Assembly: GCF_003991225.1 (NCBI RefSeq)
Contig: NZ_JTFC01000027.1
Location: 1-53,516 of the forward strand
DNA: 53,516 nucleotides
Origin: Candidatus Kurthia intestinigallinarum
Lineage (GTDB): Bacteria; Bacillota; Bacilli; Bacillales_A; Planococcaceae
Direction of reading: 5' to 3'
Shown here: positions 1 to 53,516 of the stretch, piece by piece
How the letters are laid out: every line of letters starts with the position of its first letter
How positions within the stretch are numbered: position 1 is the first letter of the stretch
The notes under the pieces: generated by a model
The model's database searches: none
Told to the model about the DNA's origin: nothing
The model's input: the letters and a program-made list of their open reading frames with translations, nothing else
Translations under genes and position numbers: made by a program

Positions 1-95
1 TGAACTAAGGCCGCCAGGCCATCAATTCCTTTCCGCATATCCGTTCTGCCACAGACAATATAAATATTTTTTACCTTTGTGAAATCTGTTTTCAT
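1..95 (-). CDS. tnpB: IS66 accessory protein TnpB, N-terminal part
   Basis: The minus-strand frame starts at ATG 95 and runs off the left edge. The visible residues read IYIVCGRTDMRKGIDGLAAL, the hallmark N-terminus of the IS66 TnpB (IS66 Orf2) family. This is a small protein needed for transposition of many IS66 elements, whose biochemical role is not well defined. Its ATG overlaps the stop of the preceding tnpA-like frame in an ATGA arrangement, as expected for translational coupling. Partial only because the window ends. Confidence 0.85.
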   Translation of the reverse strand, partial: MKTDFTKVKNIYIVCGRTDMRKGIDGLAALV

Positions 96-287
96 TTCAA
101 CACCAATCCTTTCAATACGGTTTGGACAAGGTGTGCATCTACGCCATTGAAGAAAGAGATTTCAACTGCTGCTGTTTTAATCACACAGGTTGGCTCGATT
201 TTTTCGTTGAGGTGAGGATCCCGGAGGGAGTTCCAATGGGAGAGAATCTAAATGAACGGGGACGATAATTGGTTTGTTCGTAGACAT
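92..287 (-). pseudogene. IS66 TnpA-like gene, short and frameshifted
   Basis: From ATG 287, behind a GGAGGTG ribosome binding site, the frame reads MSTNKPIIVPVHLD and stops early. The segment just before tnpB is open in another frame and reads AAVEISFFNGVDAHLVQTVL, which resembles the C-terminus of IS66 TnpA. The 196-base span is not a multiple of three, consistent with a frameshift. At about 65 codons it is shorter than typical TnpA proteins (about 100 residues or more), and no helix-turn-helix is visible. It is most likely a decayed tnpA. An unusual short Orf1 variant cannot be ruled out. Confidence 0.5.
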
Positions 288-386
288 AATAAAAGCACCT
301 CCATTGATTGATACATTTATCGTATCGGAGATGCCTACAAGATTATATGCGTGATTTGATTACGGGCTTACTAGTTAACAACTTCT

Positions 387-993
387 TTCGTAAATATCAT
401 GGTGATTACATTGGTCTAAAATTCCTACACACTGAAAAAAATGAACAACATGTTTTACTACTATCTAAGATTACATTGGTCTAAAACTTTAAGCACGCAA
501 GCCCAATCGAGGATTTGGTTTTACTACTATCTAAGATTACATTGGTCTAAAACTTAAAGTTACCCATTACAATCGTTTTAGCCGTTTTACTACTATCTAA
601 GATTACATTGGTCTAAAACCGATATGGCGTAGAATATGCGGATTTTGCGTTTTACTACTATCTAAGATTACATTGGTCTAAAACCAGTCCGTAAGTTAGT
701 ATGTTCGTTATCGCGTTTTACTACTATCTAAGATTACATTGGTCTAAAACAGCTCGCAGCGCCGATTAAGCGATGAAGAGGTTTTACTACTATCTAAGAT
801 TACATTGGTCTAAAACGGCGATAATGTGATTTAGCAAGTTCAAGCAGTTTTACTACTATCTAAGATTACATTGGTCTAAAACACATTTCCACGGAAGTCC
901 GCATCGACCGTGGTTTTACTACTATCTAAGATTACATTGGTCTAAAACACACTGGGAAAAAATGAACAACAACATAGTTTTACTACTATCTAA
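387..993 (-). CRISPR. Type II-A CRISPR array, eight intact repeats plus two half repeats
   Basis: Eight identical 36-bp repeats start at 452, 518, 584, 649, 715, 781, 847 and 913. On the plus strand each begins GTTTTACTAC and ends TTGGTCTAAAAC. Spacers are 28-30 bp. Transcription is inferred on the minus strand, because there the repeat reads GTTTTAGACCAATG..., the usual type II-A orientation, and the anti-repeat of the tracrRNA at 7098 fits it. Both outer repeats are half degenerate: 387-422 keeps only the half facing the array, and 977-993 keeps only its first 17 bases. The csn2 stop codon is at 1008, so only about 15 bases separate gene and array and no ordinary leader fits. The two outermost spacers (423-451 and 949-976) are nearly the same sequence. 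Confidence 0.97.
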
Positions 994-1007
994 ATATCTT
1001 TAAAATA

Positions 1008-1874
1008 TTAAAACTGACTGCTCTTAATAAACTTGATTAACTCTCTTGAAAGTAATGGATTTTGTATAATTAACTCTTCAAACGCTAAAGAAACGGCTAA
1101 TTGTTCCTTAGACAATGAATAATATCTTTCAGGCTTTTTCAATAACTTTAATTCAGTCTCTAATGCTGCTAAATTAAATCGTTCTCGTGATTTCTTAATA
1201 AAATGAACTTGGTGTAAATCAAAATTCATTAACCATTCTTTACTTTTGGTGATACAAATAACGGTACATTTTATTTCTCTTAATAACTGTACCCATATTG
1301 CCATTTCTTGAACATCAATATCATTTTCCGGAAAATGATAAAGAATAATAGCTGGCTTGCCATTTGTTAAAGATGTAAAAATATGAAAAATAAATTCTAA
1401 GCGCGACAAAATAGTTAAAGGTTCATCAAATTTTTTCACATCCCACTTTATATATTTTTGTAGCTGGGACATTTGAAATTCTTCATAATTTATTTGAAGT
1501 TGAAAATCAGCTATATCAACCATTAATCCATCCAAGTTTAATTCGATTATTTCTTTGATTTTCTCATACATTGGAATAAAGTCAATTTCAATTTGATCAA
1601 CAATTTTTTGAAAAACTTTTTGTTGCCACTGCTTTTCATCCAATAGTTTTAAATTACCGCCCTGTAATTGAAGAATATGATAATCTTTTGCGCCAACGGT
1701 ATCAGAACCATCATCAATACGAACAAAATCACCATCTATCATGTCATTATTTTGTTCATAATGATGTAAAAGCATTCGAAAGCTATCTAGTTGGTTCGCA
1801 TCTTGAAAAATAAAATTTTGAACAGAAGCTTCTTCAAAATAAATTGGTGTAAAAAAAGATGACACAATTCTCAC
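1008..1874 (-). CDS. csn2: CRISPR adaptation protein Csn2
   Basis: This is the fourth gene of the cas operon, 288 residues, starting with GTG. The GTG overlaps the cas2 stop as GTGA, so translation is probably coupled. Csn2 is the signature of subtype II-A. It forms a ring around double-stranded DNA ends and works with Cas1-Cas2 and Cas9 during spacer acquisition. The identification rests mainly on position (after cas2 and before the array) and on the overall look of the protein (N-terminus MRIVSSFFTPI, LDEKQWQQKVFQKI in the middle). At 288 residues it lies between the short (about 220) and long (about 350) Csn2 groups known from streptococci, so it may belong to another subgroup. The 3' end of the gene abuts the array, so any leader or promoter for the array would have to lie inside this coding region. 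Confidence 0.8.
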   Translation of the reverse strand: MRIVSSFFTPIYFEEASVQNFIFQDANQLDSFRMLLHHYEQNNDMIDGDFVRIDDGSDTVGAKDYHILQLQGGNLKLLDEKQWQQKVFQKIVDQIEIDFIPMYEKIKEIIELNLDGLMVDIADFQLQINYEEFQMSQLQKYIKWDVKKFDEPLTILSRLEFIFHIFTSLTNGKPAIILYHFPENDIDVQEMAIWVQLLREIKCTVICITKSKEWLMNFDLHQVHFIKKSRERFNLAALETELKLLKKPERYYSLSKEQLAVSLAFEELIIQNPLLSRELIKFIKSSQF

Positions 1875-2179
1875 AACTCAATAATCCTTTCAACAGAAGC
1901 TATTTGCGCAGCTTCTTTCTTCATACTAGTAACTCTTTCCATTCCAGCATATTGCTTTTCCGTAATAAGCAATAAATCAACGGTGCCTTTTCTAGGAACT
2001 TGATCCATTAGTTTTTTCTTCTGATAGGCTAAAACAGAATGATTTAAAATAATTTTTGCATAAATTGAATACTGTACCATCATATAGCCATTTTCGATTA
2101 GAAACTTACGGAATTTACGATAATTTTTCCGATCATTTGAAGTATCTACAGGTAAATCAAAGAAGACTAATAAGCGCAT
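1871..2179 (-). CDS. cas2: CRISPR-associated endoribonuclease-like protein Cas2
   Basis: A 102-residue protein starting MRLLVFFDLPVDTSNDRKNY, the typical Cas2 opening with a ferredoxin-like first strand and the conserved Asp. Cas2 dimers bridge two Cas1 dimers in the spacer integrase. An in-frame codon 24 bases upstream would add eight residues, but the ATG at 2179 gives the standard Cas2 N-terminus and has a GGAGGG site about 10 bases before it. The gene lies 24 bases after cas1 and overlaps csn2 by four bases, so it is part of the cas9-cas1-cas2-csn2 operon. Confidence 0.95.
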   Translation of the reverse strand: MRLLVFFDLPVDTSNDRKNYRKFRKFLIENGYMMVQYSIYAKIILNHSVLAYQKKKLMDQVPRKGTVDLLLITEKQYAGMERVTSMKKEAAQIASVERIIEL

Positions 2180-2203
2180 AATTCTAAAGCCCTCCTTCGG
2201 CAT

Positions 2204-3097
2204 TTAAACACCCCATTTATAAGCTTTATAATCCAGTTTAGGCAACTGCAGATGCCCCTTATTCCCTGTATTTAAATATTCCATACAACTGTCTACAAAT
2301 ATCTGTGCTGCCTGTGTTAAATAATATTGCTTTCCTCGAATTTCAATTTTGTATTCAAATAAATGAATCAAATTTCTACGACTATTTTTTGTAAAAAGCT
2401 CCTCATCTGAACTATAAATAATCCCATCTACAATTGGACGGAAAATCTCCATTAAATCACTTGCTAAATTGTACTGGTTGTATTCATTTTTATGAAAAAT
2501 ACCGATTTCCGTTAAATAGCCTTTGCTAACTATTAATCTTGCAAATAATGAATGCAATAATGCGTATCCATAATTTAATCCTGCATTTATTGCATCATCA
2601 TAACCTCTAATAAAATGATTCCCGTACATCTTATGAAAATAAATTTTCGCTCCGTATCCTTCTCGATTAGTTGCATCACCTAATTCCACATTATGAATTA
2701 GTTCTTTCATTTGTTCGTAGCCATCTAACTGAAAATGTTCTAGTAAATTGGCTTGATTCGTTAATTTCTGTTCTATAAGAATTTTCCATAATAATTCTTT
2801 TCTTGCTTCTATCCAATTTATTTGCTGGCCAATATGCTTGGATTGTCTATGATGACCGTAAATACTTTGAATATTTGTCATAGGTAAATGTGATTTATCA
2901 CATAAAATAACATGAATTTTTGCCTCTACTAAAGCGTTCATAACGTGGCCCGTAATACAAATTGACGGGTTCTCAATAATCAAACTGTTAATCTCTTCTA
3001 AAAAAATTGTTTTTGTTTCATCACTCGCAACGACTAAATGATTCATCCGTAAGCTTAATTTTGATTCCTTCGTTAAAATAACGGTTCTCCATCCCAT
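2204..3097 (-). CDS. cas1: CRISPR-associated integrase Cas1 (type II)
   Basis: A 297-residue Cas1, the metal-dependent integrase that inserts new spacers into the array together with Cas2. Visible family features are MGWRTVIL at the start, NREGYGAKIYFHKMYG with the metal-binding Glu, and further on FHKNEYNQYNLASDLMEIFRP with the conserved His and acidic residues. Length is normal for type II Cas1 (about 290-300). The ATG at 3097 was chosen because a GGAGTG site lies five bases upstream; a TTG one codon earlier is also open. The gene starts 13 bases after the cas9 stop. Confidence 0.96.
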   Translation of the reverse strand: MGWRTVILTKESKLSLRMNHLVVASDETKTIFLEEINSLIIENPSICITGHVMNALVEAKIHVILCDKSHLPMTNIQSIYGHHRQSKHIGQQINWIEARKELLWKILIEQKLTNQANLLEHFQLDGYEQMKELIHNVELGDATNREGYGAKIYFHKMYGNHFIRGYDDAINAGLNYGYALLHSLFARLIVSKGYLTEIGIFHKNEYNQYNLASDLMEIFRPIVDGIIYSSDEELFTKNSRRNLIHLFEYKIEIRGKQYYLTQAAQIFVDSCMEYLNTGNKGHLQLPKLDYKAYKWGV

Positions 3098-3110
3098 CAA
3101 ATCACTCCAA

Positions 3111-6100
3111 TTAACGCAATGCTTTTGGCTTTCGCACTTTCAATCCCGTAATCGATTCATATACGAGTTTAATATCTGTAGCTGGAACTGTTCTAGTTAA
3201 TCTACTACCTAATTTATCTGAACGTGTAGCATTATTCGCCGTCGTTTTAAAAATCTCTAGCATTTCTTTTTTAAACTGCTCTAAATTTTCAATAGCCTCA
3301 GCAAATGTGATTACCTTATTAGGCATTTGTCCTTCTGCAAAAATCGGATATTGTGTAAACATTTCTTCTGCAATCATCAAATAAATTTTTTGTAGTTCTT
3401 CAATAGACGTTTGATCATCAGCTTTTAAATAAGCATCTAATAATGTGTTAGGCAAGACAAATTGCTTTGCCAAATGTAGCTCCTTCACTGCCGCTAAATA
3501 AAACAGCTGTCCCTGCCATATGAATTTTTGGTATTTAAATAAATTTGTAACCCAACTAGCACTAATAATTTTTTTATTAGGATATTGTCGACAAATCAGC
3601 TTCATCGCTTTTTCATCATCTTGTAGGTGACTCCATTGTTTTTCTTCCAGCACAGTTAAGTTGACTAACTCTATTTTTTCAACTTCTTTCTTTTTATTTT
3701 TCTCAGTAAATTTTATTACAGCTGTTGACGCATTTTTAACAGAATCATATACACCTTTACTCGCTTTAGAAGATTCATACTTAGGTTGTTTTGTTTTTGG
3801 TGAATATAATGTTTCATCAAAAAACATCTCATCACTATTGCCGATTTTTTTCGTCGTTTGCCAAGGCACTTTATAATAGACTTCTTCTACAAATTCTCTC
3901 GATGATAATTTTGTTTTTGAAATTGCACTATTAATTTGCTCCGACAAAAAGCTATTAAATAAAAAGAAGCCATTTCTTTTTTGTGCTACTTGAGCTAATT
4001 TTTTTGAACGCTCCTTATCTTTAAATGAAAAGGCAAAAATATTTTCGCCGTAATGATTAATTGCATGATTAATTAATAAAGCATTCAACAAGGCATCAAT
4101 TGCATGATGCTTATTATTAAAATCTCGTAATTTAGGAATTTCGAGTGTTTTTCTAAACTTTGAAATAATCGGTGCTTTAACTAAGTGAACGGTCGTATCG
4201 CTAAATCTTTCTTCTAATAAAACACCTACATTTTTAATAATTTGCCTTGTTTCAACCAATTGTCTTGCAATAAATTGTTCTCTATCTAACTCAGAAAATG
4301 TGGGTTTACATAAACGAGTGAATTTATTTTGATTCATAAAGCCTTTATCAAACCAGCTTTTCCAAATACCTCTCATACGAGCACCTTCAGAAGCACTCAT
4401 ACATTCCAAAGGCATTTTGAAGCCGCCTTTTTGTTGGTTATAAGATTTTTCTACCAATACTAAGTTATCTAAACTATCATCTTTGACAAAACTTCGAGGA
4501 TAAATATGATCGATTTCATAGTTTAATAATTGATGAATATTTAATGATTTTCCACTATATGCACATTTTCCTTGCTGTAGTAAATATAAATAAAATCGAT
4601 TGTCTTTAAATTTTGCTTCTGGTTGCTTTAAGTACGGCTGCAACTCTTTTTTCAATACTTGCTCATCCTTACCTAAACCATCTACCACTGTTTTAAATTT
4701 CATTAATCTGCTTTGAGTCCGCTTTTTTGTACCTTCTTCACGCGCTACTTCTAACATAATATGCGTTGGTTCCCCAAAAATTGCTGTAAGCTCCTCTACA
4801 ACCTTAACAGCTTGCCAAATTCCTCTTTTCAACGCTGGAGATCCTGCTAGTTCTTGTACATCACTATACGCAATCTTTTTTGTTTGGCGTTTTGAATGGT
4901 TTTTTTGTTTAATCAACTCTTCTAGATTAGAATTTTTCACTCCTAGCACTTCTCTAAAAGTTAATGTTGAATCGAACATTTTTTCAATAACTGTTTTACC
5001 ATCATTTAGAATTAATCCATCTAATAATTCTTTACTTAAGCTCCCCCACCCAACAAAATTCTTTTTCAATACTCGCTCAATCATTACAGTTGGAAACTTA
5101 GGATAGTTTTCTTTTATTTTCTTTTTTATAATATTCTTTTCATTAAAAATCGTTAACCATTCAATTAATCGTTCAATCATTATTTCATCAAAAGGAACTG
5201 AACTATTTTCAAATAAGCCTTTAAAATCAATATACGACTTCAAACTGCTCGTAAATCGTCCTTCTTGTTGTGTACCAAAGACCTCGTATTCTTCCCCTAG
5301 TAAATAATCAAATTGATGTTCTTTTAATAATTGAATTAATCGTTTATGTGTCATTGTCTTATATTCTTTAAAGCCAAATTCTATGACACATTTTTTCGCT
5401 TCTACTGGTAGTCGATATTTAGAATGACTCACTGCATCCTTAGGACGTATTTGAATAGCATTTAATTCATTTAACACTTCAAAATATTGATAGAGTAAGG
5501 ATTGTTTCGGCAGTACATCTTCACTTTGTAAATACGTACATTTATTCGTCATGCGCTTAATAAACTGTTCTGCTGTAGCTGACTCATTGACTAAATCATG
5601 AAATGTTGCTGGCGTAATATGTTCGTTTTCCTTTGCTCGCTCTAACCATGCAAATTTACTTTGATTGTTTTTTGCTAGTGGCCCAATATAATAAGGAATA
5701 CGGAAAGAAACAATTTCGACAACCTTTTCAATAAATTCCTCTGTTATAAAATCATAATATTGTTGTTGATTTGTTAGAATTTTTTCGATTTCATAAATAC
5801 TATTTTGGTTTGGAATCGCTGCGTTATGTGTGCCCTTTTGACGTGCTAAAAATATACCTTCTCTTATGTTCTCAATTAAAGTCGTATGATGCTTAATAGC
5901 TGATTTTTCTAGCAACTTTGTCATAGCAGTTAATACCGTATCTTTATCCTTGATACTAAAATTATATTGATCCAATAAACATAACTTTTCTTTATTCTGT
6001 TTATCAGGAGTTTTTTTATATGCTGTCAGAGCTGATTTAGACGTAATAAAAAAGCGACGGTAAAGCTTTTCATCATTTGCCTCATTTATCATTTTCTTGA

Positions 6101-7040
6101 ACCATTTTAAATCTTCTTGATATTTTTCATAACTAGCTACCTTAGAAAAAGCGACACATTCGTGCCCTTGTAATAGGTCCTTTAATAGAATTTGTTGATA
6201 CAATACGTATACCTCATCAACAAACTGATTTTCTAATTCACTTAGATTTTCACGTGCTTCATCTAATTCTTCACTTCCCAAAACAAGCTTTAAGTTAATA
6301 ACTTTATAGTGTGCACGATTTTCCGATTCAATGAACAATTTTTCTGCATTTACACTTAAGCCTAACAAGAATTGCCAAAGCGGTGTAAAGCTCTTTGAAG
6401 ACAATTCTTCTAACTTTTTCTGCTTATCTTTACGTACGGTTTCAGTATCTTCAAAAATTGTTTGTATCTTATCAAAATCTAAATGTGGTAATTCCAATCC
6501 ATTCATTTCAGCATAACTTGTAGCTACTTCACTGCATTCTACTTTAAAATCAAATCCTTGATTTTTTTGTGTCCAACGTCCTGTATTTAAAAAATGCCCT
6601 CTATATTTCGTTAAGTTATGTATAGCTAAGTAAATCAGACGAATATCTTGCTTTGGTCCTTCTATTAATGATTTTCTTAAATGATAGATTGTTGGAATTT
6701 CTTTTGAATTTATACGTAATTGTTTCAATACTTGTGATAATGCGCGATTTTCAAACTGATTTTCATTTCTCCAAAAATGTTGATTCGTTTTTTCCACAAA
6801 AAAGTTTTTAGGTACATAATCTATAAATAACTCCTGCAATAGTTGAATGCGTTTTTTTCTACGATTATATCGACGTCTCATTTGGCGCTTTTGTCTTGTA
6901 GTTTCTGCTGTCTGAGCTGCTTCAAATTCACGAACACCGAAAGCACATTTATTTAAATATTGTAATAGCTCATTATTTTCATTAACACATGCCCAGCCCA
7001 CACTTGTTGTTCCAATATCTAATCCGATTGAATATTTCAT
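3111..7040 (-). CDS. cas9: CRISPR-associated endonuclease Cas9 (subtype II-A)
   Basis: A full-length 1309-residue Cas9, the RNA-guided DNA endonuclease that cuts invading DNA using crRNA and tracrRNA. The RuvC nuclease is split into three parts. RuvC-I has Asp8 in GLDIGTTSVGW, RuvC-II has Glu764 in IMLEVAREEG, and RuvC-III has HHAIDALL with His979 and Asp982. An arginine-rich bridge helix occupies about residues 47-72. The HNH domain shows Asp844-His845 in EIDHIYPRSF and Asn868 in KSYNQQKG, so all catalytic residues seem intact. It is slightly shorter than the 1330-1400 residues of streptococcal II-A enzymes. A GGAGGG site precedes the ATG. The neighbours cas1, cas2 and csn2 confirm subtype II-A. 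The PAM cannot be told from the sequence alone. Confidence 0.98.
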   Translation of the reverse strand: MKYSIGLDIGTTSVGWACVNENNELLQYLNKCAFGVREFEAAQTAETTRQKRQMRRRYNRRKKRIQLLQELFIDYVPKNFFVEKTNQHFWRNENQFENRALSQVLKQLRINSKEIPTIYHLRKSLIEGPKQDIRLIYLAIHNLTKYRGHFLNTGRWTQKNQGFDFKVECSEVATSYAEMNGLELPHLDFDKIQTIFEDTETVRKDKQKKLEELSSKSFTPLWQFLLGLSVNAEKLFIESENRAHYKVINLKLVLGSEELDEARENLSELENQFVDEVYVLYQQILLKDLLQGHECVAFSKVASYEKYQEDLKWFKKMINEANDEKLYRRFFITSKSALTAYKKTPDKQNKEKLCLLDQYNFSIKDKDTVLTAMTKLLEKSAIKHHTTLIENIREGIFLARQKGTHNAAIPNQNSIYEIEKILTNQQQYYDFITEEFIEKVVEIVSFRIPYYIGPLAKNNQSKFAWLERAKENEHITPATFHDLVNESATAEQFIKRMTNKCTYLQSEDVLPKQSLLYQYFEVLNELNAIQIRPKDAVSHSKYRLPVEAKKCVIEFGFKEYKTMTHKRLIQLLKEHQFDYLLGEEYEVFGTQQEGRFTSSLKSYIDFKGLFENSSVPFDEIMIERLIEWLTIFNEKNIIKKKIKENYPKFPTVMIERVLKKNFVGWGSLSKELLDGLILNDGKTVIEKMFDSTLTFREVLGVKNSNLEELIKQKNHSKRQTKKIAYSDVQELAGSPALKRGIWQAVKVVEELTAIFGEPTHIMLEVAREEGTKKRTQSRLMKFKTVVDGLGKDEQVLKKELQPYLKQPEAKFKDNRFYLYLLQQGKCAYSGKSLNIHQLLNYEIDHIYPRSFVKDDSLDNLVLVEKSYNQQKGGFKMPLECMSASEGARMRGIWKSWFDKGFMNQNKFTRLCKPTFSELDREQFIARQLVETRQIIKNVGVLLEERFSDTTVHLVKAPIISKFRKTLEIPKLRDFNNKHHAIDALLNALLINHAINHYGENIFAFSFKDKERSKKLAQVAQKRNGFFLFNSFLSEQINSAISKTKLSSREFVEEVYYKVPWQTTKKIGNSDEMFFDETLYSPKTKQPKYESSKASKGVYDSVKNASTAVIKFTEKNKKKEVEKIELVNLTVLEEKQWSHLQDDEKAMKLICRQYPNKKIISASWVTNLFKYQKFIWQGQLFYLAAVKELHLAKQFVLPNTLLDAYLKADDQTSIEELQKIYLMIAEEMFTQYPIFAEGQMPNKVITFAEAIENLEQFKKEMLEIFKTTANNATRSDKLGSRLTRTVPATDIKLVYESITGLKVRKPKALR

Positions 7041-7095
7041 ATGTTCCCTCCAAAACCTTTTATTTACTTTTTTTACATTATGTTATACAATGATT

Positions 7096-7202
7096 TTGTT
7101 ACTACTATGTAACATTACATTGGTAAGTTAAAATAAGCTTAAAGCGTAAAAGTTGGTCATCATAGGCCTCCACCTGCAGATATATATCTGCAGGTTTTTT
7201 CT
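7096..7202 (+). ncRNA. tracrRNA of the Cas9 system
   Basis: This lies just upstream of cas9, transcribed in the opposite direction. Positions 7098-7134 form an anti-repeat that can pair with almost the whole crRNA repeat. The lower stem (AGTTAAAAT against GTTTTA), the tracr-side AAG bulge typical of type II-A, and a long upper stem with only two mismatches in 18 positions are all visible. The region GCTTAAAGC (7137-7145) could be a small nexus hairpin, and 7158-7170 may form another. A perfect hairpin with CCTGCAG/CTGCAGG arms (7173-7194), followed by a T run, ends the RNA. A TTATAC-like -10 at about 7083-7088 gives a plausible start near 7096. The exact ends are inferred. Confidence 0.88.
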
Positions 7203-7204
7203 TT
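7173..7204 (+). terminator. Rho-independent terminator of tracrRNA
   Basis: Perfect 9-bp arms (CCTGCAGAT / ATCTGCAGG) around a four-base ATAT loop, directly followed by TTTTTTCTTTTTCT. This is the 3' hairpin of the tracrRNA. Confidence 0.9.
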
Positions 7205-7303
7205 TTCTAGATCCCACTTTGAATCCAATTATATTACAAGACTCTATTATTAACAAATTATTTTACAAAAAAATAAGTATAAATACTTATTTATACAACA
7301 AAA

Positions 7304-7350
7304 GACGTTACCAGAATCTTCCCTATAAAGACAGGTCTTCTAATAACGTC
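7304..7350. terminator. Stem-loop between tracrRNA and Nudix gene
   Basis: Inverted arms GACGTTA and TAACGTC at the two ends, with further imperfect pairing inside (AGAATCTT with GGTCTTCT). A short T-rich run follows on the plus strand and an A/T-rich flank on the other. It could end transcription of the minus-strand Nudix gene before cas9. The rest of the 190-base gap shows nothing recognisable. Confidence 0.4.
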
Positions 7351-7392
7351 ATTTTGCTATGTGTAATTGATTATTTTGAATCTACTAAGGTA

Positions 7393-7941
7393 CTATAGCG
7401 CATCAATAATCTTTTGATAAATCGGGATCATATGCGCTTCCTTACAATAAACCGCAATTTCATCTAGTGGAATCCACGCTACATCACTGTTTTCCCCTTC
7501 ACAGACGACAAGATGCGCGCGATCATCCGCTTCGACTAAATAGGTCACATTCATATGAAGATGCTCGGACACATACTTGCCCTTCTTCACATGCCCAAGC
7601 ACCGTTAGCTGTTCAATCGAAATCGGCTCTTCACTCACTGCAACAGCATCCACCCCTGTTTCTTCCTTCACTTCACGAAGTGCAACGGCTAAAAAATCGC
7701 TTTCGCCGTCCGCATGACCCCCAGTCCAAGCCCATGAGTCATAAATATTGTGATACGCCATTAGCACATGTGTACGCGCTTTATTAACGACAAATGCCGA
7801 TACGGTCATATGTGCAATCGGATTTTCACGTGTTAGTACATCATCGAAATGGTCAAAGGCATAGCGAAATGCTGCTAAATCGCGTGTTTCCTGTTCATTT
7901 TTTGGTTGATATTGTAATAATTGCTGTTGCCAAGTCATCAT
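7393..7941 (-). CDS. Nudix hydrolase
   Basis: A 182-residue protein of the Nudix superfamily, which hydrolyses nucleoside diphosphates linked to another group. The Nudix helix region reads GGHADGESDFL followed by AVALREVKEETG. The REVKEETG half is canonical. In the first half the acidic residue is one position earlier than in the standard GX5EX7REUXEEXGU box. As I recall, this HADG variant occurs in a recognised branch of bacterial Nudix proteins, so activity is still likely. The substrate cannot be predicted. The gene stands alone on the minus strand with its own start (MMTWQQQLLQY). Confidence 0.9.
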   Translation of the reverse strand: MMTWQQQLLQYQPKNEQETRDLAAFRYAFDHFDDVLTRENPIAHMTVSAFVVNKARTHVLMAYHNIYDSWAWTGGHADGESDFLAVALREVKEETGVDAVAVSEEPISIEQLTVLGHVKKGKYVSEHLHMNVTYLVEADDRAHLVVCEGENSDVAWIPLDEIAVYCKEAHMIPIYQKIIDAL

Positions 7942-8308
7942 TAAAAACCCCTTATAGATAAGATACCTTCATGATAGCATAGTCGAATTCATTATATTTA
8001 TATAAATTAAACGCTAGAAAAGTTCCTCTAAAAAGTAGGTCTTTAGGGTAAAATCATGAACTTTATGATTTTTATTATGTTTATTAATTTATTCATTTTT
8101 ATCGGTTTTTTTACACTTATACGCTTTATTCAATAAGAAAAACATTTCGAAATATGTATTTATTAGTTTTATTTAACTAAAAATAGAATAAAAATTAAGT
8201 ATTTAGTAATATTTTTATAATTTTCTATTTATTTATTAATTGAAAGCGCATACACTACTGGAAAGATATTTCACAATACGTTCACATTTAAATAAGGGGG
8301 CAACACAT
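7942..8308. other. Long AT-rich promoter region between Nudix gene and citrate-type transporter
   Basis: A 367-base gap, very AT-rich. It holds the divergent promoters of the Nudix gene and the transporter and, near its right end, a cre-like site. No further gene or RNA was recognised. Confidence 0.5.
8240..8254 (+). promoter_or_regulatory. Candidate CcpA cre site
   Basis: TTGAAAGCGCATACA matches the loose Bacillus cre consensus WTGNAANCGNWNNCW at every fixed position. It lies 55 bases before the transporter ATG. Citrate transporters of this family in Bacillus are known to be under carbon catabolite repression, so a CcpA site is plausible. Binding is inferred. Confidence 0.5.
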
Positions 8309-9607
8309 ATGAATTTAGCAATCTTAGGATTTATTATGATGATCGTCTTTATGGCGCTCATTATGACGAAAAAAATGAGTGCATTAATGGCGCTGATTAT
8401 TATCCCAACTGTATTTGCGCTAATCGGGGGATTTTACGCAAATCTAGGGGAGAATATGTTAGAAGGAATTTCACAGGTCGCACCAACGGGGATTATGCTC
8501 GTATTCGCGATTCTTTACTTCAGTGTCATGATTGACGCTGGATTATTCGACCCGGTAGTTGACCGTATCGTAAAAGTCGCAAAGGGTGACCCATTAAAAA
8601 TTACGATTGGTACCGTAATACTTGCCTCAATGGTGGCATTAGATGGCGATGGTACAACCACCTTCATTATTACAGTTACGGCAATGATGCCGCTTTATAA
8701 ACGTGTTGGCATGAACTTATACATTCTAGCATTACTTGCGATTCTTTCAATTGGTGTTATGAATATGACGCCTTGGGGTGGACCAACAGCACGTGCGATT
8801 TCAGCATTACATTTAACAACAGAGGAAGTCTTTACACCGATTATTCCCGTGATGGCCATGGGGATTGTCTTTGCGATTTTAGTAGCGATCTACTTCGGCT
8901 TTAAGGAACGTAAACGACTAGGCGGTATTATTGACATTGGAGAAATCACAGCACAACATGTTGATATTAGTGAGAAAGAAAAAGCATTACGTCGCCCGAA
9001 ATTAGTCATCGTCAATGCCTTATTAACAATTTTATTATTAGTTGCGTTGATTCTTGGCTGGCTACCTTCTGCTGTACTATTCATGCTAGCCTTTGCGATA
9101 GCGATGGTCATTAACTATCCGCATATCCCAACACAGCAGCAACTTGTAAAAGACCATGGCGGTAACGTATTAGCAACCGTTTCACTTGTCTTCGCATCCG
9201 GTATTTTCACAGGCGTTCTTGGCGGTACAGGCATGGTAGATGCCATGGCCAACTCATTAGTGCAAATCATTCCCGAATCAATGGGCACACATTTCGCACT
9301 GATTGCCTCATTCCTAAGTATGCCATTTACGTACTTCATGGCGAATGACCCGTACTACTACGGTGTGCTACCTATCTTAGCTGAATCTGCAGCGCATTAC
9401 GGTGTTCCTGCCGCAGAAATGGCCCGCGCAAGTATTATTGGGCAACCAGTTCATATTTTAAGCCCGCTTTATGCAGCTGGGTACTTATTAGTTGGTATGC
9501 TTGATATTGACTACGGTCAAAACCAACGCTTCGCTTTAAAATGGGCGATTGGCTCGTCATTATTTATGATTGTCTTCGCGTTAATCTTTGGTGTTATTTC
9601 GTTTTAA
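8309..9607 (+). CDS. CitMHS-family citrate/carboxylate transporter
   Basis: A 432-residue integral membrane protein with about a dozen hydrophobic segments, starting MNLAILGFIMMIVFMALIM. It resembles the CitMHS family, which imports citrate complexed with Mg2+ or Ca2+ in symport with protons. LDGDGTTTFIITVTAMMPLYKR and FTYFMANDPYYYGVLPILAE are the stretches I recognise as family-like. The open frame extends 69 bases further upstream, but the ATG at 8309 has AAGGGGG close before it, and the upstream part would overlap the cre-like site. It converges with the IclR gene at a shared terminator. The actual substrate may be another di- or tricarboxylate, possibly one fed into the adjacent CoA-dependent pathway. 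Confidence 0.88.
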   Translation: MNLAILGFIMMIVFMALIMTKKMSALMALIIIPTVFALIGGFYANLGENMLEGISQVAPTGIMLVFAILYFSVMIDAGLFDPVVDRIVKVAKGDPLKITIGTVILASMVALDGDGTTTFIITVTAMMPLYKRVGMNLYILALLAILSIGVMNMTPWGGPTARAISALHLTTEEVFTPIIPVMAMGIVFAILVAIYFGFKERKRLGGIIDIGEITAQHVDISEKEKALRRPKLVIVNALLTILLLVALILGWLPSAVLFMLAFAIAMVINYPHIPTQQQLVKDHGGNVLATVSLVFASGIFTGVLGGTGMVDAMANSLVQIIPESMGTHFALIASFLSMPFTYFMANDPYYYGVLPILAESAAHYGVPAAEMARASIIGQPVHILSPLYAAGYLLVGMLDIDYGQNQRFALKWAIGSSLFMIVFALIFGVISF

Positions 9608-9610
9608 TAC

Positions 9611-9650
9611 AAAAAGCAGGAAGTCCTATATTCGGGCTTCCTGCTTTTTT
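9611..9650. terminator. Bidirectional terminator between transporter and IclR operon
   Basis: Arms AAAAAGCAGGAAGTCC and GGGCTTCCTGCTTTTTT form a long GC-containing stem with A and T runs on the two sides. It can therefore end both the plus-strand transporter transcript and the minus-strand operon. Confidence 0.92.
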
Positions 9651-9653
9651 CTA

Positions 9654-10430
9654 TTAATGCACCAAACGCTCGATTTCTCGTTTAGCTGCCATCACGTCTG
9701 ATGTTAGCTGCTCTAAATCAACGTCGTCAAAGCGCACTTCTGGAATGATCACGGAAATAGATGCGACGGGACGCGTGCTTGAATCGGTCTGAATCGGGGC
9801 ACTAACCGAGCATGCACCAAAAATACGCTCTTTTCGTGACACCGCATAGCCTTTGGCACGAATATCAGCTAATTCCGCAAGTAGCTGCGCACGGTCCACT
9901 ACGGTGTTTTCTGTAATCATTTCAAATTTCACTTCATCTAAGTAGTCAGTGATTTCCTCATCTGGTAAAAAAGCTAATAGCGATTTTGCCGATGCCCCTG
10001 CATAGAGAGGAGAAGTATCGCCAACATGATTGCGCGCTGTTAATAAATGCGTGCTATCAAAATTGACGATACAACGGCGCTCATTGCCGTCTAAAATACT
10101 CATCGACACACTTTCATTATACTTGTCATTTAATTGCTTCAGCGCGGGCTTCGCGAGTGATAGAAGACTTGATTCCTGCTCAACTAGCTTGCCTAAATAA
10201 AATAGCGACAAACCAAGGCGGTATAGCTTCGTGCGCTCATCACGAATAAGGAAGCCTTCATATACAAGTGTTGCTACAAAACGCTGTAAGCTTGAAACGC
10301 CGATACCGGTTTTCTTATGAAGATCCGTCAGCGACAACTTCGGCTCTTCACGCGTGAAGGAACGTAAAATTTTAGCTGTTTTTTGAACGGTATTCATTAA
10401 ATAGTTCTTCTCTAATTTCTCTTGATTCAT
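9654..10430 (-). CDS. IclR-family transcriptional regulator
   Basis: A 258-residue regulator. The N-terminal winged helix-turn-helix is seen in LSLTDLHKKTGIGVSSLQRF (about residues 30-50). The C-terminal IclR effector-binding domain follows (DDYLDEVKFEMIT, then GYAVSRKERIFGACSVSAPI near the end). IclR proteins respond to small organic acids and control the neighbouring catabolic genes. The start at 10430 was chosen because GGAGGG lies seven bases upstream, whereas the longer open frame has no such site. It is the last gene of the minus-strand operon that begins at 14606, so it probably autoregulates that operon. Confidence 0.93.
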   Translation of the reverse strand: MNQEKLEKNYLMNTVQKTAKILRSFTREEPKLSLTDLHKKTGIGVSSLQRFVATLVYEGFLIRDERTKLYRLGLSLFYLGKLVEQESSLLSLAKPALKQLNDKYNESVSMSILDGNERRCIVNFDSTHLLTARNHVGDTSPLYAGASAKSLLAFLPDEEITDYLDEVKFEMITENTVVDRAQLLAELADIRAKGYAVSRKERIFGACSVSAPIQTDSSTRPVASISVIIPEVRFDDVDLEQLTSDVMAAKREIERLVH

Positions 10431-10476
10431 GCCATTCCCTCCTACCAAGTATCGTACCAAAATTCGGCCGTAGCGA

Positions 10477-11616
10477 CTATCCTTTTGGCTGTTTCACATA
10501 TAAATGACTATGCTCACCTAATACCGGTGGTGCAAGCTCATACTCAATGCCAAGTGACGAATGTTGAAGCGGATTTTTCACAAAACGCACAGGCCCATAT
10601 GCTGGATGCTCGATTTCACCGATTAAATCACGCGCCACGACTTGTGGTTGCTCAAGCGCTTCTGTAATCGAATTTACGCGTCCACCCGGAATTTTATGCT
10701 CCTGTAAAATTGCAATCCATTCATCGCGTGTTTTCGCCGCAATAATTGGCGTCAGTAAACGAACGAGTTCATCTTCATTTGCTTTCCGCTTCGCGTTATC
10801 CGAAAATCGTTCATCTGTAAGCCATTCTGGGCGCCCAATCGCCTGACAGAACTTCTTATACTGACCCTCGGTGCCAACACAGAACATCAGTGGGCCGTCC
10901 GCACAGTCAAACACCTGATACGGCGCAACATTATTATGACGATTACCTAATCGCTTCGACACGAAATCTGCATTTAAATATGCACTCGATACATTCGCTA
11001 GGCTACTCACCTGTACATCAAGGAGTGATAAGTCGATATATTGCCCCTCTCCTGTGAAGTCACGCTGACGAAGAGCTGCTAAAATACCAATCACCACAAA
11101 ATGAGACGTTAAAATATCCGCTGTTGGTACACCAACCTTTGTCGCCACACCATCCGGCTCCCCTGTAACATCCATCAAGCCGCTCATTGCCTGAATCACT
11201 GGGTCAAAGCCTGGTTCAAATGCGAGTGGTCCCGTTTGACCAAAACCCGTCACCGAACAATGAATGATTTGTGGATTAACGGCCTTTAGTTGCGCGTAGT
11301 CTAGCCCCATCCGTTTTAAATCACCCGTTTTGAAGTTATCGACAACAATATCAGATTCGCGCACAAGCTCTAAAAATTCTTCACGATCTGCCTCGTCCTT
11401 TAAATCGAGAAGAATCGATTTTTTATTACGATTTGCACATAAATAATAGGTGCTTTGTCCCCCTGCATATGGTCCCCAGCCACGCGTACTATCCGAGCCT
11501 CCAGGTTGCTCGACACGAATCACCTCCGCGCCTAAATCCCCTAACATCATCGTTCCTGCTGGCGCTGCATACACACGCGACAAATCTAATACACGAATAT
11601 TTTCTAACGGCCTCAT
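10477..11616 (-). CDS. CaiB/BaiF family (class III) CoA-transferase
   Basis: A 379-residue class III CoA transferase, which moves CoA from an acyl-CoA donor to a free carboxylic acid. Visible family blocks are VLDLSRVYAAPAGTMMLGDLGAEVI at the N-terminus, CANRNKKSILLDLK, and IIHCSVTGFGQTGP. PTADILTSHF carries the Asp that corresponds in position to the acyl-anhydride-forming Asp of formyl-CoA transferase. In this operon it would activate the incoming acid, which the two dehydrogenases and the crotonase would then oxidise. The acid is not identifiable from sequence: carnitine, itaconate/mesaconate, succinate-linked acids and branched or cyclic acids are all used by members of this family. Confidence 0.93.
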   Translation of the reverse strand: MRPLENIRVLDLSRVYAAPAGTMMLGDLGAEVIRVEQPGGSDSTRGWGPYAGGQSTYYLCANRNKKSILLDLKDEADREEFLELVRESDIVVDNFKTGDLKRMGLDYAQLKAVNPQIIHCSVTGFGQTGPLAFEPGFDPVIQAMSGLMDVTGEPDGVATKVGVPTADILTSHFVVIGILAALRQRDFTGEGQYIDLSLLDVQVSSLANVSSAYLNADFVSKRLGNRHNNVAPYQVFDCADGPLMFCVGTEGQYKKFCQAIGRPEWLTDERFSDNAKRKANEDELVRLLTPIIAAKTRDEWIAILQEHKIPGGRVNSITEALEQPQVVARDLIGEIEHPAYGPVRFVKNPLQHSSLGIEYELAPPVLGEHSHLYVKQPKG

Positions 11617-11635
11617 TCGCCTTCACCCCTTTCTA

Positions 11636-12442
11636 TTACTTAAAATTCGGTTTTCGTTTCTCTAATACGGCTTGTACACCTTCTTTATAATCTGCAAGCT
11701 CCGTCACAATGCCCATCTGTGATGAAATATAATCAAGAGACGAGCGCAGTGACATCGTTTGTGATTGGTACACAGCACGTTTTACCATACGCACGACCTC
11801 TGCTGGGCTGTTCGCGATTTTTTCTGCATAGCTTTGCGTAAAGGACGTAAGCTCATCCTCAGGCACCACATATGTGACAAGCCCCATTTCCTTCGCCTCT
11901 GTTGTATCAAGTACACGCGCCGTCCATAGCATATCAAGCGCCTTATCCACACCGACAATACGCGGTAGGAAATACGCGCCACCATCACCCGGTACGATGC
12001 CGACTTTAATATAGCTCTCTGAGAACTTTGCTGTATCTGCCGCAATTCGAATATCGCACATAAGCGCCATATCAAGCCCTGCTCCCATCGCATAGCCATG
12101 CATCTGCGCGATGACTGGCTTATCAATTTCTTCTAATAGAAGTGGAATGCGCTGGATACGCTTCCAAAGTGAGTTTTTACGTGCAAGCGCTGTCGATGAG
12201 ATGTCCTCACTACTTTCAAAGAAGCCCTTGCCAGCTGTCATCGCTTTAATGTCGCCGCCCGCACAAAACGCTTTGCCGTTCCCTTTTAAAATGACCACGC
12301 GAATTTCATCATTATCACGCACCTCTTCTAGCGCCTGAATCCATTTCATAACCATTTCCTCGCTAAATGCATTTAAGCTATCTGGACGATTCAATGTAAT
12401 CGTCGCGATACGATTTTCAATTTCAAATAATAAATCTGCCAT
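11636..12442 (-). CDS. Enoyl-CoA hydratase/isomerase family protein
   Basis: A 268-residue crotonase-fold protein that probably hydrates or isomerises an enoyl-CoA made by the neighbouring dehydrogenases. Signatures are ITLNRPDSLNAFSEEM, the oxyanion-hole segments AFCAGGDIKAM and GYAMGAGLDMALMCDIRIA, and GIVPGDGGAYFLPRIVG. The last resembles PaaG/PaaF-like members that carry DG rather than the usual catalytic Glu at the second position, so the exact reaction is uncertain. It lies 19 bases before the CoA-transferase gene and 11 bases after the short dehydrogenase gene, in one operon. Confidence 0.93.
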   Translation of the reverse strand: MADLLFEIENRIATITLNRPDSLNAFSEEMVMKWIQALEEVRDNDEIRVVILKGNGKAFCAGGDIKAMTAGKGFFESSEDISSTALARKNSLWKRIQRIPLLLEEIDKPVIAQMHGYAMGAGLDMALMCDIRIAADTAKFSESYIKVGIVPGDGGAYFLPRIVGVDKALDMLWTARVLDTTEAKEMGLVTYVVPEDELTSFTQSYAEKIANSPAEVVRMVKRAVYQSQTMSLRSSLDYISSQMGIVTELADYKEGVQAVLEKRKPNFK

Positions 12443-12453
12443 TTAAATCCCTC

Positions 12454-13464
12454 CTAGACGTTTTGTGTTTGCTTTGACGCTGTTAATGCTGTCCAAATAT
12501 CCGTTGTGCTCGCTAATACTTCTTGAACAAGCTCCTTTTTCCAGTAATCCGCTTTTACGAGCTCATCACGCCATGACCAAATGCGACGTGTGTATTGATT
12601 TAAACTATGCTCATCCGTTACGCCAATTGCGGCATGTACTTGATGCGCAGAAGCTGCAATCACGCGGTTTGCATCCTCTAGACGTAGACGTGCGTAGCCA
12701 ATATCATTCGTTTCAAGCGCTTCAAGTGTCGCTAAAATATTTTCTGCTGCAACATTCATAATCGCCTGTTCCCCTGCCATTAACGCAAGATGCTGCTGCA
12801 CTAATTGGAAGCGATGAATTGGACGACCAAACTGTTCGCGCTCCTTACTAAAGCGAACCGTTAAGTCAAAGGCCTTGTCAATCGCTCCCGATGTTTTAAT
12901 CAGTGTTGCAGCTGTAATAAGCTTCATTAATTGTTTATATGTCGCATTATCTAAAGTGACCTCGATAGCCGGTGCAGCCGTCACTTCCACCGTATCACGT
13001 GGCTCTGAGGCAATATTTGTCGTTTCTTTTACACGAGCATCCGCAAGTGGGTACACAATAAGTTTTTCAGGCGTCACAACAACAACCTGCTCTGCATGAC
13101 GCGCCCATGGAACAAATGGTAATGTCGCCTCAACATTTGATGCTATATGAAGCGTTGTCAGTGTTTGCTGTGCCACTTCACCGACTTCATTTAATAAAAC
13201 ATTCGCTAATGTATGCTCCACAAATGGGATGGGTGCTGCGTATTTACCGATTAGTTGATACACCGCAAATAAATCCTCTTTATCGCCACCTGCACCGTCC
13301 TGGTCCTCAGGCACAGCGATATTGATCATGCCGTTTTCTTCTAGTAGACGCCATAAATCCTCGCCCCACTGACCTTGCTCTAATACATCGACATCCTCTT
13401 TTTCCACTTTATCCTTTAGCATCTTTTCAACAACTTCTAGTAGCATCTCTTTCATTTCGCTCAT
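12454..13464 (-). CDS. Acyl-CoA dehydrogenase, small-subunit type
   Basis: A 336-residue acyl-CoA dehydrogenase-like protein, shorter than the usual 380 or more. The C-terminal helical domain is recognisable in FSKEREQFGRPIHRFQLVQQ and HQVHAAIGVTDEHSLNQYTR. The central beta domain with the FAD-binding signature is reduced. Such short proteins pair with a full-length partner in heteromeric dehydrogenases (known examples are steroid side-chain FadE pairs and pimeloyl-CoA dehydrogenase subunits). The gene starts inside the last codon of the 381-residue partner with an ATGA overlap, which supports a one-to-one complex. Confidence 0.88.
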   Translation of the reverse strand: MSEMKEMLLEVVEKMLKDKVEKEDVDVLEQGQWGEDLWRLLEENGMINIAVPEDQDGAGGDKEDLFAVYQLIGKYAAPIPFVEHTLANVLLNEVGEVAQQTLTTLHIASNVEATLPFVPWARHAEQVVVVTPEKLIVYPLADARVKETTNIASEPRDTVEVTAAPAIEVTLDNATYKQLMKLITAATLIKTSGAIDKAFDLTVRFSKEREQFGRPIHRFQLVQQHLALMAGEQAIMNVAAENILATLEALETNDIGYARLRLEDANRVIAASAHQVHAAIGVTDEHSLNQYTRRIWSWRDELVKADYWKKELVQEVLASTTDIWTALTASKQTQNV

Positions 13465-14606
13465 TGTGCAATAACCCCTTTCGCAATAATGCCGTATAAG
13501 ATTTCTGACGTACCACCACGAATTGTAAACCCTGGTGAATGCAAGATTGACTGTGCAAGTAAACGATTGATTTTATCCTCCGCATCTAGTCGTGGATAAA
13601 CATCTAATAATAAGCGCACAATTTCAGGCACCTTCTGCTCGAATTTCGTGCCGACACTTTTCACAAGCGCTGCCGGAATACTTACTTCGCCTTCCTCCTC
13701 TAACACTTTTGCAACACCAATCGATAAATTACGTAGGCTCCACACTTCTGCGACTAATTTCACCGCTTCCGCTAAGCCACGCTCATCTCCTTGGCGCTTC
13801 AGCTCTTCAATTGCTTCATTTAATAGCGGGAATGTACTTAAAATACGCTCTGGACCACTGCGTTCAAAGGCAAGTTCTGCTAGACCCTGCTTCCAGCCAT
13901 TTCCTAACGTACCAACGACGCGGTCATCTGGCACAAAGACATTATCAAAGAACACGTCATTGAAATGATGCTCCCCTGTTAAATAGCTAATCGGTGTAAT
14001 TGTCACACCTGGCGCATGTAAATCGATAATTAATTGGCTTAAATTTTCATGCTTTTTCTCTGGGTTATAGGCACCTGTACGCACAAGTGTAATCATATAA
14101 TGCGCATCATGCGCATTACTTGTCCATGTTTTCGCACCATTGACAAGCCACCCGCCGTCTACCTTTTCAGCTCGCGTACGGACGGATGCCAAGTCAGACC
14201 CACTGTTTGGCTCACTCAGACCAATGGCGAAGTAGCATTCACCCGCCACAATTTTTGGTAGGAAATATTGCTTTTGCTCCTCTGTACCAAAACGCAGTAA
14301 AAGCGGGCCTGTTTGTCGATCGGCAATCCAGTGTGCCGCAACCGGTGCACCAGCTGCTAAAAATTCTTCCGTTAAAATATAACGATCGATTGAGCTACGT
14401 GCCTGACCGCCATATTCTTTCGGCCATGTTAAGCCGATTAAATTTTCGTCGCCCACTATTTTTGAAAAGCTCGGCTCACTCCCGCTTAACCAAGAATCAC
14501 ATTTCGTTTGGAACGTCCCAGCCTCGATATGTTGTTGTAAAAACGCACGCACTTCCTGTCTAAATTGCTCTTGCTCTGCAGTAAATTGCACTGTAGGTAA
14601 ATTCAT
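13461..14606 (-). CDS. Acyl-CoA dehydrogenase, large-subunit type
   Basis: A 381-residue FAD-dependent acyl-CoA dehydrogenase. It has the N-terminal helical domain (QFRQEVRAFLQQHIEAG), the central signature FAIGLSEPNSGSDLASVRT, and a C-terminal RGGTSEILYGIIAKGVIAQ. It is the first gene of the operon, with a GGAGGA site before the ATG. The partner gene overlaps its stop codon, so a heteromeric enzyme is likely. The typical catalytic Glu in a YEG motif of short/medium-chain enzymes is not seen, which fits the FadE-like or pimeloyl type. It would introduce the double bond into the CoA-activated acid. Confidence 0.92.
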   Translation of the reverse strand: MNLPTVQFTAEQEQFRQEVRAFLQQHIEAGTFQTKCDSWLSGSEPSFSKIVGDENLIGLTWPKEYGGQARSSIDRYILTEEFLAAGAPVAAHWIADRQTGPLLLRFGTEEQKQYFLPKIVAGECYFAIGLSEPNSGSDLASVRTRAEKVDGGWLVNGAKTWTSNAHDAHYMITLVRTGAYNPEKKHENLSQLIIDLHAPGVTITPISYLTGEHHFNDVFFDNVFVPDDRVVGTLGNGWKQGLAELAFERSGPERILSTFPLLNEAIEELKRQGDERGLAEAVKLVAEVWSLRNLSIGVAKVLEEEGEVSIPAALVKSVGTKFEQKVPEIVRLLLDVYPRLDAEDKINRLLAQSILHSPGFTIRGGTSEILYGIIAKGVIAQ

Positions 14607-14767
14607 TGAATATCCTCCTTTTACGCATATACGGTAATTACTTGTTTATATTAGTATCTTATTACGTGTTTTTAGAATTGTCAATATTTTCTACAAATTG
14701 TTTTCTTTTTTCTACATCACGTTATTTTTACATAAAAATATTATGAAAAAAGAAATTTTTTGGCATA

Positions 14768-14808
14768 AAAAAAGAAGCATTGCCCTACAGGAGCCCTGCT
14801 TCTCTTCC
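14768..14808 (-). terminator. Terminator after the GNAT-aminotransferase gene
   Basis: Read on the minus strand, AGAAGCAGGGCTCC pairs with GGGCAATGCTTCT and is followed by TTTTTTTATG. The hairpin follows directly on the stop codon at 14809. Confidence 0.85.
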
Positions 14809-16332
14809 TTATTTCACTTGCTGATACCACTCAAAAACGCGCTGTAAACATTTAAATGCTTCATCAAATTGCGGACCAATAATTGAAATTTGTGCCAAGC
14901 CCTGCTTTTTTAAATAGCCGCTTTCATCATGTAGTAGTAGGCCATTTAATCGCGCAATTTCCAAAAACTCTGTTGGTAGCTGATAACTCACAATCATTGG
15001 ATATCCCTGTGCATCACTTAATTTATAGCGTGCAAAGGCAGATTGCTCGAGCGTTTTAAAACGGGTATTCAGCACATCAAATCGTGCCGGATAATGTGCA
15101 AGTGCCTCCACAACATTTGCTACTAAATACGCTGGTAATGTAAACGGTAGCTTCTGCTGCTGATAATGTACTAAATTACTATACAGAGGTGCATCATTTT
15201 TAGTAAAGTGTTCATTTGAAAAAACAAAGGCTAAGCCACTTAGCGCACCAATTGCTTTGCCGCTCACCGCTGTTGCTAATAAGTAACGGGATATATCCAC
15301 AGGTGTTGCGCCAATGCTACTAATGCCATCGATGCAAATGTGAATATCGATATCTGCTAGTGCTTCAATCAAATCGCCATTCCAGACACCTGTTGACGTT
15401 TCACCTTGTACGAATACAAGCCAAGAATAGGCATTTTCTACAATCAATTCGCGGATGACCTGCGCATCAAATTTCGCTCCCCAGGCAACTTGATGGCTAT
15501 CAAAATTTAATCCCCAATGCATGGCTTGCTTTTGTAGACGTTCGCCAAATTCTCCATTCGCCAAAATCAGCCCGCGTTGTGCCCCAACGACTGCTTTTAA
15601 TTGTCCGAGCATGACATCATTTGCTAGTGTTCCACTACCAACGAGCGTGCTAACATGGCGTGCATTTGTTAAGGTGCAGAGCTTTTTTTGCATCTTTGCA
15701 TACAGTTCTTCAAAGGCGAGCGAACGATGTGACAGCGCACTATGCGTTAGTTGCGTTTGTGCAACAGGCCCCGGATAGAAATTCATTGGCTCAAGACGAA
15801 TTTGTTGCTGCATTTGCAGGCAATTTGCACGCGTTAAAATCATCGGAATAAAGGCCGCATCCGCTGTACCAGTGGCTTCTGAAAATGCTTCAAAGCCAAT
15901 GCGACGATACAATTTTTCTTCTCTTGTCACACCTGAAATAACCGCCGCCGAATAGCCTCTATCATAAACATATGTATAAATGGCTTGTGCCAATTTTTGA
16001 AACACACGACCGTTACGGTAAGCTTTTCGAATAGCTAATAAACGAATTTCACATAAATGTGACGTATCATATGCCGCAAGTAACGCTTCAACTGGTCCTC
16101 CCACCTTGCCGTCTACCGAAAATGGACGCTTATCTCGAAATGCTAGCATGCCAATTAATTGCTGCTCTTTATAAACGACTACATACGTATTTTCATTATG
16201 AAAACGGTCCACAAGACGGCGCTCTGTATTCGTTTCATGCTGAGGAATTTCTTCTACAAATGTTTCATAATTTAGAGCCGCAATTTCATCAAACTCTGCT
16301 GCTGTCGTTGCTATTTTACAAAAATACATCAT
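14809..16332 (-). CDS. Fusion of GNAT-type acyltransferase and class V aminotransferase
   Basis: A 507-residue two-domain protein. Residues 1 to about 170 look like a GNAT acyltransferase (CEIRLLAIRKAYRNGRVFQKL and ISGVTREEKLYRRIGFEAF). About residues 185-500 are a PLP enzyme of the class V aminotransferase fold: MNFYPGPVAQTQLT start, VGSGTLANDVMLGQL, FVQGETSTGVWNGDL, CIDGISSIGATPVDI, and SGKAIGALSGLAFVF with the likely PLP lysine. The ATG at 16332 shares one base with the stop of the plsY-like gene (TAATG), so translation is coupled and the products probably act together. A joint role in making an N- or O-acylated amino compound, perhaps an unusual amino lipid, is inference only. The substrates are unknown. 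Confidence 0.82.
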   Translation of the reverse strand: MMYFCKIATTAAEFDEIAALNYETFVEEIPQHETNTERRLVDRFHNENTYVVVYKEQQLIGMLAFRDKRPFSVDGKVGGPVEALLAAYDTSHLCEIRLLAIRKAYRNGRVFQKLAQAIYTYVYDRGYSAAVISGVTREEKLYRRIGFEAFSEATGTADAAFIPMILTRANCLQMQQQIRLEPMNFYPGPVAQTQLTHSALSHRSLAFEELYAKMQKKLCTLTNARHVSTLVGSGTLANDVMLGQLKAVVGAQRGLILANGEFGERLQKQAMHWGLNFDSHQVAWGAKFDAQVIRELIVENAYSWLVFVQGETSTGVWNGDLIEALADIDIHICIDGISSIGATPVDISRYLLATAVSGKAIGALSGLAFVFSNEHFTKNDAPLYSNLVHYQQQKLPFTLPAYLVANVVEALAHYPARFDVLNTRFKTLEQSAFARYKLSDAQGYPMIVSYQLPTEFLEIARLNGLLLHDESGYLKKQGLAQISIIGPQFDEAFKCLQRVFEWYQQVK

Positions 16333-16880
16333 TAACGCCACCTTTCTTGAATATTTGTGCGATGCTTAAGGAGGACTGCGGCTAATGCGAGGAGGAGCAC
16401 ACTGTATGCTGGATAAAAAATGAGAATTCCAGCGATTAGAGCAAGCACACTAATGACAAATCCAAGTGTTAAACTACGTGTCAGTAAATAGCCGATGCCA
16501 ATCATAACGAGGACGCCGATCAATAACAGCGGCTCTAGCACGACAAGTCCTCCTAATAATGTCGCGACCCCTTTTCCTCCGTGGAAGCGGAGCCAAAATG
16601 GATATAAATGGCCTAATAAGCCACATATAAGGCCCAGTGCCGCTATATAATCTGGAAACCCAAGTACATGCGCTGCCATCACAATGATGACGCCCTTTAA
16701 CACATCGCCCGCTGCTGTCCACACAAAGGCCATCTTCCCAAGCGTCCGTCCCGCATTACGCGCACCTAAATTTCCACTATGCTCATTTGCTAATGAAACG
16801 CCGTACACTTTTCCAACAAGTGCTGCCGTCATACACGTTCCCAGCAAATAGCTACACATACTATAAATAATCACAAGCAT
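16332..16880 (-). CDS. PlsY-like glycerol-3-phosphate acyltransferase
   Basis: A 182-residue polytopic membrane protein of the PlsY family, which transfers an acyl group from acyl phosphate to glycerol-3-phosphate. The family motifs are clear: HSGNLGARNAGRTLG (motif 1), GHLYPFWLRFHGGKGVATLLG (motif 2), and a weakly kept third region. It is close in length to other PlsY proteins (about 190-200). It is translationally coupled to the GNAT-aminotransferase fusion and unlinked to other phospholipid genes, so it may be a specialised paralogue rather than the main PlsY. The start has a GGGAGGCG site before it. Confidence 0.88.
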   Translation of the reverse strand: MLVIIYSMCSYLLGTCMTAALVGKVYGVSLANEHSGNLGARNAGRTLGKMAFVWTAAGDVLKGVIIVMAAHVLGFPDYIAALGLICGLLGHLYPFWLRFHGGKGVATLLGGLVVLEPLLLIGVLVMIGIGYLLTRSLTLGFVISVLALIAGILIFYPAYSVLLLALAAVLLKHRTNIQERWR

Positions 16881-17084
16881 CTTTACGCCTCCCTTCTATG
16901 TCCATTCCCTTTCTATACAAAAAATCTCGTAGAAAATGTTTCTTTTGATGAATTCGTCTTAAAACACATCTACCACCATATTAGTAGATGAATACATAAT
17001 TAAGATACTACTTGGCTACGAGCGTTTGTTCTTGGTAAAATATTCAAAAAGAGAGATAATACTATTATATACGAGGTGCAGAAA

Positions 17085-17579
17085 ATGCAAAAATATGAAT
17101 TAACGAAAAAACAAATTTTTGAGTATGCTGATACGCTTGAGTTAGCCTTTTTTGATGGTGTAACACCAGAATTAATAGCCGCCTTTGAAAAAACAATCGG
17201 ATTTGAAATCAAAGGAAGCTACAAACAGTTTCTTTTAGACTTTGGCTTTCTCTCTTTCGGTTCCCTCGAAATATTTGGTATACCTCACAAGGAGATTTTG
17301 AAGCAGAACGAGGACGATACGAATGCTTTAACACAGACATTAGCTAGTCGAAAAGAAATAAATTTGAGTGAAAATCTCTTAATTATTTATAACTTCGGCA
17401 ATGGTGAATTATATTGCCTTGATTTATCTGAAGCAGTTCCTAAAGTCGTCGTCATCTGGGATGCTGAAGCAGAAAACAATGCGCACCCTCCAATTACAGA
17501 AGTAATAGCGGACTCATTCGAAGATTTTTTTGAGGAATATGTCAATGCGGAAATAACCGATTTTGAAGAGGAAGAATAG
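17085..17579 (+). CDS. SMI1/KNR4 (SUKH) family protein
   Basis: A 164-residue acidic protein. The segment GVTPELIAAFEKTIGFEIKGSYKQFLLDFGFLSFGS is the N-terminal SUKH signature, and SFEDFFEEYVNAEI near the end fits the C-terminal helix. SUKH proteins often serve as immunity proteins against nuclease or deaminase toxins of polymorphic toxin systems. No toxin gene is next to this one, so it may be an orphan immunity protein, or have another role. The ATG at 17085 was chosen over a GTG nine bases upstream because GAGGTG is well spaced for it. Confidence 0.85.
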   Translation: MQKYELTKKQIFEYADTLELAFFDGVTPELIAAFEKTIGFEIKGSYKQFLLDFGFLSFGSLEIFGIPHKEILKQNEDDTNALTQTLASRKEINLSENLLIIYNFGNGELYCLDLSEAVPKVVVIWDAEAENNAHPPITEVIADSFEDFFEEYVNAEITDFEEEE

Positions 17580-17599
17580 CTACTTCATCCCTTCTTAGA

Positions 17600-17695
17600 A
17601 AGACGGAAATTTTAAAAAACCAAATCAGCCGAACTTTGTAATTACCCTTCCTACACTTTCATGAATTGTATTACTAACTAGAAAAGCCAAAATGA
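17600..17695. repeat. Partial copy of the accessory-region intergenic repeat
   Basis: The stretch containing ACTTTCATGAATTGTATTAC, then TAACTAGAAAAGCC, matches the 5' module of the repeats found at 24610, 27345, 28405 and 31790. The terminator stem and the right-hand palindrome are missing. This is the leftmost trace of the family in the window. Confidence 0.55.
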
Positions 17696-17808
17696 TAAAC
17701 TATACTACATATTCTATTTAACGTAGATTCCAATTCATTTTGTTGCGATTGAACGGTTTTTCTTTGATAGTAAGCTTCTACACAAAGATAGAAAAAAGCA
17801 GACATGTT

Positions 17809-18402
17809 ATGAAAATTATCGTATTTGGCGCAACTGGTGGCGTGGGCCAACAGGTTGTAAAGCAAGCATTAGAAAAAGGCATCAAGGTGCCTGCCTTTGT
17901 ACGCACACCCTCAAAGATTGCATGGGTAGATGAGGCGTTAGAAATTATCTAGGGCGATGCCTTCAATAAGGAAGAAGTCGCTGCCGCCATTGCAGGGCAT
18001 GATGCTGTCGTGTCATGCTTAGGCTCAAGTCAGGGCATGAAAAAATCAACGGAACTTGAAGAGATGACGAAAAATATTGTAGATGGCATGCAGGCACATC
18101 ATGTTAAACGTATTGTCTACACAGCTTCTGCAGGAATTAATAAAGAGATTCCTGGCATTAGCGGAAAAATCGTCATGAAATTACTTAAAAATGCGCTGAC
18201 AGATCATCGCCATGCGGTTGACTATATTGAAGCACATGGATTAAACTTTACGATTGCTAGACCGATGAGTTTAACGAACGATATCTTCACAGGAACATAC
18301 AGAGAATCAAAAGCATTTGTGCCCGAAAAAGCAAGTAGAATTTCGCGCGCTGACGTAGCACACTTTATTCTTTCAAAAATATACCCACACTCTATTTTTT
18401 AA
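17809..18402 (+). pseudogene. NAD(P)-binding (SDR/NmrA-like) protein with an in-frame TAG
   Basis: From ATG 17809 the frame reads MKIIVFGATGGVGQQVVKQA, the Rossmann glycine motif of NmrA-like or atypical SDR proteins. It continues for 197 sense codons except for a TAG at 17950-17952 (EII-stop-GDAFNKEEV). The downstream part has VSCLGSSQGMKK, IVYTASAGINKE and FTIARPMSLTND, all normal for the family. The change is most simply a CAG or TGG codon turned into TAG by one mutation, which makes it a recent pseudogene. Readthrough or a sequence error cannot be excluded. No clear ribosome binding site is seen before the ATG. Confidence 0.85.
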
Positions 18403-18481
18403 TTATTATCTTCGTAAAAGCTTATATTTCTTTAATTGTATCCTTTGAATGTGCCCAAACTAGAATTGCATTACAAAAAGA

Positions 18482-19675
18482 TTAAACAACTATATGAATA
18501 ATATTGGATTCTTCGAGAATAATAGTGCCTTCAATTTCTCCAATGTTTTCAATAATAATTCGATTATCCATCTTTATAGATGGTTGATTCAAAAATAACT
18601 CTATTAATTGAACATCTCTAAAATCATTTCCAAACGTAGTGCAAACAGATTGCTTAATAAAATAATCTTTATCTCTTATTCTTACATTTAAAAAGTTATG
18701 GTGTAATGCTTGTTTATTAAGTTGGATAATATTCATTGGATCAAAGCCAATTAATTTTATAGCACCTGAAATGATTAATTTTATACCTTCCGATTCGTTA
18801 AATTTTTTAAAGGCTATGGATTTAGTTGTTTCAGCGTTATTTATTATTTGGAAAACTTCTTCTGAGTTATTAGGAATTGTTATTTCAACAGGTGTGTACG
18901 CTGGGCAGTTATTTTTGAAAAATGAATACAAGCTTACATTTGATTGCATAAACTCTACTTTCCATACCTTTGAAATGTCATCTAATAATAGACAAATAAA
19001 CAAACCCGAGTTATAGCAGCTACTTCGAATGTTTATATGCGATAGATTGCTATCTAGTAATTGCTCGACATATTTGTTAATAGCATTCTCTTGATTAGAA
19101 CTAACATCGTTTAGAGCCTTATATTCAACATAAAAAGCAGGCCCTTCAATAGTTTCAATCGCATTTTCATAGCCTACATAATCAGGGAATAGCACTGTTC
19201 TCTTATCTCTTAGTGTGATAAACTCGTTTATTTTTTGTTGTTTTTCTTTTAAATTAGTTGATACAAAAGCTTCAAAAAGTCTTTCTCTTTCTATAATGCG
19301 TAATTCAATATTTTTAAAGTCAATCGGGTAGTTGAATCCCACTATTTCATCTGGATAACGACTTTCCCCAGATAAATGTTGAAATACATGAAATGATTCA
19401 TGGACAAGTAAAGAATAAATTTCTTCGAACGATTGATAGAGTGTCGTATCTACAATAGCTGTTGGCACTTCTTCAAAAAGAATACAGGTGCAAGCTTGAA
19501 ATTGTTTTGTTTTAGCTAATTTTATATAAGTCTCACCATTACATTTAGGATGATTAAATAATAGGACATCTTTTTCATCAAAAATTGCGAACGGTACAAG
19601 ATAAAAATCGTCCCAATACTTTTTTAAGCGCTCAGAACGTAGAGTTGTTAAAATTCTATCTAAAATATTTTGCAT
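18482..19675 (-). CDS. Uncharacterised zincin-like protein with HESFH motif
   Basis: A 397-residue protein. Around residue 90 it reads YSLLVHESFHVFQHLSGES, a HExxH zinc-binding motif of metallopeptidases. A later segment IETIEGPAFYVEYKAL carries a Glu that could be the third ligand. There is no signal peptide or membrane segment, so it should act in the cytoplasm. The last 130 residues are beta-rich and unrecognised. I do not know a named family. Similar proteins are generally annotated as hypothetical in Bacillales. It stands alone on the minus strand at the edge of the accessory region. Confidence 0.75.
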   Translation of the reverse strand: MQNILDRILTTLRSERLKKYWDDFYLVPFAIFDEKDVLLFNHPKCNGETYIKLAKTKQFQACTCILFEEVPTAIVDTTLYQSFEEIYSLLVHESFHVFQHLSGESRYPDEIVGFNYPIDFKNIELRIIERERLFEAFVSTNLKEKQQKINEFITLRDKRTVLFPDYVGYENAIETIEGPAFYVEYKALNDVSSNQENAINKYVEQLLDSNLSHINIRSSCYNSGLFICLLLDDISKVWKVEFMQSNVSLYSFFKNNCPAYTPVEITIPNNSEEVFQIINNAETTKSIAFKKFNESEGIKLIISGAIKLIGFDPMNIIQLNKQALHHNFLNVRIRDKDYFIKQSVCTTFGNDFRDVQLIELFLNQPSIKMDNRIIIENIGEIEGTIILEESNIIHIVV

Positions 19676-20034
19676 GAAATTCCCCTTTCAAAACCTATTA
19701 GATATTTATCCCTAAAGTAATTTGTTGTTCACAATCAACGAAACTAATCTTTTACGATTAATACCTTACTGCGGGGACGATTTCACAAGTCTCACTCTCT
19801 TCAAGAAATTTCGTGACGATGCTTGTATCCCCGTCTTCAACTAGTAAAATAATCAACGCACAATATAATGTAAAATTTAACATAAAACTCAATTTATTAA
19901 AATCCTTATTCTACAATATGTCTCTACTATTGAATAACACACCTAAATCAGTAACTAGGAAACCTTTCTGATTTAGTTTTGACGCTTACAGTCTAAAACA
20001 CCTATCCATCACTTACATTCAGTTTCTATGAAAT
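19676..20034. other. Gene-free stretch with a possible remnant frame
   Basis: About 360 bases lie between the zincin-like gene and the terminator of the DUF1846 gene. On the minus strand about 19755-19865 is open and reads LVEDGDTSIVTKFLEESETC, which looks like real protein sequence but has no start or domain. It may be a decayed gene. Nothing else was recognised. Confidence 0.3.
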
Positions 20035-20038
20035 CAAA

Positions 20039-20075
20039 AAACCGCCCCAATACGGAGCGGTTTTTGTTTTATTCT
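20039..20075 (-). terminator. Terminator of the DUF1846 gene
   Basis: Arms AAACCGC and GCGGTTTTT around CCCAATACGGA, with A and T runs on both sides. It lies just after the stop of the minus-strand gene. Confidence 0.85.
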
Positions 20076-20086
20076 TTATAAGAAAA

Positions 20087-21595
20087 TTAGTTATAATACA
20101 AGTTTTCAGTTGGATAAACTGGATCATTTGTAAGATCGATTCCAAGTTTCTTAATCGTTTGTTCGTTTTCTGTATTCAAGATAACAGTAGAGTGCGCTTG
20201 TGTATCTTTTAAATTTGGTAATTGCTTATGAGCCAACTCAGAAGTAGGGTTCGTCACCGCACTAATTGCTAATGCAATCAATACTTCGTTGGCACTTAAT
20301 GTTGGGATACGGCTATTTAAGTCATCCGTTTTTAAGCGTTGAATTGTTTGCAAAATCATCGGTGATAACAAATCGATTTCATCGGCAATATTCGCTAATT
20401 TCTTTAAGCCATTTAAAATCGCAGCTGCTGAAGCATCCATCAGATTTGTCGTTCTACCCGTAATCATCTCACCATTTGTCAGTTCAATTGCAATGACAGC
20501 TGGCGAATTCGTGCTGTCTGTGCTCTCTTCAATTGTTTTCGCATACTTACGCGCTGGCAATACAGGTGCACGGTCTTCTTTCTTTAAGTTGCTCTCTTCT
20601 AAAATCACTTGCATGCGACGCATACTATCTTCGTCAGCAAGTCCTTTTTTATAGTCGTTTTCGACGCGGAAACTACGACGAATGATTTCTTGTTTGGCCG
20701 CTTCTTGAACAATCGCATCATCTGTGATACCTGATTTCAAGCGGTTAACACCCATATCAGTAGGTGAAAGATACACAGACTCTTTACCTGTGATTTTTTC
20801 AATAATACGTTTGATAACAGGGAATGTTTCCATATCACGATTGTAATTGACTGCTACTTTTCCGTACGCTTCATAGTGATAATTATCAATCATGTTGACG
20901 TCTTTCAAATCGATTGTAGCTGCTTCATACGCAATGTTTACTGGGTGTTTTAATGGTAAGTTCCAAACAGGGAATGTTTCAAACTTCGCATAGCCGACTT
21001 TATTGCCTAGTTTATTCTCGTGGTACATTTGGTTAAGACATGTTGCAAGCTTACCGCTAGATGGCCCTGGTGCTGTCACGACAACAATTGATTTTGTTGT
21101 TTTAATATAAGGATTTTTCGCAAAACCATCCTCGCCCATAACCGCGTCCACATTTGTAGGATAGCCTTCGATTGCAGTATGTGTGTAGACGTTAATACCG
21201 CTTCTTTCAAGCTTTGTCATAAATACTTTAGCTGTTGGCTGTCCTTGGTAACGAGTCACCAAGACACTATTGACAGAAATCCCACGTGATCTGTATTCAT
21301 CGATTAAACGTAGGACATCTTGGTCATACGTAATCCCGTAATCTTCACGGACTTTATTGCGTTCGATGTCGCCAGCGTACACACAAATAATGATTTCAGC
21401 GTTATCTTTTAGTGTATCTAATAATTTAATTTTGGCATCTTCATCAAATCCAGGTAAGACACGCTTAGCATGTTTATCCCCGATTAGTTTCCCACCAAAT
21501 TCCAAGTAAAGTTTATCGTACTGCTCTACACGCTCTAAGATATAGGCAGATTGTTCTTGTAAATATTTGTCTGAATCAAATCCAATTTTCTTCAT
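20087..21595 (-). CDS. DUF1846 family protein
   Basis: A 502-residue cytosolic protein matching the DUF1846 family, which is widespread in Firmicutes and has no settled function. Recognisable segments are [40 protein letters not shown] (a phosphate-binding-like loop) and [20 protein letters not shown]. Structures of the family show nucleotide-binding-like folds, but the substrate is unknown. It is full length and alone, with its own terminator. It is likely a core gene amid accessory DNA. Confidence 0.92.
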
Positions 21596-22022
21596 TTATT
21601 TCCGCTCACTTTCTACACGTAAAACTATCTCTTAAACCGATAGATGAAAACACCTTAAGAGAGAACATTAATTAAAATATATCCTTTATCATTTTGAACT
21701 ACCCATCATTAAAAATCAATGGTTTTTGAACGTTGTTAGAATAATCATTCCATACTAATTAGCGTTTCTTCTATTTGTTTACACCGAAGCACAGTGATAG
21801 GAACTTCACATATGAAATGATTTACAATATGAAGGGAATAAAGTGAGGGACTTCTATATGAACATGGATATTTTTGATAACCAGACTGGGGAGAAAGACG
21901 GAATTAACAAGGAAAATCTAGTGATAGAAAAATAAAAGAAGTGCAGTAGGATTTAAAAGGAAATATGACTTAATAATAGGAATGTATAGCGATTCCTGAA
22001 AATCATACTGCTAACTCATATG
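21596..22022. other. Intergenic region with one possible tiny ORF
   Basis: 427 bases. On the plus strand a 25-codon frame (21858-21935, MNMDIFDNQTGEKDGINKEN) follows a GTGAGGG sequence. It is hydrophilic and unrecognised and could be a remnant. No RNA structure or repeat was seen elsewhere in the gap. Confidence 0.3.
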
Positions 22023-22445
22023 TTAATTCATACGTTTCCCTGTCTTTAAATCATAAAATTTATAATCTATTACTGTCCCATACTTAGGGGTTACTGTAAT
22101 TTCACAGTAATAAGGAATTGCTTCGCCATAAGCATCAAGAGCAGGAACTCCATCGGTAAAAAACTCTTCATCTGTATCGATCATATTAAACGTTGTATCA
22201 GTCAATGAACTACCAGATGATACTACTTCTACCGTACACTTGCCTTTAACAACATCAAAGTCTTTCGTTATAATTGATTTTAAATCAGGAATGGTGACCT
22301 ACAAAAGGGCAACCCCAATTAGAAAGGCGCCAAGTGCACTAATCGTCGTCCAAAATTCCACTTCTCTATGTACAAACATTAGTATGAATAAAATCACACC
22401 AACTATAGTTAATACAACACCTACACCGAATAAAAGAAAACTCAT
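22023..22445 (-). pseudogene. Small membrane protein gene with an in-frame TAG
   Basis: From ATG 22445 the frame encodes two hydrophobic segments (MSFLLFGVGVVLTIVGVILF, then FWTTISALGAFLIGVALL). It meets TAG at 22299-22301 and continues in the same frame as VTIPDLKSIITKDFDVVKGK through to YDLKTGKRMN (140 sense codons in all). The C-terminal part looks like a beta-rich extracytoplasmic domain as in DUF3592-type proteins, though I am not sure of the family. A single nonsense mutation is the simplest view. The shorter downstream frame starting at 22205 is not likely to be a gene by itself. Confidence 0.65.
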
Positions 22446-22496
22446 TAAAATAATAATCACTTCCTTACATCAAATAATTACTGTATTACATTAATT

Positions 22497-22612
22497 CAGT
22501 TAGAAAAGTTTCAAAAATACATTATAACACGCTGCAATGCGGCAATGATTTAACAATGATTCGTGGCTTTTTTGATATTCCCTAACTTTGATTTAGGAAC
22601 GTTACTTGTATA
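22497..22612. repeat. Accessory-region intergenic repeat, copy A (left half decayed)
   Basis: It contains the right stem arm ATGATTCGTGGCTTTTTTGA, then ATTCCCTAACTTTG and ATTTAGGAACGTTA, then GTATATCGTTATA. These blocks recur at 24720, 27473, 28530 and 31905. The left stem arm is largely lost here. It sits 3' of the minus-strand gene at 22616. Confidence 0.75.
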
Positions 22613-22615
22613 TCG

Positions 22616-23002
22616 TTATACTATTTTAGTAATAAGTTTAAACTTCGGCTTAAAATCAATTTCAAACGTTTGTAGGCGTTCATCATCTTCAATTGTCAGC
22701 ATAATACTAGATACATCTTTTTTATCATTGATAATTTCAAAACGAGCTATATTCTTTAACTCTAGATATGTAATCAAATTTTTTGTATCATGATTCGTTA
22801 CTTGAATTTTCACATCACCACAAGCTGGCTGCAACGTTAAAATAAAATCTTCAAATCCATTTGAAAATTCATAGGTTGCTTCATTATAAAAAAATACCAT
22901 TGTGTCGGATGGTGTATCTAAAAAAGTTGGCTCACATTCAAATAATACTAATAGCTCATGTTCTTCTGGAAATTCTTGCACTAATAATCTCCTCACTTTC
23001 AC
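22616..23002 (-). CDS. Hypothetical protein, 128 residues
   Basis: A soluble acidic protein (MKVRRLLVQEFPEEHELLVL...) with alternating strands, no signal peptide and no membrane segment. No family recognised. Its stop lies 13 bases from copy A of the intergenic repeat, the same arrangement as its neighbours. It starts at an ATG preceded by GTGAGGAGA. Small size and context (SUKH, DUF3885 and TPR genes nearby) would fit an immunity-type or stand-alone accessory protein, which is inference only. Confidence 0.65.
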   Translation of the reverse strand: MKVRRLLVQEFPEEHELLVLFECEPTFLDTPSDTMVFFYNEATYEFSNGFEDFILTLQPACGDVKIQVTNHDTKNLITYLELKNIARFEIINDKKDVSSIMLTIEDDERLQTFEIDFKPKFKLITKIV

Positions 23003-23140
23003 ATCTTAGTGTACCAGTATCCTATACTCAAATACAAAACAAGTTCTTAGAGTAGGAGTTGAAGTATTATTTGAATTTAATTGTAAATTCAGACATATGT
23101 TTAAACCCTTACATTATTAATTTTGCTAACGATAAAATCA

Positions 23141-23875
23141 TTATAATTTATTAATATAATCTAAAGAAACTAATGTATGCTTATACTGAGTACAATCGTT
23201 TGAAAGCATTATTTTTTTCATTGGAAAATTATCAACTTGAGTAATGCCCAAATAAGTATCCGCATGAAAATCTTTTTTTAATCGATATAAACCGAGGGAA
23301 TGTAATTCTTTTCCGATCCCTTTATGCTGAAAATGCGGATGAACACCAATCCAAAAAATACGGCCTTCATTGTTTGTATGGGGCTCTATATGCGGAAGTA
23401 CTACACCAACTGGTTCATTATTCTTCTTATAAACGGTGAACATTTTTTCTGATTGTGATGGAAGTTCCTCCTTCATTTGAATTAAAAATCTTCTTGCCTC
23501 TTTTAAGCTTATCCCCATAAATTCAGACAATAATGAAATAGATTTGTGATCTAAAGATGGCCAAATTTCGTAATATGGCGGTATTAAACATTTATCTCCA
23601 ACTAAATTCTTCGTAAATAGTACTCTCTCTCCTGTAATATACATTTTAGATTTCGTTTCTTTTAATTGATTTAATATATTTAAAGGACATTCTAGCCTGA
23701 TTTTCTTTATTTTATTAAGCGAACTACATACTATAAGTTCCTGAATAAGCCCATCTATCTCTAATAAGTTATTTCTTGCATTATTTAAAATTTCGAGCAT
23801 AATAGTGTCGCTATTTTTTATATAATGTACACCTTTACTTTGCAATTCTTTTAGTATTATCTCCACTAGATTCAC
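23141..23875 (-). CDS. GNAT-family acetyltransferase
   Basis: A 244-residue protein. The C-terminal half has the GNAT acetyl-CoA-binding signature IGVHPHFQHKGIGKELHSLG (about residue 175-195), preceded by VGVVLPHIEPHTNNEGRIFW. The N-terminal half is less typical and may give substrate specificity. The acceptor is unknown. It stands alone on the minus strand, back to back with the XRE operon, with a partial copy of the intergenic repeat between them. Confidence 0.82.
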   Translation of the reverse strand: MNLVEIILKELQSKGVHYIKNSDTIMLEILNNARNNLLEIDGLIQELIVCSSLNKIKKIRLECPLNILNQLKETKSKMYITGERVLFTKNLVGDKCLIPPYYEIWPSLDHKSISLLSEFMGISLKEARRFLIQMKEELPSQSEKMFTVYKKNNEPVGVVLPHIEPHTNNEGRIFWIGVHPHFQHKGIGKELHSLGLYRLKKDFHADTYLGITQVDNFPMKKIMLSNDCTQYKHTLVSLDYINKL

Positions 23876-23949
23876 TCCATTTATCTCTTCTATACATACG
23901 AAACCTAAAATACAATATATTACATTTTATAATATATAATGTAAATAAG

Positions 23950-24012
23950 TAGAAATTTCAATGAATAAGCTGTGAATTTCCTTTACTTGGATTTAGGAAC
24001 GTTATTTTAATA
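23950..24012. repeat. Accessory-region intergenic repeat, partial copy B
   Basis: TTCAATGAATAAGCTG..., then TTTCCTTTACTTGG and ATTTAGGAACGTTATTTT: the right-hand palindrome block of the repeat family without the terminator stem. It lies between the divergent GNAT and XRE genes. Confidence 0.55.
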
Positions 24013-24045
24013 TGAGACTTATAAATAATTATATAAAGGTAAATA

Positions 24046-24094
24046 TTGACATAAGATGAAATGTAAAGTACACTTTACGTAAAGTGACCTTTAC
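24046..24094 (+). promoter_or_regulatory. Promoter and overlapping operator of the XRE operon
   Basis: TTGACA (24046-24051), a 17-base spacer and TACACT (24069-24074) form a good sigma-A promoter. Four alternating half sites overlap it: GTAAAGT (24063), ACTTTAC (24072), GTAAAGT (24079) and CTTTAC (24089). The central pair makes the perfect palindrome CACTTTACGTAAAGTG. This is the pattern expected for an operator where the XRE protein represses its own promoter. Confidence 0.8.
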
Positions 24095-24110
24095 ATTAGG
24101 CGGTGAATTT

Positions 24111-24317
24111 ATGAAACATTGCATTAAAGAATTGCGTTCAGCATTTGGTTGGACGCAGGAGCAATTTTCAAAAAGTATAGGTGTCTCAAGGCAAACCGTT
24201 ATTTCGATTGAAAATGGTAAGTATAACCCATCTTTAGAATTAGCATTTCGTATTTCAAAAGTATTTGGAAAAACAATTGAAGAAGTATTTATTTTCGAAG
24301 AAGGACGTGGCGAATAA
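24111..24317 (+). CDS. XRE-family small transcriptional regulator
   Basis: A 68-residue protein that is almost all helix-turn-helix: KELRSAFGWTQEQFSKSIGV then SRQTVISIENGKYNPSLELA, followed by FRISKVFGKTIEEVFIFEE. It is the size and type of Cro/C1-like regulators that control an adjacent membrane protein gene. The start at 24111 follows GGCGGTG; the longer frame would run into the operator. It overlaps the next gene by one base (TAATG), so the two are coupled. It probably binds the half sites at 24063-24094. Confidence 0.92.
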   Translation: MKHCIKELRSAFGWTQEQFSKSIGVSRQTVISIENGKYNPSLELAFRISKVFGKTIEEVFIFEEGRGE

Positions 24318-24610
24318 TGAATTTGATGGCATTGTCAGGCATACTATTAGGAATTACTGGTGGTTTATTTGGATTGGTTTATGGACGAAAAAAAGCAGCT
24401 CAAAATAGAGGGTTAGATGAACGATATGAAGAAATCACTAAAAAGGCGTTAGCTAATGGGTGGAAAGTAACTTTAGTTGCCATCTATGTATTTTGGTTTT
24501 TACTTGTATTTGGTGTTCAAGTTTCAGTAGCACAAGTTTTAGGACTATTATTAGTAGTTCATATGATTGGCTGGGCAGGTTTTAGATTTTACTATCAAAT
24601 TAAATATTAG
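24317..24610 (+). CDS. Small membrane protein coupled to XRE regulator
   Basis: A 97-residue protein with three hydrophobic stretches (LSGILLGITGGLFGLVYG, VTLVAIYVFWFLLVFGVQ, LGLLLVVHMIGWAGFRFYY) and a charged cytosolic loop GRKKAAQNRGLDERYEEITK. XRE plus small membrane protein pairs are frequent in Firmicutes. The membrane protein is often thought to sense a signal or to be the regulated target. No precise function can be given. Confidence 0.8.
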   Translation: MNLMALSGILLGITGGLFGLVYGRKKAAQNRGLDERYEEITKKALANGWKVTLVAIYVFWFLLVFGVQVSVAQVLGLLLVVHMIGWAGFRFYYQIKY

Positions 24611-24792
24611 CATTTTTTAAATGGCTCTCATTCTGTAACTACTGATAACATATTTATTAAGTACTTTCATAAATCATAATAGTAACTAGAAAATCCACGA
24701 ATCATTGATTTAATAATGATTCGTGGATTTTTTGATATTCCCAAATTTTTATTTAGGAACGTTATTTAGATTTTTTTGTATACGTTATAAAT
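24610..24792. repeat. Accessory-region intergenic repeat, copy C
   Basis: Full arrangement. The 5' module (CTCATTCTGTAACTACTGAT, ACTTTCATAAATCATAATAG) is followed by the hairpin AATCCACGAATCATT/AATGATTCGTGGATTTTTT (24693-24731) and the block TTCCCAAATTTTTATTTAGG with AACGTT. GTATACGTTATAAATACT closes it. The hairpin is able to act as a terminator in both directions. Confidence 0.85.
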
Positions 24793-24831
24793 ACTTGTTG
24801 CATTAAAGTATCAATTACTTTAAGTATATTT

Positions 24832-24966
24832 TTACACACTTTTTATCTTTTGTTTGTAATTCCTTAAGTATGTTAGAAATACGACGATTACACATGACAT
24901 TCCAGTTATTGAAGATATCACTAAAACGAAAAAACAAATAATAATTTGTAATATATACTTAAACAC
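24832..24966 (-). CDS. Tiny membrane protein, 44 residues
   Basis: A GTG-started frame with an excellent GGAGGG site six bases upstream. It encodes one strongly hydrophobic helix (YILQIIICFFVLVISSITGM) and a basic C-terminus (LRNYKQKIKSV). No homologue recognised. The good start signal, the hydrophobic bias and its place between a repeat copy and the anti-sigma gene support a real small gene. Confidence 0.55.
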   Translation of the reverse strand: MFKYILQIIICFFVLVISSITGMSCVIVVFLTYLRNYKQKIKSV

Positions 24967-25010
24967 TTTTGACCCTCCACTAATAAAAATACCTAAATAT
25001 CATAGCTGTT

Positions 25011-26288
25011 TTAATATGCTAATAGTTTATTATTAACATATATTGATTGAATTTCTTCAAAGTCAATTGGTTGGTCTGGATAAAAAGTGATAGTAGATTT
25101 CGAATCATCTATATTTGCTATATGTTTAGACATTTTTATTTTTTGATTATTTTTCATTATGAATGTGATATTTATATCTTCTTCATTCCAACGTCCTTCT
25201 CCTTCTATTGTGATGCCCAATGGTGATAGCTCTACGATGGGGTTCTGGAGATTTGAAATATTTTTATTTACGTGAATTTCTCTAGTCTTTATAGTCTTAA
25301 CATCAAATTTCAACTTCCAATTGCCATCGATTTGATGTTGATAATGATAAATCATTGCACCTAAACGAAGATCTTTAAGGTCAAGGTTTCTAAGATCAAA
25401 ACCGTATTCTATGAAATTGCGTCCATACTCTAAATTCCCGTTATCCTTTCTACCATATACTACGGAAAAAGCAGGATCTATCGTTTTATCACTGTCATTT
25501 AACAAATATAAAAAAGCATAATCTAGAGAGTCTTTCTCTCGCCAGTTTGTTTGAACGTATAATGTCTGTTCAGAAACACCAATATTTTGAACTACTAAGT
25601 TTTTATACGCTGGCATTGCTATGTTTAAATTTCCTTCAGGTAAAACTTTAGATAAAAATAAATCTGGATTTTCACCGCCACTACCATTTAAAAATTCCTC
25701 TTCTAATGGAACTAGTTTTTGTATAGATGCATCCTTTAACTGAACAGGAATATTTTCCACTTTTATTTTTTTCTTGTACCCGTTTAACGTCTGTATCTGT
25801 AATGTTAGAGTGTCTTCTTCTATCCCATTAAAACTCAAAATACGTACAATAGCTGTTCGTGTTTTATCGTTATAAGAAACTGTTTGTGCATTAAATGAGC
25901 TACCTTTAGAAAGAGAAAAATCATAGAGATCTAAAGTGGAAGTAATACGACTTTTTTCGATATCTTTTATCGCTAAATAGATTACTGTCGATTTCTTATC
26001 CTGTGTAGCTGAAAGTACTTCTACTTCTATACCTTCATTGACGACAGTCTGTTCAATTGGTTGTAAGAGTGTTGCTAATTCAGGACTAAGCAACGAAACA
26101 AGTTGGTTCATAGATGCATTGTATGTTGCAGCAGCGGTAATAGAACCTGTCAGAAGAATAGTAGCGGTTGGAATCGTAATCCATAATTTTCTCTTTTTCT
26201 TTTTTGATTGGCGAATCCCTTTTTTTGTGATCTCATGTAAATTAGCAGGCAATGGAATATGGTCTAATGATTTTTTAATTGGATTCAT
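25011..26288 (-). CDS. DUF4179-type anti-sigma factor-like membrane protein
   Basis: A 425-residue protein. A short cytosolic N-terminus (MNPIKKSLDHIPLPANLHE) with a basic cluster RQSKKKKRKLW is followed by one membrane helix (WITIPTATILLTGSITAAA). A large extracytoplasmic beta-rich domain of about 370 residues completes it. This is the layout of DUF4179/RsgI-like proteins encoded behind ECF sigma genes, where the N-terminus holds the sigma factor and the outer part senses a signal. Its start overlaps the sigma gene by 14 bases, which supports the partnership. Confidence 0.85.
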   Translation of the reverse strand: MNPIKKSLDHIPLPANLHEITKKGIRQSKKKKRKLWITIPTATILLTGSITAAATYNASMNQLVSLLSPELATLLQPIEQTVVNEGIEVEVLSATQDKKSTVIYLAIKDIEKSRITSTLDLYDFSLSKGSSFNAQTVSYNDKTRTAIVRILSFNGIEEDTLTLQIQTLNGYKKKIKVENIPVQLKDASIQKLVPLEEEFLNGSGGENPDLFLSKVLPEGNLNIAMPAYKNLVVQNIGVSEQTLYVQTNWREKDSLDYAFLYLLNDSDKTIDPAFSVVYGRKDNGNLEYGRNFIEYGFDLRNLDLKDLRLGAMIYHYQHQIDGNWKLKFDVKTIKTREIHVNKNISNLQNPIVELSPLGITIEGEGRWNEEDINITFIMKNNQKIKMSKHIANIDDSKSTITFYPDQPIDFEEIQSIYVNNKLLAY

Positions 26289-26808
26289 ACATATCCTCCT
26301 TTTCTATACGAATACGCAGCTTTTTTAATGCTCGATAACAAATTGATTTTGCTGTACCTAAAGGAATTTGGAGTATATTTGCAACTTCTGTATAAGGTAA
26401 ATCTTGATAGTATTTCAGCAAAATCACACTTTTTTCTTCGTTCGTCAAAACATTCATTACTTGTTCTAGCAATATTTTCTGATCGATATGATTTTGATTT
26501 ACTATAGCTTTTTCTGGTAATACTTCAGACATATAAATGATTTTCTGTTTTCCTCTTAATAAATTAAGTGCATTATTTATCGCAATTTTAATAAGCCACG
26601 TTTTAAAATATGCAGGTTCTTTTAAACCATGTATTTTTTCAAAGGCTTTACAAGCCGTTTCTTGTAAAACGTCTAATGCGTCTGATTCATTTTTTACATA
26701 TACATAAGCAATACGATATATATCTGCTTCATACGGCTCGAAAAGCTTTTCAAACGCTTTATCATTTCCTTTTTTTGCCTTTTTAAATAATTTATGTATT
26801 TCAATCAC
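26275..26808 (-). CDS. ECF-type RNA polymerase sigma factor
   Basis: A 177-residue sigma-70 family factor. Region 2 is seen in FEKLFEPYEADIYRIAYVYV and DALDVLQETACKAFEKIHGL with FKTWLIKIAINNALNLLR. Region 4 is in LTNEEKSVILLKYYQDLPYT followed by EVANILQIPLGTAKSICYRA. Length and lack of region 3 mark an extracytoplasmic function sigma factor, like SigV/SigW relatives. It is co-transcribed with the membrane anti-sigma-like gene. The target promoters are not known. Confidence 0.95.
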   Translation of the reverse strand: MIEIHKLFKKAKKGNDKAFEKLFEPYEADIYRIAYVYVKNESDALDVLQETACKAFEKIHGLKEPAYFKTWLIKIAINNALNLLRGKQKIIYMSEVLPEKAIVNQNHIDQKILLEQVMNVLTNEEKSVILLKYYQDLPYTEVANILQIPLGTAKSICYRALKKLRIRIEKEDMYESN

Positions 26809-26849
26809 ACCCTTCTCTATATATTAGACACGTCAAGTTGTTATTTGGC

Positions 26850-26945
26850 TTAAATTTTTTCCATAAATTAATAAAAGCCCATTCCAATGAATGAGCTGCT
26901 AGTTTACCTAAGTGGCATCTGGAAACGTTTATTGTAGGTATATAT
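26850..26945. repeat. Accessory-region intergenic repeat, degenerate copy D
   Basis: CATTCCAATGAATGAGCTGC, then TTTACCTAAGTGGCATCTGG, AAACGTTTATTG and TAGGTATATATT: a weak match to the right-hand part of the family (TTCC...GGAAACGTT then GTATA). The terminator stem is absent. Confidence 0.4.
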
Positions 26946-26957
26946 TATTTTTTAAAA

Positions 26958-27284
26958 TCAAAAAAAATTAGATAAACTTGTTGGTTTAAATATTACTTCA
27001 TAATCAACTAACTCTTTTTGTACTTCTTTTGTTAAAGATTGACCAATTTCATTATGAGTAATTATTTCTTTATTTGCATTTTCTTTTAATGCGTCTTTAT
27101 CCCAATCTATCCATTCACCATAGGCATTCATCCACGTATTTAATTCACTTTTCAAACGTTTAGAAAAATTAAATTCTTCTAAATCGAGGTTGTAGCCACA
27201 AACTGCACACCATAATGCGTCTGCTCCTACATCTCCCTCAACTTTAACTTTTTTTAAGCTAGGACAACCACAAACTTCAATCAT
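26958..27284 (-). CDS. Hypothetical protein with possible zinc-binding cysteines
   Basis: A 108-residue protein with CGCPSLKKVKV near the start and LWCAVCGYNLDLEEF soon after. The C-x-C and C-x2-C pairs could bind a zinc ion, like a small zinc ribbon. The rest (ELNTWMNAYGEWIDWDKDAL) is helical and acidic. I recall similar uncharacterised proteins in Bacillus but no function. A GGGAGGG site precedes the ATG. It is flanked on both sides by copies of the intergenic repeat. Confidence 0.75.
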   Translation of the reverse strand: MIEVCGCPSLKKVKVEGDVGADALWCAVCGYNLDLEEFNFSKRLKSELNTWMNAYGEWIDWDKDALKENANKEIITHNEIGQSLTKEVQKELVDYEVIFKPTSLSNFF

Positions 27285-27344
27285 TAAAAACCCTCCCTAA
27301 ATTCATTTACTGGATAATTATAACAGCATACGACGTTTTAAATA

Positions 27345-27552
27345 AAGCTCCCGAAGCACTGAGTGGGAATCAAAATCACTCCAATTCCGTAACGACCGAT
27401 AACACTTTTTCTTAGGTACTTTCATGAAACATAATGTTAACTAGAAAAGCCACGAATCATTGATTTAATAATGATTCGTGGCTTTTTCATATATTCGCAA
27501 ACTACGATTTGAGAACGTTTATTAACGTTTGATTTGTATACGTTATAAATAT
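27345..27552. repeat. Accessory-region intergenic repeat, copy E
   Basis: Outer palindrome CTCCCGAAGCAC/GAGTGGGAATC, 5' module (CCAATTCCGTAACGACCGAT, ACTTTCATGAAACATAATG), and hairpin AAGCCACGAATCATT/AATGATTCGTGGCTTTTT (27448-27487). These are followed by ATTCGCAAACTACG and ATTTGAGAACGTTT, then TTTGTATACGTTATAAAT. It sits between the 39-residue and the 108-residue genes. Confidence 0.85.
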
Positions 27553-27564
27553 TTAATCAATTGA

Positions 27565-27684
27565 TTATAACCAATCCTTCGCATAAGCAACTAGCCCAAC
27601 AATCGCACCCGCTGTGGAACCAAAAAATACAAAATAGCTCGTTTTTATTTCGGCGATGTTCCATTTGTTATTTGTAGTGTTCAT
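27565..27684 (-). CDS. Tiny membrane protein, 39 residues
   Basis: Starts at ATG 27684 with AGGAGGGA six bases upstream. It reads MNTTNNKWNIAEIKTSYFVF, then FGSTAGAIVGLVAYAKDWL: a polar start and one membrane helix rich in Gly and Ala. Not recognised. The near-perfect ribosome binding site and the repeat copies on both sides argue that it is a genuine cassette-like small gene. Confidence 0.6.
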   Translation of the reverse strand: MNTTNNKWNIAEIKTSYFVFFGSTAGAIVGLVAYAKDWL

Positions 27685-27734
27685 CAAAAATCCCTCCTAC
27701 TTAATATGATAATTATAAATTACCATAAAAAGGA

Positions 27735-27800
27735 TTTTAATTATATATAAACCGAAGTTTCATTTAGGACCGTTTATCAAGTTTGATTTGTATAATAGAT
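27735..27800. repeat. Accessory-region intergenic repeat, partial copy F
   Basis: ACCGAAGTTTCATTTAGGAC, then CGTTTATCAAGTTTGATTTG and TATAATAGATAAA: right-hand block only. It lies 3' of the TPR gene at 27848. Confidence 0.55.
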
Positions 27801-27847
27801 AAACCTGATTACACAAAATCATCTATTGATTTAAGTGTTTTTTTGAA

Positions 27848-28333
27848 CTATTTCCAAATGTTATCTAATTTATCTGAATAGAAATCAATCGCTTTTTTAT
27901 ATTTAAGTAATTCATTATCAGTTGTTGTATCGATCAAACATTTTAGTAACAACTCCATTGCTTTATTATGTTCATTCAAATTATATAAAGTCATTGAATA
28001 GAATGTCTGAATAGCCCTGTTATTTGGGAATGATTCAATTCCCTTTAAAAATATAATTTTTGACTTTTCATATTCCCCTAATGTCCTATAAGTACTCCCT
28101 AATCCTAATAAGGCTCCTTCTAACTCTTCTAAAGGCAAACCTAATTCAATGCTTTTTTCATAAAAAGGTACTGCTTTCGACTCTTCTCCTAATAAATCAA
28201 AACTCCAAGCACATTGATAGTTAATTGATGCATTATCGGGGAACTCCTGCACCAGTTCCATTAGTAATTCATTAGATTCTTTATAGTTTTTAGTTTTTCG
28301 TAAATAAATAGCCTTTTCTAATCTTGCACCCAC
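27848..28333 (-). CDS. Tetratricopeptide-repeat protein
   Basis: A 161-residue soluble protein made of about four TPR units, for example NYQCAWSFDLLGEESKAVPF, LGLGSTYRTLGEYEKSKIIF and TFYSMTLYNLNEHNKAMELL. TPR folds mediate protein binding. Very similar small TPR proteins are common in Bacillales without assigned function. Starts MGARLEKAIYLRK. It is flanked by repeat copies F and G. Confidence 0.85.
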   Translation of the reverse strand: MGARLEKAIYLRKTKNYKESNELLMELVQEFPDNASINYQCAWSFDLLGEESKAVPFYEKSIELGLPLEELEGALLGLGSTYRTLGEYEKSKIIFLKGIESFPNNRAIQTFYSMTLYNLNEHNKAMELLLKCLIDTTTDNELLKYKKAIDFYSDKLDNIWK

Positions 28334-28399
28334 TATTATCCAGCCCCTCTACTTTTTCTGTTTGTTCCACAAAATTTCTTTTAATTATAGTATAAATAT

Positions 28400-28600
28400 T
28401 CCCAAAGACGTATTTAGGAAGCAAAATTTCGCCAATTCGGTAAGTACCAATAACACCTTTCATGGGGTATTTTCATAAATTATAACATTAACTGGAAAAG
28501 CCACGAATCATTGGTTTAACAATAATTAGTGGCTTTTTTAATATTCCAAACTTTGATTTATGAATGTTATTTTTATTGGATTGTATAATCTTAATGATAA
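28400..28600. repeat. Accessory-region intergenic repeat, copy G
   Basis: Outer palindrome ATTCCCAAAG/TATTTAGGAAGC, 5' module (GCCAATTCGGTAAGTACCAA, then TTTCATAAATTATAAC), and hairpin AAGCCACGAATCATT with a partly changed right arm AATAATTAGTGGCTTTTTT (28498-28537). TTCCAAACTTTGATTTATG, AATGTT and TTGTATAATCTT follow. It fills most of the 400-base gap before pyrF. The rest holds the pyrF promoter region with TATAAT at 28698. Confidence 0.82.
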
Positions 28601-28733
28601 AACAGTATTTTTTTCTGACGATAATTTTTTAGATAATATAAACAAGTTATTCATCTTATTCTTTTTAAAACACAGAATTTTCTTTCTTTTTATTATATAA
28701 TAAAATAGTAAAAATTTGAAAAGAGGTATATGG

Positions 28734-29672
28734 ATGAATTTTGCAGATAGAACATGTGATGAAATTAAGAAAAAACAATCGCACGCTGTGATTGGCTTGG
28801 ATCCAGTCATTGAACGGTTACCAGCTTTTATATTAGATGAAGCTGAACAAAATTATGGTAAAAATGATGAAGGTGCAGCCGCAGCATTTATTGCCTTTAA
28901 TCGTTTTATTATCGATACGATTGCACCATACGTGGCGATTGTTAAACCACAGCTTGCTTATTATGAAGTATACGGTGCTGCAGGAATCGATGCATATTGG
29001 CAAACAGTAAATTATGCACAGCAAAAAGGATTAATCGTGATTGCAGATGCAAAGCGAGGCGATATTGATTCTACTGCGAGTGCCTATGCACGTTCGTTTT
29101 TTGGTGATGCTTCAAATGAATGGCAAACGCCTAAAAAAGTCGATTCGTTAACAATTAATCCTTATTTAGGATCAGATAGTTTAGCACCTTTTGTTGAACA
29201 AGCCATCGCAAAACAAACGGGCTTATTTATTTTAGTTAAAACAAGTAACCCATCATCTGGTGATTTACAGGATGTTGTGACAGCAAATGGAACGATTGCA
29301 GAGCAAGTGGCACAACTCGTACATACCTATGCAATGCGTGATATCGGCACAAGTGGCTATTCGTCTATTGGCGCTGTAGTAGGTGCAACATACCCAGAGG
29401 AGCAGCGCCTATTTAGAGAAGCAATGCCGACCTCTTTATTTTTAGTCCCTGGTTACGGAACGCAAGGTGGTACAGGCAAAGATATTACAAACGCCTTTAA
29501 TTCAGATGGCTTGGGAGCATTAATTAGTGCATCTAGAAGTATTATTTTTGCTTACGAAAAAAATAAATTACAAACACGTGAAGAAGTACAATTAGCAATC
29601 AAAAGTGCCGTAAAAGCTATGAATGCAGATATCAACACCGCCTTAAAAGATGTAAATAAATTATACTGGTAA
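28734..29672 (+). CDS. pyrF: Orotidine 5'-phosphate decarboxylase, group 2 type
   Basis: A 312-residue protein of the longer (type 2) PyrF group, which decarboxylates OMP to UMP in the last step of pyrimidine synthesis. Key residues are in GLIVIADAKRGDIDSTASAY (the DxKxxD catalytic motif) with SLTINPYLGSDSLAPF and VPGYGTQGGTGKDI for phosphate binding. The ATG at 28734 has AAGAGG seven bases upstream; the frame upstream lacks a site. It is alone, without other pyr genes, and on the opposite strand to most of its neighbours in the repeat-rich accessory region. That makes horizontal transfer or a second copy worth considering. Confidence 0.93.
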   Translation: MNFADRTCDEIKKKQSHAVIGLDPVIERLPAFILDEAEQNYGKNDEGAAAAFIAFNRFIIDTIAPYVAIVKPQLAYYEVYGAAGIDAYWQTVNYAQQKGLIVIADAKRGDIDSTASAYARSFFGDASNEWQTPKKVDSLTINPYLGSDSLAPFVEQAIAKQTGLFILVKTSNPSSGDLQDVVTANGTIAEQVAQLVHTYAMRDIGTSGYSSIGAVVGATYPEEQRLFREAMPTSLFLVPGYGTQGGTGKDITNAFNSDGLGALISASRSIIFAYEKNKLQTREEVQLAIKSAVKAMNADINTALKDVNKLYW

Positions 29673-29742
29673 TTTAACCATTTTCAATGTCTTCAAAGAG
29701 TTATTCGGCAACGTTTTTTGTATTCAAATGTATAAGCAGAGT

Positions 29743-29771
29743 TTAAATTATCCATTGCAATAGAGTATAAT
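29743..29771 (+). promoter_or_regulatory. Promoter of the tRNA-like RNA
   Basis: A consensus TATAAT (29766-29771) is placed 16 bases before the tRNA-like acceptor strand. The -35 region is weak (TTTAAA-like at about 29742). Strong -10 boxes of this kind are usual for stable RNA genes. Confidence 0.6.
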
Positions 29772-29787
29772 TAAATAATAATACTCC

Positions 29788-29983
29788 GCCTCTGTAGCTC
29801 TAGAAGGGAAGAGCGCCGGAAAACAATTGTAGCACCGGGTCGCAAGGTAACGGTTTCAGAAGCACCGAAAAGCAAAATAGCTGAGGCAGGTGAAATTCCT
29901 AGCCGGTGAAATTCCGTAGGGAAGCGTGTTCCCCGTAGCCTATGCTTACGAAAGGAGTGCGGGTTCGAATCCCGTCAGAGGCT
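29788..29983 (+). ncRNA. tRNA-like RNA with a ~130-nt insertion replacing the anticodon arm
   Basis: The 5' end GCCTCTG (29788-29794) pairs perfectly with CAGAGGC (29976-29982), a 7-bp acceptor stem. Next to it is a D-arm: GCTC (29797) and GAGC (29811) around a loop containing GGG. Before the 3' strand lies a classical T-arm: GCGGG, loop TTCGAAT, CCCGT (29959-29975). Between the D-arm and the T-arm there are about 140 bases instead of about 25-45. They can form several hairpins (for example CGGT/ACCG near 29850-29870 and GGGAA/TTCCC near 29918-29935), and GGTGAAATTCC occurs twice. No normal anticodon arm, no CCA end and no group I intron core was seen. The promoter and terminator suggest a real transcript. 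The function is unknown. Confidence 0.8.
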
Positions 29984-29989
29984 TTGTCT

Positions 29990-30018
29990 AACGTTCCTAA
30001 TGTGTCATTGGGAACGTT
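29990..30018 (+). terminator. Hairpin after the tRNA-like RNA (part of the repeat family)
   Basis: AACGTTCCTAATG and CATTGGGAACGTT form a near-perfect 13-bp stem with a TGT loop, followed by TTATTTAT. It can end the tRNA-like transcript. It also resembles the GGAACGTT palindrome of the neighbouring intergenic repeats, so the terminator may derive from a repeat copy. Confidence 0.7.
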
Positions 30019-30033
30019 TATTTATAGGCAGCT

Positions 30034-30675
30034 TTAATTTGACCCATTATCTCTCACTTGAATTTCCCATTCTTTAAGGGATTCAACGAGTTGTTTATGC
30101 AATTTCACGTCAGTATTCATAATTTCGCAACCTCTATCATCATAAATATGAAAAATGCACTTCGTTCTTACATTTATGAAGAAAACATCAGGTGGATATA
30201 GGCAATCCTTTCTTCTTAACTGAGGTTTCAAAGAGCCAAAATCCTTATGTATTAACGTCTTTAAAAGAGACTCTAGTTTTAGATCTGAAACTTTACATAA
30301 TAATTCCATTTGCTGAACACAAATATCATCTCCATCAAATTGCCAAATAAACTCATGCATACGTAATGAATATTTTTTTTGTTGTATTTTTACATATCGT
30401 TGAAAAAAGTTTGGATATACCGTTTTATTGCTGTCATTTGGATAGGAATTAGCAACAAGGATTACATCATCATCCTTTTTAAACAACAAAGAAAAAACAG
30501 TAGCTACGTGCCTATACACGCTGTAAAATCTTTTCATATTTAGTTTCCCATCATCATTAGTCTGATACATATCCTCACCTAATTCGACGTGAATACCTAA
30601 ATCCAAAGAATGATACAGATCTGGTGTTAATAATAAACCTTTATAATATTCATTCATTAATTTCGTTATTTTCAT
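30034..30675 (-). CDS. DUF3885-type protein
   Basis: A 213-residue soluble protein. The segments FSLLFKKDDDVILVANSYPN and CIFHIYDDRGCEIMNTDVKL resemble the DUF3885 family, found near immunity genes in Bacillales. The fold and function are not established. The ATG at 30675 (MKITKLMNEYYKG) is preferred; a GTG two codons earlier is also open. No partner toxin is visible. Confidence 0.75.
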   Translation of the reverse strand: MKITKLMNEYYKGLLLTPDLYHSLDLGIHVELGEDMYQTNDDGKLNMKRFYSVYRHVATVFSLLFKKDDDVILVANSYPNDSNKTVYPNFFQRYVKIQQKKYSLRMHEFIWQFDGDDICVQQMELLCKVSDLKLESLLKTLIHKDFGSLKPQLRRKDCLYPPDVFFINVRTKCIFHIYDDRGCEIMNTDVKLHKQLVESLKEWEIQVRDNGSN

Positions 30676-30729
30676 ATACACTTTTACCTTTTTGATATTT
30701 TTTATCAGTTTAACTAAACTGCTGAATTA

Positions 30730-30775
30730 GTTGAAGGAAAACTTACAAAAAGGTGTGTTTGGGTACGTTTTAAAA
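30730..30775. repeat. Accessory-region intergenic repeat, degenerate trace
   Basis: AGGAAAACTTACAAAAAGG, then TGTTTGGGTACGTTTT, keeps the TTTGGG-ACGTT block of the family only. It lies 3' of the 58-residue gene. Confidence 0.35.
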
Positions 30776-30799
30776 ATAGAAATATACAAGAAAATACAG

Positions 30800-30976
30800 T
30801 TATTGTTTTCCTAACTTTGCAACTTTTTTTAAATATAGAATACCTAAAAGCCAAATTAACGCACCCATTACTTTGTATATAATTGTTCTAAATACTTCAT
30901 TATCTACGGTGATACTTATAAATAAAGAACCCACTAGAATTATCAGTATTCCTATGATTGAATGAATTATTTTCAT
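30800..30976 (-). CDS. Small membrane protein, 58 residues
   Basis: From ATG 30976, behind AGGATG, the frame reads MKIIHSIIGILIILVGSLFI, a polar ITVDNEVFRT turn, then YKVMGALIWLLGILYLKKVA. This is a two-helix hairpin membrane protein with a basic end. It has no recognised family. It lies between two repeat traces like the other small genes in this region. Confidence 0.6.
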   Translation of the reverse strand: MKIIHSIIGILIILVGSLFISITVDNEVFRTIIYKVMGALIWLLGILYLKKVAKLGKQ

Positions 30977-31059
30977 AATTTACACATCCTAAAGCGATTT
31001 TTACATTATATACCATTTTAACATTTTATTCGTAGCGTCTCAAAGCATTATTTTCTAAT

Positions 31060-31160
31060 AAAAACAGCACCAAGCACTGTTAAATCAGTGTTTGGCGCTG
31101 TTTGAAATGTTACCTAACTTTTATTATGTATCGATTTGTATACAGTATAAAGCAATTGCG
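31060..31160. repeat. Accessory-region repeat with a different terminator stem, copy J
   Basis: A hairpin AAACAGCACCAAGCACTG/CAGTGTTTGGCGCTGTTT (31064-31106) stands where the other copies carry the CCACGAATC stem. It is followed by the familiar blocks TTACCTAACTTTTATTATG and TTTGTATACAGTATAAA. So the flanking modules are kept while the stem sequence differs. Confidence 0.6.
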
Positions 31161-31232
31161 CCTGTTTGTTGAAGATAGTTAATAAATTTAACTTCAGCTG
31201 TAATTACTTCCAAATGATACATATGACTTTGA

Positions 31233-31682
31233 CTAATCTTCTTGATTTTCTTTAAGAACCCAAGGCATACTAGATTCAAAACTTAACTGTAGCACTGGGG
31301 AGGGAAATTCTTCTGGTACAAACACCAATTCCTCTGTAAAACCTAACGTAAAATTCTCAACCTGAATAGTATTCATTTCATTAAAGTTAGATACTGTACA
31401 CAATTCTCCTTCTATTACTCTTCCAACAAAATGATAATCTCCCATGTAAATACGTGTCCCAACTTCCTCGGAAGGAAAGTCGGAAAGATGTGCTGGTTTT
31501 TCAGGAAGAATGCCTAACTCATTGAATATATCGGAAATAGGCGTCTTTAAAAACTTAGTTGATTCAACATAATTTAAACAATATAAGCAATTACAAACAT
31601 CCATATCTTTCCTATAAAACTCTCTTGTCTTAATAGGGTCGATTTCTAATAACCATTTCCCAATTCTAATTTGTTGCAGCAT
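31233..31682 (-). CDS. Hypothetical protein, 149 residues
   Basis: MLQQIRIGKWLLEIDPIKTR and CNCLYCLNYVESTKFLKTPI are the distinctive parts; the three cysteines might bind a metal. The C-terminal half is beta-rich (YMGDYHFVGRVIEGELCTVS). Comparable uncharacterised proteins occur in Bacillus, as far as I recall, with no function. AAGGGG lies before the ATG. It is flanked by repeat copies J and K. Confidence 0.7.
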   Translation of the reverse strand: MLQQIRIGKWLLEIDPIKTREFYRKDMDVCNCLYCLNYVESTKFLKTPISDIFNELGILPEKPAHLSDFPSEEVGTRIYMGDYHFVGRVIEGELCTVSNFNEMNTIQVENFTLGFTEELVFVPEEFPSPVLQLSFESSMPWVLKENQED

Positions 31683-31774
31683 TAAAACACCCCTTTCTCT
31701 CTTAAATATTTGATCGATTATAACATGAAACCCTGTTTCTTTTCCGAATTCTTATTCAATAAATTTGAAATATA

Positions 31775-31978
31775 AATATCATCAAAGCGCTGTTTGGAAA
31801 ACAAAACCAATCCAATTACGTAACCATCGATAACACTTTTTCCCGGGCACTTTCATGAATCACAACTTTAATTAGAAAAGCCATGAATCATTGATTTAAT
31901 AATGATTCATGGCTTTTTTGATATTCCAAAACTTTTATTTGGGAACGTTATTTAGGTTTACTTTGTATAGTTTATACA
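31775..31978. repeat. Accessory-region intergenic repeat, copy K
   Basis: Most complete copy. GCGCTGTTTGGAAAACAAAA and CCAATCCAATTACGTAACCA are followed by ACTTTCATGAATCACAAC. The hairpin is AAAGCCATGAATCATT/AATGATTCATGGCTTTTTT (31877-31918). TTCCAAAACTTTTATTTGGG, AACGTT and TTTGTATAGTTTATA end it. The hairpin carries a compensating change relative to copies C and E (CATGAATC with GATTCATG instead of CACGAATC with GATTCGTG), so the stem is under selection as a structure. Confidence 0.85.
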
Positions 31979-32009
31979 TTGTAAAAATAGATTTTTAGTT
32001 CTTATAATT

Positions 32010-32651
32010 TTAACTAATTCCACCATTTTTATCAGAATCAAATTCTAATGGTATTGTGTGTGTAGAGATGATACCATATTGCGAATAATTCCCTGAAACT
32101 TCGATTAAATAAGTGGCACCATCATCTTTTAATAAAGCAACATTACCATATTGATTCCAATTTATATTAGAATCCTCTGCTTCCGAAGAAATCCCATTAA
32201 ATATAGAAAATAATTGTCTTCCTTTTTGTGTATTTTCGTTTAATTGTGTATCAAAAGAACCTTCAAAAACAATGTTCTCTTTTTTCGAGCCTATTTTTAA
32301 TGTCACTATCTTCGGTACAGAAGCTGGATGATAGCGTTCTTTATTTTTTGAAACAGCAATGGATACATCAATTCGCTCTTTTACACGTTTTTTAAATGTG
32401 TCAACTTCAACCCAATCTTCATCAGAAAATGTAGTAATGGGTTCTAACTTGAGGTCTGCGTTATGTTCTTCGTTAATATCTTCTATGACAGCTACATATT
32501 TTTGATAATAATCCTCTTTTTGCTCTTGTGTTAACTTTAAAAATATTGGTGATACATCTTCTGTAATTTCTTTGCTATCGGCATCGTTATTAGTACAACC
32601 TGATAAAACTAACGCCCCAAATAAAATACTTATGTAAAGATATTTTTTCAA
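32010..32651 (-). CDS. Lipoprotein of unknown function
   Basis: A 213-residue protein with a lipoprotein signal peptide: KKYLYISILFGALVLSGCTN, where the lipobox LSGC marks the lipidated Cys. After it comes an acidic, soluble domain (FLKLTQEQKEDYYQKYVAVI). It should be anchored to the outer face of the membrane. A TTG at 32651 is proposed as start because GAGGTG lies six bases before it; ATG codons further upstream lack a site. No family recognised. Confidence 0.78.
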   Translation of the reverse strand: MKKYLYISILFGALVLSGCTNNDADSKEITEDVSPIFLKLTQEQKEDYYQKYVAVIEDINEEHNADLKLEPITTFSDEDWVEVDTFKKRVKERIDVSIAVSKNKERYHPASVPKIVTLKIGSKKENIVFEGSFDTQLNENTQKGRQLFSIFNGISSEAEDSNINWNQYGNVALLKDDGATYLIEVSGNYSQYGIISTHTIPLEFDSDKNGGIS

Positions 32652-32704
32652 CACTTTCACCTCATTTAACATTATTAGATATACCAATAATACCATATAT
32701 GTTT

Positions 32705-32805
32705 TTTATTGGTATTATAAAAAAGTAGTTCCCAAAGCTGGATTTGGGAAACAATATGACTTCAATACTGTAACTATCAATACCCCCTCTACACGAATTA
32801 CTCAT
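32705..32805. repeat. Accessory-region intergenic repeat, partial copy L
   Basis: TTCCCAAAGCTGGATTTGGG with AAACAATATG is the outer palindrome of the family (arms TTCCCAAA and TTTGGGAA). It is followed by ACTTCAATACTGTAACTATC of the 5' module. The rest is absent. This is the rightmost member of the family in the window. Confidence 0.6.
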
Positions 32806-32863
32806 ACAATCTACCCTTAAAAATTCGCTCATTCACTTGCTTTCTTCTACTTATAACCTAACT

Positions 32864-32998
32864 AAAAAAGAGGATGGGACAAAACACTTTTTTTTAGCGT
32901 TCGCAACGAAAAACCGGAACCGCGCAACAGCGCGATTCCAGTTTTTCTTATGCTCATATGAGCGAGTGTTCTTACACGTATGTCCCAGCCTCTTTTTC
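32864..32998. repeat. Palindromic GGGACA element, copy 1
   Basis: About 135 bp with inverted ends AAAAAGAGGATGGGACA and TGTCCCAGCCTCTTTTT. An inner hairpin is built from AAAAACCGGAACCGCG and CGCGATTCCAGTTTTT, flanked by TAGCGTTCGCAACG and GCTCATATGAGC. It looks like a mobile palindromic repeat (MITE- or REP-like) that can also serve as a bidirectional terminator. Similar GGCTGGGACA elements are known between genes of several Firmicutes. Confidence 0.85.
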
Positions 32999-33007
32999 AT
33001 TCTGTCC

Positions 33008-33595
33008 TTAATAATCCATCATTAATTGATTGGCGAGTGCTGCCATGCCAATCTCTATCATATGCTCGTATGTAATTACGTCGGTTGGGCATTGATAGCC
33101 GTCATTTGTAATATCGACTTGCAGCACGCTTTTGCGTAGCTCATTGCGCTCATGCATCACGCGCTCAATATGATCCGCTCCGTCAAACATCATATATTGA
33201 AGTGGCTCATCAAGTGCAGCTACAAGCGCTTCCTCATCTCCTGCTAGTAATCGTTTAAACGAATCAATGGCATTCGCAAATTCTGATAAGGTTTGAACCT
33301 CATTGCCAAAGGCACGGTCTTTTAATAATTTTACGAGCGCCTGCTCAATAATCGTATCTTTTTCAAGCACGGTATTATCATTTAATAAATCGACATCAAT
33401 GGCCGGCCAATTAATCGGTGCTACTTTTTCCGTGCGCTCAATACTAAAATATTTATTCATTTCATCAATCGCGGCTTGAAAGCATAAATACGCACGACTG
33501 TAGCGATGACGCGCCGCTAAGAGTAATCCGTCCTCAATCAATGCCTCACTATTTTGGCGTAATCCATCTAAAAGTTGCTGTGTCTGTTGTTGCAT
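33008..33595 (-). CDS. AbiV-like / HEPN-type protein
   Basis: A 195-residue helical protein. The segment LIEDGLLLAARHRYSRAYLC followed by FQAAIDEMNKY resembles the AbiV abortive-infection family (HEPN-like helices). This match is to the general pattern only. AbiV proteins are reported to stop phage translation in lactococci. The rest (HIERVMHERNELRKSVLQVD) has an RN-type motif seen in some HEPN ribonucleases, but the fit is loose. GGGGGA lies before the ATG. It could instead be a harmless HEPN-fold housekeeping protein. Confidence 0.5.
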   Translation of the reverse strand: MQQQTQQLLDGLRQNSEALIEDGLLLAARHRYSRAYLCFQAAIDEMNKYFSIERTEKVAPINWPAIDVDLLNDNTVLEKDTIIEQALVKLLKDRAFGNEVQTLSEFANAIDSFKRLLAGDEEALVAALDEPLQYMMFDGADHIERVMHERNELRKSVLQVDITNDGYQCPTDVITYEHMIEIGMAALANQLMMDY

Positions 33596-33662
33596 GATTC
33601 ATCCCCCTTACCATCTATTATAGTAGAAATAATCTGACATCGTACAATTTTTCAATAACCCT

Positions 33663-33690
33663 TGCATTTATCTTGAATTCAAGATAAAAT
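33663..33690 (+). promoter_or_regulatory. Promoter with palindromic operator, probably MhqR-type
   Basis: TTGCAT (33663-33668) and TAAAAT (33685-33690), 16 bases apart, enclose the perfect 18-bp palindrome TATCTTGAATTCAAGATA (33669-33686). As I recall, the MarR-type repressor MhqR of Bacillus subtilis binds a similar ATCT...AGAT box upstream of quinone-stress genes, which fits the dioxygenase that follows. The regulator itself is not in the window. Confidence 0.7.
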
Positions 33691-33727
33691 AGAAACAATT
33701 AAAGAGCTACATCTAGGAGGAAACATT

Positions 33728-34642
33728 ATGCATCATCATATTTCAATGATTACAAAAAACGCGAATACCAATAACCACTTCTATCGTCATATTTTAGGCT
33801 TACGCCGTGTGAAACTGACAGTCAATCAAGATGATCCGCATATGTACCATTTATTTTATGGAGATACGACGGGAACCCCGGGCACAAATATTACATTTTT
33901 CGAGATGAAAATTGCTGGTGCAACACATCGCGGCACAAACGCAATCACAGGCTTTTCATTGATTGTGCCATCAGAAGAAAGCCTTATATTTTGGCAGCAA
34001 CGCTTTACACAATATGATGTGAAGCATGGGGATATTACAACGTATGCAAATCACCCAGCACTTCCTTTTGAAGATGAAGATGGTCTACGCATGCATTTAA
34101 TCGTTGCAGATGACCGTGAAGATTTCTGGGAACCTTGGCCACAAACAGATATTCCAGAAGAGCACTTAATTCAAGGTATGGGTACCGTTGAAATGACCGT
34201 TCGTGACGAAGCGGCACTTGCCAAAACATTAACAGAAATTTTTGGCTATACTGCACAGAATCATATTTATCAAAAACAACTCGGCTCAGCACTTGGTGAA
34301 ATCATGGTCATTGAACAACAGGGAGACCGCGAAAAACCTGGACGCGGCAGCATTCATCACCTTGCATTACGCGTCAAAGATTTAGAGGAGCTTGAAGATG
34401 TCCTAGCACAAGCGCGTGCACATGGTTTTAAATCAGAGGGCATTATTGACCGCTACTTCTTCCAAAGCATCTATTTCCGTGAGGCCAATCATATTTTAAT
34501 CGAGGTAGCGACAGATGGACCTGGATTTACGATTGATGAAAATCGCGCGCATATGGGCGAAACACTCGATTTACCACCATTTTTAGAACAACGTCGCGCA
34601 GAAATCGAAGAAAAATTAACCGTTATTGAGGAGGAATTATAA
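33728..34642 (+). CDS. Ring-cleaving (VOC-fold) dioxygenase, MhqO-like
   Basis: A 304-residue protein with two vicinal-oxygen-chelate domains. Metal-ligand His residues lie in MHHHISMITKNANTNNHFYR and SIHHLALRVKDLEELEDVLA, with a C-terminal Glu in HILIEVATDGPGF. Related Bacillus enzymes (MhqA/MhqO) open the ring of hydroquinones or catechols and protect against quinone stress. The start has TAGGAGG seven bases upstream. It is the first gene of a three-gene operon with a luciferase-like oxidoreductase and an OsmC-like gene. Confidence 0.88.
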   Translation: MHHHISMITKNANTNNHFYRHILGLRRVKLTVNQDDPHMYHLFYGDTTGTPGTNITFFEMKIAGATHRGTNAITGFSLIVPSEESLIFWQQRFTQYDVKHGDITTYANHPALPFEDEDGLRMHLIVADDREDFWEPWPQTDIPEEHLIQGMGTVEMTVRDEAALAKTLTEIFGYTAQNHIYQKQLGSALGEIMVIEQQGDREKPGRGSIHHLALRVKDLEELEDVLAQARAHGFKSEGIIDRYFFQSIYFREANHILIEVATDGPGFTIDENRAHMGETLDLPPFLEQRRAEIEEKLTVIEEEL

Positions 34643-35701
34643 ATGAAAAACCGCATCAACCCAGCAAATGGCATGGAGTTTGGTTTGTATTCACTTGGCG
34701 ATCACATTCCAAATCCATTAACAGGCTCTCGTCTATCTGCTGGTGAACGTATTCAAGAAATTATCGAATTGGCACGTCTAGCAGAGGATGTTGGCATTGA
34801 TGTCTTTGGTGTAGGCGAAAGTCACCAGAGCTACTTTACAACACAGGCGCATACGGTCGTGCTTGGTGCCATTGCACAGGCGACAAATACTATTAAATTA
34901 ACAAGCTCTGCCTCTGTTATTAGTGTGGCGGATCCGGTTCGTGTATATGAAGAATTCGCAACACTAGACTTAATCTCAAATGGACGTGCAGAAATCGTTG
35001 CAGGACGTGGCTCTCGTGTCGGTGCCTATGATTTATTCGGTGTTGATTTAAAAGACTATGAGGCGATTTTTGAAGAAAAATTAGCGCTATTAAAACAAAT
35101 TAACGATGCACAAGGTTTAGTTAACTGGGAAGGTCAATTCCGTAAACCACTTGTGAATGCCGATATTTTACCAAAACCATCAGAAGGGACACTGCCATTA
35201 TGGCGTGCAGTTGGTGGTCCTCCGGGGTCAGCGATTAAGGCTGGCTATATGGGTGTGCCAATGATGCTCACAACACTTGGCGGACCTGCGCAAAACTTCG
35301 CCGTATCGGTTGATGCCTATTACGAGGCACTTGAACGTAGCGGCTTTAAGCGCGAGGATTTCCCTCTTGCAACAGCAAGTCTATTCCATGTAGGTGATAC
35401 AGCTGAGCTTGCTGCAAATGGCGCACACCCTCATTTATCAGGTGGCTTCCAAGCGATTCGTGGTAGCGGCTATCCGTTCGCGCAGGTAGCTAATGCCGCA
35501 CAGGACCCTACTGATGCCTTGATGGTCGGTGATAGCCAAATGATTATTGAAAAAATCTTATACCAATACGAATTATTCGGTATGCACCGCTTTATGGCGC
35601 AAATTGACTTTGGTGGGGTGCCATTCGATAAATTAATGCATAATATCGAAATCATTGGCCGCGATATTTTACCAGCTATTAAAAAATACACAAAAGCGTA
35701 A
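34643..35701 (+). CDS. LLM-class flavin-dependent oxidoreductase
   Basis: A 352-residue TIM-barrel protein of the bacterial luciferase-like family, which uses reduced flavin. Typical parts are LARLAEDVGIDVFGVGESHQ, KLTSSASVISVADPVRVYEE, NGRAEIVAGRGSRVGAYDLF and PLWRAVGGPPGSAIKAGYMG. It begins directly after the dioxygenase stop with GAGGAGG inside the previous gene. The substrate is unknown, perhaps a quinone or another aromatic compound, given its neighbours. Confidence 0.9.
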   Translation: MKNRINPANGMEFGLYSLGDHIPNPLTGSRLSAGERIQEIIELARLAEDVGIDVFGVGESHQSYFTTQAHTVVLGAIAQATNTIKLTSSASVISVADPVRVYEEFATLDLISNGRAEIVAGRGSRVGAYDLFGVDLKDYEAIFEEKLALLKQINDAQGLVNWEGQFRKPLVNADILPKPSEGTLPLWRAVGGPPGSAIKAGYMGVPMMLTTLGGPAQNFAVSVDAYYEALERSGFKREDFPLATASLFHVGDTAELAANGAHPHLSGGFQAIRGSGYPFAQVANAAQDPTDALMVGDSQMIIEKILYQYELFGMHRFMAQIDFGGVPFDKLMHNIEIIGRDILPAIKKYTKA

Positions 35702-35713
35702 AGGGGTTTTGAC

Positions 35714-36104
35714 ATGACACGTATTCATTATGACAATCAGCAGGCAACGATTACAAATGATGCGGGTATGACCGCTACGAGCTTTAATGGTGACATCGAT
35801 GCGCAAGGTTTTCGACCAAAGGAACTACTAGAGGCGGCGGTTGCGCTCTGTATGACGATGAACGTACGAAAAGTCTTAGAACGCGACGGCATTGATTTTC
35901 AGCTAGAGGACGTAGTAGCAACGGCTACTGCCTCTAAAAGAGGATGGTATCACAAACCGCTTTACTACGATTGACGTTGAGCTCACATTGCCTGCTCATT
36001 TAGAGGCAGCTTACCGTACCAAATTAATCAAAATTGCTGAACGTGGCTGCACGATTGGCAATACAATCAAAGCATCTGCTAGCATTTCTGTAACCGAAGC
36101 TTAA
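35714..36104 (+). pseudogene. OsmC-family protein gene with a one-base frameshift
   Basis: The first part reads MTRIHYDNQQATITNDAGMT and LEAAVALCMTMNVRKVLERD, with the first OsmC cysteine. At the run AAAA (35935-35938) one extra A shifts the frame. After it, the other frame gives TIDVELTLPAHLEAAYRTKL and IAERGCTIGNTIKASASISV with the second cysteine, so the complete protein would be about 129 residues. OsmC proteins reduce organic hydroperoxides. The frameshift is in a homopolymer and may be a sequencing error or phase variation as well as true decay. Confidence 0.88.
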
Positions 36105-36111
36105 TCGTAAT

Positions 36112-36150
36112 AAAAAGAGGGATCGCGCCAATACGCGACCCCTCTTTTTT
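36112..36150. terminator. Bidirectional terminator after osmC
   Basis: AAAAAGAGGGATCGCG and CGCGACCCCTCTTTTTT form a strong stem with CAATA loop, shared by the convergent osmC and SH3-like genes. Confidence 0.92.
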
Positions 36151-36616
36151 AATATTTCATATAGGCTGTCATAACATACCCTTCGATACATCGCCATGTG
36201 TTATGCCAATGAATTTTTGTCCATTCCCCGCCATCTTCTACAACTTCTACACGTGAACCAAAGGATAATGTACCAATTTTTTTGCTCGTTTGATAGGGCT
36301 CCTCAAAAATGACCACATCTTCTTTGGCCATTAATTCGCTCACGCCGTCAATATTGACCTGCAAATACGATAACTTCATATAACGACCGTCTGTTAGACA
36401 AACCCATTTTTCATTTATAAACTGCGCGACGACCACTTGCTGATGTACGCCATCTACAACTGCCGGAAGCGTTCCTTGTCGCGCGCCTTTAACCGCATCA
36501 TAATAGGGCGCATCCTTTGCTAAATAAAATATTTGATTCACCTGTTTTTTTCGTTTGGCTGCGATGAGGGCTACTATGACCGTTAGCGCAGTACCTATTA
36601 TTAGTTTTTTCTTCAT
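36149..36616 (-). CDS. Membrane-anchored SH3-like domain protein
   Basis: A 155-residue protein. MKKKLIIGTALTVIVALIAA is an N-terminal signal anchor. The C-terminal part (EEPYQTSKKIGTLSFGSRVE then WTKIHWHNTWRCIEGYVMT) looks like a bacterial SH3 domain, often used to bind cell-wall peptides. The start at 36616 follows AAGGAAAGGG; the longer frame has none. Probably located outside the membrane near the wall. The exact role is unknown. Confidence 0.78.
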   Translation of the reverse strand: MKKKLIIGTALTVIVALIAAKRKKQVNQIFYLAKDAPYYDAVKGARQGTLPAVVDGVHQQVVVAQFINEKWVCLTDGRYMKLSYLQVNIDGVSELMAKEDVVIFEEPYQTSKKIGTLSFGSRVEVVEDGGEWTKIHWHNTWRCIEGYVMTAYMKY

Positions 36617-36723
36617 TATTCTCGCCCTTTCCTTCGTTAAACGATACTCATAATGATGCAATCATTGATTTCACTATTCATTTGCAGTTATAATAAACTC
36701 AATTTAAGTCTTAAGGAGCATCT

Positions 36724-37371
36724 ATGTATATTTTAGACCAATCTAATCCATTCGAAGCACAAACGATGGCGTTTTCGCATCGTGAAAATCAAATTGTACA
36801 AGAATACAATCAGCTATTTGAATATTTTCTAGCAATGGCCGATAAATGTTCGATTATTAACTTAAATGAGCAACTGTTAGAAAATCAGTCATTACACATC
36901 ATACGTCGTACTTTGTTAAATGGTAAAATTCATTTTCATTTCCAACTGGGTGAGGCAGAGCGACAATTTATTCGTACACTTATGCAGCATAACATCCAAT
37001 GTACCTTTGAAAAAAATCAAAGCATCATCGCTTTATTTGATGAACACATTCTCTTTTTTCAAAAAACGCCATTTACTTGTCAGTTCATCGAGACTTCGCA
37101 AGTACCAGCTACGTATGAACTCATTGAAGAAAAGCCAGCGCATTTTATTTTACAATCTGCACAGGCTGCTAAACTATTGCAAATTCTTGCTGCACAGCTA
37201 TTCCATGAAACGATTCCACTAGAAACAACGATCCATTTAGAAAAAGAGCCTCATTTCGTAGACTTTGACCCATCAAATCCGTTTGAAATACACATTCAAA
37301 CAACTAAAACCGCCGTAGAATTAACCCAAATTTTAACAGAAGCAATGCTCATTTATTACGAAAAAAAATAA
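36724..37371 (+). CDS. Hypothetical protein, 215 residues
   Basis: A soluble protein (MYILDQSNPFEAQTMAFSHR ... TQILTEAMLIYYEKK) of mixed helix and strand, without signal peptide or motif that I recognise. AAGGAG lies before the ATG and a strong terminator follows the stop, so it is a single-gene transcript. The body (LENQSLHIIRRTLLNGKIHF) is slightly like sensor or DNA-binding accessory domains, but not enough to name. Confidence 0.7.
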   Translation: MYILDQSNPFEAQTMAFSHRENQIVQEYNQLFEYFLAMADKCSIINLNEQLLENQSLHIIRRTLLNGKIHFHFQLGEAERQFIRTLMQHNIQCTFEKNQSIIALFDEHILFFQKTPFTCQFIETSQVPATYELIEEKPAHFILQSAQAAKLLQILAAQLFHETIPLETTIHLEKEPHFVDFDPSNPFEIHIQTTKTAVELTQILTEAMLIYYEKK

Positions 37372-37408
37372 AAATCACGACCGACAATTGTTGGACGTGA
37401 TTTTTTTG
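37371..37408. terminator. Bidirectional terminator
   Basis: AAAATCACGACCGACAA and TTGTTGGACGTGATTTTTTT form the stem between the hypothetical gene and the convergent yitT-like gene. Confidence 0.9.
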
Positions 37409-38236
37409 TTAACGTGGCATTGAAAAACCTCGACCTAAAATATCTGACGCATTTAAGAAAATAACGAATGAATCTGTTTCTTGTTGGAGTAATTCCTTTA
37501 AATAAACGGCCTCTGCCTGTTCAACGACCGTAAATAATAAGGCTTTTTGCTGTTTTGAATAGCCCCCCTCAGACCACAGCTTCGTCATACCACGGTCAAT
37601 TTCATCGTGAATGAGCTTTTTCACGGCTTCTTCCTGGTCCGTCACAATTAACACCAGCTTCGATGTCGATGTGCGTAGCTGTACAAGATCAATCACCTTA
37701 CCTGTAATGAAAATCGCAATCATCGCATATAGCGCAAGCTCGAGATTAAAAACAAACATCGCCCAAATGACAATCGTTGCATCGATTAAAATTTGCGCAA
37801 AACCACTTGAAAAATGGAAATATTTTTTCAGTAACTGGCCAATAATCGTCGTCCCACCTGTAGAGCCATTACCACGGAATACGAGCCCTAGTCCAAGACC
37901 CGTCAAAATCCCACCATAAATTGACGCGAGCATTGGATCTTCCACACCCGCTGGTAGCTTACTCGTTAAGGCGATAAATAATGGTAATAAGGTCGTCCCA
38001 ATAAGCGTTTTAACACTAAAGCTTTTTCCTAATAAAAAATAGCCTAAAATAAATAATGGTAGGTTCATCGAAATTTGAACAAGCGAAGGTGTCCAACCAT
38101 ATAACTCATGCAAAATGGTACTGATGCCAACGACGCCACCAGCCGCAAGTTTTGCTGGTAGTAAAAAGGCATTATAGGAAATCCCCAAAATCAACGTTCC
38201 GATAATAATTAAACTGTACGAGCGCAATTCCTTCAT
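37409..38236 (-). CDS. YitT-family membrane protein
   Basis: A 275-residue protein with five or six membrane segments (SLIIIGTLILGISYNAFLLP; YGGILTGLGLGLVFRGNGST) and a C-terminal cytosolic DUF2179 domain (ALLFTVVEQAEAVYLKELLQ). GGVVGISTILHELYG is typical of the YitT/DUF161 family, which is common and multi-copy in Bacillales. A transport role is suspected, not shown. Confidence 0.92.
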   Translation of the reverse strand: MKELRSYSLIIIGTLILGISYNAFLLPAKLAAGGVVGISTILHELYGWTPSLVQISMNLPLFILGYFLLGKSFSVKTLIGTTLLPLFIALTSKLPAGVEDPMLASIYGGILTGLGLGLVFRGNGSTGGTTIIGQLLKKYFHFSSGFAQILIDATIVIWAMFVFNLELALYAMIAIFITGKVIDLVQLRTSTSKLVLIVTDQEEAVKKLIHDEIDRGMTKLWSEGGYSKQQKALLFTVVEQAEAVYLKELLQQETDSFVIFLNASDILGRGFSMPR

Positions 38237-38405
38237 ACTTTCTGTTCCCTTCTATGTAGATGTATTGCTATTGTACCGAATGTCATAGCTGTTCTACAAT
38301 GATTGCATGAAAATTTTAAGTCTTATGAATATTTTGTTTAAAAAATAAATTCCCACCCGATAGCTATAGTATAATGAAGCTCATTAAATAGAGAGAAGGT
38401 GCACC

Positions 38406-39260
38406 ATGTCGATTGAACAATTAAAAAAATGCTTCACTACCGGCAACTACCGCGATGCACTGGCAATTGGTGAAAGCTTACTTAATGATACAACTTTAAC
38501 AGACGACCAAAAACGTCATGTTCTCTATTGCTGTACATTATGCGCGCGTTATATAGAAGAACCTGATTTTATTTTGTACTATTTCAAATTATTTAGTGAA
38601 CATATGCCTGTAGCAGCCTCACTAGAACAGCAAATTCCTTTTTTACACTGTAAAGTAGCCATTTTATTTTTTGCAAATCAACATCAACAGGCTCTTGAAC
38701 TTGCTAACTCCTTACTACTGACAATTAAAAATCTACCAAATTTACATGATTATATTTATATTTACGCATCCGTCTTACACTATAAATTACTGTATTTCCT
38801 TAATTCTGGGCTCTACACACAGGCCGTCAAAACGTACAATGACTTGGATAAATTTATGATTGAAGCGCTTGAAGTATCTGTGCCGACCTTACTTATGCAA
38901 ATTCATGGGCATCTCACAAGTGCCTACTTACGCCTAGCACAGTGGCGCACAGCAAATGAACTTATTCAAGCGATGCTACAAACGCCTTGGCTCGAAAAAG
39001 CGCCGTATATAAAAGCACATCTTCAAATTCGCGAAAATGCCTTGCATCATATTTTGTCCGGTAAGGATTTCTCATATGATGCAAATCATGAGCTATTTCT
39101 TATATGCCAACCCATGTCGCGTATTACCTTATCGGTATTTCTTGGCGACATCAAAGCATTGCAAGCGCATTCTTCGTCTATTACTACATTGTATGTAGAA
39201 TGGGAAAATTATCTAACCGCCGCACCAAGTGGCCAAGAATTAATTGCCTATTTAGCATAA
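38406..39260 (+). CDS. Helical-repeat (TPR-like) hypothetical protein
   Basis: A 284-residue, mostly helical protein. Repeated units such as CFTTGNYRDALAIGESLLND and FANQHQQALELANSLLLTIK resemble TPR helices. The C-terminus (FLGDIKALQAHSSSITTLYV) is distinct. GAGAGAAGGTG precedes the ATG. No named family; it may be a scaffold or regulator. Confidence 0.7.
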   Translation: MSIEQLKKCFTTGNYRDALAIGESLLNDTTLTDDQKRHVLYCCTLCARYIEEPDFILYYFKLFSEHMPVAASLEQQIPFLHCKVAILFFANQHQQALELANSLLLTIKNLPNLHDYIYIYASVLHYKLLYFLNSGLYTQAVKTYNDLDKFMIEALEVSVPTLLMQIHGHLTSAYLRLAQWRTANELIQAMLQTPWLEKAPYIKAHLQIRENALHHILSGKDFSYDANHELFLICQPMSRITLSVFLGDIKALQAHSSSITTLYVEWENYLTAAPSGQELIAYLA

Positions 39261-39268
39261 CAAATTTT

Positions 39269-39378
39269 CTTTTTTTTAGCGTTCGCAACGAAAAACCGGA
39301 ACCGCGCTACAGCACGATTCCGGTTTTTCTTATGCTCATATGAACGATTGTTTTTATACGTATGTCCCAGTCTCTTTT
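39269..39378. repeat. Palindromic GGGACA element, copy 2 (left end missing)
   Basis: Same order as copy 1: TTTTTTTTAGCGTTCGCAAC, then AAAAACCGGAACCGCG and the pairing arm CACGATTCCGGTTTTT, GCTCATATGAAC, and TATGTCCCAGTCTCTTTT. The starting GAGGNTGGGACA end is gone. It lies between convergent genes and can act as their terminator. Confidence 0.82.
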
Positions 39379-39382
39379 GTAT

Positions 39383-40258
39383 TTAAAGATGTTCTTTTTT
39401 CATAAACACATTTGTTTTCGGTACATAATTTGCGATGAGCACACCACTTAAAATAAGCACTGCTCCAGCAACTGCTACACCCGTCATCACTTCGCCAAAA
39501 ATCATAAAGGCAAAAATAACTGCGAATACAGGCTCTAAAGAGAAAATAAAACCCGCTTCTTCTGCTGATGTATAGCGCTGTGCCACTGGTTGCAGCACAT
39601 AGCCATACGCTGAACATAATAGTGCCATTCCTAAAATAGCCATCCATTCATTCATTGTTGCAGGCATCATCGGTGCTTCTACCGCAAAGCCTACACAACC
39701 ATATAATGCGGTAAAGCCTAACTGGAAAATACCGAGCTGCAGCGGCTGTACTTTCTTAGCATAATGATTTGTCCACACTAAATAGAGTGCATTGCAAATC
39801 GCGCATAATAAACAAAGAATTGCCCCGTACGATAAGCCAAAATCATCGCCGATTGTAAGCAGTGCAAGGCCTGCAACTACTACTGCAAGGCTCATCATCG
39901 TTTTACGCGATGGAATATGTTTGGTTATTAACGCATGAAGCAATGGTACAAAGACCACCGTTGTACTCGTTAAAAAGCTCGCCGTTGATACCGTTGTAGA
40001 CTGCATGCCATTTAATAAGAATACAAATACCCCGTACAGCGGCAATGCGAGAATAGCACTTGCGACTAGTGTTTGCTTTGTGACACGGATAATTTTTTTA
40101 TAAAATAGCGCAGCCATCACGATAAATGCGAGCGCAAAACGCCACACAATAATCGATGATGTATTGAGTGATTCTAATCCCACTTTCATAAATATATATG
40201 AACTCCCCCACGCAATGGCTATGGAGATTAATAATAAATTTGCTCTTGTATGACTCAT
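39383..40258 (-). CDS. DMT-superfamily (EamA) transporter
   Basis: A 291-residue protein with ten hydrophobic helices in two EamA halves (LLLISIAIAWGSSYIFMKVG; LQLGIFQLGFTALYGCVGFA). FSLEPVFAVIFAFMIFGEVM is the family hallmark. Members export amino acids or other metabolites. It is divergent from a LysR regulator that probably controls it through the palindrome at 40325. Confidence 0.93.
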   Translation of the reverse strand: MSHTRANLLLISIAIAWGSSYIFMKVGLESLNTSSIIVWRFALAFIVMAALFYKKIIRVTKQTLVASAILALPLYGVFVFLLNGMQSTTVSTASFLTSTTVVFVPLLHALITKHIPSRKTMMSLAVVVAGLALLTIGDDFGLSYGAILCLLCAICNALYLVWTNHYAKKVQPLQLGIFQLGFTALYGCVGFAVEAPMMPATMNEWMAILGMALLCSAYGYVLQPVAQRYTSAEEAGFIFSLEPVFAVIFAFMIFGEVMTGVAVAGAVLILSGVLIANYVPKTNVFMKKEHL

Positions 40259-40324
40259 CGTTCGACGTTCCTTCCACCTAAAATCCTTTGTTATTTTAGC
40301 ACCATCTATTGCATTAATAAAACG

Positions 40325-40345
40325 AATGTTTATAATATAAACATT
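40325..40345. promoter_or_regulatory. Palindromic LysR-type operator between eamA and lysR
   Basis: Arms AATGTTTAT and ATAAACATT, exactly complementary, with the spacer AAT. This dyad lies in the divergent promoter region, as expected for a LysR box. It may also overlap the lysR promoter (TATAAT at 40331-40336). Confidence 0.72.
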
Positions 40346-40372
40346 AGAAAATCTTATTTAAGAGGACACATT

Positions 40373-41248
40373 ATGAATTCATACGAAGCATTTTTAAAAA
40401 TCATTGAAACAGGGAGTTTTACCGCCGCTGCTAAGCAGTTAGGCTACACACAGTCAGCTGTGAGCCAAATCGTACAATCACTCGAATATGAGCTCGATAC
40501 ACAGCTTGTAATCCGTTCACGCAAGGGGATTACATTAACCCCAGATGGTGAGCAATTTTTACCATATATTAAAAATATTTGCTACGCTGAAAAAGAGTTA
40601 TTTAAAAAGCAACATGAAATGAAAGGACTTGATAAGGGCATCGTTAAAATCGGTGCGCTTACGAGTGTCGCATGTCATATTTTACCGAATAGTATTAAGC
40701 GTTTTAAACGTACATTTCCCGGCGTGCAATTTGAAATTCGTCAGGGTGAATATACAGATATTACGAATTGGATTTTAGAGGGTGCTGTTGATTTCGGCTT
40801 TTTAAGTGACCAAACGAGTCCACTTCTAACGATGCATCATTTGATGGATGATCCACTACTTGCGGTCTTATCACCGCTTGATGCCCTTGCAAAAGAAGCC
40901 TCCCTATCACTCGAATCACTCGCTACCGAACCATTTGTGTTAATTGATGAGGGCGAGTCGAATGATGCGCTAGAGCTATTTGAAGCGGCTAATTTAGAGG
41001 CAGATATTCATTATATTGTCGAGGAGGATTATGCGGCAATGGCATTAATTGAACAGCAGCTTGGTGTGGCGATTATGCCAGAACTCATGCTTGCACGTTC
41101 GCCCTATCGTGTGACAACACGTCCCCTTAAGCCTGCCGCCATGCGTCCACTGCATTTAGCATATAAAGATTATAAAATTCTACCGATTGCGAGTCGTAGC
41201 TTTATTGATTCGTTAATTGCACAATTCGCTAAGCAAAAAATCTTATAA
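40373..41248 (+). CDS. LysR-family transcriptional regulator
   Basis: A 291-residue regulator. The N-terminal winged helix (MNSYEAFLKIIETGSFTAAA, KQLGYTQSAVSQIVQSLEYE) is followed by the substrate-binding domain (KIGALTSVACHILPNSIKRF; FEIRQGEYTDITNWILEGAV). The open frame extends 123 bases upstream through the operator, but the ATG at 40373 has AGAGGA at good spacing and the standard LysR N-terminus. It probably regulates the divergent EamA transporter. Confidence 0.93.
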   Translation: MNSYEAFLKIIETGSFTAAAKQLGYTQSAVSQIVQSLEYELDTQLVIRSRKGITLTPDGEQFLPYIKNICYAEKELFKKQHEMKGLDKGIVKIGALTSVACHILPNSIKRFKRTFPGVQFEIRQGEYTDITNWILEGAVDFGFLSDQTSPLLTMHHLMDDPLLAVLSPLDALAKEASLSLESLATEPFVLIDEGESNDALELFEAANLEADIHYIVEEDYAAMALIEQQLGVAIMPELMLARSPYRVTTRPLKPAAMRPLHLAYKDYKILPIASRSFIDSLIAQFAKQKIL

Positions 41249-41288
41249 AAAAGGAGTCACCCATTTTTGGGCAACTCCTTTTTTTATT
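41246..41288. terminator. Bidirectional terminator after lysR
   Basis: AAAAAAGGAGTCACCC and GGGCAACTCCTTTTTTT form the stem, shared with the convergent gene at 41284. Confidence 0.9.
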
Positions 41289-41631
41289 GCATTACCTGTC
41301 GCACGCGTTGTGGAATCATTACCACTGCCGGTGTCAGCTCCTCTGGTCGAAAGGTGTTATCAATACATTTATCCCAGTATGCCAAATGCTTCACATCAAT
41401 CCAGTGCGTCGATTCCTCGACGTCGATGCCGCCAGGACCTTGTACCGAATACCAATACAAATACTCGCTACCATCCTTATGCTCGCGTAAAATCGTTTCG
41501 ACATACATTTTTTCGCCCTCTAATGTTACAAGGACATCCTTCATATTGTCATTTAAAAATTGCAGCCATTCATCAACGACCGCAGACTTTCCTTCCTTTA
41601 CTTTAAAGCGTGTACATTCTACCTGTACCAT
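41284..41631 (-). CDS. DUF6176-like small protein
   Basis: A 115-residue protein, MVQVECTRFKVKEGKSAVVD then EWLQFLNDNMKDVLVTLEGE, with alternating strands like a dimeric alpha-beta barrel domain. I connect it with the DUF6176 family of Bacillales, of unknown function. The ATG at 41631 was chosen because GGAGGGG stands six bases upstream. The longer frame overlaps a terminator and the next gene. Confidence 0.7.
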   Translation of the reverse strand: MVQVECTRFKVKEGKSAVVDEWLQFLNDNMKDVLVTLEGEKMYVETILREHKDGSEYLYWYSVQGPGGIDVEESTHWIDVKHLAYWDKCIDNTFRPEELTPAVVMIPQRVRQVMQ

Positions 41632-41658
41632 CGTCATCCCCTCCATATTCATTATACA

Positions 41659-41692
41659 AAAAAAGGAACCACGAATACGTGATTCCTTCCAA
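41659..41692 (-). terminator. Terminator of the FhuF-like gene
   Basis: AAGGAACCACG and CGTGATTCCTT pair around AATA with an A run on one side, which reads as a T run on the minus strand. It is placed just after the stop at 41694. Confidence 0.8.
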
Positions 41693-41693
41693 A

Positions 41694-42413
41694 TTAATCC
41701 TGCTCGAGTGGGCAATAGCCACATGCCCCAAGCCCTGGGATGTCCTTTGATAAGCAGCAAGATTTGCGAATCGGCTGATTGACAAGGCTTGCGGGTGCTT
41801 TGCCTTTTGTATAGTCATAATACAATGATTTTTGGCTGAAGCGGGCCCATACTTCTGGTGATTCTAATAGTTCTAAATCATCCATTGCACGGTCTGCTAG
41901 AAGCGGATCATCGAGTAACTTCGCATAGATATTTGTGATATGCACAAAGAAATTATCCCAAATGACGCGTGGTGAAATCGCCGTCACATTACGCAAATCC
42001 TGCACAACCTGATAGCATTGCTTGTATAAAATAGTGGCCATCGTATAAGCACGGTCATCGTCGTCCACATAGCGCCAATCATTTGGATTTGCGAACATAC
42101 AAATCGTGTAGACACCATTTTCATTCGTCGCATCAAAGCGTAAATCCTCTTCGTTACCATCCCATACCTCATCAAACGCGGTCAGCATATAAAACTGCAT
42201 CGCAATAAATTGACCATAGCGCTTTGAAAAATGCGAAATCGCAGCGGCCTTCGAAGTCGCATTCGTAATCCCCTGCATTAAGTCGCCCATTTCATCTTCC
42301 TGGAAAAATTGCTTATGCACGCGGTCAAGCGTAAAGAGTGAACGCACGGGTGGTGTTGTATAAACATTGTACGAATCAAGCATGAGCACTTGATCCATTG
42401 TTAAAGCTGGCAT
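41694..42413 (-). CDS. FhuF-type siderophore iron reductase
   Basis: A 239-residue protein whose C-terminus reads CCLSKDIPGLGACGYCPL. This is exactly the C-C-x10-C-x2-C pattern that binds the [2Fe-2S] cluster in FhuF-like ferric siderophore reductases. These cytosolic proteins release iron from siderophores after import. The rest is helical (AAAISHFSKRYGQFIAMQFY). It is not next to siderophore uptake genes here. No Fur box was clearly identified upstream. Confidence 0.85.
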   Translation of the reverse strand: MPALTMDQVLMLDSYNVYTTPPVRSLFTLDRVHKQFFQEDEMGDLMQGITNATSKAAAISHFSKRYGQFIAMQFYMLTAFDEVWDGNEEDLRFDATNENGVYTICMFANPNDWRYVDDDDRAYTMATILYKQCYQVVQDLRNVTAISPRVIWDNFFVHITNIYAKLLDDPLLADRAMDDLELLESPEVWARFSQKSLYYDYTKGKAPASLVNQPIRKSCCLSKDIPGLGACGYCPLEQD

Positions 42414-42552
42414 TGTATCACCTGAATTCTTAAGTAGTCCTCTTTATCATAATACAAATCATTTTAAAATGTGCAATTACCGGTCTAAACACTCGGACAC
42501 ATAGACAAATTTTCATTTTTTTCCTACACTAAGCATAGTTAAAGGAGCGATA

Positions 42553-43224
42553 ATGATGCGAATTTTAATTATTGAAGATGAACGAGATGTCAGCAATGTA
42601 TTAGTCGAAATTTTAGAACAGGCGGGCTTTGAAACGGTGACGGCCTATGATGGTGCGCACGCTCTGACTCAGCTTTCTACTACGTATGATCTTGTGCTGC
42701 TTGACCTCACATTACCATTTGTAGATGGTGAAACGATTTTAGCACAGCTCCGTCAGCAATCAACAATCCCTGTCATTATTATTTCAGCGAAAAATGCAAC
42801 GACGACAAAGGTGGAATTACTACGTCTTGGGGCAGATGATTACATTACGAAGCCATTTGATATAGAGGAAGTTGTCGCACGTATTGAATCAACACTGCGC
42901 CGCGCATATGGTCCGGCGGTTACACGACAAAAACGCTATACATATCAAACAATCTCACTTGATGAAGCACAGCAGCTTGTGACACTTGCTAATCGTACAC
43001 TTGCACTGACGGCGACAGAATATGCGCTACTGCATTTATTCATGTCTCAGCCACAAAAAATTTTTACGAAGGAAAATTTAATTCGGAGCCTGCGTGATGA
43101 TGGGTATACAGGTGATGAGGGCACCATTAAAACGCATATTAGTAATTTACGCCATAAGCTACAGCCGATTGATGCGATTGAAACCATTCGCTATCTCGGC
43201 TACCGCCTTCGTCCACTATCTTAA
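42553..43224 (+). CDS. OmpR/PhoB-family response regulator
   Basis: A 223-residue two-component regulator. The receiver domain has DE near the start (LIIEDERDVSN), the phosphorylated Asp in LVLLDLTLPFVDGE and the Lys in ADDYITKPFDIEEV. The DNA-binding winged helix follows (LTATEYALLHLFMSQPQKIF; GTIKTHISNLRHKLQ). GGAG lies before the first of two adjacent ATGs. It forms a module with the ABC transporter and the kinase downstream. Confidence 0.95.
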   Translation: MMRILIIEDERDVSNVLVEILEQAGFETVTAYDGAHALTQLSTTYDLVLLDLTLPFVDGETILAQLRQQSTIPVIIISAKNATTTKVELLRLGADDYITKPFDIEEVVARIESTLRRAYGPAVTRQKRYTYQTISLDEAQQLVTLANRTLALTATEYALLHLFMSQPQKIFTKENLIRSLRDDGYTGDEGTIKTHISNLRHKLQPIDAIETIRYLGYRLRPLS

Positions 43225-43277
43225 CGTTCGCTTGACCTTCATGCGCTATACTGAGCGCGATGAAAGGATGAACTACT

Positions 43278-44183
43278 ATGAATATTTTAGAAACAACACA
43301 GCTAACAAAAACATATGGTCGAAACACCGTCGTTCATAATGTGTCATTGACTATTAAGCGTGGGCATATTTATGGCTTAATCGGCACAAATGGCGCCGGA
43401 AAATCTACGCTGATGAAAATGATTTGTGGCTTTACAGCACCGACGTCTGGCAGTATTCGTTTATTTGATGATGTAAACTTACGAAAGCAACAGCAAAAAA
43501 TCGGTAGCATGATTGAAGCCCCTGCACTCATTGAGCATATGACGGCACAGGAAAATCTACGCCATGCGCGCCTATTACGAGGTATTCCAAACAAGGCGCT
43601 CGAAACGGAATTACTGACGCTCGTCGGTCTGCCAGATGTTGCGCATAAAAAAACGAAGGATTTTTCACTTGGTATGAAGCAGCGTCTAGGCATTGCCTTG
43701 TCACTTGTCGGCAATCCAGATTTTCTTTTATTAGATGAACCAGTCAATGGGCTCGATCCCATCGGTGTCGTTGAAATACGGAAATTGCTAAAAAAATTAG
43801 TCGAAGAACGCAATATGACGATTTTAATTTCGAGTCATAATCTACCGGAATTATTTCAAACAGCAACCGATTATTTTATTATGTATCAAGGGATGCTCGT
43901 ACAAACATTGACTCATGAGGAACTCGAAAAAGCCTGTCAGCATTATTTATATATTGAAAGTGACAATACAGCCCATACGTTGACGGTGCTCGAGGATTTA
44001 GGCTATGAACAGCTTGTCGTACTCGAAAATGGTGGCATTAAGGTGCTCGATGAGGTTGCGTTGCTTAGTGAATTATCGCGCCAATTAATCGAAGCGGGCG
44101 CTTTATTGACAGCCTTTTACCGCCACGGGGATACGCTCGAAAATTATTTCCTATCGGTTATTGGAGGTGCTGCACATGTTTAA
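43278..44183 (+). CDS. ABC transporter ATP-binding protein, BcrA-like
   Basis: A 301-residue ATPase with Walker A GTNGAGKST, signature FSLGMKQRLGIALSL, Walker B NPDFLLLDEPVNGLDP and the switch His in ISSHNLPEL. It is like the BcrA/SpaF type that with its permease removes peptide antibiotics such as bacitracin or lantibiotics. The 3' end overlaps the permease start by eight bases. The compound handled here is inferred from family only. Confidence 0.93.
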   Translation: MNILETTQLTKTYGRNTVVHNVSLTIKRGHIYGLIGTNGAGKSTLMKMICGFTAPTSGSIRLFDDVNLRKQQQKIGSMIEAPALIEHMTAQENLRHARLLRGIPNKALETELLTLVGLPDVAHKKTKDFSLGMKQRLGIALSLVGNPDFLLLDEPVNGLDPIGVVEIRKLLKKLVEERNMTILISSHNLPELFQTATDYFIMYQGMLVQTLTHEELEKACQHYLYIESDNTAHTLTVLEDLGYEQLVVLENGGIKVLDEVALLSELSRQLIEAGALLTAFYRHGDTLENYFLSVIGGAAHV

Positions 44184-44919
44184 TTTAATTCGTGCACATT
44201 GCTTTTCACTGAGCCGCGCGCGCACAACATGGCTCTTATTTGCAGCAAGTGTCGTCTGTGCTCTTGTTATGCTATTATTTTTAAAACGCATTGGTGCCAG
44301 CGAATCCTCACTTGGTGGCATTGCCTTTTTCTTTTCAGATTTAAACGTTGTCACACTTATCGGCGCCGTCCTTGCCACCTTACTCATTTCCAATGACTTT
44401 GATAATCGTACAATGCAGCATACGATTAGTGCAGGGCATTCTCGCGCACAAATTGTCACGAGTAAATTTATCGTGTATTGGCTCTTCATGTGCCTGTATT
44501 TACTACCATTTGTTGCCGCTAGCTTCTGGATTTTTTATGCAGATGCGCCTTATACATTCGGTGTACCAATGGGCGGTATGATTAGCGCGATGAATAGTAC
44601 GACACAAATCTCAACAGCAGTTGCGTTACTATTAAGCCTCATCATTGTGTATATAGGCCAAACATCACTTGCCGTGATGCTCGCCTTTTTCTTAAAAAAG
44701 CCAACCTTTGTCATCGTCCTTTTTTATGCCATTTCAGTATTGTGCGGACAGCTAGCCGCAAATAATTTAAACTGGCTAAACTGGACACCATTTGGCGGCG
44801 ATGCCATTACAGTTACTGCCGATTCATCGTTACTCGCTATTTGTCTTGTATCGTTGCGCTTTATTAGTGTTTGTGTTGGTATTACCATCTTATATTTTAG
44901 AAAAACAGATATCCATTAA
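44176..44919 (+). CDS. ABC transporter permease of the BcrA-like system
   Basis: A 247-residue membrane protein with six hydrophobic segments (TTWLLFAASVVCALVMLLFL; VVTLIGAVLATLLISNDFDN). NDFDNRTMQHTISAGHSRAQIV is characteristic of ABC-2-type permeases of the BcrB/SpaE group. GGAGGTG lies six bases before the ATG inside the ATPase gene. It works with the preceding ATPase. Confidence 0.9.
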   Translation: MFNLIRAHCFSLSRARTTWLLFAASVVCALVMLLFLKRIGASESSLGGIAFFFSDLNVVTLIGAVLATLLISNDFDNRTMQHTISAGHSRAQIVTSKFIVYWLFMCLYLLPFVAASFWIFYADAPYTFGVPMGGMISAMNSTTQISTAVALLLSLIIVYIGQTSLAVMLAFFLKKPTFVIVLFYAISVLCGQLAANNLNWLNWTPFGGDAITVTADSSLLAICLVSLRFISVCVGITILYFRKTDIH

Positions 44920-44931
44920 GGGAGGTGCTGT

Positions 44932-45843
44932 ATGTTAATTTATGTGTTGCTAAGTATTCTGATTCTGCTCCTTTTTTATATTTTATCGATGAAGCAACAA
45001 CTGCGTACGATTCAACGACAGCTAATGGTACGGCAGCACACACATCAAAACCAGCCCCTTCATTTACAATTGCTGCATAGGCAGTTAAATACACTCGTCG
45101 CTAGCTGGAACGACGTGCTAGCACATGAGCAGCAGCTACGCCAGGCAAGTGTACAGCAGGAAAATTACTATAAGGAATTCGTATCGAACATTTCACATGA
45201 CTTTCGCACACCATTAACCGCCATTAAAGGGTCCTTACAGCTACTCGATGTTTCCGCCTTAGACGCCGCACAGCAGCAAAAGTATCAAATAGCACTCGCA
45301 CATGTCGCGCGCCTTGAAGCATTGCTACACAGTTTTTTCGAGTATGCCTATGTGATGAATCAGCAGCAAACACCCCCACTCAAGCCTGTCCAGGTGGATG
45401 CTTTATTGACCGAAGCAATTGCCGCACATTATGCCGCATTTGAACAACAGAAGATGCGGATCGAATTTGCGACTATAGAGGAAAATGTATGGCTGCTAAG
45501 TGATGATGAATGGCTCTCAAGAATTTTTGATAATTTACTGCAAAACAGCTTGAGTCATAGCGCTGAAACATTAACAATCTCCCTTCAAACGACCGAATCA
45601 CAGTGCATTATGACATTTGAAAACCCTTTACTTCAGCCGCTAAAACAGCCGCCAGAGATTCTTTTTGAACGCTTTTATCACGAGCAATCACAGTCAACAG
45701 GACTCGGCTTAGCCATCGTGCGAAAACTCGTTGAACAGCTCGGTGGTAGCATTTCGGCAACGGCGACCAATGACTCATTACACTTTGCACTTATACTTCC
45801 TTTTGACAAGTCGTCATCGTTCACAAAAACAGCGGAAATGTGA
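44932..45843 (+). CDS. Sensor histidine kinase
   Basis: A 303-residue kinase. It has one N-terminal membrane helix (LIYVLLSILILLLFYILSM), a short coiled linker, and the phospho-acceptor His in SNISHDFRTPLTAIKGSLQL. The ATPase domain shows N-box RIFDNLLQNSLSHSA and G-box STGLGLAIVRKLVEQLGG. It lacks a large outside sensor domain, like the intramembrane-sensing kinases of antibiotic resistance systems, and probably senses through the ABC transporter. A GGGAGGTG site precedes the ATG, 12 bases after the permease. Confidence 0.93.
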   Translation: MLIYVLLSILILLLFYILSMKQQLRTIQRQLMVRQHTHQNQPLHLQLLHRQLNTLVASWNDVLAHEQQLRQASVQQENYYKEFVSNISHDFRTPLTAIKGSLQLLDVSALDAAQQQKYQIALAHVARLEALLHSFFEYAYVMNQQQTPPLKPVQVDALLTEAIAAHYAAFEQQKMRIEFATIEENVWLLSDDEWLSRIFDNLLQNSLSHSAETLTISLQTTESQCIMTFENPLLQPLKQPPEILFERFYHEQSQSTGLGLAIVRKLVEQLGGSISATATNDSLHFALILPFDKSSSFTKTAEM

Positions 45844-45894
45844 TAATATGATGATAATAAAATGATGTGTATTCTAAATAAAGGTTGTGGTAAA

Positions 45895-46068
45895 ATGGAA
45901 AAATATTTTCATGGTCTTGTCGCATTAGCGGCAATCATTTCAATTTTATTTGTCACAAACATCATTAATAGCACGGTATTTCTTATCGGGATTGTGCCTG
46001 TTAGCATCATTATGCTAATTGTCGGTACACTCGAAATCAAAAACACACTTGTCTCTGGCAAAGTATAA
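45895..46068 (+). CDS. Small membrane protein, 57 residues
   Basis: MEKYFHGLVALAAIISILFV and STVFLIGIVPVSIIMLIVGT are two membrane helices. The ATG at 45895 is preferred; an ATG 33 bases earlier has no site either. A clear terminator follows, so it could be the last gene of the two-component/ABC module. No family recognised. Confidence 0.55.
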   Translation: MEKYFHGLVALAAIISILFVTNIINSTVFLIGIVPVSIIMLIVGTLEIKNTLVSGKV

Positions 46069-46070
46069 AG

Positions 46071-46104
46071 AAAAAGGAATCGCAGCGAATGCGATTCCTT
46101 TTTC
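46071..46104. terminator. Strong terminator
   Basis: AAAAAGGAATCGCA and TGCGATTCCTTTTT are exact complements around GCGAA. It ends the kinase/small membrane protein transcript. Confidence 0.93.
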
Positions 46105-46166
46105 AGTTGAACAACGCCTCGTGAAAATGGTAAAATCAACGTCCATCAACGAAAGAGGTGATTGTC

Positions 46167-46496
46167 ATGAACGAGGAAATTTTTGCACTTGAACGCCGTC
46201 TAATGAAGCGAACTCGTCAGGATTTTGAGCAATTATTAGCCGATGATTTTTATGAAATTGGTACATCAGGTAAGACCTATACAAAAGGAATTGAACTCGA
46301 TACCCTTCTAGAGAATACCGTCGTAACGGAGCTTCCAGATATTTTGAACTTCCGTATCCACGAACTATCTGCCACAGTCATTCAGGCACTGTATGATACT
46401 GTGGAATTTTCTGGTCGTCGTTCTCATCGTAGCTCCCTTTGGCGTAAAACCAATGATACGTGGCAATTATTTTTCCATCAAGGTACATCATTTTAA
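46167..46496 (+). CDS. DUF4440 / NTF2-like small protein
   Basis: A 109-residue protein. MNEEIFALERRLMKRTRQDF followed by EQLLADDFYEIGTSGKTYTK is the typical opening of DUF4440 SnoaL-like proteins. LWRKTNDTWQLFFHQGTSF at the end is a usual closing strand. The fold can bind small molecules; the role is unknown. AGAGGTG lies before the ATG. Confidence 0.82.
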   Translation: MNEEIFALERRLMKRTRQDFEQLLADDFYEIGTSGKTYTKGIELDTLLENTVVTELPDILNFRIHELSATVIQALYDTVEFSGRRSHRSSLWRKTNDTWQLFFHQGTSF

Positions 46497-46538
46497 AAAG
46501 GTAGGCAGATAGGATTTATCCTACTGACCTACCTTTTT
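46495..46538. terminator. Bidirectional terminator
   Basis: AAAAAGGTAGGCAGATAGGA and TCCTACTGACCTACCTTTTT pair along nearly their whole length around TTTA. It separates the convergent DUF4440 and alcohol dehydrogenase genes. Confidence 0.92.
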
Positions 46539-47665
46539 CATTCAAATGAAATTAAAATACGTGTATATTCCCCGCTCGCAAGTAAGTCAAAGCCCTCGTT
46601 AATCTCTTCTAAACGAATCGTTTTAGCTATCAGCTCATCCACCGGTAATTTTCCCGCCTTCATAAGCTGAATGTAATGTGGAATGTCTCGGCGTGGCACT
46701 GCACTTCCTACATAGGAGCCCTTTAGTGTTTTTTCACTCGCCGTTAATGTCACATACGGTAGCGCAAAGGTTGCCTTTGGATCGGGTAATCCTGTCGTTG
46801 TCGTAACACCGCCTCGCTTCGTAATAGCATAGGCCACCTCAAGCGCCGGTACAACACCTGCCGTTTCGAACACATAATCAAAGCCACCATTCGTTTCCTC
46901 TAAAACACGGTCAATAATGCCCGCTTCATCCGAGCGATATGTTGCGGTTGCACCGAGCTCCGCTGCACGAACAAGCTTTTGATCATTAATATCGAGGGCA
47001 ACTACCTCTCTTGCACCCGCCGCAATGGCTCCGAGTAGCGCGCTAAGACCGACACCTCCAAGGCCAACGACAGCAACTGAGCTCCCAAGTGGCACTTTCG
47101 CTGTATTAGCGACAGCACCAACACCCGTAATAACCGCACAGCCAAATAAGGCTAGTTGCTCCGCTGTCAAATCTTCCGTCACCTTTACGAGAGACTGCTT
47201 CGACACAACCGCGTAGTCAGAAAAGGCAGAAACTCCGATATGGTGATAAATTTTTTCATCCCCATTATGTAAACGAATATCGCCATTTAATAAGGTCCCA
47301 GCTTCATTTGATTTCGCCGCGCGCTCACATAAAGCAGGGCGACCTTCCTGACAAGGCACGCACTCCCCACAACTTGGCACAAAGACGCAAATAACCTGGT
47401 CCCCCTTCGCAAAATCCGTCACACCCTCACCTACTGACATTACTACACCAGCCGCTTCATGACCAAGCGCCATTGGTACTGGACGCGGACGACTACCATT
47501 CACAACAGACAAATCTGAATGACAAAGACTTGCTGCTAAAATTTTGACGAGCACCTCCCCTCGACCCGGTGCATCTAACTCCAATTCTTCAATTTGAATC
47601 GGCTGACTTTCTTTATACGGGGTGCTAGCTCCTAGCTTCCTCAGTACTGCCGAACGTATCTTCAA
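46538..47665 (-). CDS. Zinc-dependent alcohol dehydrogenase (MDR family)
   Basis: A 375-residue enzyme. The catalytic zinc site is in AASLCHSDLSVVNG and ALGHEAAGVV; the structural zinc has four cysteines in PSCGECVPCQEGRPALCERA. The NAD-binding glycines are in VAVVGLGGVGLSALLGAIAA. It is of the class III/aryl or long-chain alcohol type. A TTG at 47665 with AAAGGA eight bases upstream is proposed as start; an ATG six codons earlier is also open. The substrate is not known. Confidence 0.9.
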   Translation of the reverse strand: MKIRSAVLRKLGASTPYKESQPIQIEELELDAPGRGEVLVKILAASLCHSDLSVVNGSRPRPVPMALGHEAAGVVMSVGEGVTDFAKGDQVICVFVPSCGECVPCQEGRPALCERAAKSNEAGTLLNGDIRLHNGDEKIYHHIGVSAFSDYAVVSKQSLVKVTEDLTAEQLALFGCAVITGVGAVANTAKVPLGSSVAVVGLGGVGLSALLGAIAAGAREVVALDINDQKLVRAAELGATATYRSDEAGIIDRVLEETNGGFDYVFETAGVVPALEVAYAITKRGGVTTTTGLPDPKATFALPYVTLTASEKTLKGSYVGSAVPRRDIPHYIQLMKAGKLPVDELIAKTIRLEEINEGFDLLASGEYTRILISFE

Positions 47666-47773
47666 ACGAATCAGTCCTTTCATTTCATTTTTTTATACAA
47701 TTATTATTTTATTCAATTATATTTTTACACTACTCTTTCGTTAACAACTTCCATGGACAAAAAATAATGCACC

Positions 47774-48040
47774 CTATTTATTATCGTGTACTGGATGAAG
47801 AAATTGCCTTGAATTTAGTAACAGGAAAATGGGAAGACCAAGAAGAAATCGTGTTGTAACACGGATTATCGTTTCTTCGCAATGCTTAAATTTTGCGATA
47901 TAAATTATTTGACCAATATGATAACCATAATGATATATGTGATTCAATACGGAACAATTATATCGTGTACATAGCTTTAAATATTGTTCTAGCAATGTTC
48001 ATAGGCAAATACCGATAATTAACAATACCCTAGAAACATA
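47774..48040 (-). pseudogene. DinB/DUF1572-like gene remnant
   Basis: The frame contains LNHIYHYGYHIGQIIYIAKF, the conserved metal-site helix of DUF1572/DinB-like proteins (H-x3-H type). After it the frame is lost and the end appears in another frame. The N-terminal part is missing. This is a decayed fragment and unlikely to be expressed. Confidence 0.5.
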
Positions 48041-48307
48041 ACATTTAATACAAAAGTTTTGGGAACTATTGGGGAACTAAAATGAACACATCGGCAAATG
48101 ATTTATGTACATAAAAAAGAGCAACCACAGAGGTTACACTAGTATATCTTTCATATTTATTTTAATTACCATCAAAAGTTAATATTTGTTTTTTCTTACT
48201 TTGGGTAATCGTTATATATTATTTTCTTGTGGAAGTCTTGCTTCTATCAAGATATTTATAAATTGTACTATTTTTTATCGTATTCTTATTGAGAGGTGAT
48301 ATAAAAA

Positions 48308-48839
48308 ATGTTAGGTGGCGGAGATGATTATACTTTTTATTTGTATGAACATAAGAAAGAAGATGCTGAATCAGAATTTAATATTGTAGATATTGGCCTT
48401 TTAGAAATAAGAAAATTTATTGGGGAAAAGATGTTAATTTTATTGTGTGGATGGACGAGAGTCTTGATTTAGGACGACAAAAAAAGAGGAATTGGAAAAA
48501 AATGATTAGTATTCCTGATGATTTAATCAATTATAAAAAAATAATAATTATATATATGATATTATTACAGCAGATGAAGATTTCAAAAAAATAAATGCAA
48601 ATGCAGACGCATACAAACCTACTGTATTATTGAATGAATCAATGCCTTCTTTTATAAACTGCATTGAAAAATTTAGGGACATTATTAAAGGTATACCCAC
48701 AGATTCTTTTGTTTTAGAACAAGGGAAAGATGCTAAGTTATATACTAAAAAAGAATTATATTACCAATTTGATAAACTCGATTATTTTCTAGAAATGATG
48801 AAAACCGGAAAGTATTCAATAATAGCTTTCGGAATATAA
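48308..48839 (+). pseudogene. Unrecognised gene broken by frameshifts
   Basis: Starts at ATG 48308 behind GAGGTG: MLGGGDDYTFYLYEHKKEDA. It then changes frame near 48418 (continuing WGKDVNFIVWMDESLDLGRQ) and again near 48560 (IITADEDFKKINANADAYKP). It ends with FDKLDYFLEMMKTGKYSIIA at 48839. In total about 175 residues. I do not recognise the family. The acidic, beta-rich look and the context would fit an immunity-type protein. Two frameshifts make it a pseudogene. Confidence 0.6.
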
Positions 48840-48887
48840 ATATCACCGTTGAATCAAATGGTTAAAGCTTTACAATCAAATAAGATA

Positions 48888-49028
48888 AAGGAGGCTGGGA
48901 CATACGTGTAGAAATCACCTCTCATATGAGCATAAGAAAAACCGGAATCGCGCTGTGGCGCGGTTCCGGTTTTTCGTTGCGAACGCTAAAAAGGGAACAT
49001 GACGTGTTTTGTCCCAATCTCTTTTTTT
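48888..49028. repeat. Palindromic GGGACA element, copy 3 (inverted)
   Basis: Begins AAAGGAGGCTGGGACATACG and ends TTTTGTCCCAATCTCTTTTT. The inner hairpin AAAAACCGGAATCGCGC / GCGCGGTTCCGGTTTTT is nearly perfect, and GAACGCTAAAAA follows. It is oriented opposite to copies 1 and 2. It lies just before the IS30 element. Confidence 0.87.
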
Positions 49029-49091
49029 GTTCGACGAATTGTAATATTAAGTGCACCACTCAAAATAAATAAAAAAAGACCCATTCCATAT

Positions 49092-50078
49092 GAGCCTGTA
49101 TAATTAAAGTTCCTACACCAAAATCAACAGGGGGCCATATGGAATGAGCTATTGTCATCTTACCACATCTGAACGTACGAAAATAGAAGTTTTAAAAGGA
49201 TTAGGGTACTCTTGTCGTGCCATTGCGCGTAATCTGAATCGTTCTCATACAACGATTCACGTGAAGTAAAGCGACTGAATGAATGGTCTGCCGAAAAGGC
49301 GCAATGGCACGCGGCTGCGCAGAAGAAAAAATGCGGTGCGCGTTCAAAGTTTACCGACAAACTGCGTAATGTTATCGAAGAAAGACTAAAAGCGACATGG
49401 TCTCCTGAACAGACTATCGGTTCCTTATTTCAAGGAAAACTATCGTTCAAAACGATTTATCGTTGGCTTTATTCAGGAAAGCTTCGCGTGACGCTTCAAG
49501 TACTTCGGCAAAAAGGAAAACGTCAGGCACCACGCAAAACACGTGGTCGTTTCAATGTTGGAACCTCGATTCAACAACGCCCCAAAGAAGTCAAAACGCG
49601 TGAAACGTTTGGCCATTGGGAATTAGATACTGTCGTTTCAGCGCGTGGTACGAAAGGATGTATTGCGACGTTCGCCGAGCGAAAAACACGTTTCTATGTC
49701 GGCATTCAAATACCGAATCGCTCGGCGCAATCGATGAAATGGGCCATTGAACAGCTCATTTCACGTTATCCAAGACCATGTTTTCAAACGTTTACGATGG
49801 ATCGTGGAAAAGAATTTAGCTGTTACACCGAACTTAAGACCCAGTATGAGATTCCATTTTACTTCGCTGATCCATACGCGCCATGGCAACGTGGCACGAA
49901 TGAAAATAGTAATGGTCTTTTACGCGAATTTTTCCCAAAACGAATGGACTTAGGACAACTAACACCCTCAAAAATAGAAAAAGCACTTTCATTGATCAAC
50001 AATCGACCAAGAAAGTGCCTCAACCGGAACACCATACAAGATGTATTTGAATATGAGATGGTGCAGTTAATTTGACAA
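49092..50078 (+). mobile_element. IS30-family insertion sequence
   Basis: About 1 kb with one transposase frame. Probable ends are TGTATAATTAAAG on the left and, read inward from the right, TGTCAAATTAAC, which share 9 of the first 11 bases. A perfect 11-base inverted repeat, CATTCCATATG (49082) and CATATGGAATG (49136), covers the transposase start codon. The transposase is frameshifted, so the element is probably inactive by itself. Confidence 0.75.
49144..50075 (+). pseudogene. IS30-family transposase, one-base deletion
   Basis: The N-terminus MSYCHLTTSERTKIEVLKGL has the IS30 helix-turn-helix (GYSCRAIARNLNRSHTTI). At about 49255 one T is missing (ACGATTCACGTGAAG), which shifts the frame. 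After it, REVKRLNEWSAEKAQWHAAA continues to the end. The DDE domain is complete: FGHWELDTVVSARGTKGCIA (first Asp), FTMDRGKEFSCYTELK (second Asp), and PYAPWQRGTNENSNGLLREF with the Glu. The full protein would be about 310 residues. Confidence 0.92.
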
Positions 50079-50266
50079 TCTATCGTTCAAATAAAAAAGC
50101 CCACTGCTAGAGTGAGCAAAAGTTTAAATCGCGCCATATTGTAAATTTAGAATCGAGTAGAATTTAGTTTGATAGATTAATTAAATAAGCCGATGATTGA
50201 AACTACTAAAGCAATTTTTAATTATTTATAGAGACTTTATTTCAAATTAATATTTCTATTTATTTT

Positions 50267-50530
50267 TTATGATTTTAAAAAAACATTGATCATTGTAAAA
50301 TAGATAATACTTATAATGAAAAGAAAAAATAATAAACTTGTTATTTTTTCATCACTCATCATCAAAGTGCTGTCAAAAAATATACCTTGTTCTGCATTTC
50401 CAGTAATCGAATGAGTATATATTGTTGCTATTAAGATACCAATTGTAAATAAACCATACATGTTTAAAAATTTCTTTACTGAAACAGAAGACTTCTGTCT
50501 TTTTGATTCTATAAATTTCCACTCCTTCAC
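50267..50530 (-). CDS. Small membrane protein, 87 residues
   Basis: MKEWKFIESKRQKSSVSVKK is a basic cytosolic start. LNMYGLFTIGILIATIYTHS and SLLFFLFIISIIYFTMINVF are two membrane helices. No family recognised. GGTGAAGGAGTG-like sequence precedes the start (ATG at 50530 region). It lies just downstream of the cold-shock gene, separated by a terminator. Confidence 0.6.
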   Translation of the reverse strand: MKEWKFIESKRQKSSVSVKKFLNMYGLFTIGILIATIYTHSITGNAEQGIFFDSTLMMSDEKITSLLFFLFIISIIYFTMINVFLKS

Positions 50531-50555
50531 CTAGCTAATTTCATTAATTAAAATA

Positions 50556-50587
50556 AAAAAGACACCCTGCAAGGGTGCCCTTTTATT
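50556..50587 (-). terminator. Terminator of the cold-shock gene
   Basis: GACACCCTTGC-type stem: ACACCCTGCA and GGGTGCCC pair, with A and T runs on the two sides. It lies just after the csp stop at 50593. Confidence 0.85.
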
Positions 50588-50592
50588 TATAA

Positions 50593-50793
50593 TTACATTT
50601 TTACGATATTTGTTGCTTGTGGACCACGTTGTCCATCTTCGATATCGAAAGTTACTTTTTGATTGTCTTCTAAAGTTTTGAATCCTTCATCTTGAATAGC
50701 AGAGAAGTGAGCGAATACGTCTGCGCCGCCTTCTACTTCGATGAAACCGAATCCTTTTTCTGAGTTAAACCATTTTACTGTACCTTGTGTCAT
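50593..50793 (-). CDS. Cold-shock protein, CspA family
   Basis: A 66-residue single-strand nucleic-acid binding protein. The RNP1 motif is KGFGFIEV and RNP2 is VFAHFSAI, with the typical [13 protein letters not shown] start. It acts as an RNA chaperone at low temperature or in stationary phase. The gene has a strong promoter at 50939-50967 and a 140-base structured leader, as usual for Csp genes. GGAGGTC lies before the ATG. Confidence 0.98.
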
Positions 50794-50850
50794 ATATAAT
50801 GACCTCCAATAATGTTATTTAATAAGATTGTAATTTCTAAGAAAGAAAAA

Positions 50851-50908
50851 ATTCACATATTACAAAAAGTACTAACTTAACAACTAGTACACTTTGTAAT
50901 AAGTGAAT
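50851..50908 (-). promoter_or_regulatory. Structured 5' leader of the csp mRNA
   Basis: Positions 50851-50874 and 50885-50908 are inverted repeats that pair along most of 24 positions (for example ATTCACATATTACAAA with TTTGTAATAAGTGAAT) around a 10-base loop. They lie in the leader about 60-115 bases before the start codon. Csp mRNAs are known to fold differently in the cold to control their own translation. This stem may be such a switch. Confidence 0.65.
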
Positions 50909-50938
50909 TTATTGCTGTTCTAATTTCTTGTTAAATAC

Positions 50939-50967
50939 ATTATATAACATATATTGGTATTTGTCTA
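50939..50967 (-). promoter_or_regulatory. Promoter of the csp gene
   Basis: On the minus strand TAGACA (50967-50962), 17 bases, TATAAT (50944-50939). A near-consensus sigma-A promoter. Confidence 0.8.
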
Positions 50968-51013
50968 TTGATTAATTTGAATTAATAGTGGTAGATAAAT
51001 AATAAATTTATAA

Positions 51014-51143
51014 AAGTCTCAAAAAGAGACTCTGTTTGGAGGTTATTATTATGGGATTTCTAGAAAATTATAGAATTTATTTCTTTTTAATTCCATTAAT
51101 TTTATTAGTAGGCTATTTTCTTCTAATAGATAGAAATGATTAA
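51014..51143 (+). CDS. Tiny membrane peptide, 30 residues, with upstream hairpin
   Basis: Coding part 51051-51143: MGFLENYRIYFFLIPLILLV, then GYFLLIDRND, with GGAGG seven to eight bases before the ATG. One hydrophobic helix spans most of it. An AGTCTC/GAGACT hairpin (51016-51032) stands right before the ribosome binding site and might control it. The stop is one base from the carD stop on the other strand. Unrecognised. It could be a small membrane toxin or regulatory peptide, but this is inference. Confidence 0.5.
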
Positions 51144-51144
51144 T

Positions 51145-51606
51145 TTAATAAAAGCTTTCCAGTTGTTCTGGTGTAATTCCTTTAATAAGATTAAGTTCAC
51201 TCATCATAATTTTTTGGGCTTGAGCAAGCATATCTTTTTCACTGGTATTAAGTTTTTTCTCTGCTCTCATACGAGTTAGATCACGTACAACTTCTACGCA
51301 GTCTTTTAAATCCCCTGTTTTAATTTTATTTGTATTTTTATTATAACGTTCTTTCCAAGAAATTATTTGATCTGATTGACCATGCGTAAAAGCATGAAGT
51401 ATACTTCTCAGTGCTTTAATGTGTGTAATCGATCTTATAGGTGCATCTACCATTTTATCTACAGGTATAAGTAACTGCATGCGATTAATTACCATGCCAA
51501 TAACATAATATCGATGAATTTTACCAGAAAACTCTCGTTCTTCTATTCCTGTAATGATTCCAGCGCCTTGTGTTGCATACATAATATTTTGACCAACTTT
51601 AAACAA
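51145..51606 (-). CDS. CarD-family transcriptional regulator
   Basis: A 153-residue protein: FKVGQNIMYATQGAGIITGI, then MQLLIPVDKM. This is the RNA-polymerase-interacting domain of CarD/CdnL/TRCF type, followed by a helical DNA-binding part (RSILHAFTHGQSDQIISWKE; TRMRAEKKLNTSEKDMLAQA). CarD stabilises open promoter complexes in other bacteria. A TTG at 51606 is proposed as start, because family members begin MFKxGD and GGGGGTGG lies just before. A GTG three codons earlier is the alternative. Confidence 0.92.
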   Translation of the reverse strand: MFKVGQNIMYATQGAGIITGIEEREFSGKIHRYYVIGMVINRMQLLIPVDKMVDAPIRSITHIKALRSILHAFTHGQSDQIISWKERYNKNTNKIKTGDLKDCVEVVRDLTRMRAEKKLNTSEKDMLAQAQKIMMSELNLIKGITPEQLESFY

Positions 51607-51784
51607 ATCATCCACCCCCGTTTAATAACAACTTTCTTAACCTTAACACCTTTTGGTGTTTTAATCAAATTTTTAATAATATCACAAAAATAATTATTTT
51701 GTCAATTTTTATTTATTTCCAATTATTTCAAATATATTTTATGCGGGTTTATATGAATATGTTCCAAATGAAGAAACCGCAGGA
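51607..51784. other. Gap upstream of carD
   Basis: AT-rich; contains the carD promoter region and ACCTTTTGGTGTTTTAATCA. Nothing else recognised before the IS605-type end. Confidence 0.4.
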
Positions 51785-51965
51785 TAATTGAACTACCCCC
51801 ACTTAGCCGTTCTTCGAACGTTGCTTGAAGTGGGAGATTCCTACGAACAGTGCTTGCTTGTTTCCAGTTGCTCGAAACAGTGGCTTCACTTTTTTAGTAG
51901 GCTATCCCCGTCGTTCCTACGGTTGTTGGTTCAAAATTCTTAGCCCTTCGGCTAAAATATTTCGA
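51785..51965 (-). ncRNA. Predicted omegaRNA (reRNA) of TnpB
   Basis: The 3' end of tnpB plus the hairpin-rich right end of the element is where known TnpB guide RNAs arise. It contains the CCCACTT/AAGTGGG hairpin and the conserved end. The guide would be the sequence just beyond the element end, below about 51790. This is predicted from family knowledge; the boundaries are uncertain. Confidence 0.45.
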
Positions 51966-53059
51966 CTTGCATTAATATCTCGGTCTAGTGTCGTACCACA
52001 AGCTGAACAAGTCCACACACGAATAGCTAATGGTTTCTTGCCATCTCGATGACCGCAAGTATGACAAAGTTGGCTCGATGGGAAGAATCTGTCGATTTCG
52101 ACAATTTTTCGATCGAACCATTTTGCCTTATATTTTAGCTTGGTCACAAATTCAGACCATGACACATCACTAATCGCTTTCGCTAACTTATGATTTTTCA
52201 ACATGCCTTTTGTGTTTAAGTCTTCAAGACAGATGACGTCATAGTGACGAATCAATGCCGTTGATAGCTTGTTTAAAAAATCTTCACGTTGAAACGCGAC
52301 ACGCTCACGCAAACGAGCCACTCTACGACGTTGCTTTTGGTAGTTCATGCACGCACGTAGGTTACGACCCTCTTTTTTCGCTTGCTCATAGCGACGGGAC
52401 AATTTGCGCTGCTCACGTTTTAACTTCTGCTCCATTTTGGCTGTAAAGCGTTGGTTATCCACTTTACGTCCATCGGACAGAATCGCAAAATCGGTGATAC
52501 CTAAATCAATTCCTACAGCTTTCTTTGTTTGAGGCAATGGCTTAAAGTCTGGTACTTCGCATAGGACAGACACGTAAAACGTACCACTCGCATTGTATTT
52601 AATTGTCGCTTTTAGAATACGACCTTCAATATTACGCGACTTCGCAAATTTTACGAGTCCTAATTTTGGTAGCTTCATTTGATTGCCGACAATCGCAATA
52701 TTGTTATTCGTATTCTTCGTAGTATAACTTTGAACGGGATTCTTTTTACTTTTGAAGCGAGGATAGTTATTTTGCTTTTGAAAGAAACGTTGAAAAGCGT
52801 CTATTAAATTTTCATAAGAGGCTTGTAATGCCACACTATCTACGTTGCGTAGCCATGCCGTATCCTCTTGTTTTTTCAGCTTTGTGAGCATTTTGGACAT
52901 AATGGAACGATTCAACCCTTTTCCTTCTTCTTCATAAGAAGTATTCCACAACGCAAGAAAATGGTTGTAAACAAAACGACAATGCCCATGTGTTTGATGA
53001 ATCAATACTCGTTGATCTTTATTTGGGTAGATACGGAATTTATACGCTTGATGTGACAT
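51917..53059 (-). CDS. tnpB: RNA-guided nuclease-like TnpB of IS605 type
   Basis: A 380-residue TnpB. RuvC-like catalytic residues are Asp in KKAVGIDLGITDFAILSDGR, Glu in YDVICLEDLNTKGMLKNH, and Asp in TTLDRDINASRNILAEG. A zinc ribbon has LCHTCGHRDGKKPL and WTCSACGTTLDRD. TnpB proteins are RNA-guided DNA nucleases related to Cas12 and use an omegaRNA made from the element's right end, here the area from about 51785 to 51960. The ATG at 53059 follows GGAGGTG; three residues of the longer frame are dropped. Confidence 0.95.
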   Translation of the reverse strand: MSHQAYKFRIYPNKDQRVLIHQTHGHCRFVYNHFLALWNTSYEEEGKGLNRSIMSKMLTKLKKQEDTAWLRNVDSVALQASYENLIDAFQRFFQKQNNYPRFKSKKNPVQSYTTKNTNNNIAIVGNQMKLPKLGLVKFAKSRNIEGRILKATIKYNASGTFYVSVLCEVPDFKPLPQTKKAVGIDLGITDFAILSDGRKVDNQRFTAKMEQKLKREQRKLSRRYEQAKKEGRNLRACMNYQKQRRRVARLRERVAFQREDFLNKLSTALIRHYDVICLEDLNTKGMLKNHKLAKAISDVSWSEFVTKLKYKAKWFDRKIVEIDRFFPSSQLCHTCGHRDGKKPLAIRVWTCSACGTTLDRDINASRNILAEGLRILNQQP

Positions 53060-53193
53060 GACAGACACCTCCTTTTTTCGAATAGTATAATAGGAACAGA
53101 TGTTCTTTTCAACAAATTAGTACTGGCAGAATAATTGGGTTTGCAGAATACCCCTCCCTACTCACTACGTTCCTTGAGGGAGGGGTATTCTGC

Positions 53194-53385
53194 GAAGAAA
53201 TGATAAAAAAGCCATCTATAAAATGGCTAACATTTTTAGCTTTTTAATTAACTGTATACTAAATTATATAGGAGCATTCCTGTTAGAAGGATTTTCAGAG
53301 ACTTGAAAACAAAAAAGCCCTCCTGTATGATGCTTGAGTGTCAACTGGCATTGACGCGCATAATATACAGAGAGGACCCATCCGA
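53194..53385. other. Region upstream of the IS110 gene, possible bridge-RNA zone
   Basis: Between the IS605 hairpin and the IS110 start. CCTCCTGTAT (53321) and ATACAGAGAGG (53365) form an imperfect inverted repeat around GATGCTTGAGTGTCAACTGG. IS110-group elements encode a bridge RNA in a non-coding end near the recombinase gene, and this structured stretch is a candidate. Nothing else seen. Confidence 0.35.
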
Positions 53386-53516
53386 ATGAATTTTAATACG
53401 AATGAAAAAATAAATCAAGTTTCTGAAAATACACTCGTTATCGGCATCGATATTGCCAAACGTAAACACTATGCTTGTGCAGTTGATGATCGAGGACGTA
53501 TCCTTCAAAAATCCTT
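53386..53516 (+). CDS. IS110-family recombinase, N-terminal part
   Basis: MNFNTNEKINQVSENTLVIG, then IDIAKRKHYACAVDDRGRIL, continuing off the right edge. The IDIAKxKH block is the first part of the DEDD catalytic domain of IS110 transposases (the first Asp). AGAGGACC lies before the ATG. Partial because the window ends. Confidence 0.92.
   Translation, partial: MNFNTNEKINQVSENTLVIGIDIAKRKHYACAVDDRGRILQKS

What the first reader, a model, noticed from the sequence alone, without database searches (positions are those of the whole stretch)
29778..30018. tRNA-like RNA gene with a large structured insertion in place of the anticodon arm
The ends form a perfect 7-bp acceptor stem (GCCTCTG with CAGAGGC), and a D-arm and a classical T-arm (GCGGG TTCGAAT CCCGT) are in the right places. 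Yet about 140 bases lie between D-arm and T-arm instead of the normal 25-45. The insertion has its own hairpins and a repeated GGTGAAATTCC, lacks the conserved group I intron core, and no ordinary anticodon arm is visible. A TATAAT box in front and a hairpin behind suggest expression. It could be an RNA that mimics tRNA to recruit tRNA-handling proteins (as bacterial Y RNAs do), a tRNA with an undescribed intron, or a regulatory RNA attached to the accessory region.
Basis: partly seen in the sequence, partly recalled or inferred. Interest (0 to 1): 0.75.

Follow-up and report, generated by a model that had tools for sequence, protein, structure and literature searches.

The report
Mobile tRNA-shaped RNA with extra domain
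The window holds one copy of an apparently unrecorded family of tRNA-shaped RNAs carried by bacterial plasmids, chromosomes and tRNA-rich phages, built around a strongly conserved extra core whose job is still unknown.

Summary
Window 29788-29983(+) encodes a conserved 196-nt RNA: perfect 7-bp acceptor stem, D-arm, T-arm, with extra RNA between D- and T-arm. It is not a decayed tRNA. The same unit, bounded by its acceptor stem and in unrelated flanks, recurs at 87-100% identity in Bacilli chromosomes and in plasmids of five genera, once in a clostridium, and in diverged, often shorter form in tRNA-rich phages (Streptomyces phages, metagenomic phages up to 424 kb). In 28 chosen representatives the acceptor stem pairs at 6-7 of 7 positions with 24 different 5' strands (permuted mean 4.4; 0/20000). 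Architecture: acceptor, D-arm, an anticodon-arm-like hairpin with an A-rich non-decoding loop, an inserted rod with a conserved core (GCACCGAA ... GTAGGGAAGCG), V-arm, T-arm. Rfam 15 gave no match. No neighbouring gene is conserved in 64 loci; in Streptomyces phages it lies, mostly unannotated, among tRNA genes. Best reading: a trans-acting tRNA mimic of mobile elements, matured like a tRNA, whose rod engages a conserved host component of translation or tRNA handling (counter-defence or translation takeover). The family is shown; maturation is inferred; the target is a guess.

The parts
29742..29771 (+). sigma-70-type promoter-like pair (TTTAAA, 18 nt, TATAAT); the -10 starts 22 nt before the RNA's first base
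   Evidence: a TATAAT-like hexamer (>=5/6) lies in the last 35 nt upstream of 41 of 51 distinct Bacilli-type copies against a shuffled mean of 26 (max 33 in 200), with a cluster at -22
29788..29983 (+). the whole tRNA-like RNA (acceptor to discriminator base)
   Evidence: conserved block with sharp ends; 230 bits to the family model, which was built with this copy among 12
29788..29794 (+). acceptor stem 5' strand GCCTCTG
29797..29814 (+). D-arm
29816..29838 (+). P2 hairpin at the anticodon-arm position, loop begins AAAAC
   Evidence: compensating changes CCGG/CCGG, CCAG/CTGG, CCGA/TCGG, CCGT/ACGG; permutation 9/20000 with 27 members
29845..29853 (+). P3 5' strand AGGTAACGG, base of the inserted rod
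29854..29870 (+). core strand A TTTCAGAAGCACCGAAA
   Evidence: GCACCG in 28 of 28 representatives, but CACCG was the anchor and was part of some search patterns
29871..29882 (+). small apical hairpin Pa
   Evidence: AGC/GCT, GGG/CCC, GGC/GCC by eye
29885..29904 (+). hairpin T1 with T-loop-like loop UGAAAUU
29905..29915 (+). hairpin T2 with the same loop; T1-T2 collapsed to one copy in L031, L048, L055
   Evidence: weakly supported as pairs (83.3% of cells, no change on both sides)
29916..29930 (+). core strand B GTAGGGAAGCGTGTT
   Evidence: AGGGAAGCG in 28 of 28, but that string was the cutting anchor and part of several search patterns
29933..29941 (+). P3 3' strand CCGTAGCCT
29944..29958 (+). 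V-arm-like hairpin GCTTACGAAAGGAGT
   Evidence: closing C-G flips to G-C in 5 of 12
29959..29975 (+). T-arm GCGGG TTCGAAT CCCGT
29976..29982 (+). acceptor stem 3' strand CAGAGGC; discriminator T at 29983, no encoded CCA here
29990..30018 (+). terminator-like hairpin (13 pairs)

Best explanation
It is a free-standing tRNA-like RNA of mobile elements. It is transcribed from its own promoter (Bacilli) or together with tRNA genes (phages), cut at its ends by the tRNA maturation enzymes (RNase P, 3'-end processing, CCA addition) and folds with an intact D/T elbow. Its anticodon arm carries an A-rich, non-decoding loop, and a rod inserted between that arm and the V-arm holds the conserved core. The tRNA body brings it to a host component that handles tRNAs, and the core binds a conserved host target, so the element keeps control of translation or protects its tRNAs, most likely as decoy or inhibitor of a host tRNA-targeting or translation-shutdown response. 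Shown: a real conserved RNA family, its secondary structure, its mobile-element and phage tRNA-gene setting. Inferred: processing, CCA addition, trans action. Guessed: the counter-defence role (about 1 in 3).
For: Exact-unit conservation in unrelated flanks; covariation in 22/44 pairs, 0/500 shuffles, and in 40/44 pairs on the 29-member family alignment, 92.6% of cells paired against 67.5% shuffled (that alignment is fitted to the model); permutation tests without alignment. No conserved neighbour gene in 64 loci, so it probably acts alone on something the host supplies. Most carrier viral records have tRNAs: 22 of 25 have at least one, 12 of 25 have 29-42 (no background phages were tested). 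Comrade also has a tmRNA, RNA ligase and polynucleotide kinase within a few kb. CCA is encoded right after the element in 8 of 28 representatives. The array in L170 repeats Lys, Asn, Asp, Glu, Gln and Arg tRNAs; L177 repeats Lys, Asp, Gln and Arg.
Against: No transcript or processing data were found. Single sequences fold no better than shuffles (z -0.92; 0.07, -0.37 and 0.10 for the three pieces). CCA is not encoded in the window copy or in 20 of 28 representatives, and the acceptor sequence drifts, so no aminoacylation identity is fixed. Nothing ties it directly to a defence system; no tRNA gene was found by ARAGORN near 31 of 33 first-found loci with a Bacilli-type, clostridial-type or related match (32 of 33 loci had none, L028 three). 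Three of 25 viral records show no tRNA by Rfam. Some copies are truncated (L033, L069) or altered at the 3' end (L017, L037), so it is dispensable.
Confidence: 0.5

Rival explanations
1. A translation or ribosome effector unrelated to defence: the tRNA body enters a ribosomal tRNA site or binds a translation factor and the rod mimics an rRNA junction, steering the host ribosome toward the phage or regulating translation.
For: Many carriers encode large tRNA sets and L148, L153 and L163 a tmRNA. The best-scoring rRNA places for core consensus strings are mostly E. coli 23S near 1157-1198 and 16S near 506-556, each flanking a hairpin in the same order.
Against: Those similarities are not significant against shuffled queries (179 to 834 of 1000 shuffles as good; 35 of 300). 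No ribosome contact is shown.
Confidence: 0.25
2. A catalytic RNA (new self-cleaving or self-modifying ribozyme) carried on a tRNA scaffold.
For: The core strands are strongly conserved in otherwise diverged members, though partly selected for by the searches.
Against: No cleavage junction pattern; the ends look like tRNA processing sites; no Rfam ribozyme match.
Confidence: 0.08
3. A bacterial Y RNA relative that tethers Ro (Rsr) to RNA decay machinery.
For: tRNA-like ends plus a second module, as recalled for YrlA.
Against: TROVE domain in 1 of 21 carrier genomes; no Rfam YrlA match above 13.8 bits, cutoff 69.
Confidence: 0.04
4. A real tRNA interrupted by an unknown intron in the variable region.
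For: A 5-bp stem with 7-nt loop sits at the anticodon position in L028 and L035, followed by the insertion, then V- and T-arm.
Against: Loop AAACGGA has A, not U, at the second position; loops are about 12-18 nt in Bacilli; part of the 'intron' (the core) is the best conserved stretch; several carriers already have many ordinary tRNAs. Whether one isotype is missing in a whole phage was not tested.
Confidence: 0.06
5. A tRNA-like attachment site or transposable cassette kept for integration rather than for an RNA function.
For: Patchy distribution; Listeria copies L017/L037 and L018 diverge in the last acceptor bases; tyrosine recombinases near L020 and L032.
Against: An attachment site does not explain a conserved internal core, covariation, or copies among phage tRNA genes; no integrase is conserved beside it.
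Confidence: 0.07

Closest known systems
T4 RNA C and RNA D (species 1 and 2 stable RNAs)
   Same: Small stable RNAs of unknown function at the end of a phage tRNA cluster; RNA C ends in a T-arm. PMC9697503 (passages read) calls them late RNAs of yet unknown functions, validated by Northern blot.
   Different: None of seven core or loop strings searched is present; the family model finds only the T-arm in RNA C (11.3 bits).
Bacterial Y RNAs (YrlA, RF02553)
   Same: A tRNA-like end joined to a second module (recalled).
   Different: No Ro protein in 20 of 21 carrier genomes, no Rfam match at cutoff.
tmRNA (RF00023, RF04321)
   Same: tRNA-like ends with the anticodon region replaced or extended; some carriers also have a true tmRNA.
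   Different: Only sub-threshold hits around the T-arm (9.4-13 bits, cutoff 47); keeps a canonical D-arm.
GOLLD and ROOL RNAs
   Same: Large structured RNAs of phages, often near tRNA islands, function unknown (PMC12286853, passages read).
   Different: Much longer in the case of GOLLD; no Rfam match here.
Class II tRNAs (tRNA-Leu type)
   Same: Acceptor, D-, V- and T-arm; the next-best hits of the family model in the class search are tRNA-Leu(caa).
   Different: About 80-165 extra nt, no decoding anticodon, no ARAGORN or Rfam tRNA call on the copies.

Membership tests
transfer RNA | 7-bp acceptor stem, D-arm, T-arm with TTCRANT-type loop | tested here: met
transfer RNA | anticodon arm with 7-nt loop and U33 | tested here: not met
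   A-rich P2 loop, AAACGGA in 13 of 28 representatives, about 12-18 nt in Bacilli; one of 28 (L198) had no P2 anchor
transfer RNA | recognised by ARAGORN or Rfam RF00005 | tested here: not met
   no call overlaps a copy
transfer RNA | aminoacylated | not testable with these tools
   needs RNA chemistry
group I intron in a tRNA | Rfam group I core | tested here: not met
   no Rfam match
bacterial Y RNA | Rfam YrlA model | tested here: not met
   13.8 bits against cutoff 69 in L052; not listed
bacterial Y RNA | Ro/TROVE protein in the genome | tested here: not met
   1 of 21 carrier genomes
tmRNA | Rfam tmRNA model over the whole length, tag reading frame | tested here: not met
   only T-arm-region hits below cutoff; no tmRNA called by ARAGORN on a copy
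T4 RNA C / RNA D | shared core or family-model match | tested here: not met
   very distant kinship cannot be excluded
GOLLD / ROOL | Rfam model match | tested here: not met

The most novel reading that the evidence does not exclude
A new class of RNA effector: phages and plasmids of at least Bacillota and Actinomycetota carry a tRNA-shaped RNA with a shared ~40-nt core that acts without a partner protein of its own on a conserved part of the host's translation or tRNA-surveillance machinery to defeat tRNA-based defence. T4's unexplained tRNA-cluster RNAs may be a parallel solution.
Probability: 0.3. Interest if true: 0.95.

Novelty: categorically new. Interest (0 to 1): 0.85.

Why it matters
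It adds an RNA family that our Rfam 15 searches do not recognise, shared by phages of distant hosts and by plasmids. In the phage records examined, tRNA annotation mostly leaves it as a gap between genes. Its core hardly changes while its stems drift with compensation, so the target should be conserved across hosts. It makes an old question testable: why phages keep stable, tRNA-like, non-decoding RNAs among their tRNA genes.

Tried and rejected
Decayed tRNA with random insertion: rejected by conservation and covariation.

Known Rfam family: none at gathering score for the window and 18 phage loci, none above cutoff in permissive local scans.

rRNA mimicry: looked striking by eye, failed shuffled controls. 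In one search one of six comparisons (L052 with 23S) exceeded all 300 shuffles and another (L052 with 16S) all but 7; the other four had 22 to 155 of 300 as good. The broader test gave no support.

Conserved neighbour gene: none in 64 loci, phage loci L147 and later not included. The largest ORF cluster (21 loci) is the antisense reading of the RNA itself; the next (8 loci) is an ABC-transporter ATPase at scattered distances; further ones are common families or synteny of close relatives.

Ro protein partner: 1 of 21. Membership of T4 RNA C/D: not supported.

Weak model hits in class and phylum searches (319 of 398 and 298 of 398 genomes at E <= 0.1): only 10 and 4 genomes score like members (85 bits or more; the rest 35 or less). 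Of 17 such weak loci opened, 16 hold ordinary tRNAs or tRNA pairs; L084 holds no ARAGORN gene and was not resolved. One search repeated the same 261 genomes.

Rows set aside and biases: 13 of 14 matches are members (G171/L014 is a 32-bp match). In one search, four loci (L035, L038, L061, L069) failed automatic trimming; L035 was added by its model coordinates, the others were left out. The 28 representatives were chosen by me for diversity; one search misplaced one anchor (L001) and was redone; L198 has no P2 anchor (n = 27); the core-A anchors of L027 and L028 fall beyond an inserted stretch. Most viral members were found with exact core strings, so the fixity of those strings is partly selected. 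Independent cases: L147-L149, found by core B alone, have core A; L150, found by core A alone, has core B; the second L197 copy, found by the model, has both. In one search the varying pair was misread by the script for L001 and L004 (by eye U with U). Pattern hits in reading frames (L151, L165, L171, L173, L174 and about half) were not counted.

Full report
What is there. Window 29788-29983 (+) reads as a tRNA-like RNA with a perfect 7-bp acceptor stem, D-arm and T-arm, and 144 nt between D- and T-arm. A TATAAT box ends at 29771 and a terminator-like hairpin lies at 29990-30018. ARAGORN and Rfam do not recognise it. Alone, the sequence folds no better than shuffles (z -0.92), so the case rests on relatives.

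Close relatives. In the window's family 14 of 261 genomes match, 13 of them true copies; in the class 10 of 398, the same ten that the covariance model scores at 85 bits or more; in the phylum sample 4 of 398, all of the window's class. Eighteen plasmid records match, from Listeria (8), Cytobacillus (5), Peribacillus (2), Bacillus (2) and Priestia (1), two of them only in part. A genome-wide scan for one exact motif gave 29 contigs, one from Acetivibrio alkalicellulosi, a clostridium; that is not a census. Identity to the window is 87-100% over the 195-196 nt from acceptor to acceptor for the near-complete copies (L032 is 83% over 166 nt), and the flanks are unrelated between genera. A TATAAT-like box lies upstream in 41 of 51 distinct copies, against a shuffled mean of 26.

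Structure. On twelve diverse sequences, 44 proposed pairs are formed in 96.4% of cells; 22 pairs have changes on both sides; no shuffle of 500 reached any of the five measures, and sliding the partner by one column halves the pairing. The helices are the acceptor stem, D-arm, a hairpin P2 at the anticodon-arm position, a long-range stem P3 closing the insertion, small apical hairpins, a V-arm-like hairpin and the T-arm. In the Bacilli and clostridial copies two hairpins with loop UGAAANU sit at the tip; three copies (L031, L048, L055) have lost one of them. The second of these hairpins is the weakest helix (83.3% of cells).

Distant relatives. A locus found by DNA similarity (L028) and two viral contigs (L035, L038) hold the RNA close to tRNA genes, with an encoded CCA and a P2 loop AAACGGA. 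Short conserved strings then opened a wide phage branch: L147-L150, Streptomyces phages such as Comrade, Gilson, Moab, Kela, JustBecause, GiJojo and Alone3 (23 records, 17, overlapping; neighbourhoods), and metagenomic phages up to 424 kb. Of the 44 loci L161-L204, 24 hold both core strings and the rest look like chance pattern hits; the model, built on Bacilli-type copies, scores 17 places at 39.9-83.4 bits and four more members at 31-33 bits, no higher than ordinary tRNAs, so those four rest on the core strings. In one search, 21 of 23 records have no annotated feature under the match; Moab and LuckySocke have a hypothetical protein there. Rfam at gathering score calls tRNAs and tmRNAs in 18 phage loci but not this RNA.

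Family-wide tests. In 28 representatives that I picked for diversity, the acceptor stem pairs 7/7 in 24 and 6/7 in 4, with 24 different 5' strands; permuting partners gives a mean of 4.42 and never reaches the observed value (0/20000). P3 (25/20000) and P2 (9/20000, n = 27) are also better with their own partner. On the 29-member alignment fitted to the model, 40 of 44 pairs change on both sides and 92.6% of cells pair, against 67.5% in shuffles and 37-47% when slid. GCACCG and AGGGAAGCG occur in all 28, but these strings were anchors and partly search patterns. Less biased cases: L147-L149 were found by core B alone and have core A; L150 was found by core A alone and has core B; a second copy in L197, found by the model only, has both. 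By inspection the two core strands can stack as a rod: one varying pair is G-C in 20 of 28 and C-G in L035, but A with C in two, C with C in one and U with U in two (by eye for L001 and L004); then come GAAGC opposite GAAGC, CC/GG and a GAA/GUA internal loop. The lowest-energy fold of the L161 insertion contains such a rod, but is no more stable than shuffles. This part is a model, not a result. The discriminator base is A in 22 of 28 and CCA is encoded in 8 of 28.

Setting. No gene is conserved beside the RNA in 64 Bacilli-type and early viral loci. Of 25 viral records chosen by me, 22 have at least one tRNA and 12 have 29-42; many are fragments, and I ran no background set of phages. Comrade has a tmRNA, an RNA ligase and a polynucleotide kinase within a few kb. 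The array in L170 repeats tRNAs for Lys, Asn, Asp, Glu, Gln and Arg, that in L177 for Lys, Asp, Gln and Arg.

Interpretation. The tRNA frame is kept by compensation while its letters drift; the inserted core drifts little. That is what I expect of an RNA matured and recognised as a tRNA by shape and used through its core. As it occurs in phages of distant hosts without a conserved partner gene, its target should be a conserved host component. Phage tRNA arrays are often read as answers to host tRNA cleavage or codon mismatch (recalled), and a tRNA-shaped RNA without an anticodon in such an array suggests a decoy or inhibitor; I put this at about one in three. A ribosome-directed effector is the main rival. 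An intron, a Y RNA, a tmRNA relative or a mere attachment site fit worse.

Prior knowledge. Ten paper searches showed no description among the results listed; several found more papers than were listed. The Listeria plasmid ncRNA study PMC9484302 (abstract, one section and passages read) looked for ncRNAs with Rfam models and lists rli28, RatA, a NiCo and a fluoride riboswitch. Reports on tRNA-rich Streptomyces phages (PMC12509530, passages read; PMC5764925, start of abstract in the listing) count tRNAs and a tmRNA. T4 RNA C and D are the nearest analogues, unknown in function (PMC9697503, passages; PMC12685909, passages); they lack the core. GOLLD and ROOL share the phage tRNA-island setting (PMC12286853, passages). 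The library holds no preprints and few subscription papers, so a description elsewhere is possible.

Noticed in passing
L017 and L037 (Listeria) against L018, end of the element: The copies are about 99% identical up to the last acceptor bases, then the flank switches abruptly, so the first and last acceptor bases no longer pair. This looks like recombination at the 3' end, as integrases do at tRNA genes.
   Followed up: partly
L031, L048, L055: A deletion between the two GGTGAAANTCC repeats leaves one T-loop-like hairpin, which suggests that one of the pair is dispensable or that these copies are decaying.
   Followed up: no
L033:3853-4048, L069, L046:2646-2818: Degenerate or 5'-truncated copies, one of them (L046) about 2 kb from an intact copy.
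   Followed up: no
L197:7551-7790 and L197:2160-2396: One phage carries two diverged members of the family (52.8 and 33.1 bits), both with the core strings.
   Followed up: partly
L028:1788-1883: tRNA-Ile(tat) of 96 nt, unusually long, next to the tRNA-like RNA; a 93-nt tRNA-Ile(tat) lies in L172:3772-3864.
   Followed up: no
L158:1548-1880 (Moab gene 140) and LuckySocke gene 22: Annotated hypothetical proteins overlap the RNA and may be spurious reading frames.
   Followed up: no
core A/B against E. coli 23S ~1157-1198 and 16S ~506-556: Similar letters flank a hairpin in the same order in both rRNAs; not significant against shuffles but perhaps a shared internal-loop motif.
   Followed up: yes
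L035 (record of 13,984 bases): ARAGORN calls a tRNA-Trp at 12252-12328 while the Rfam tRNA search of the same record reports none.
   Followed up: no
window 33008-33595 (-): An AbiV-like HEPN protein (abortive infection family) lies about 3 kb from the RNA.
   Followed up: no
window 28716-29672 (+) and 30034-30681 (-): The RNA sits between an orotidine-phosphate-decarboxylase-family gene and a DUF3885 gene; other copies have other neighbours.
   Followed up: partly
window 29775-29901, Rfam pemK (RF02913), 15.7 bits: Sub-threshold hit that rests mainly on the GGTGAAATTCC string, which the pemK motif also contains.
   Followed up: no
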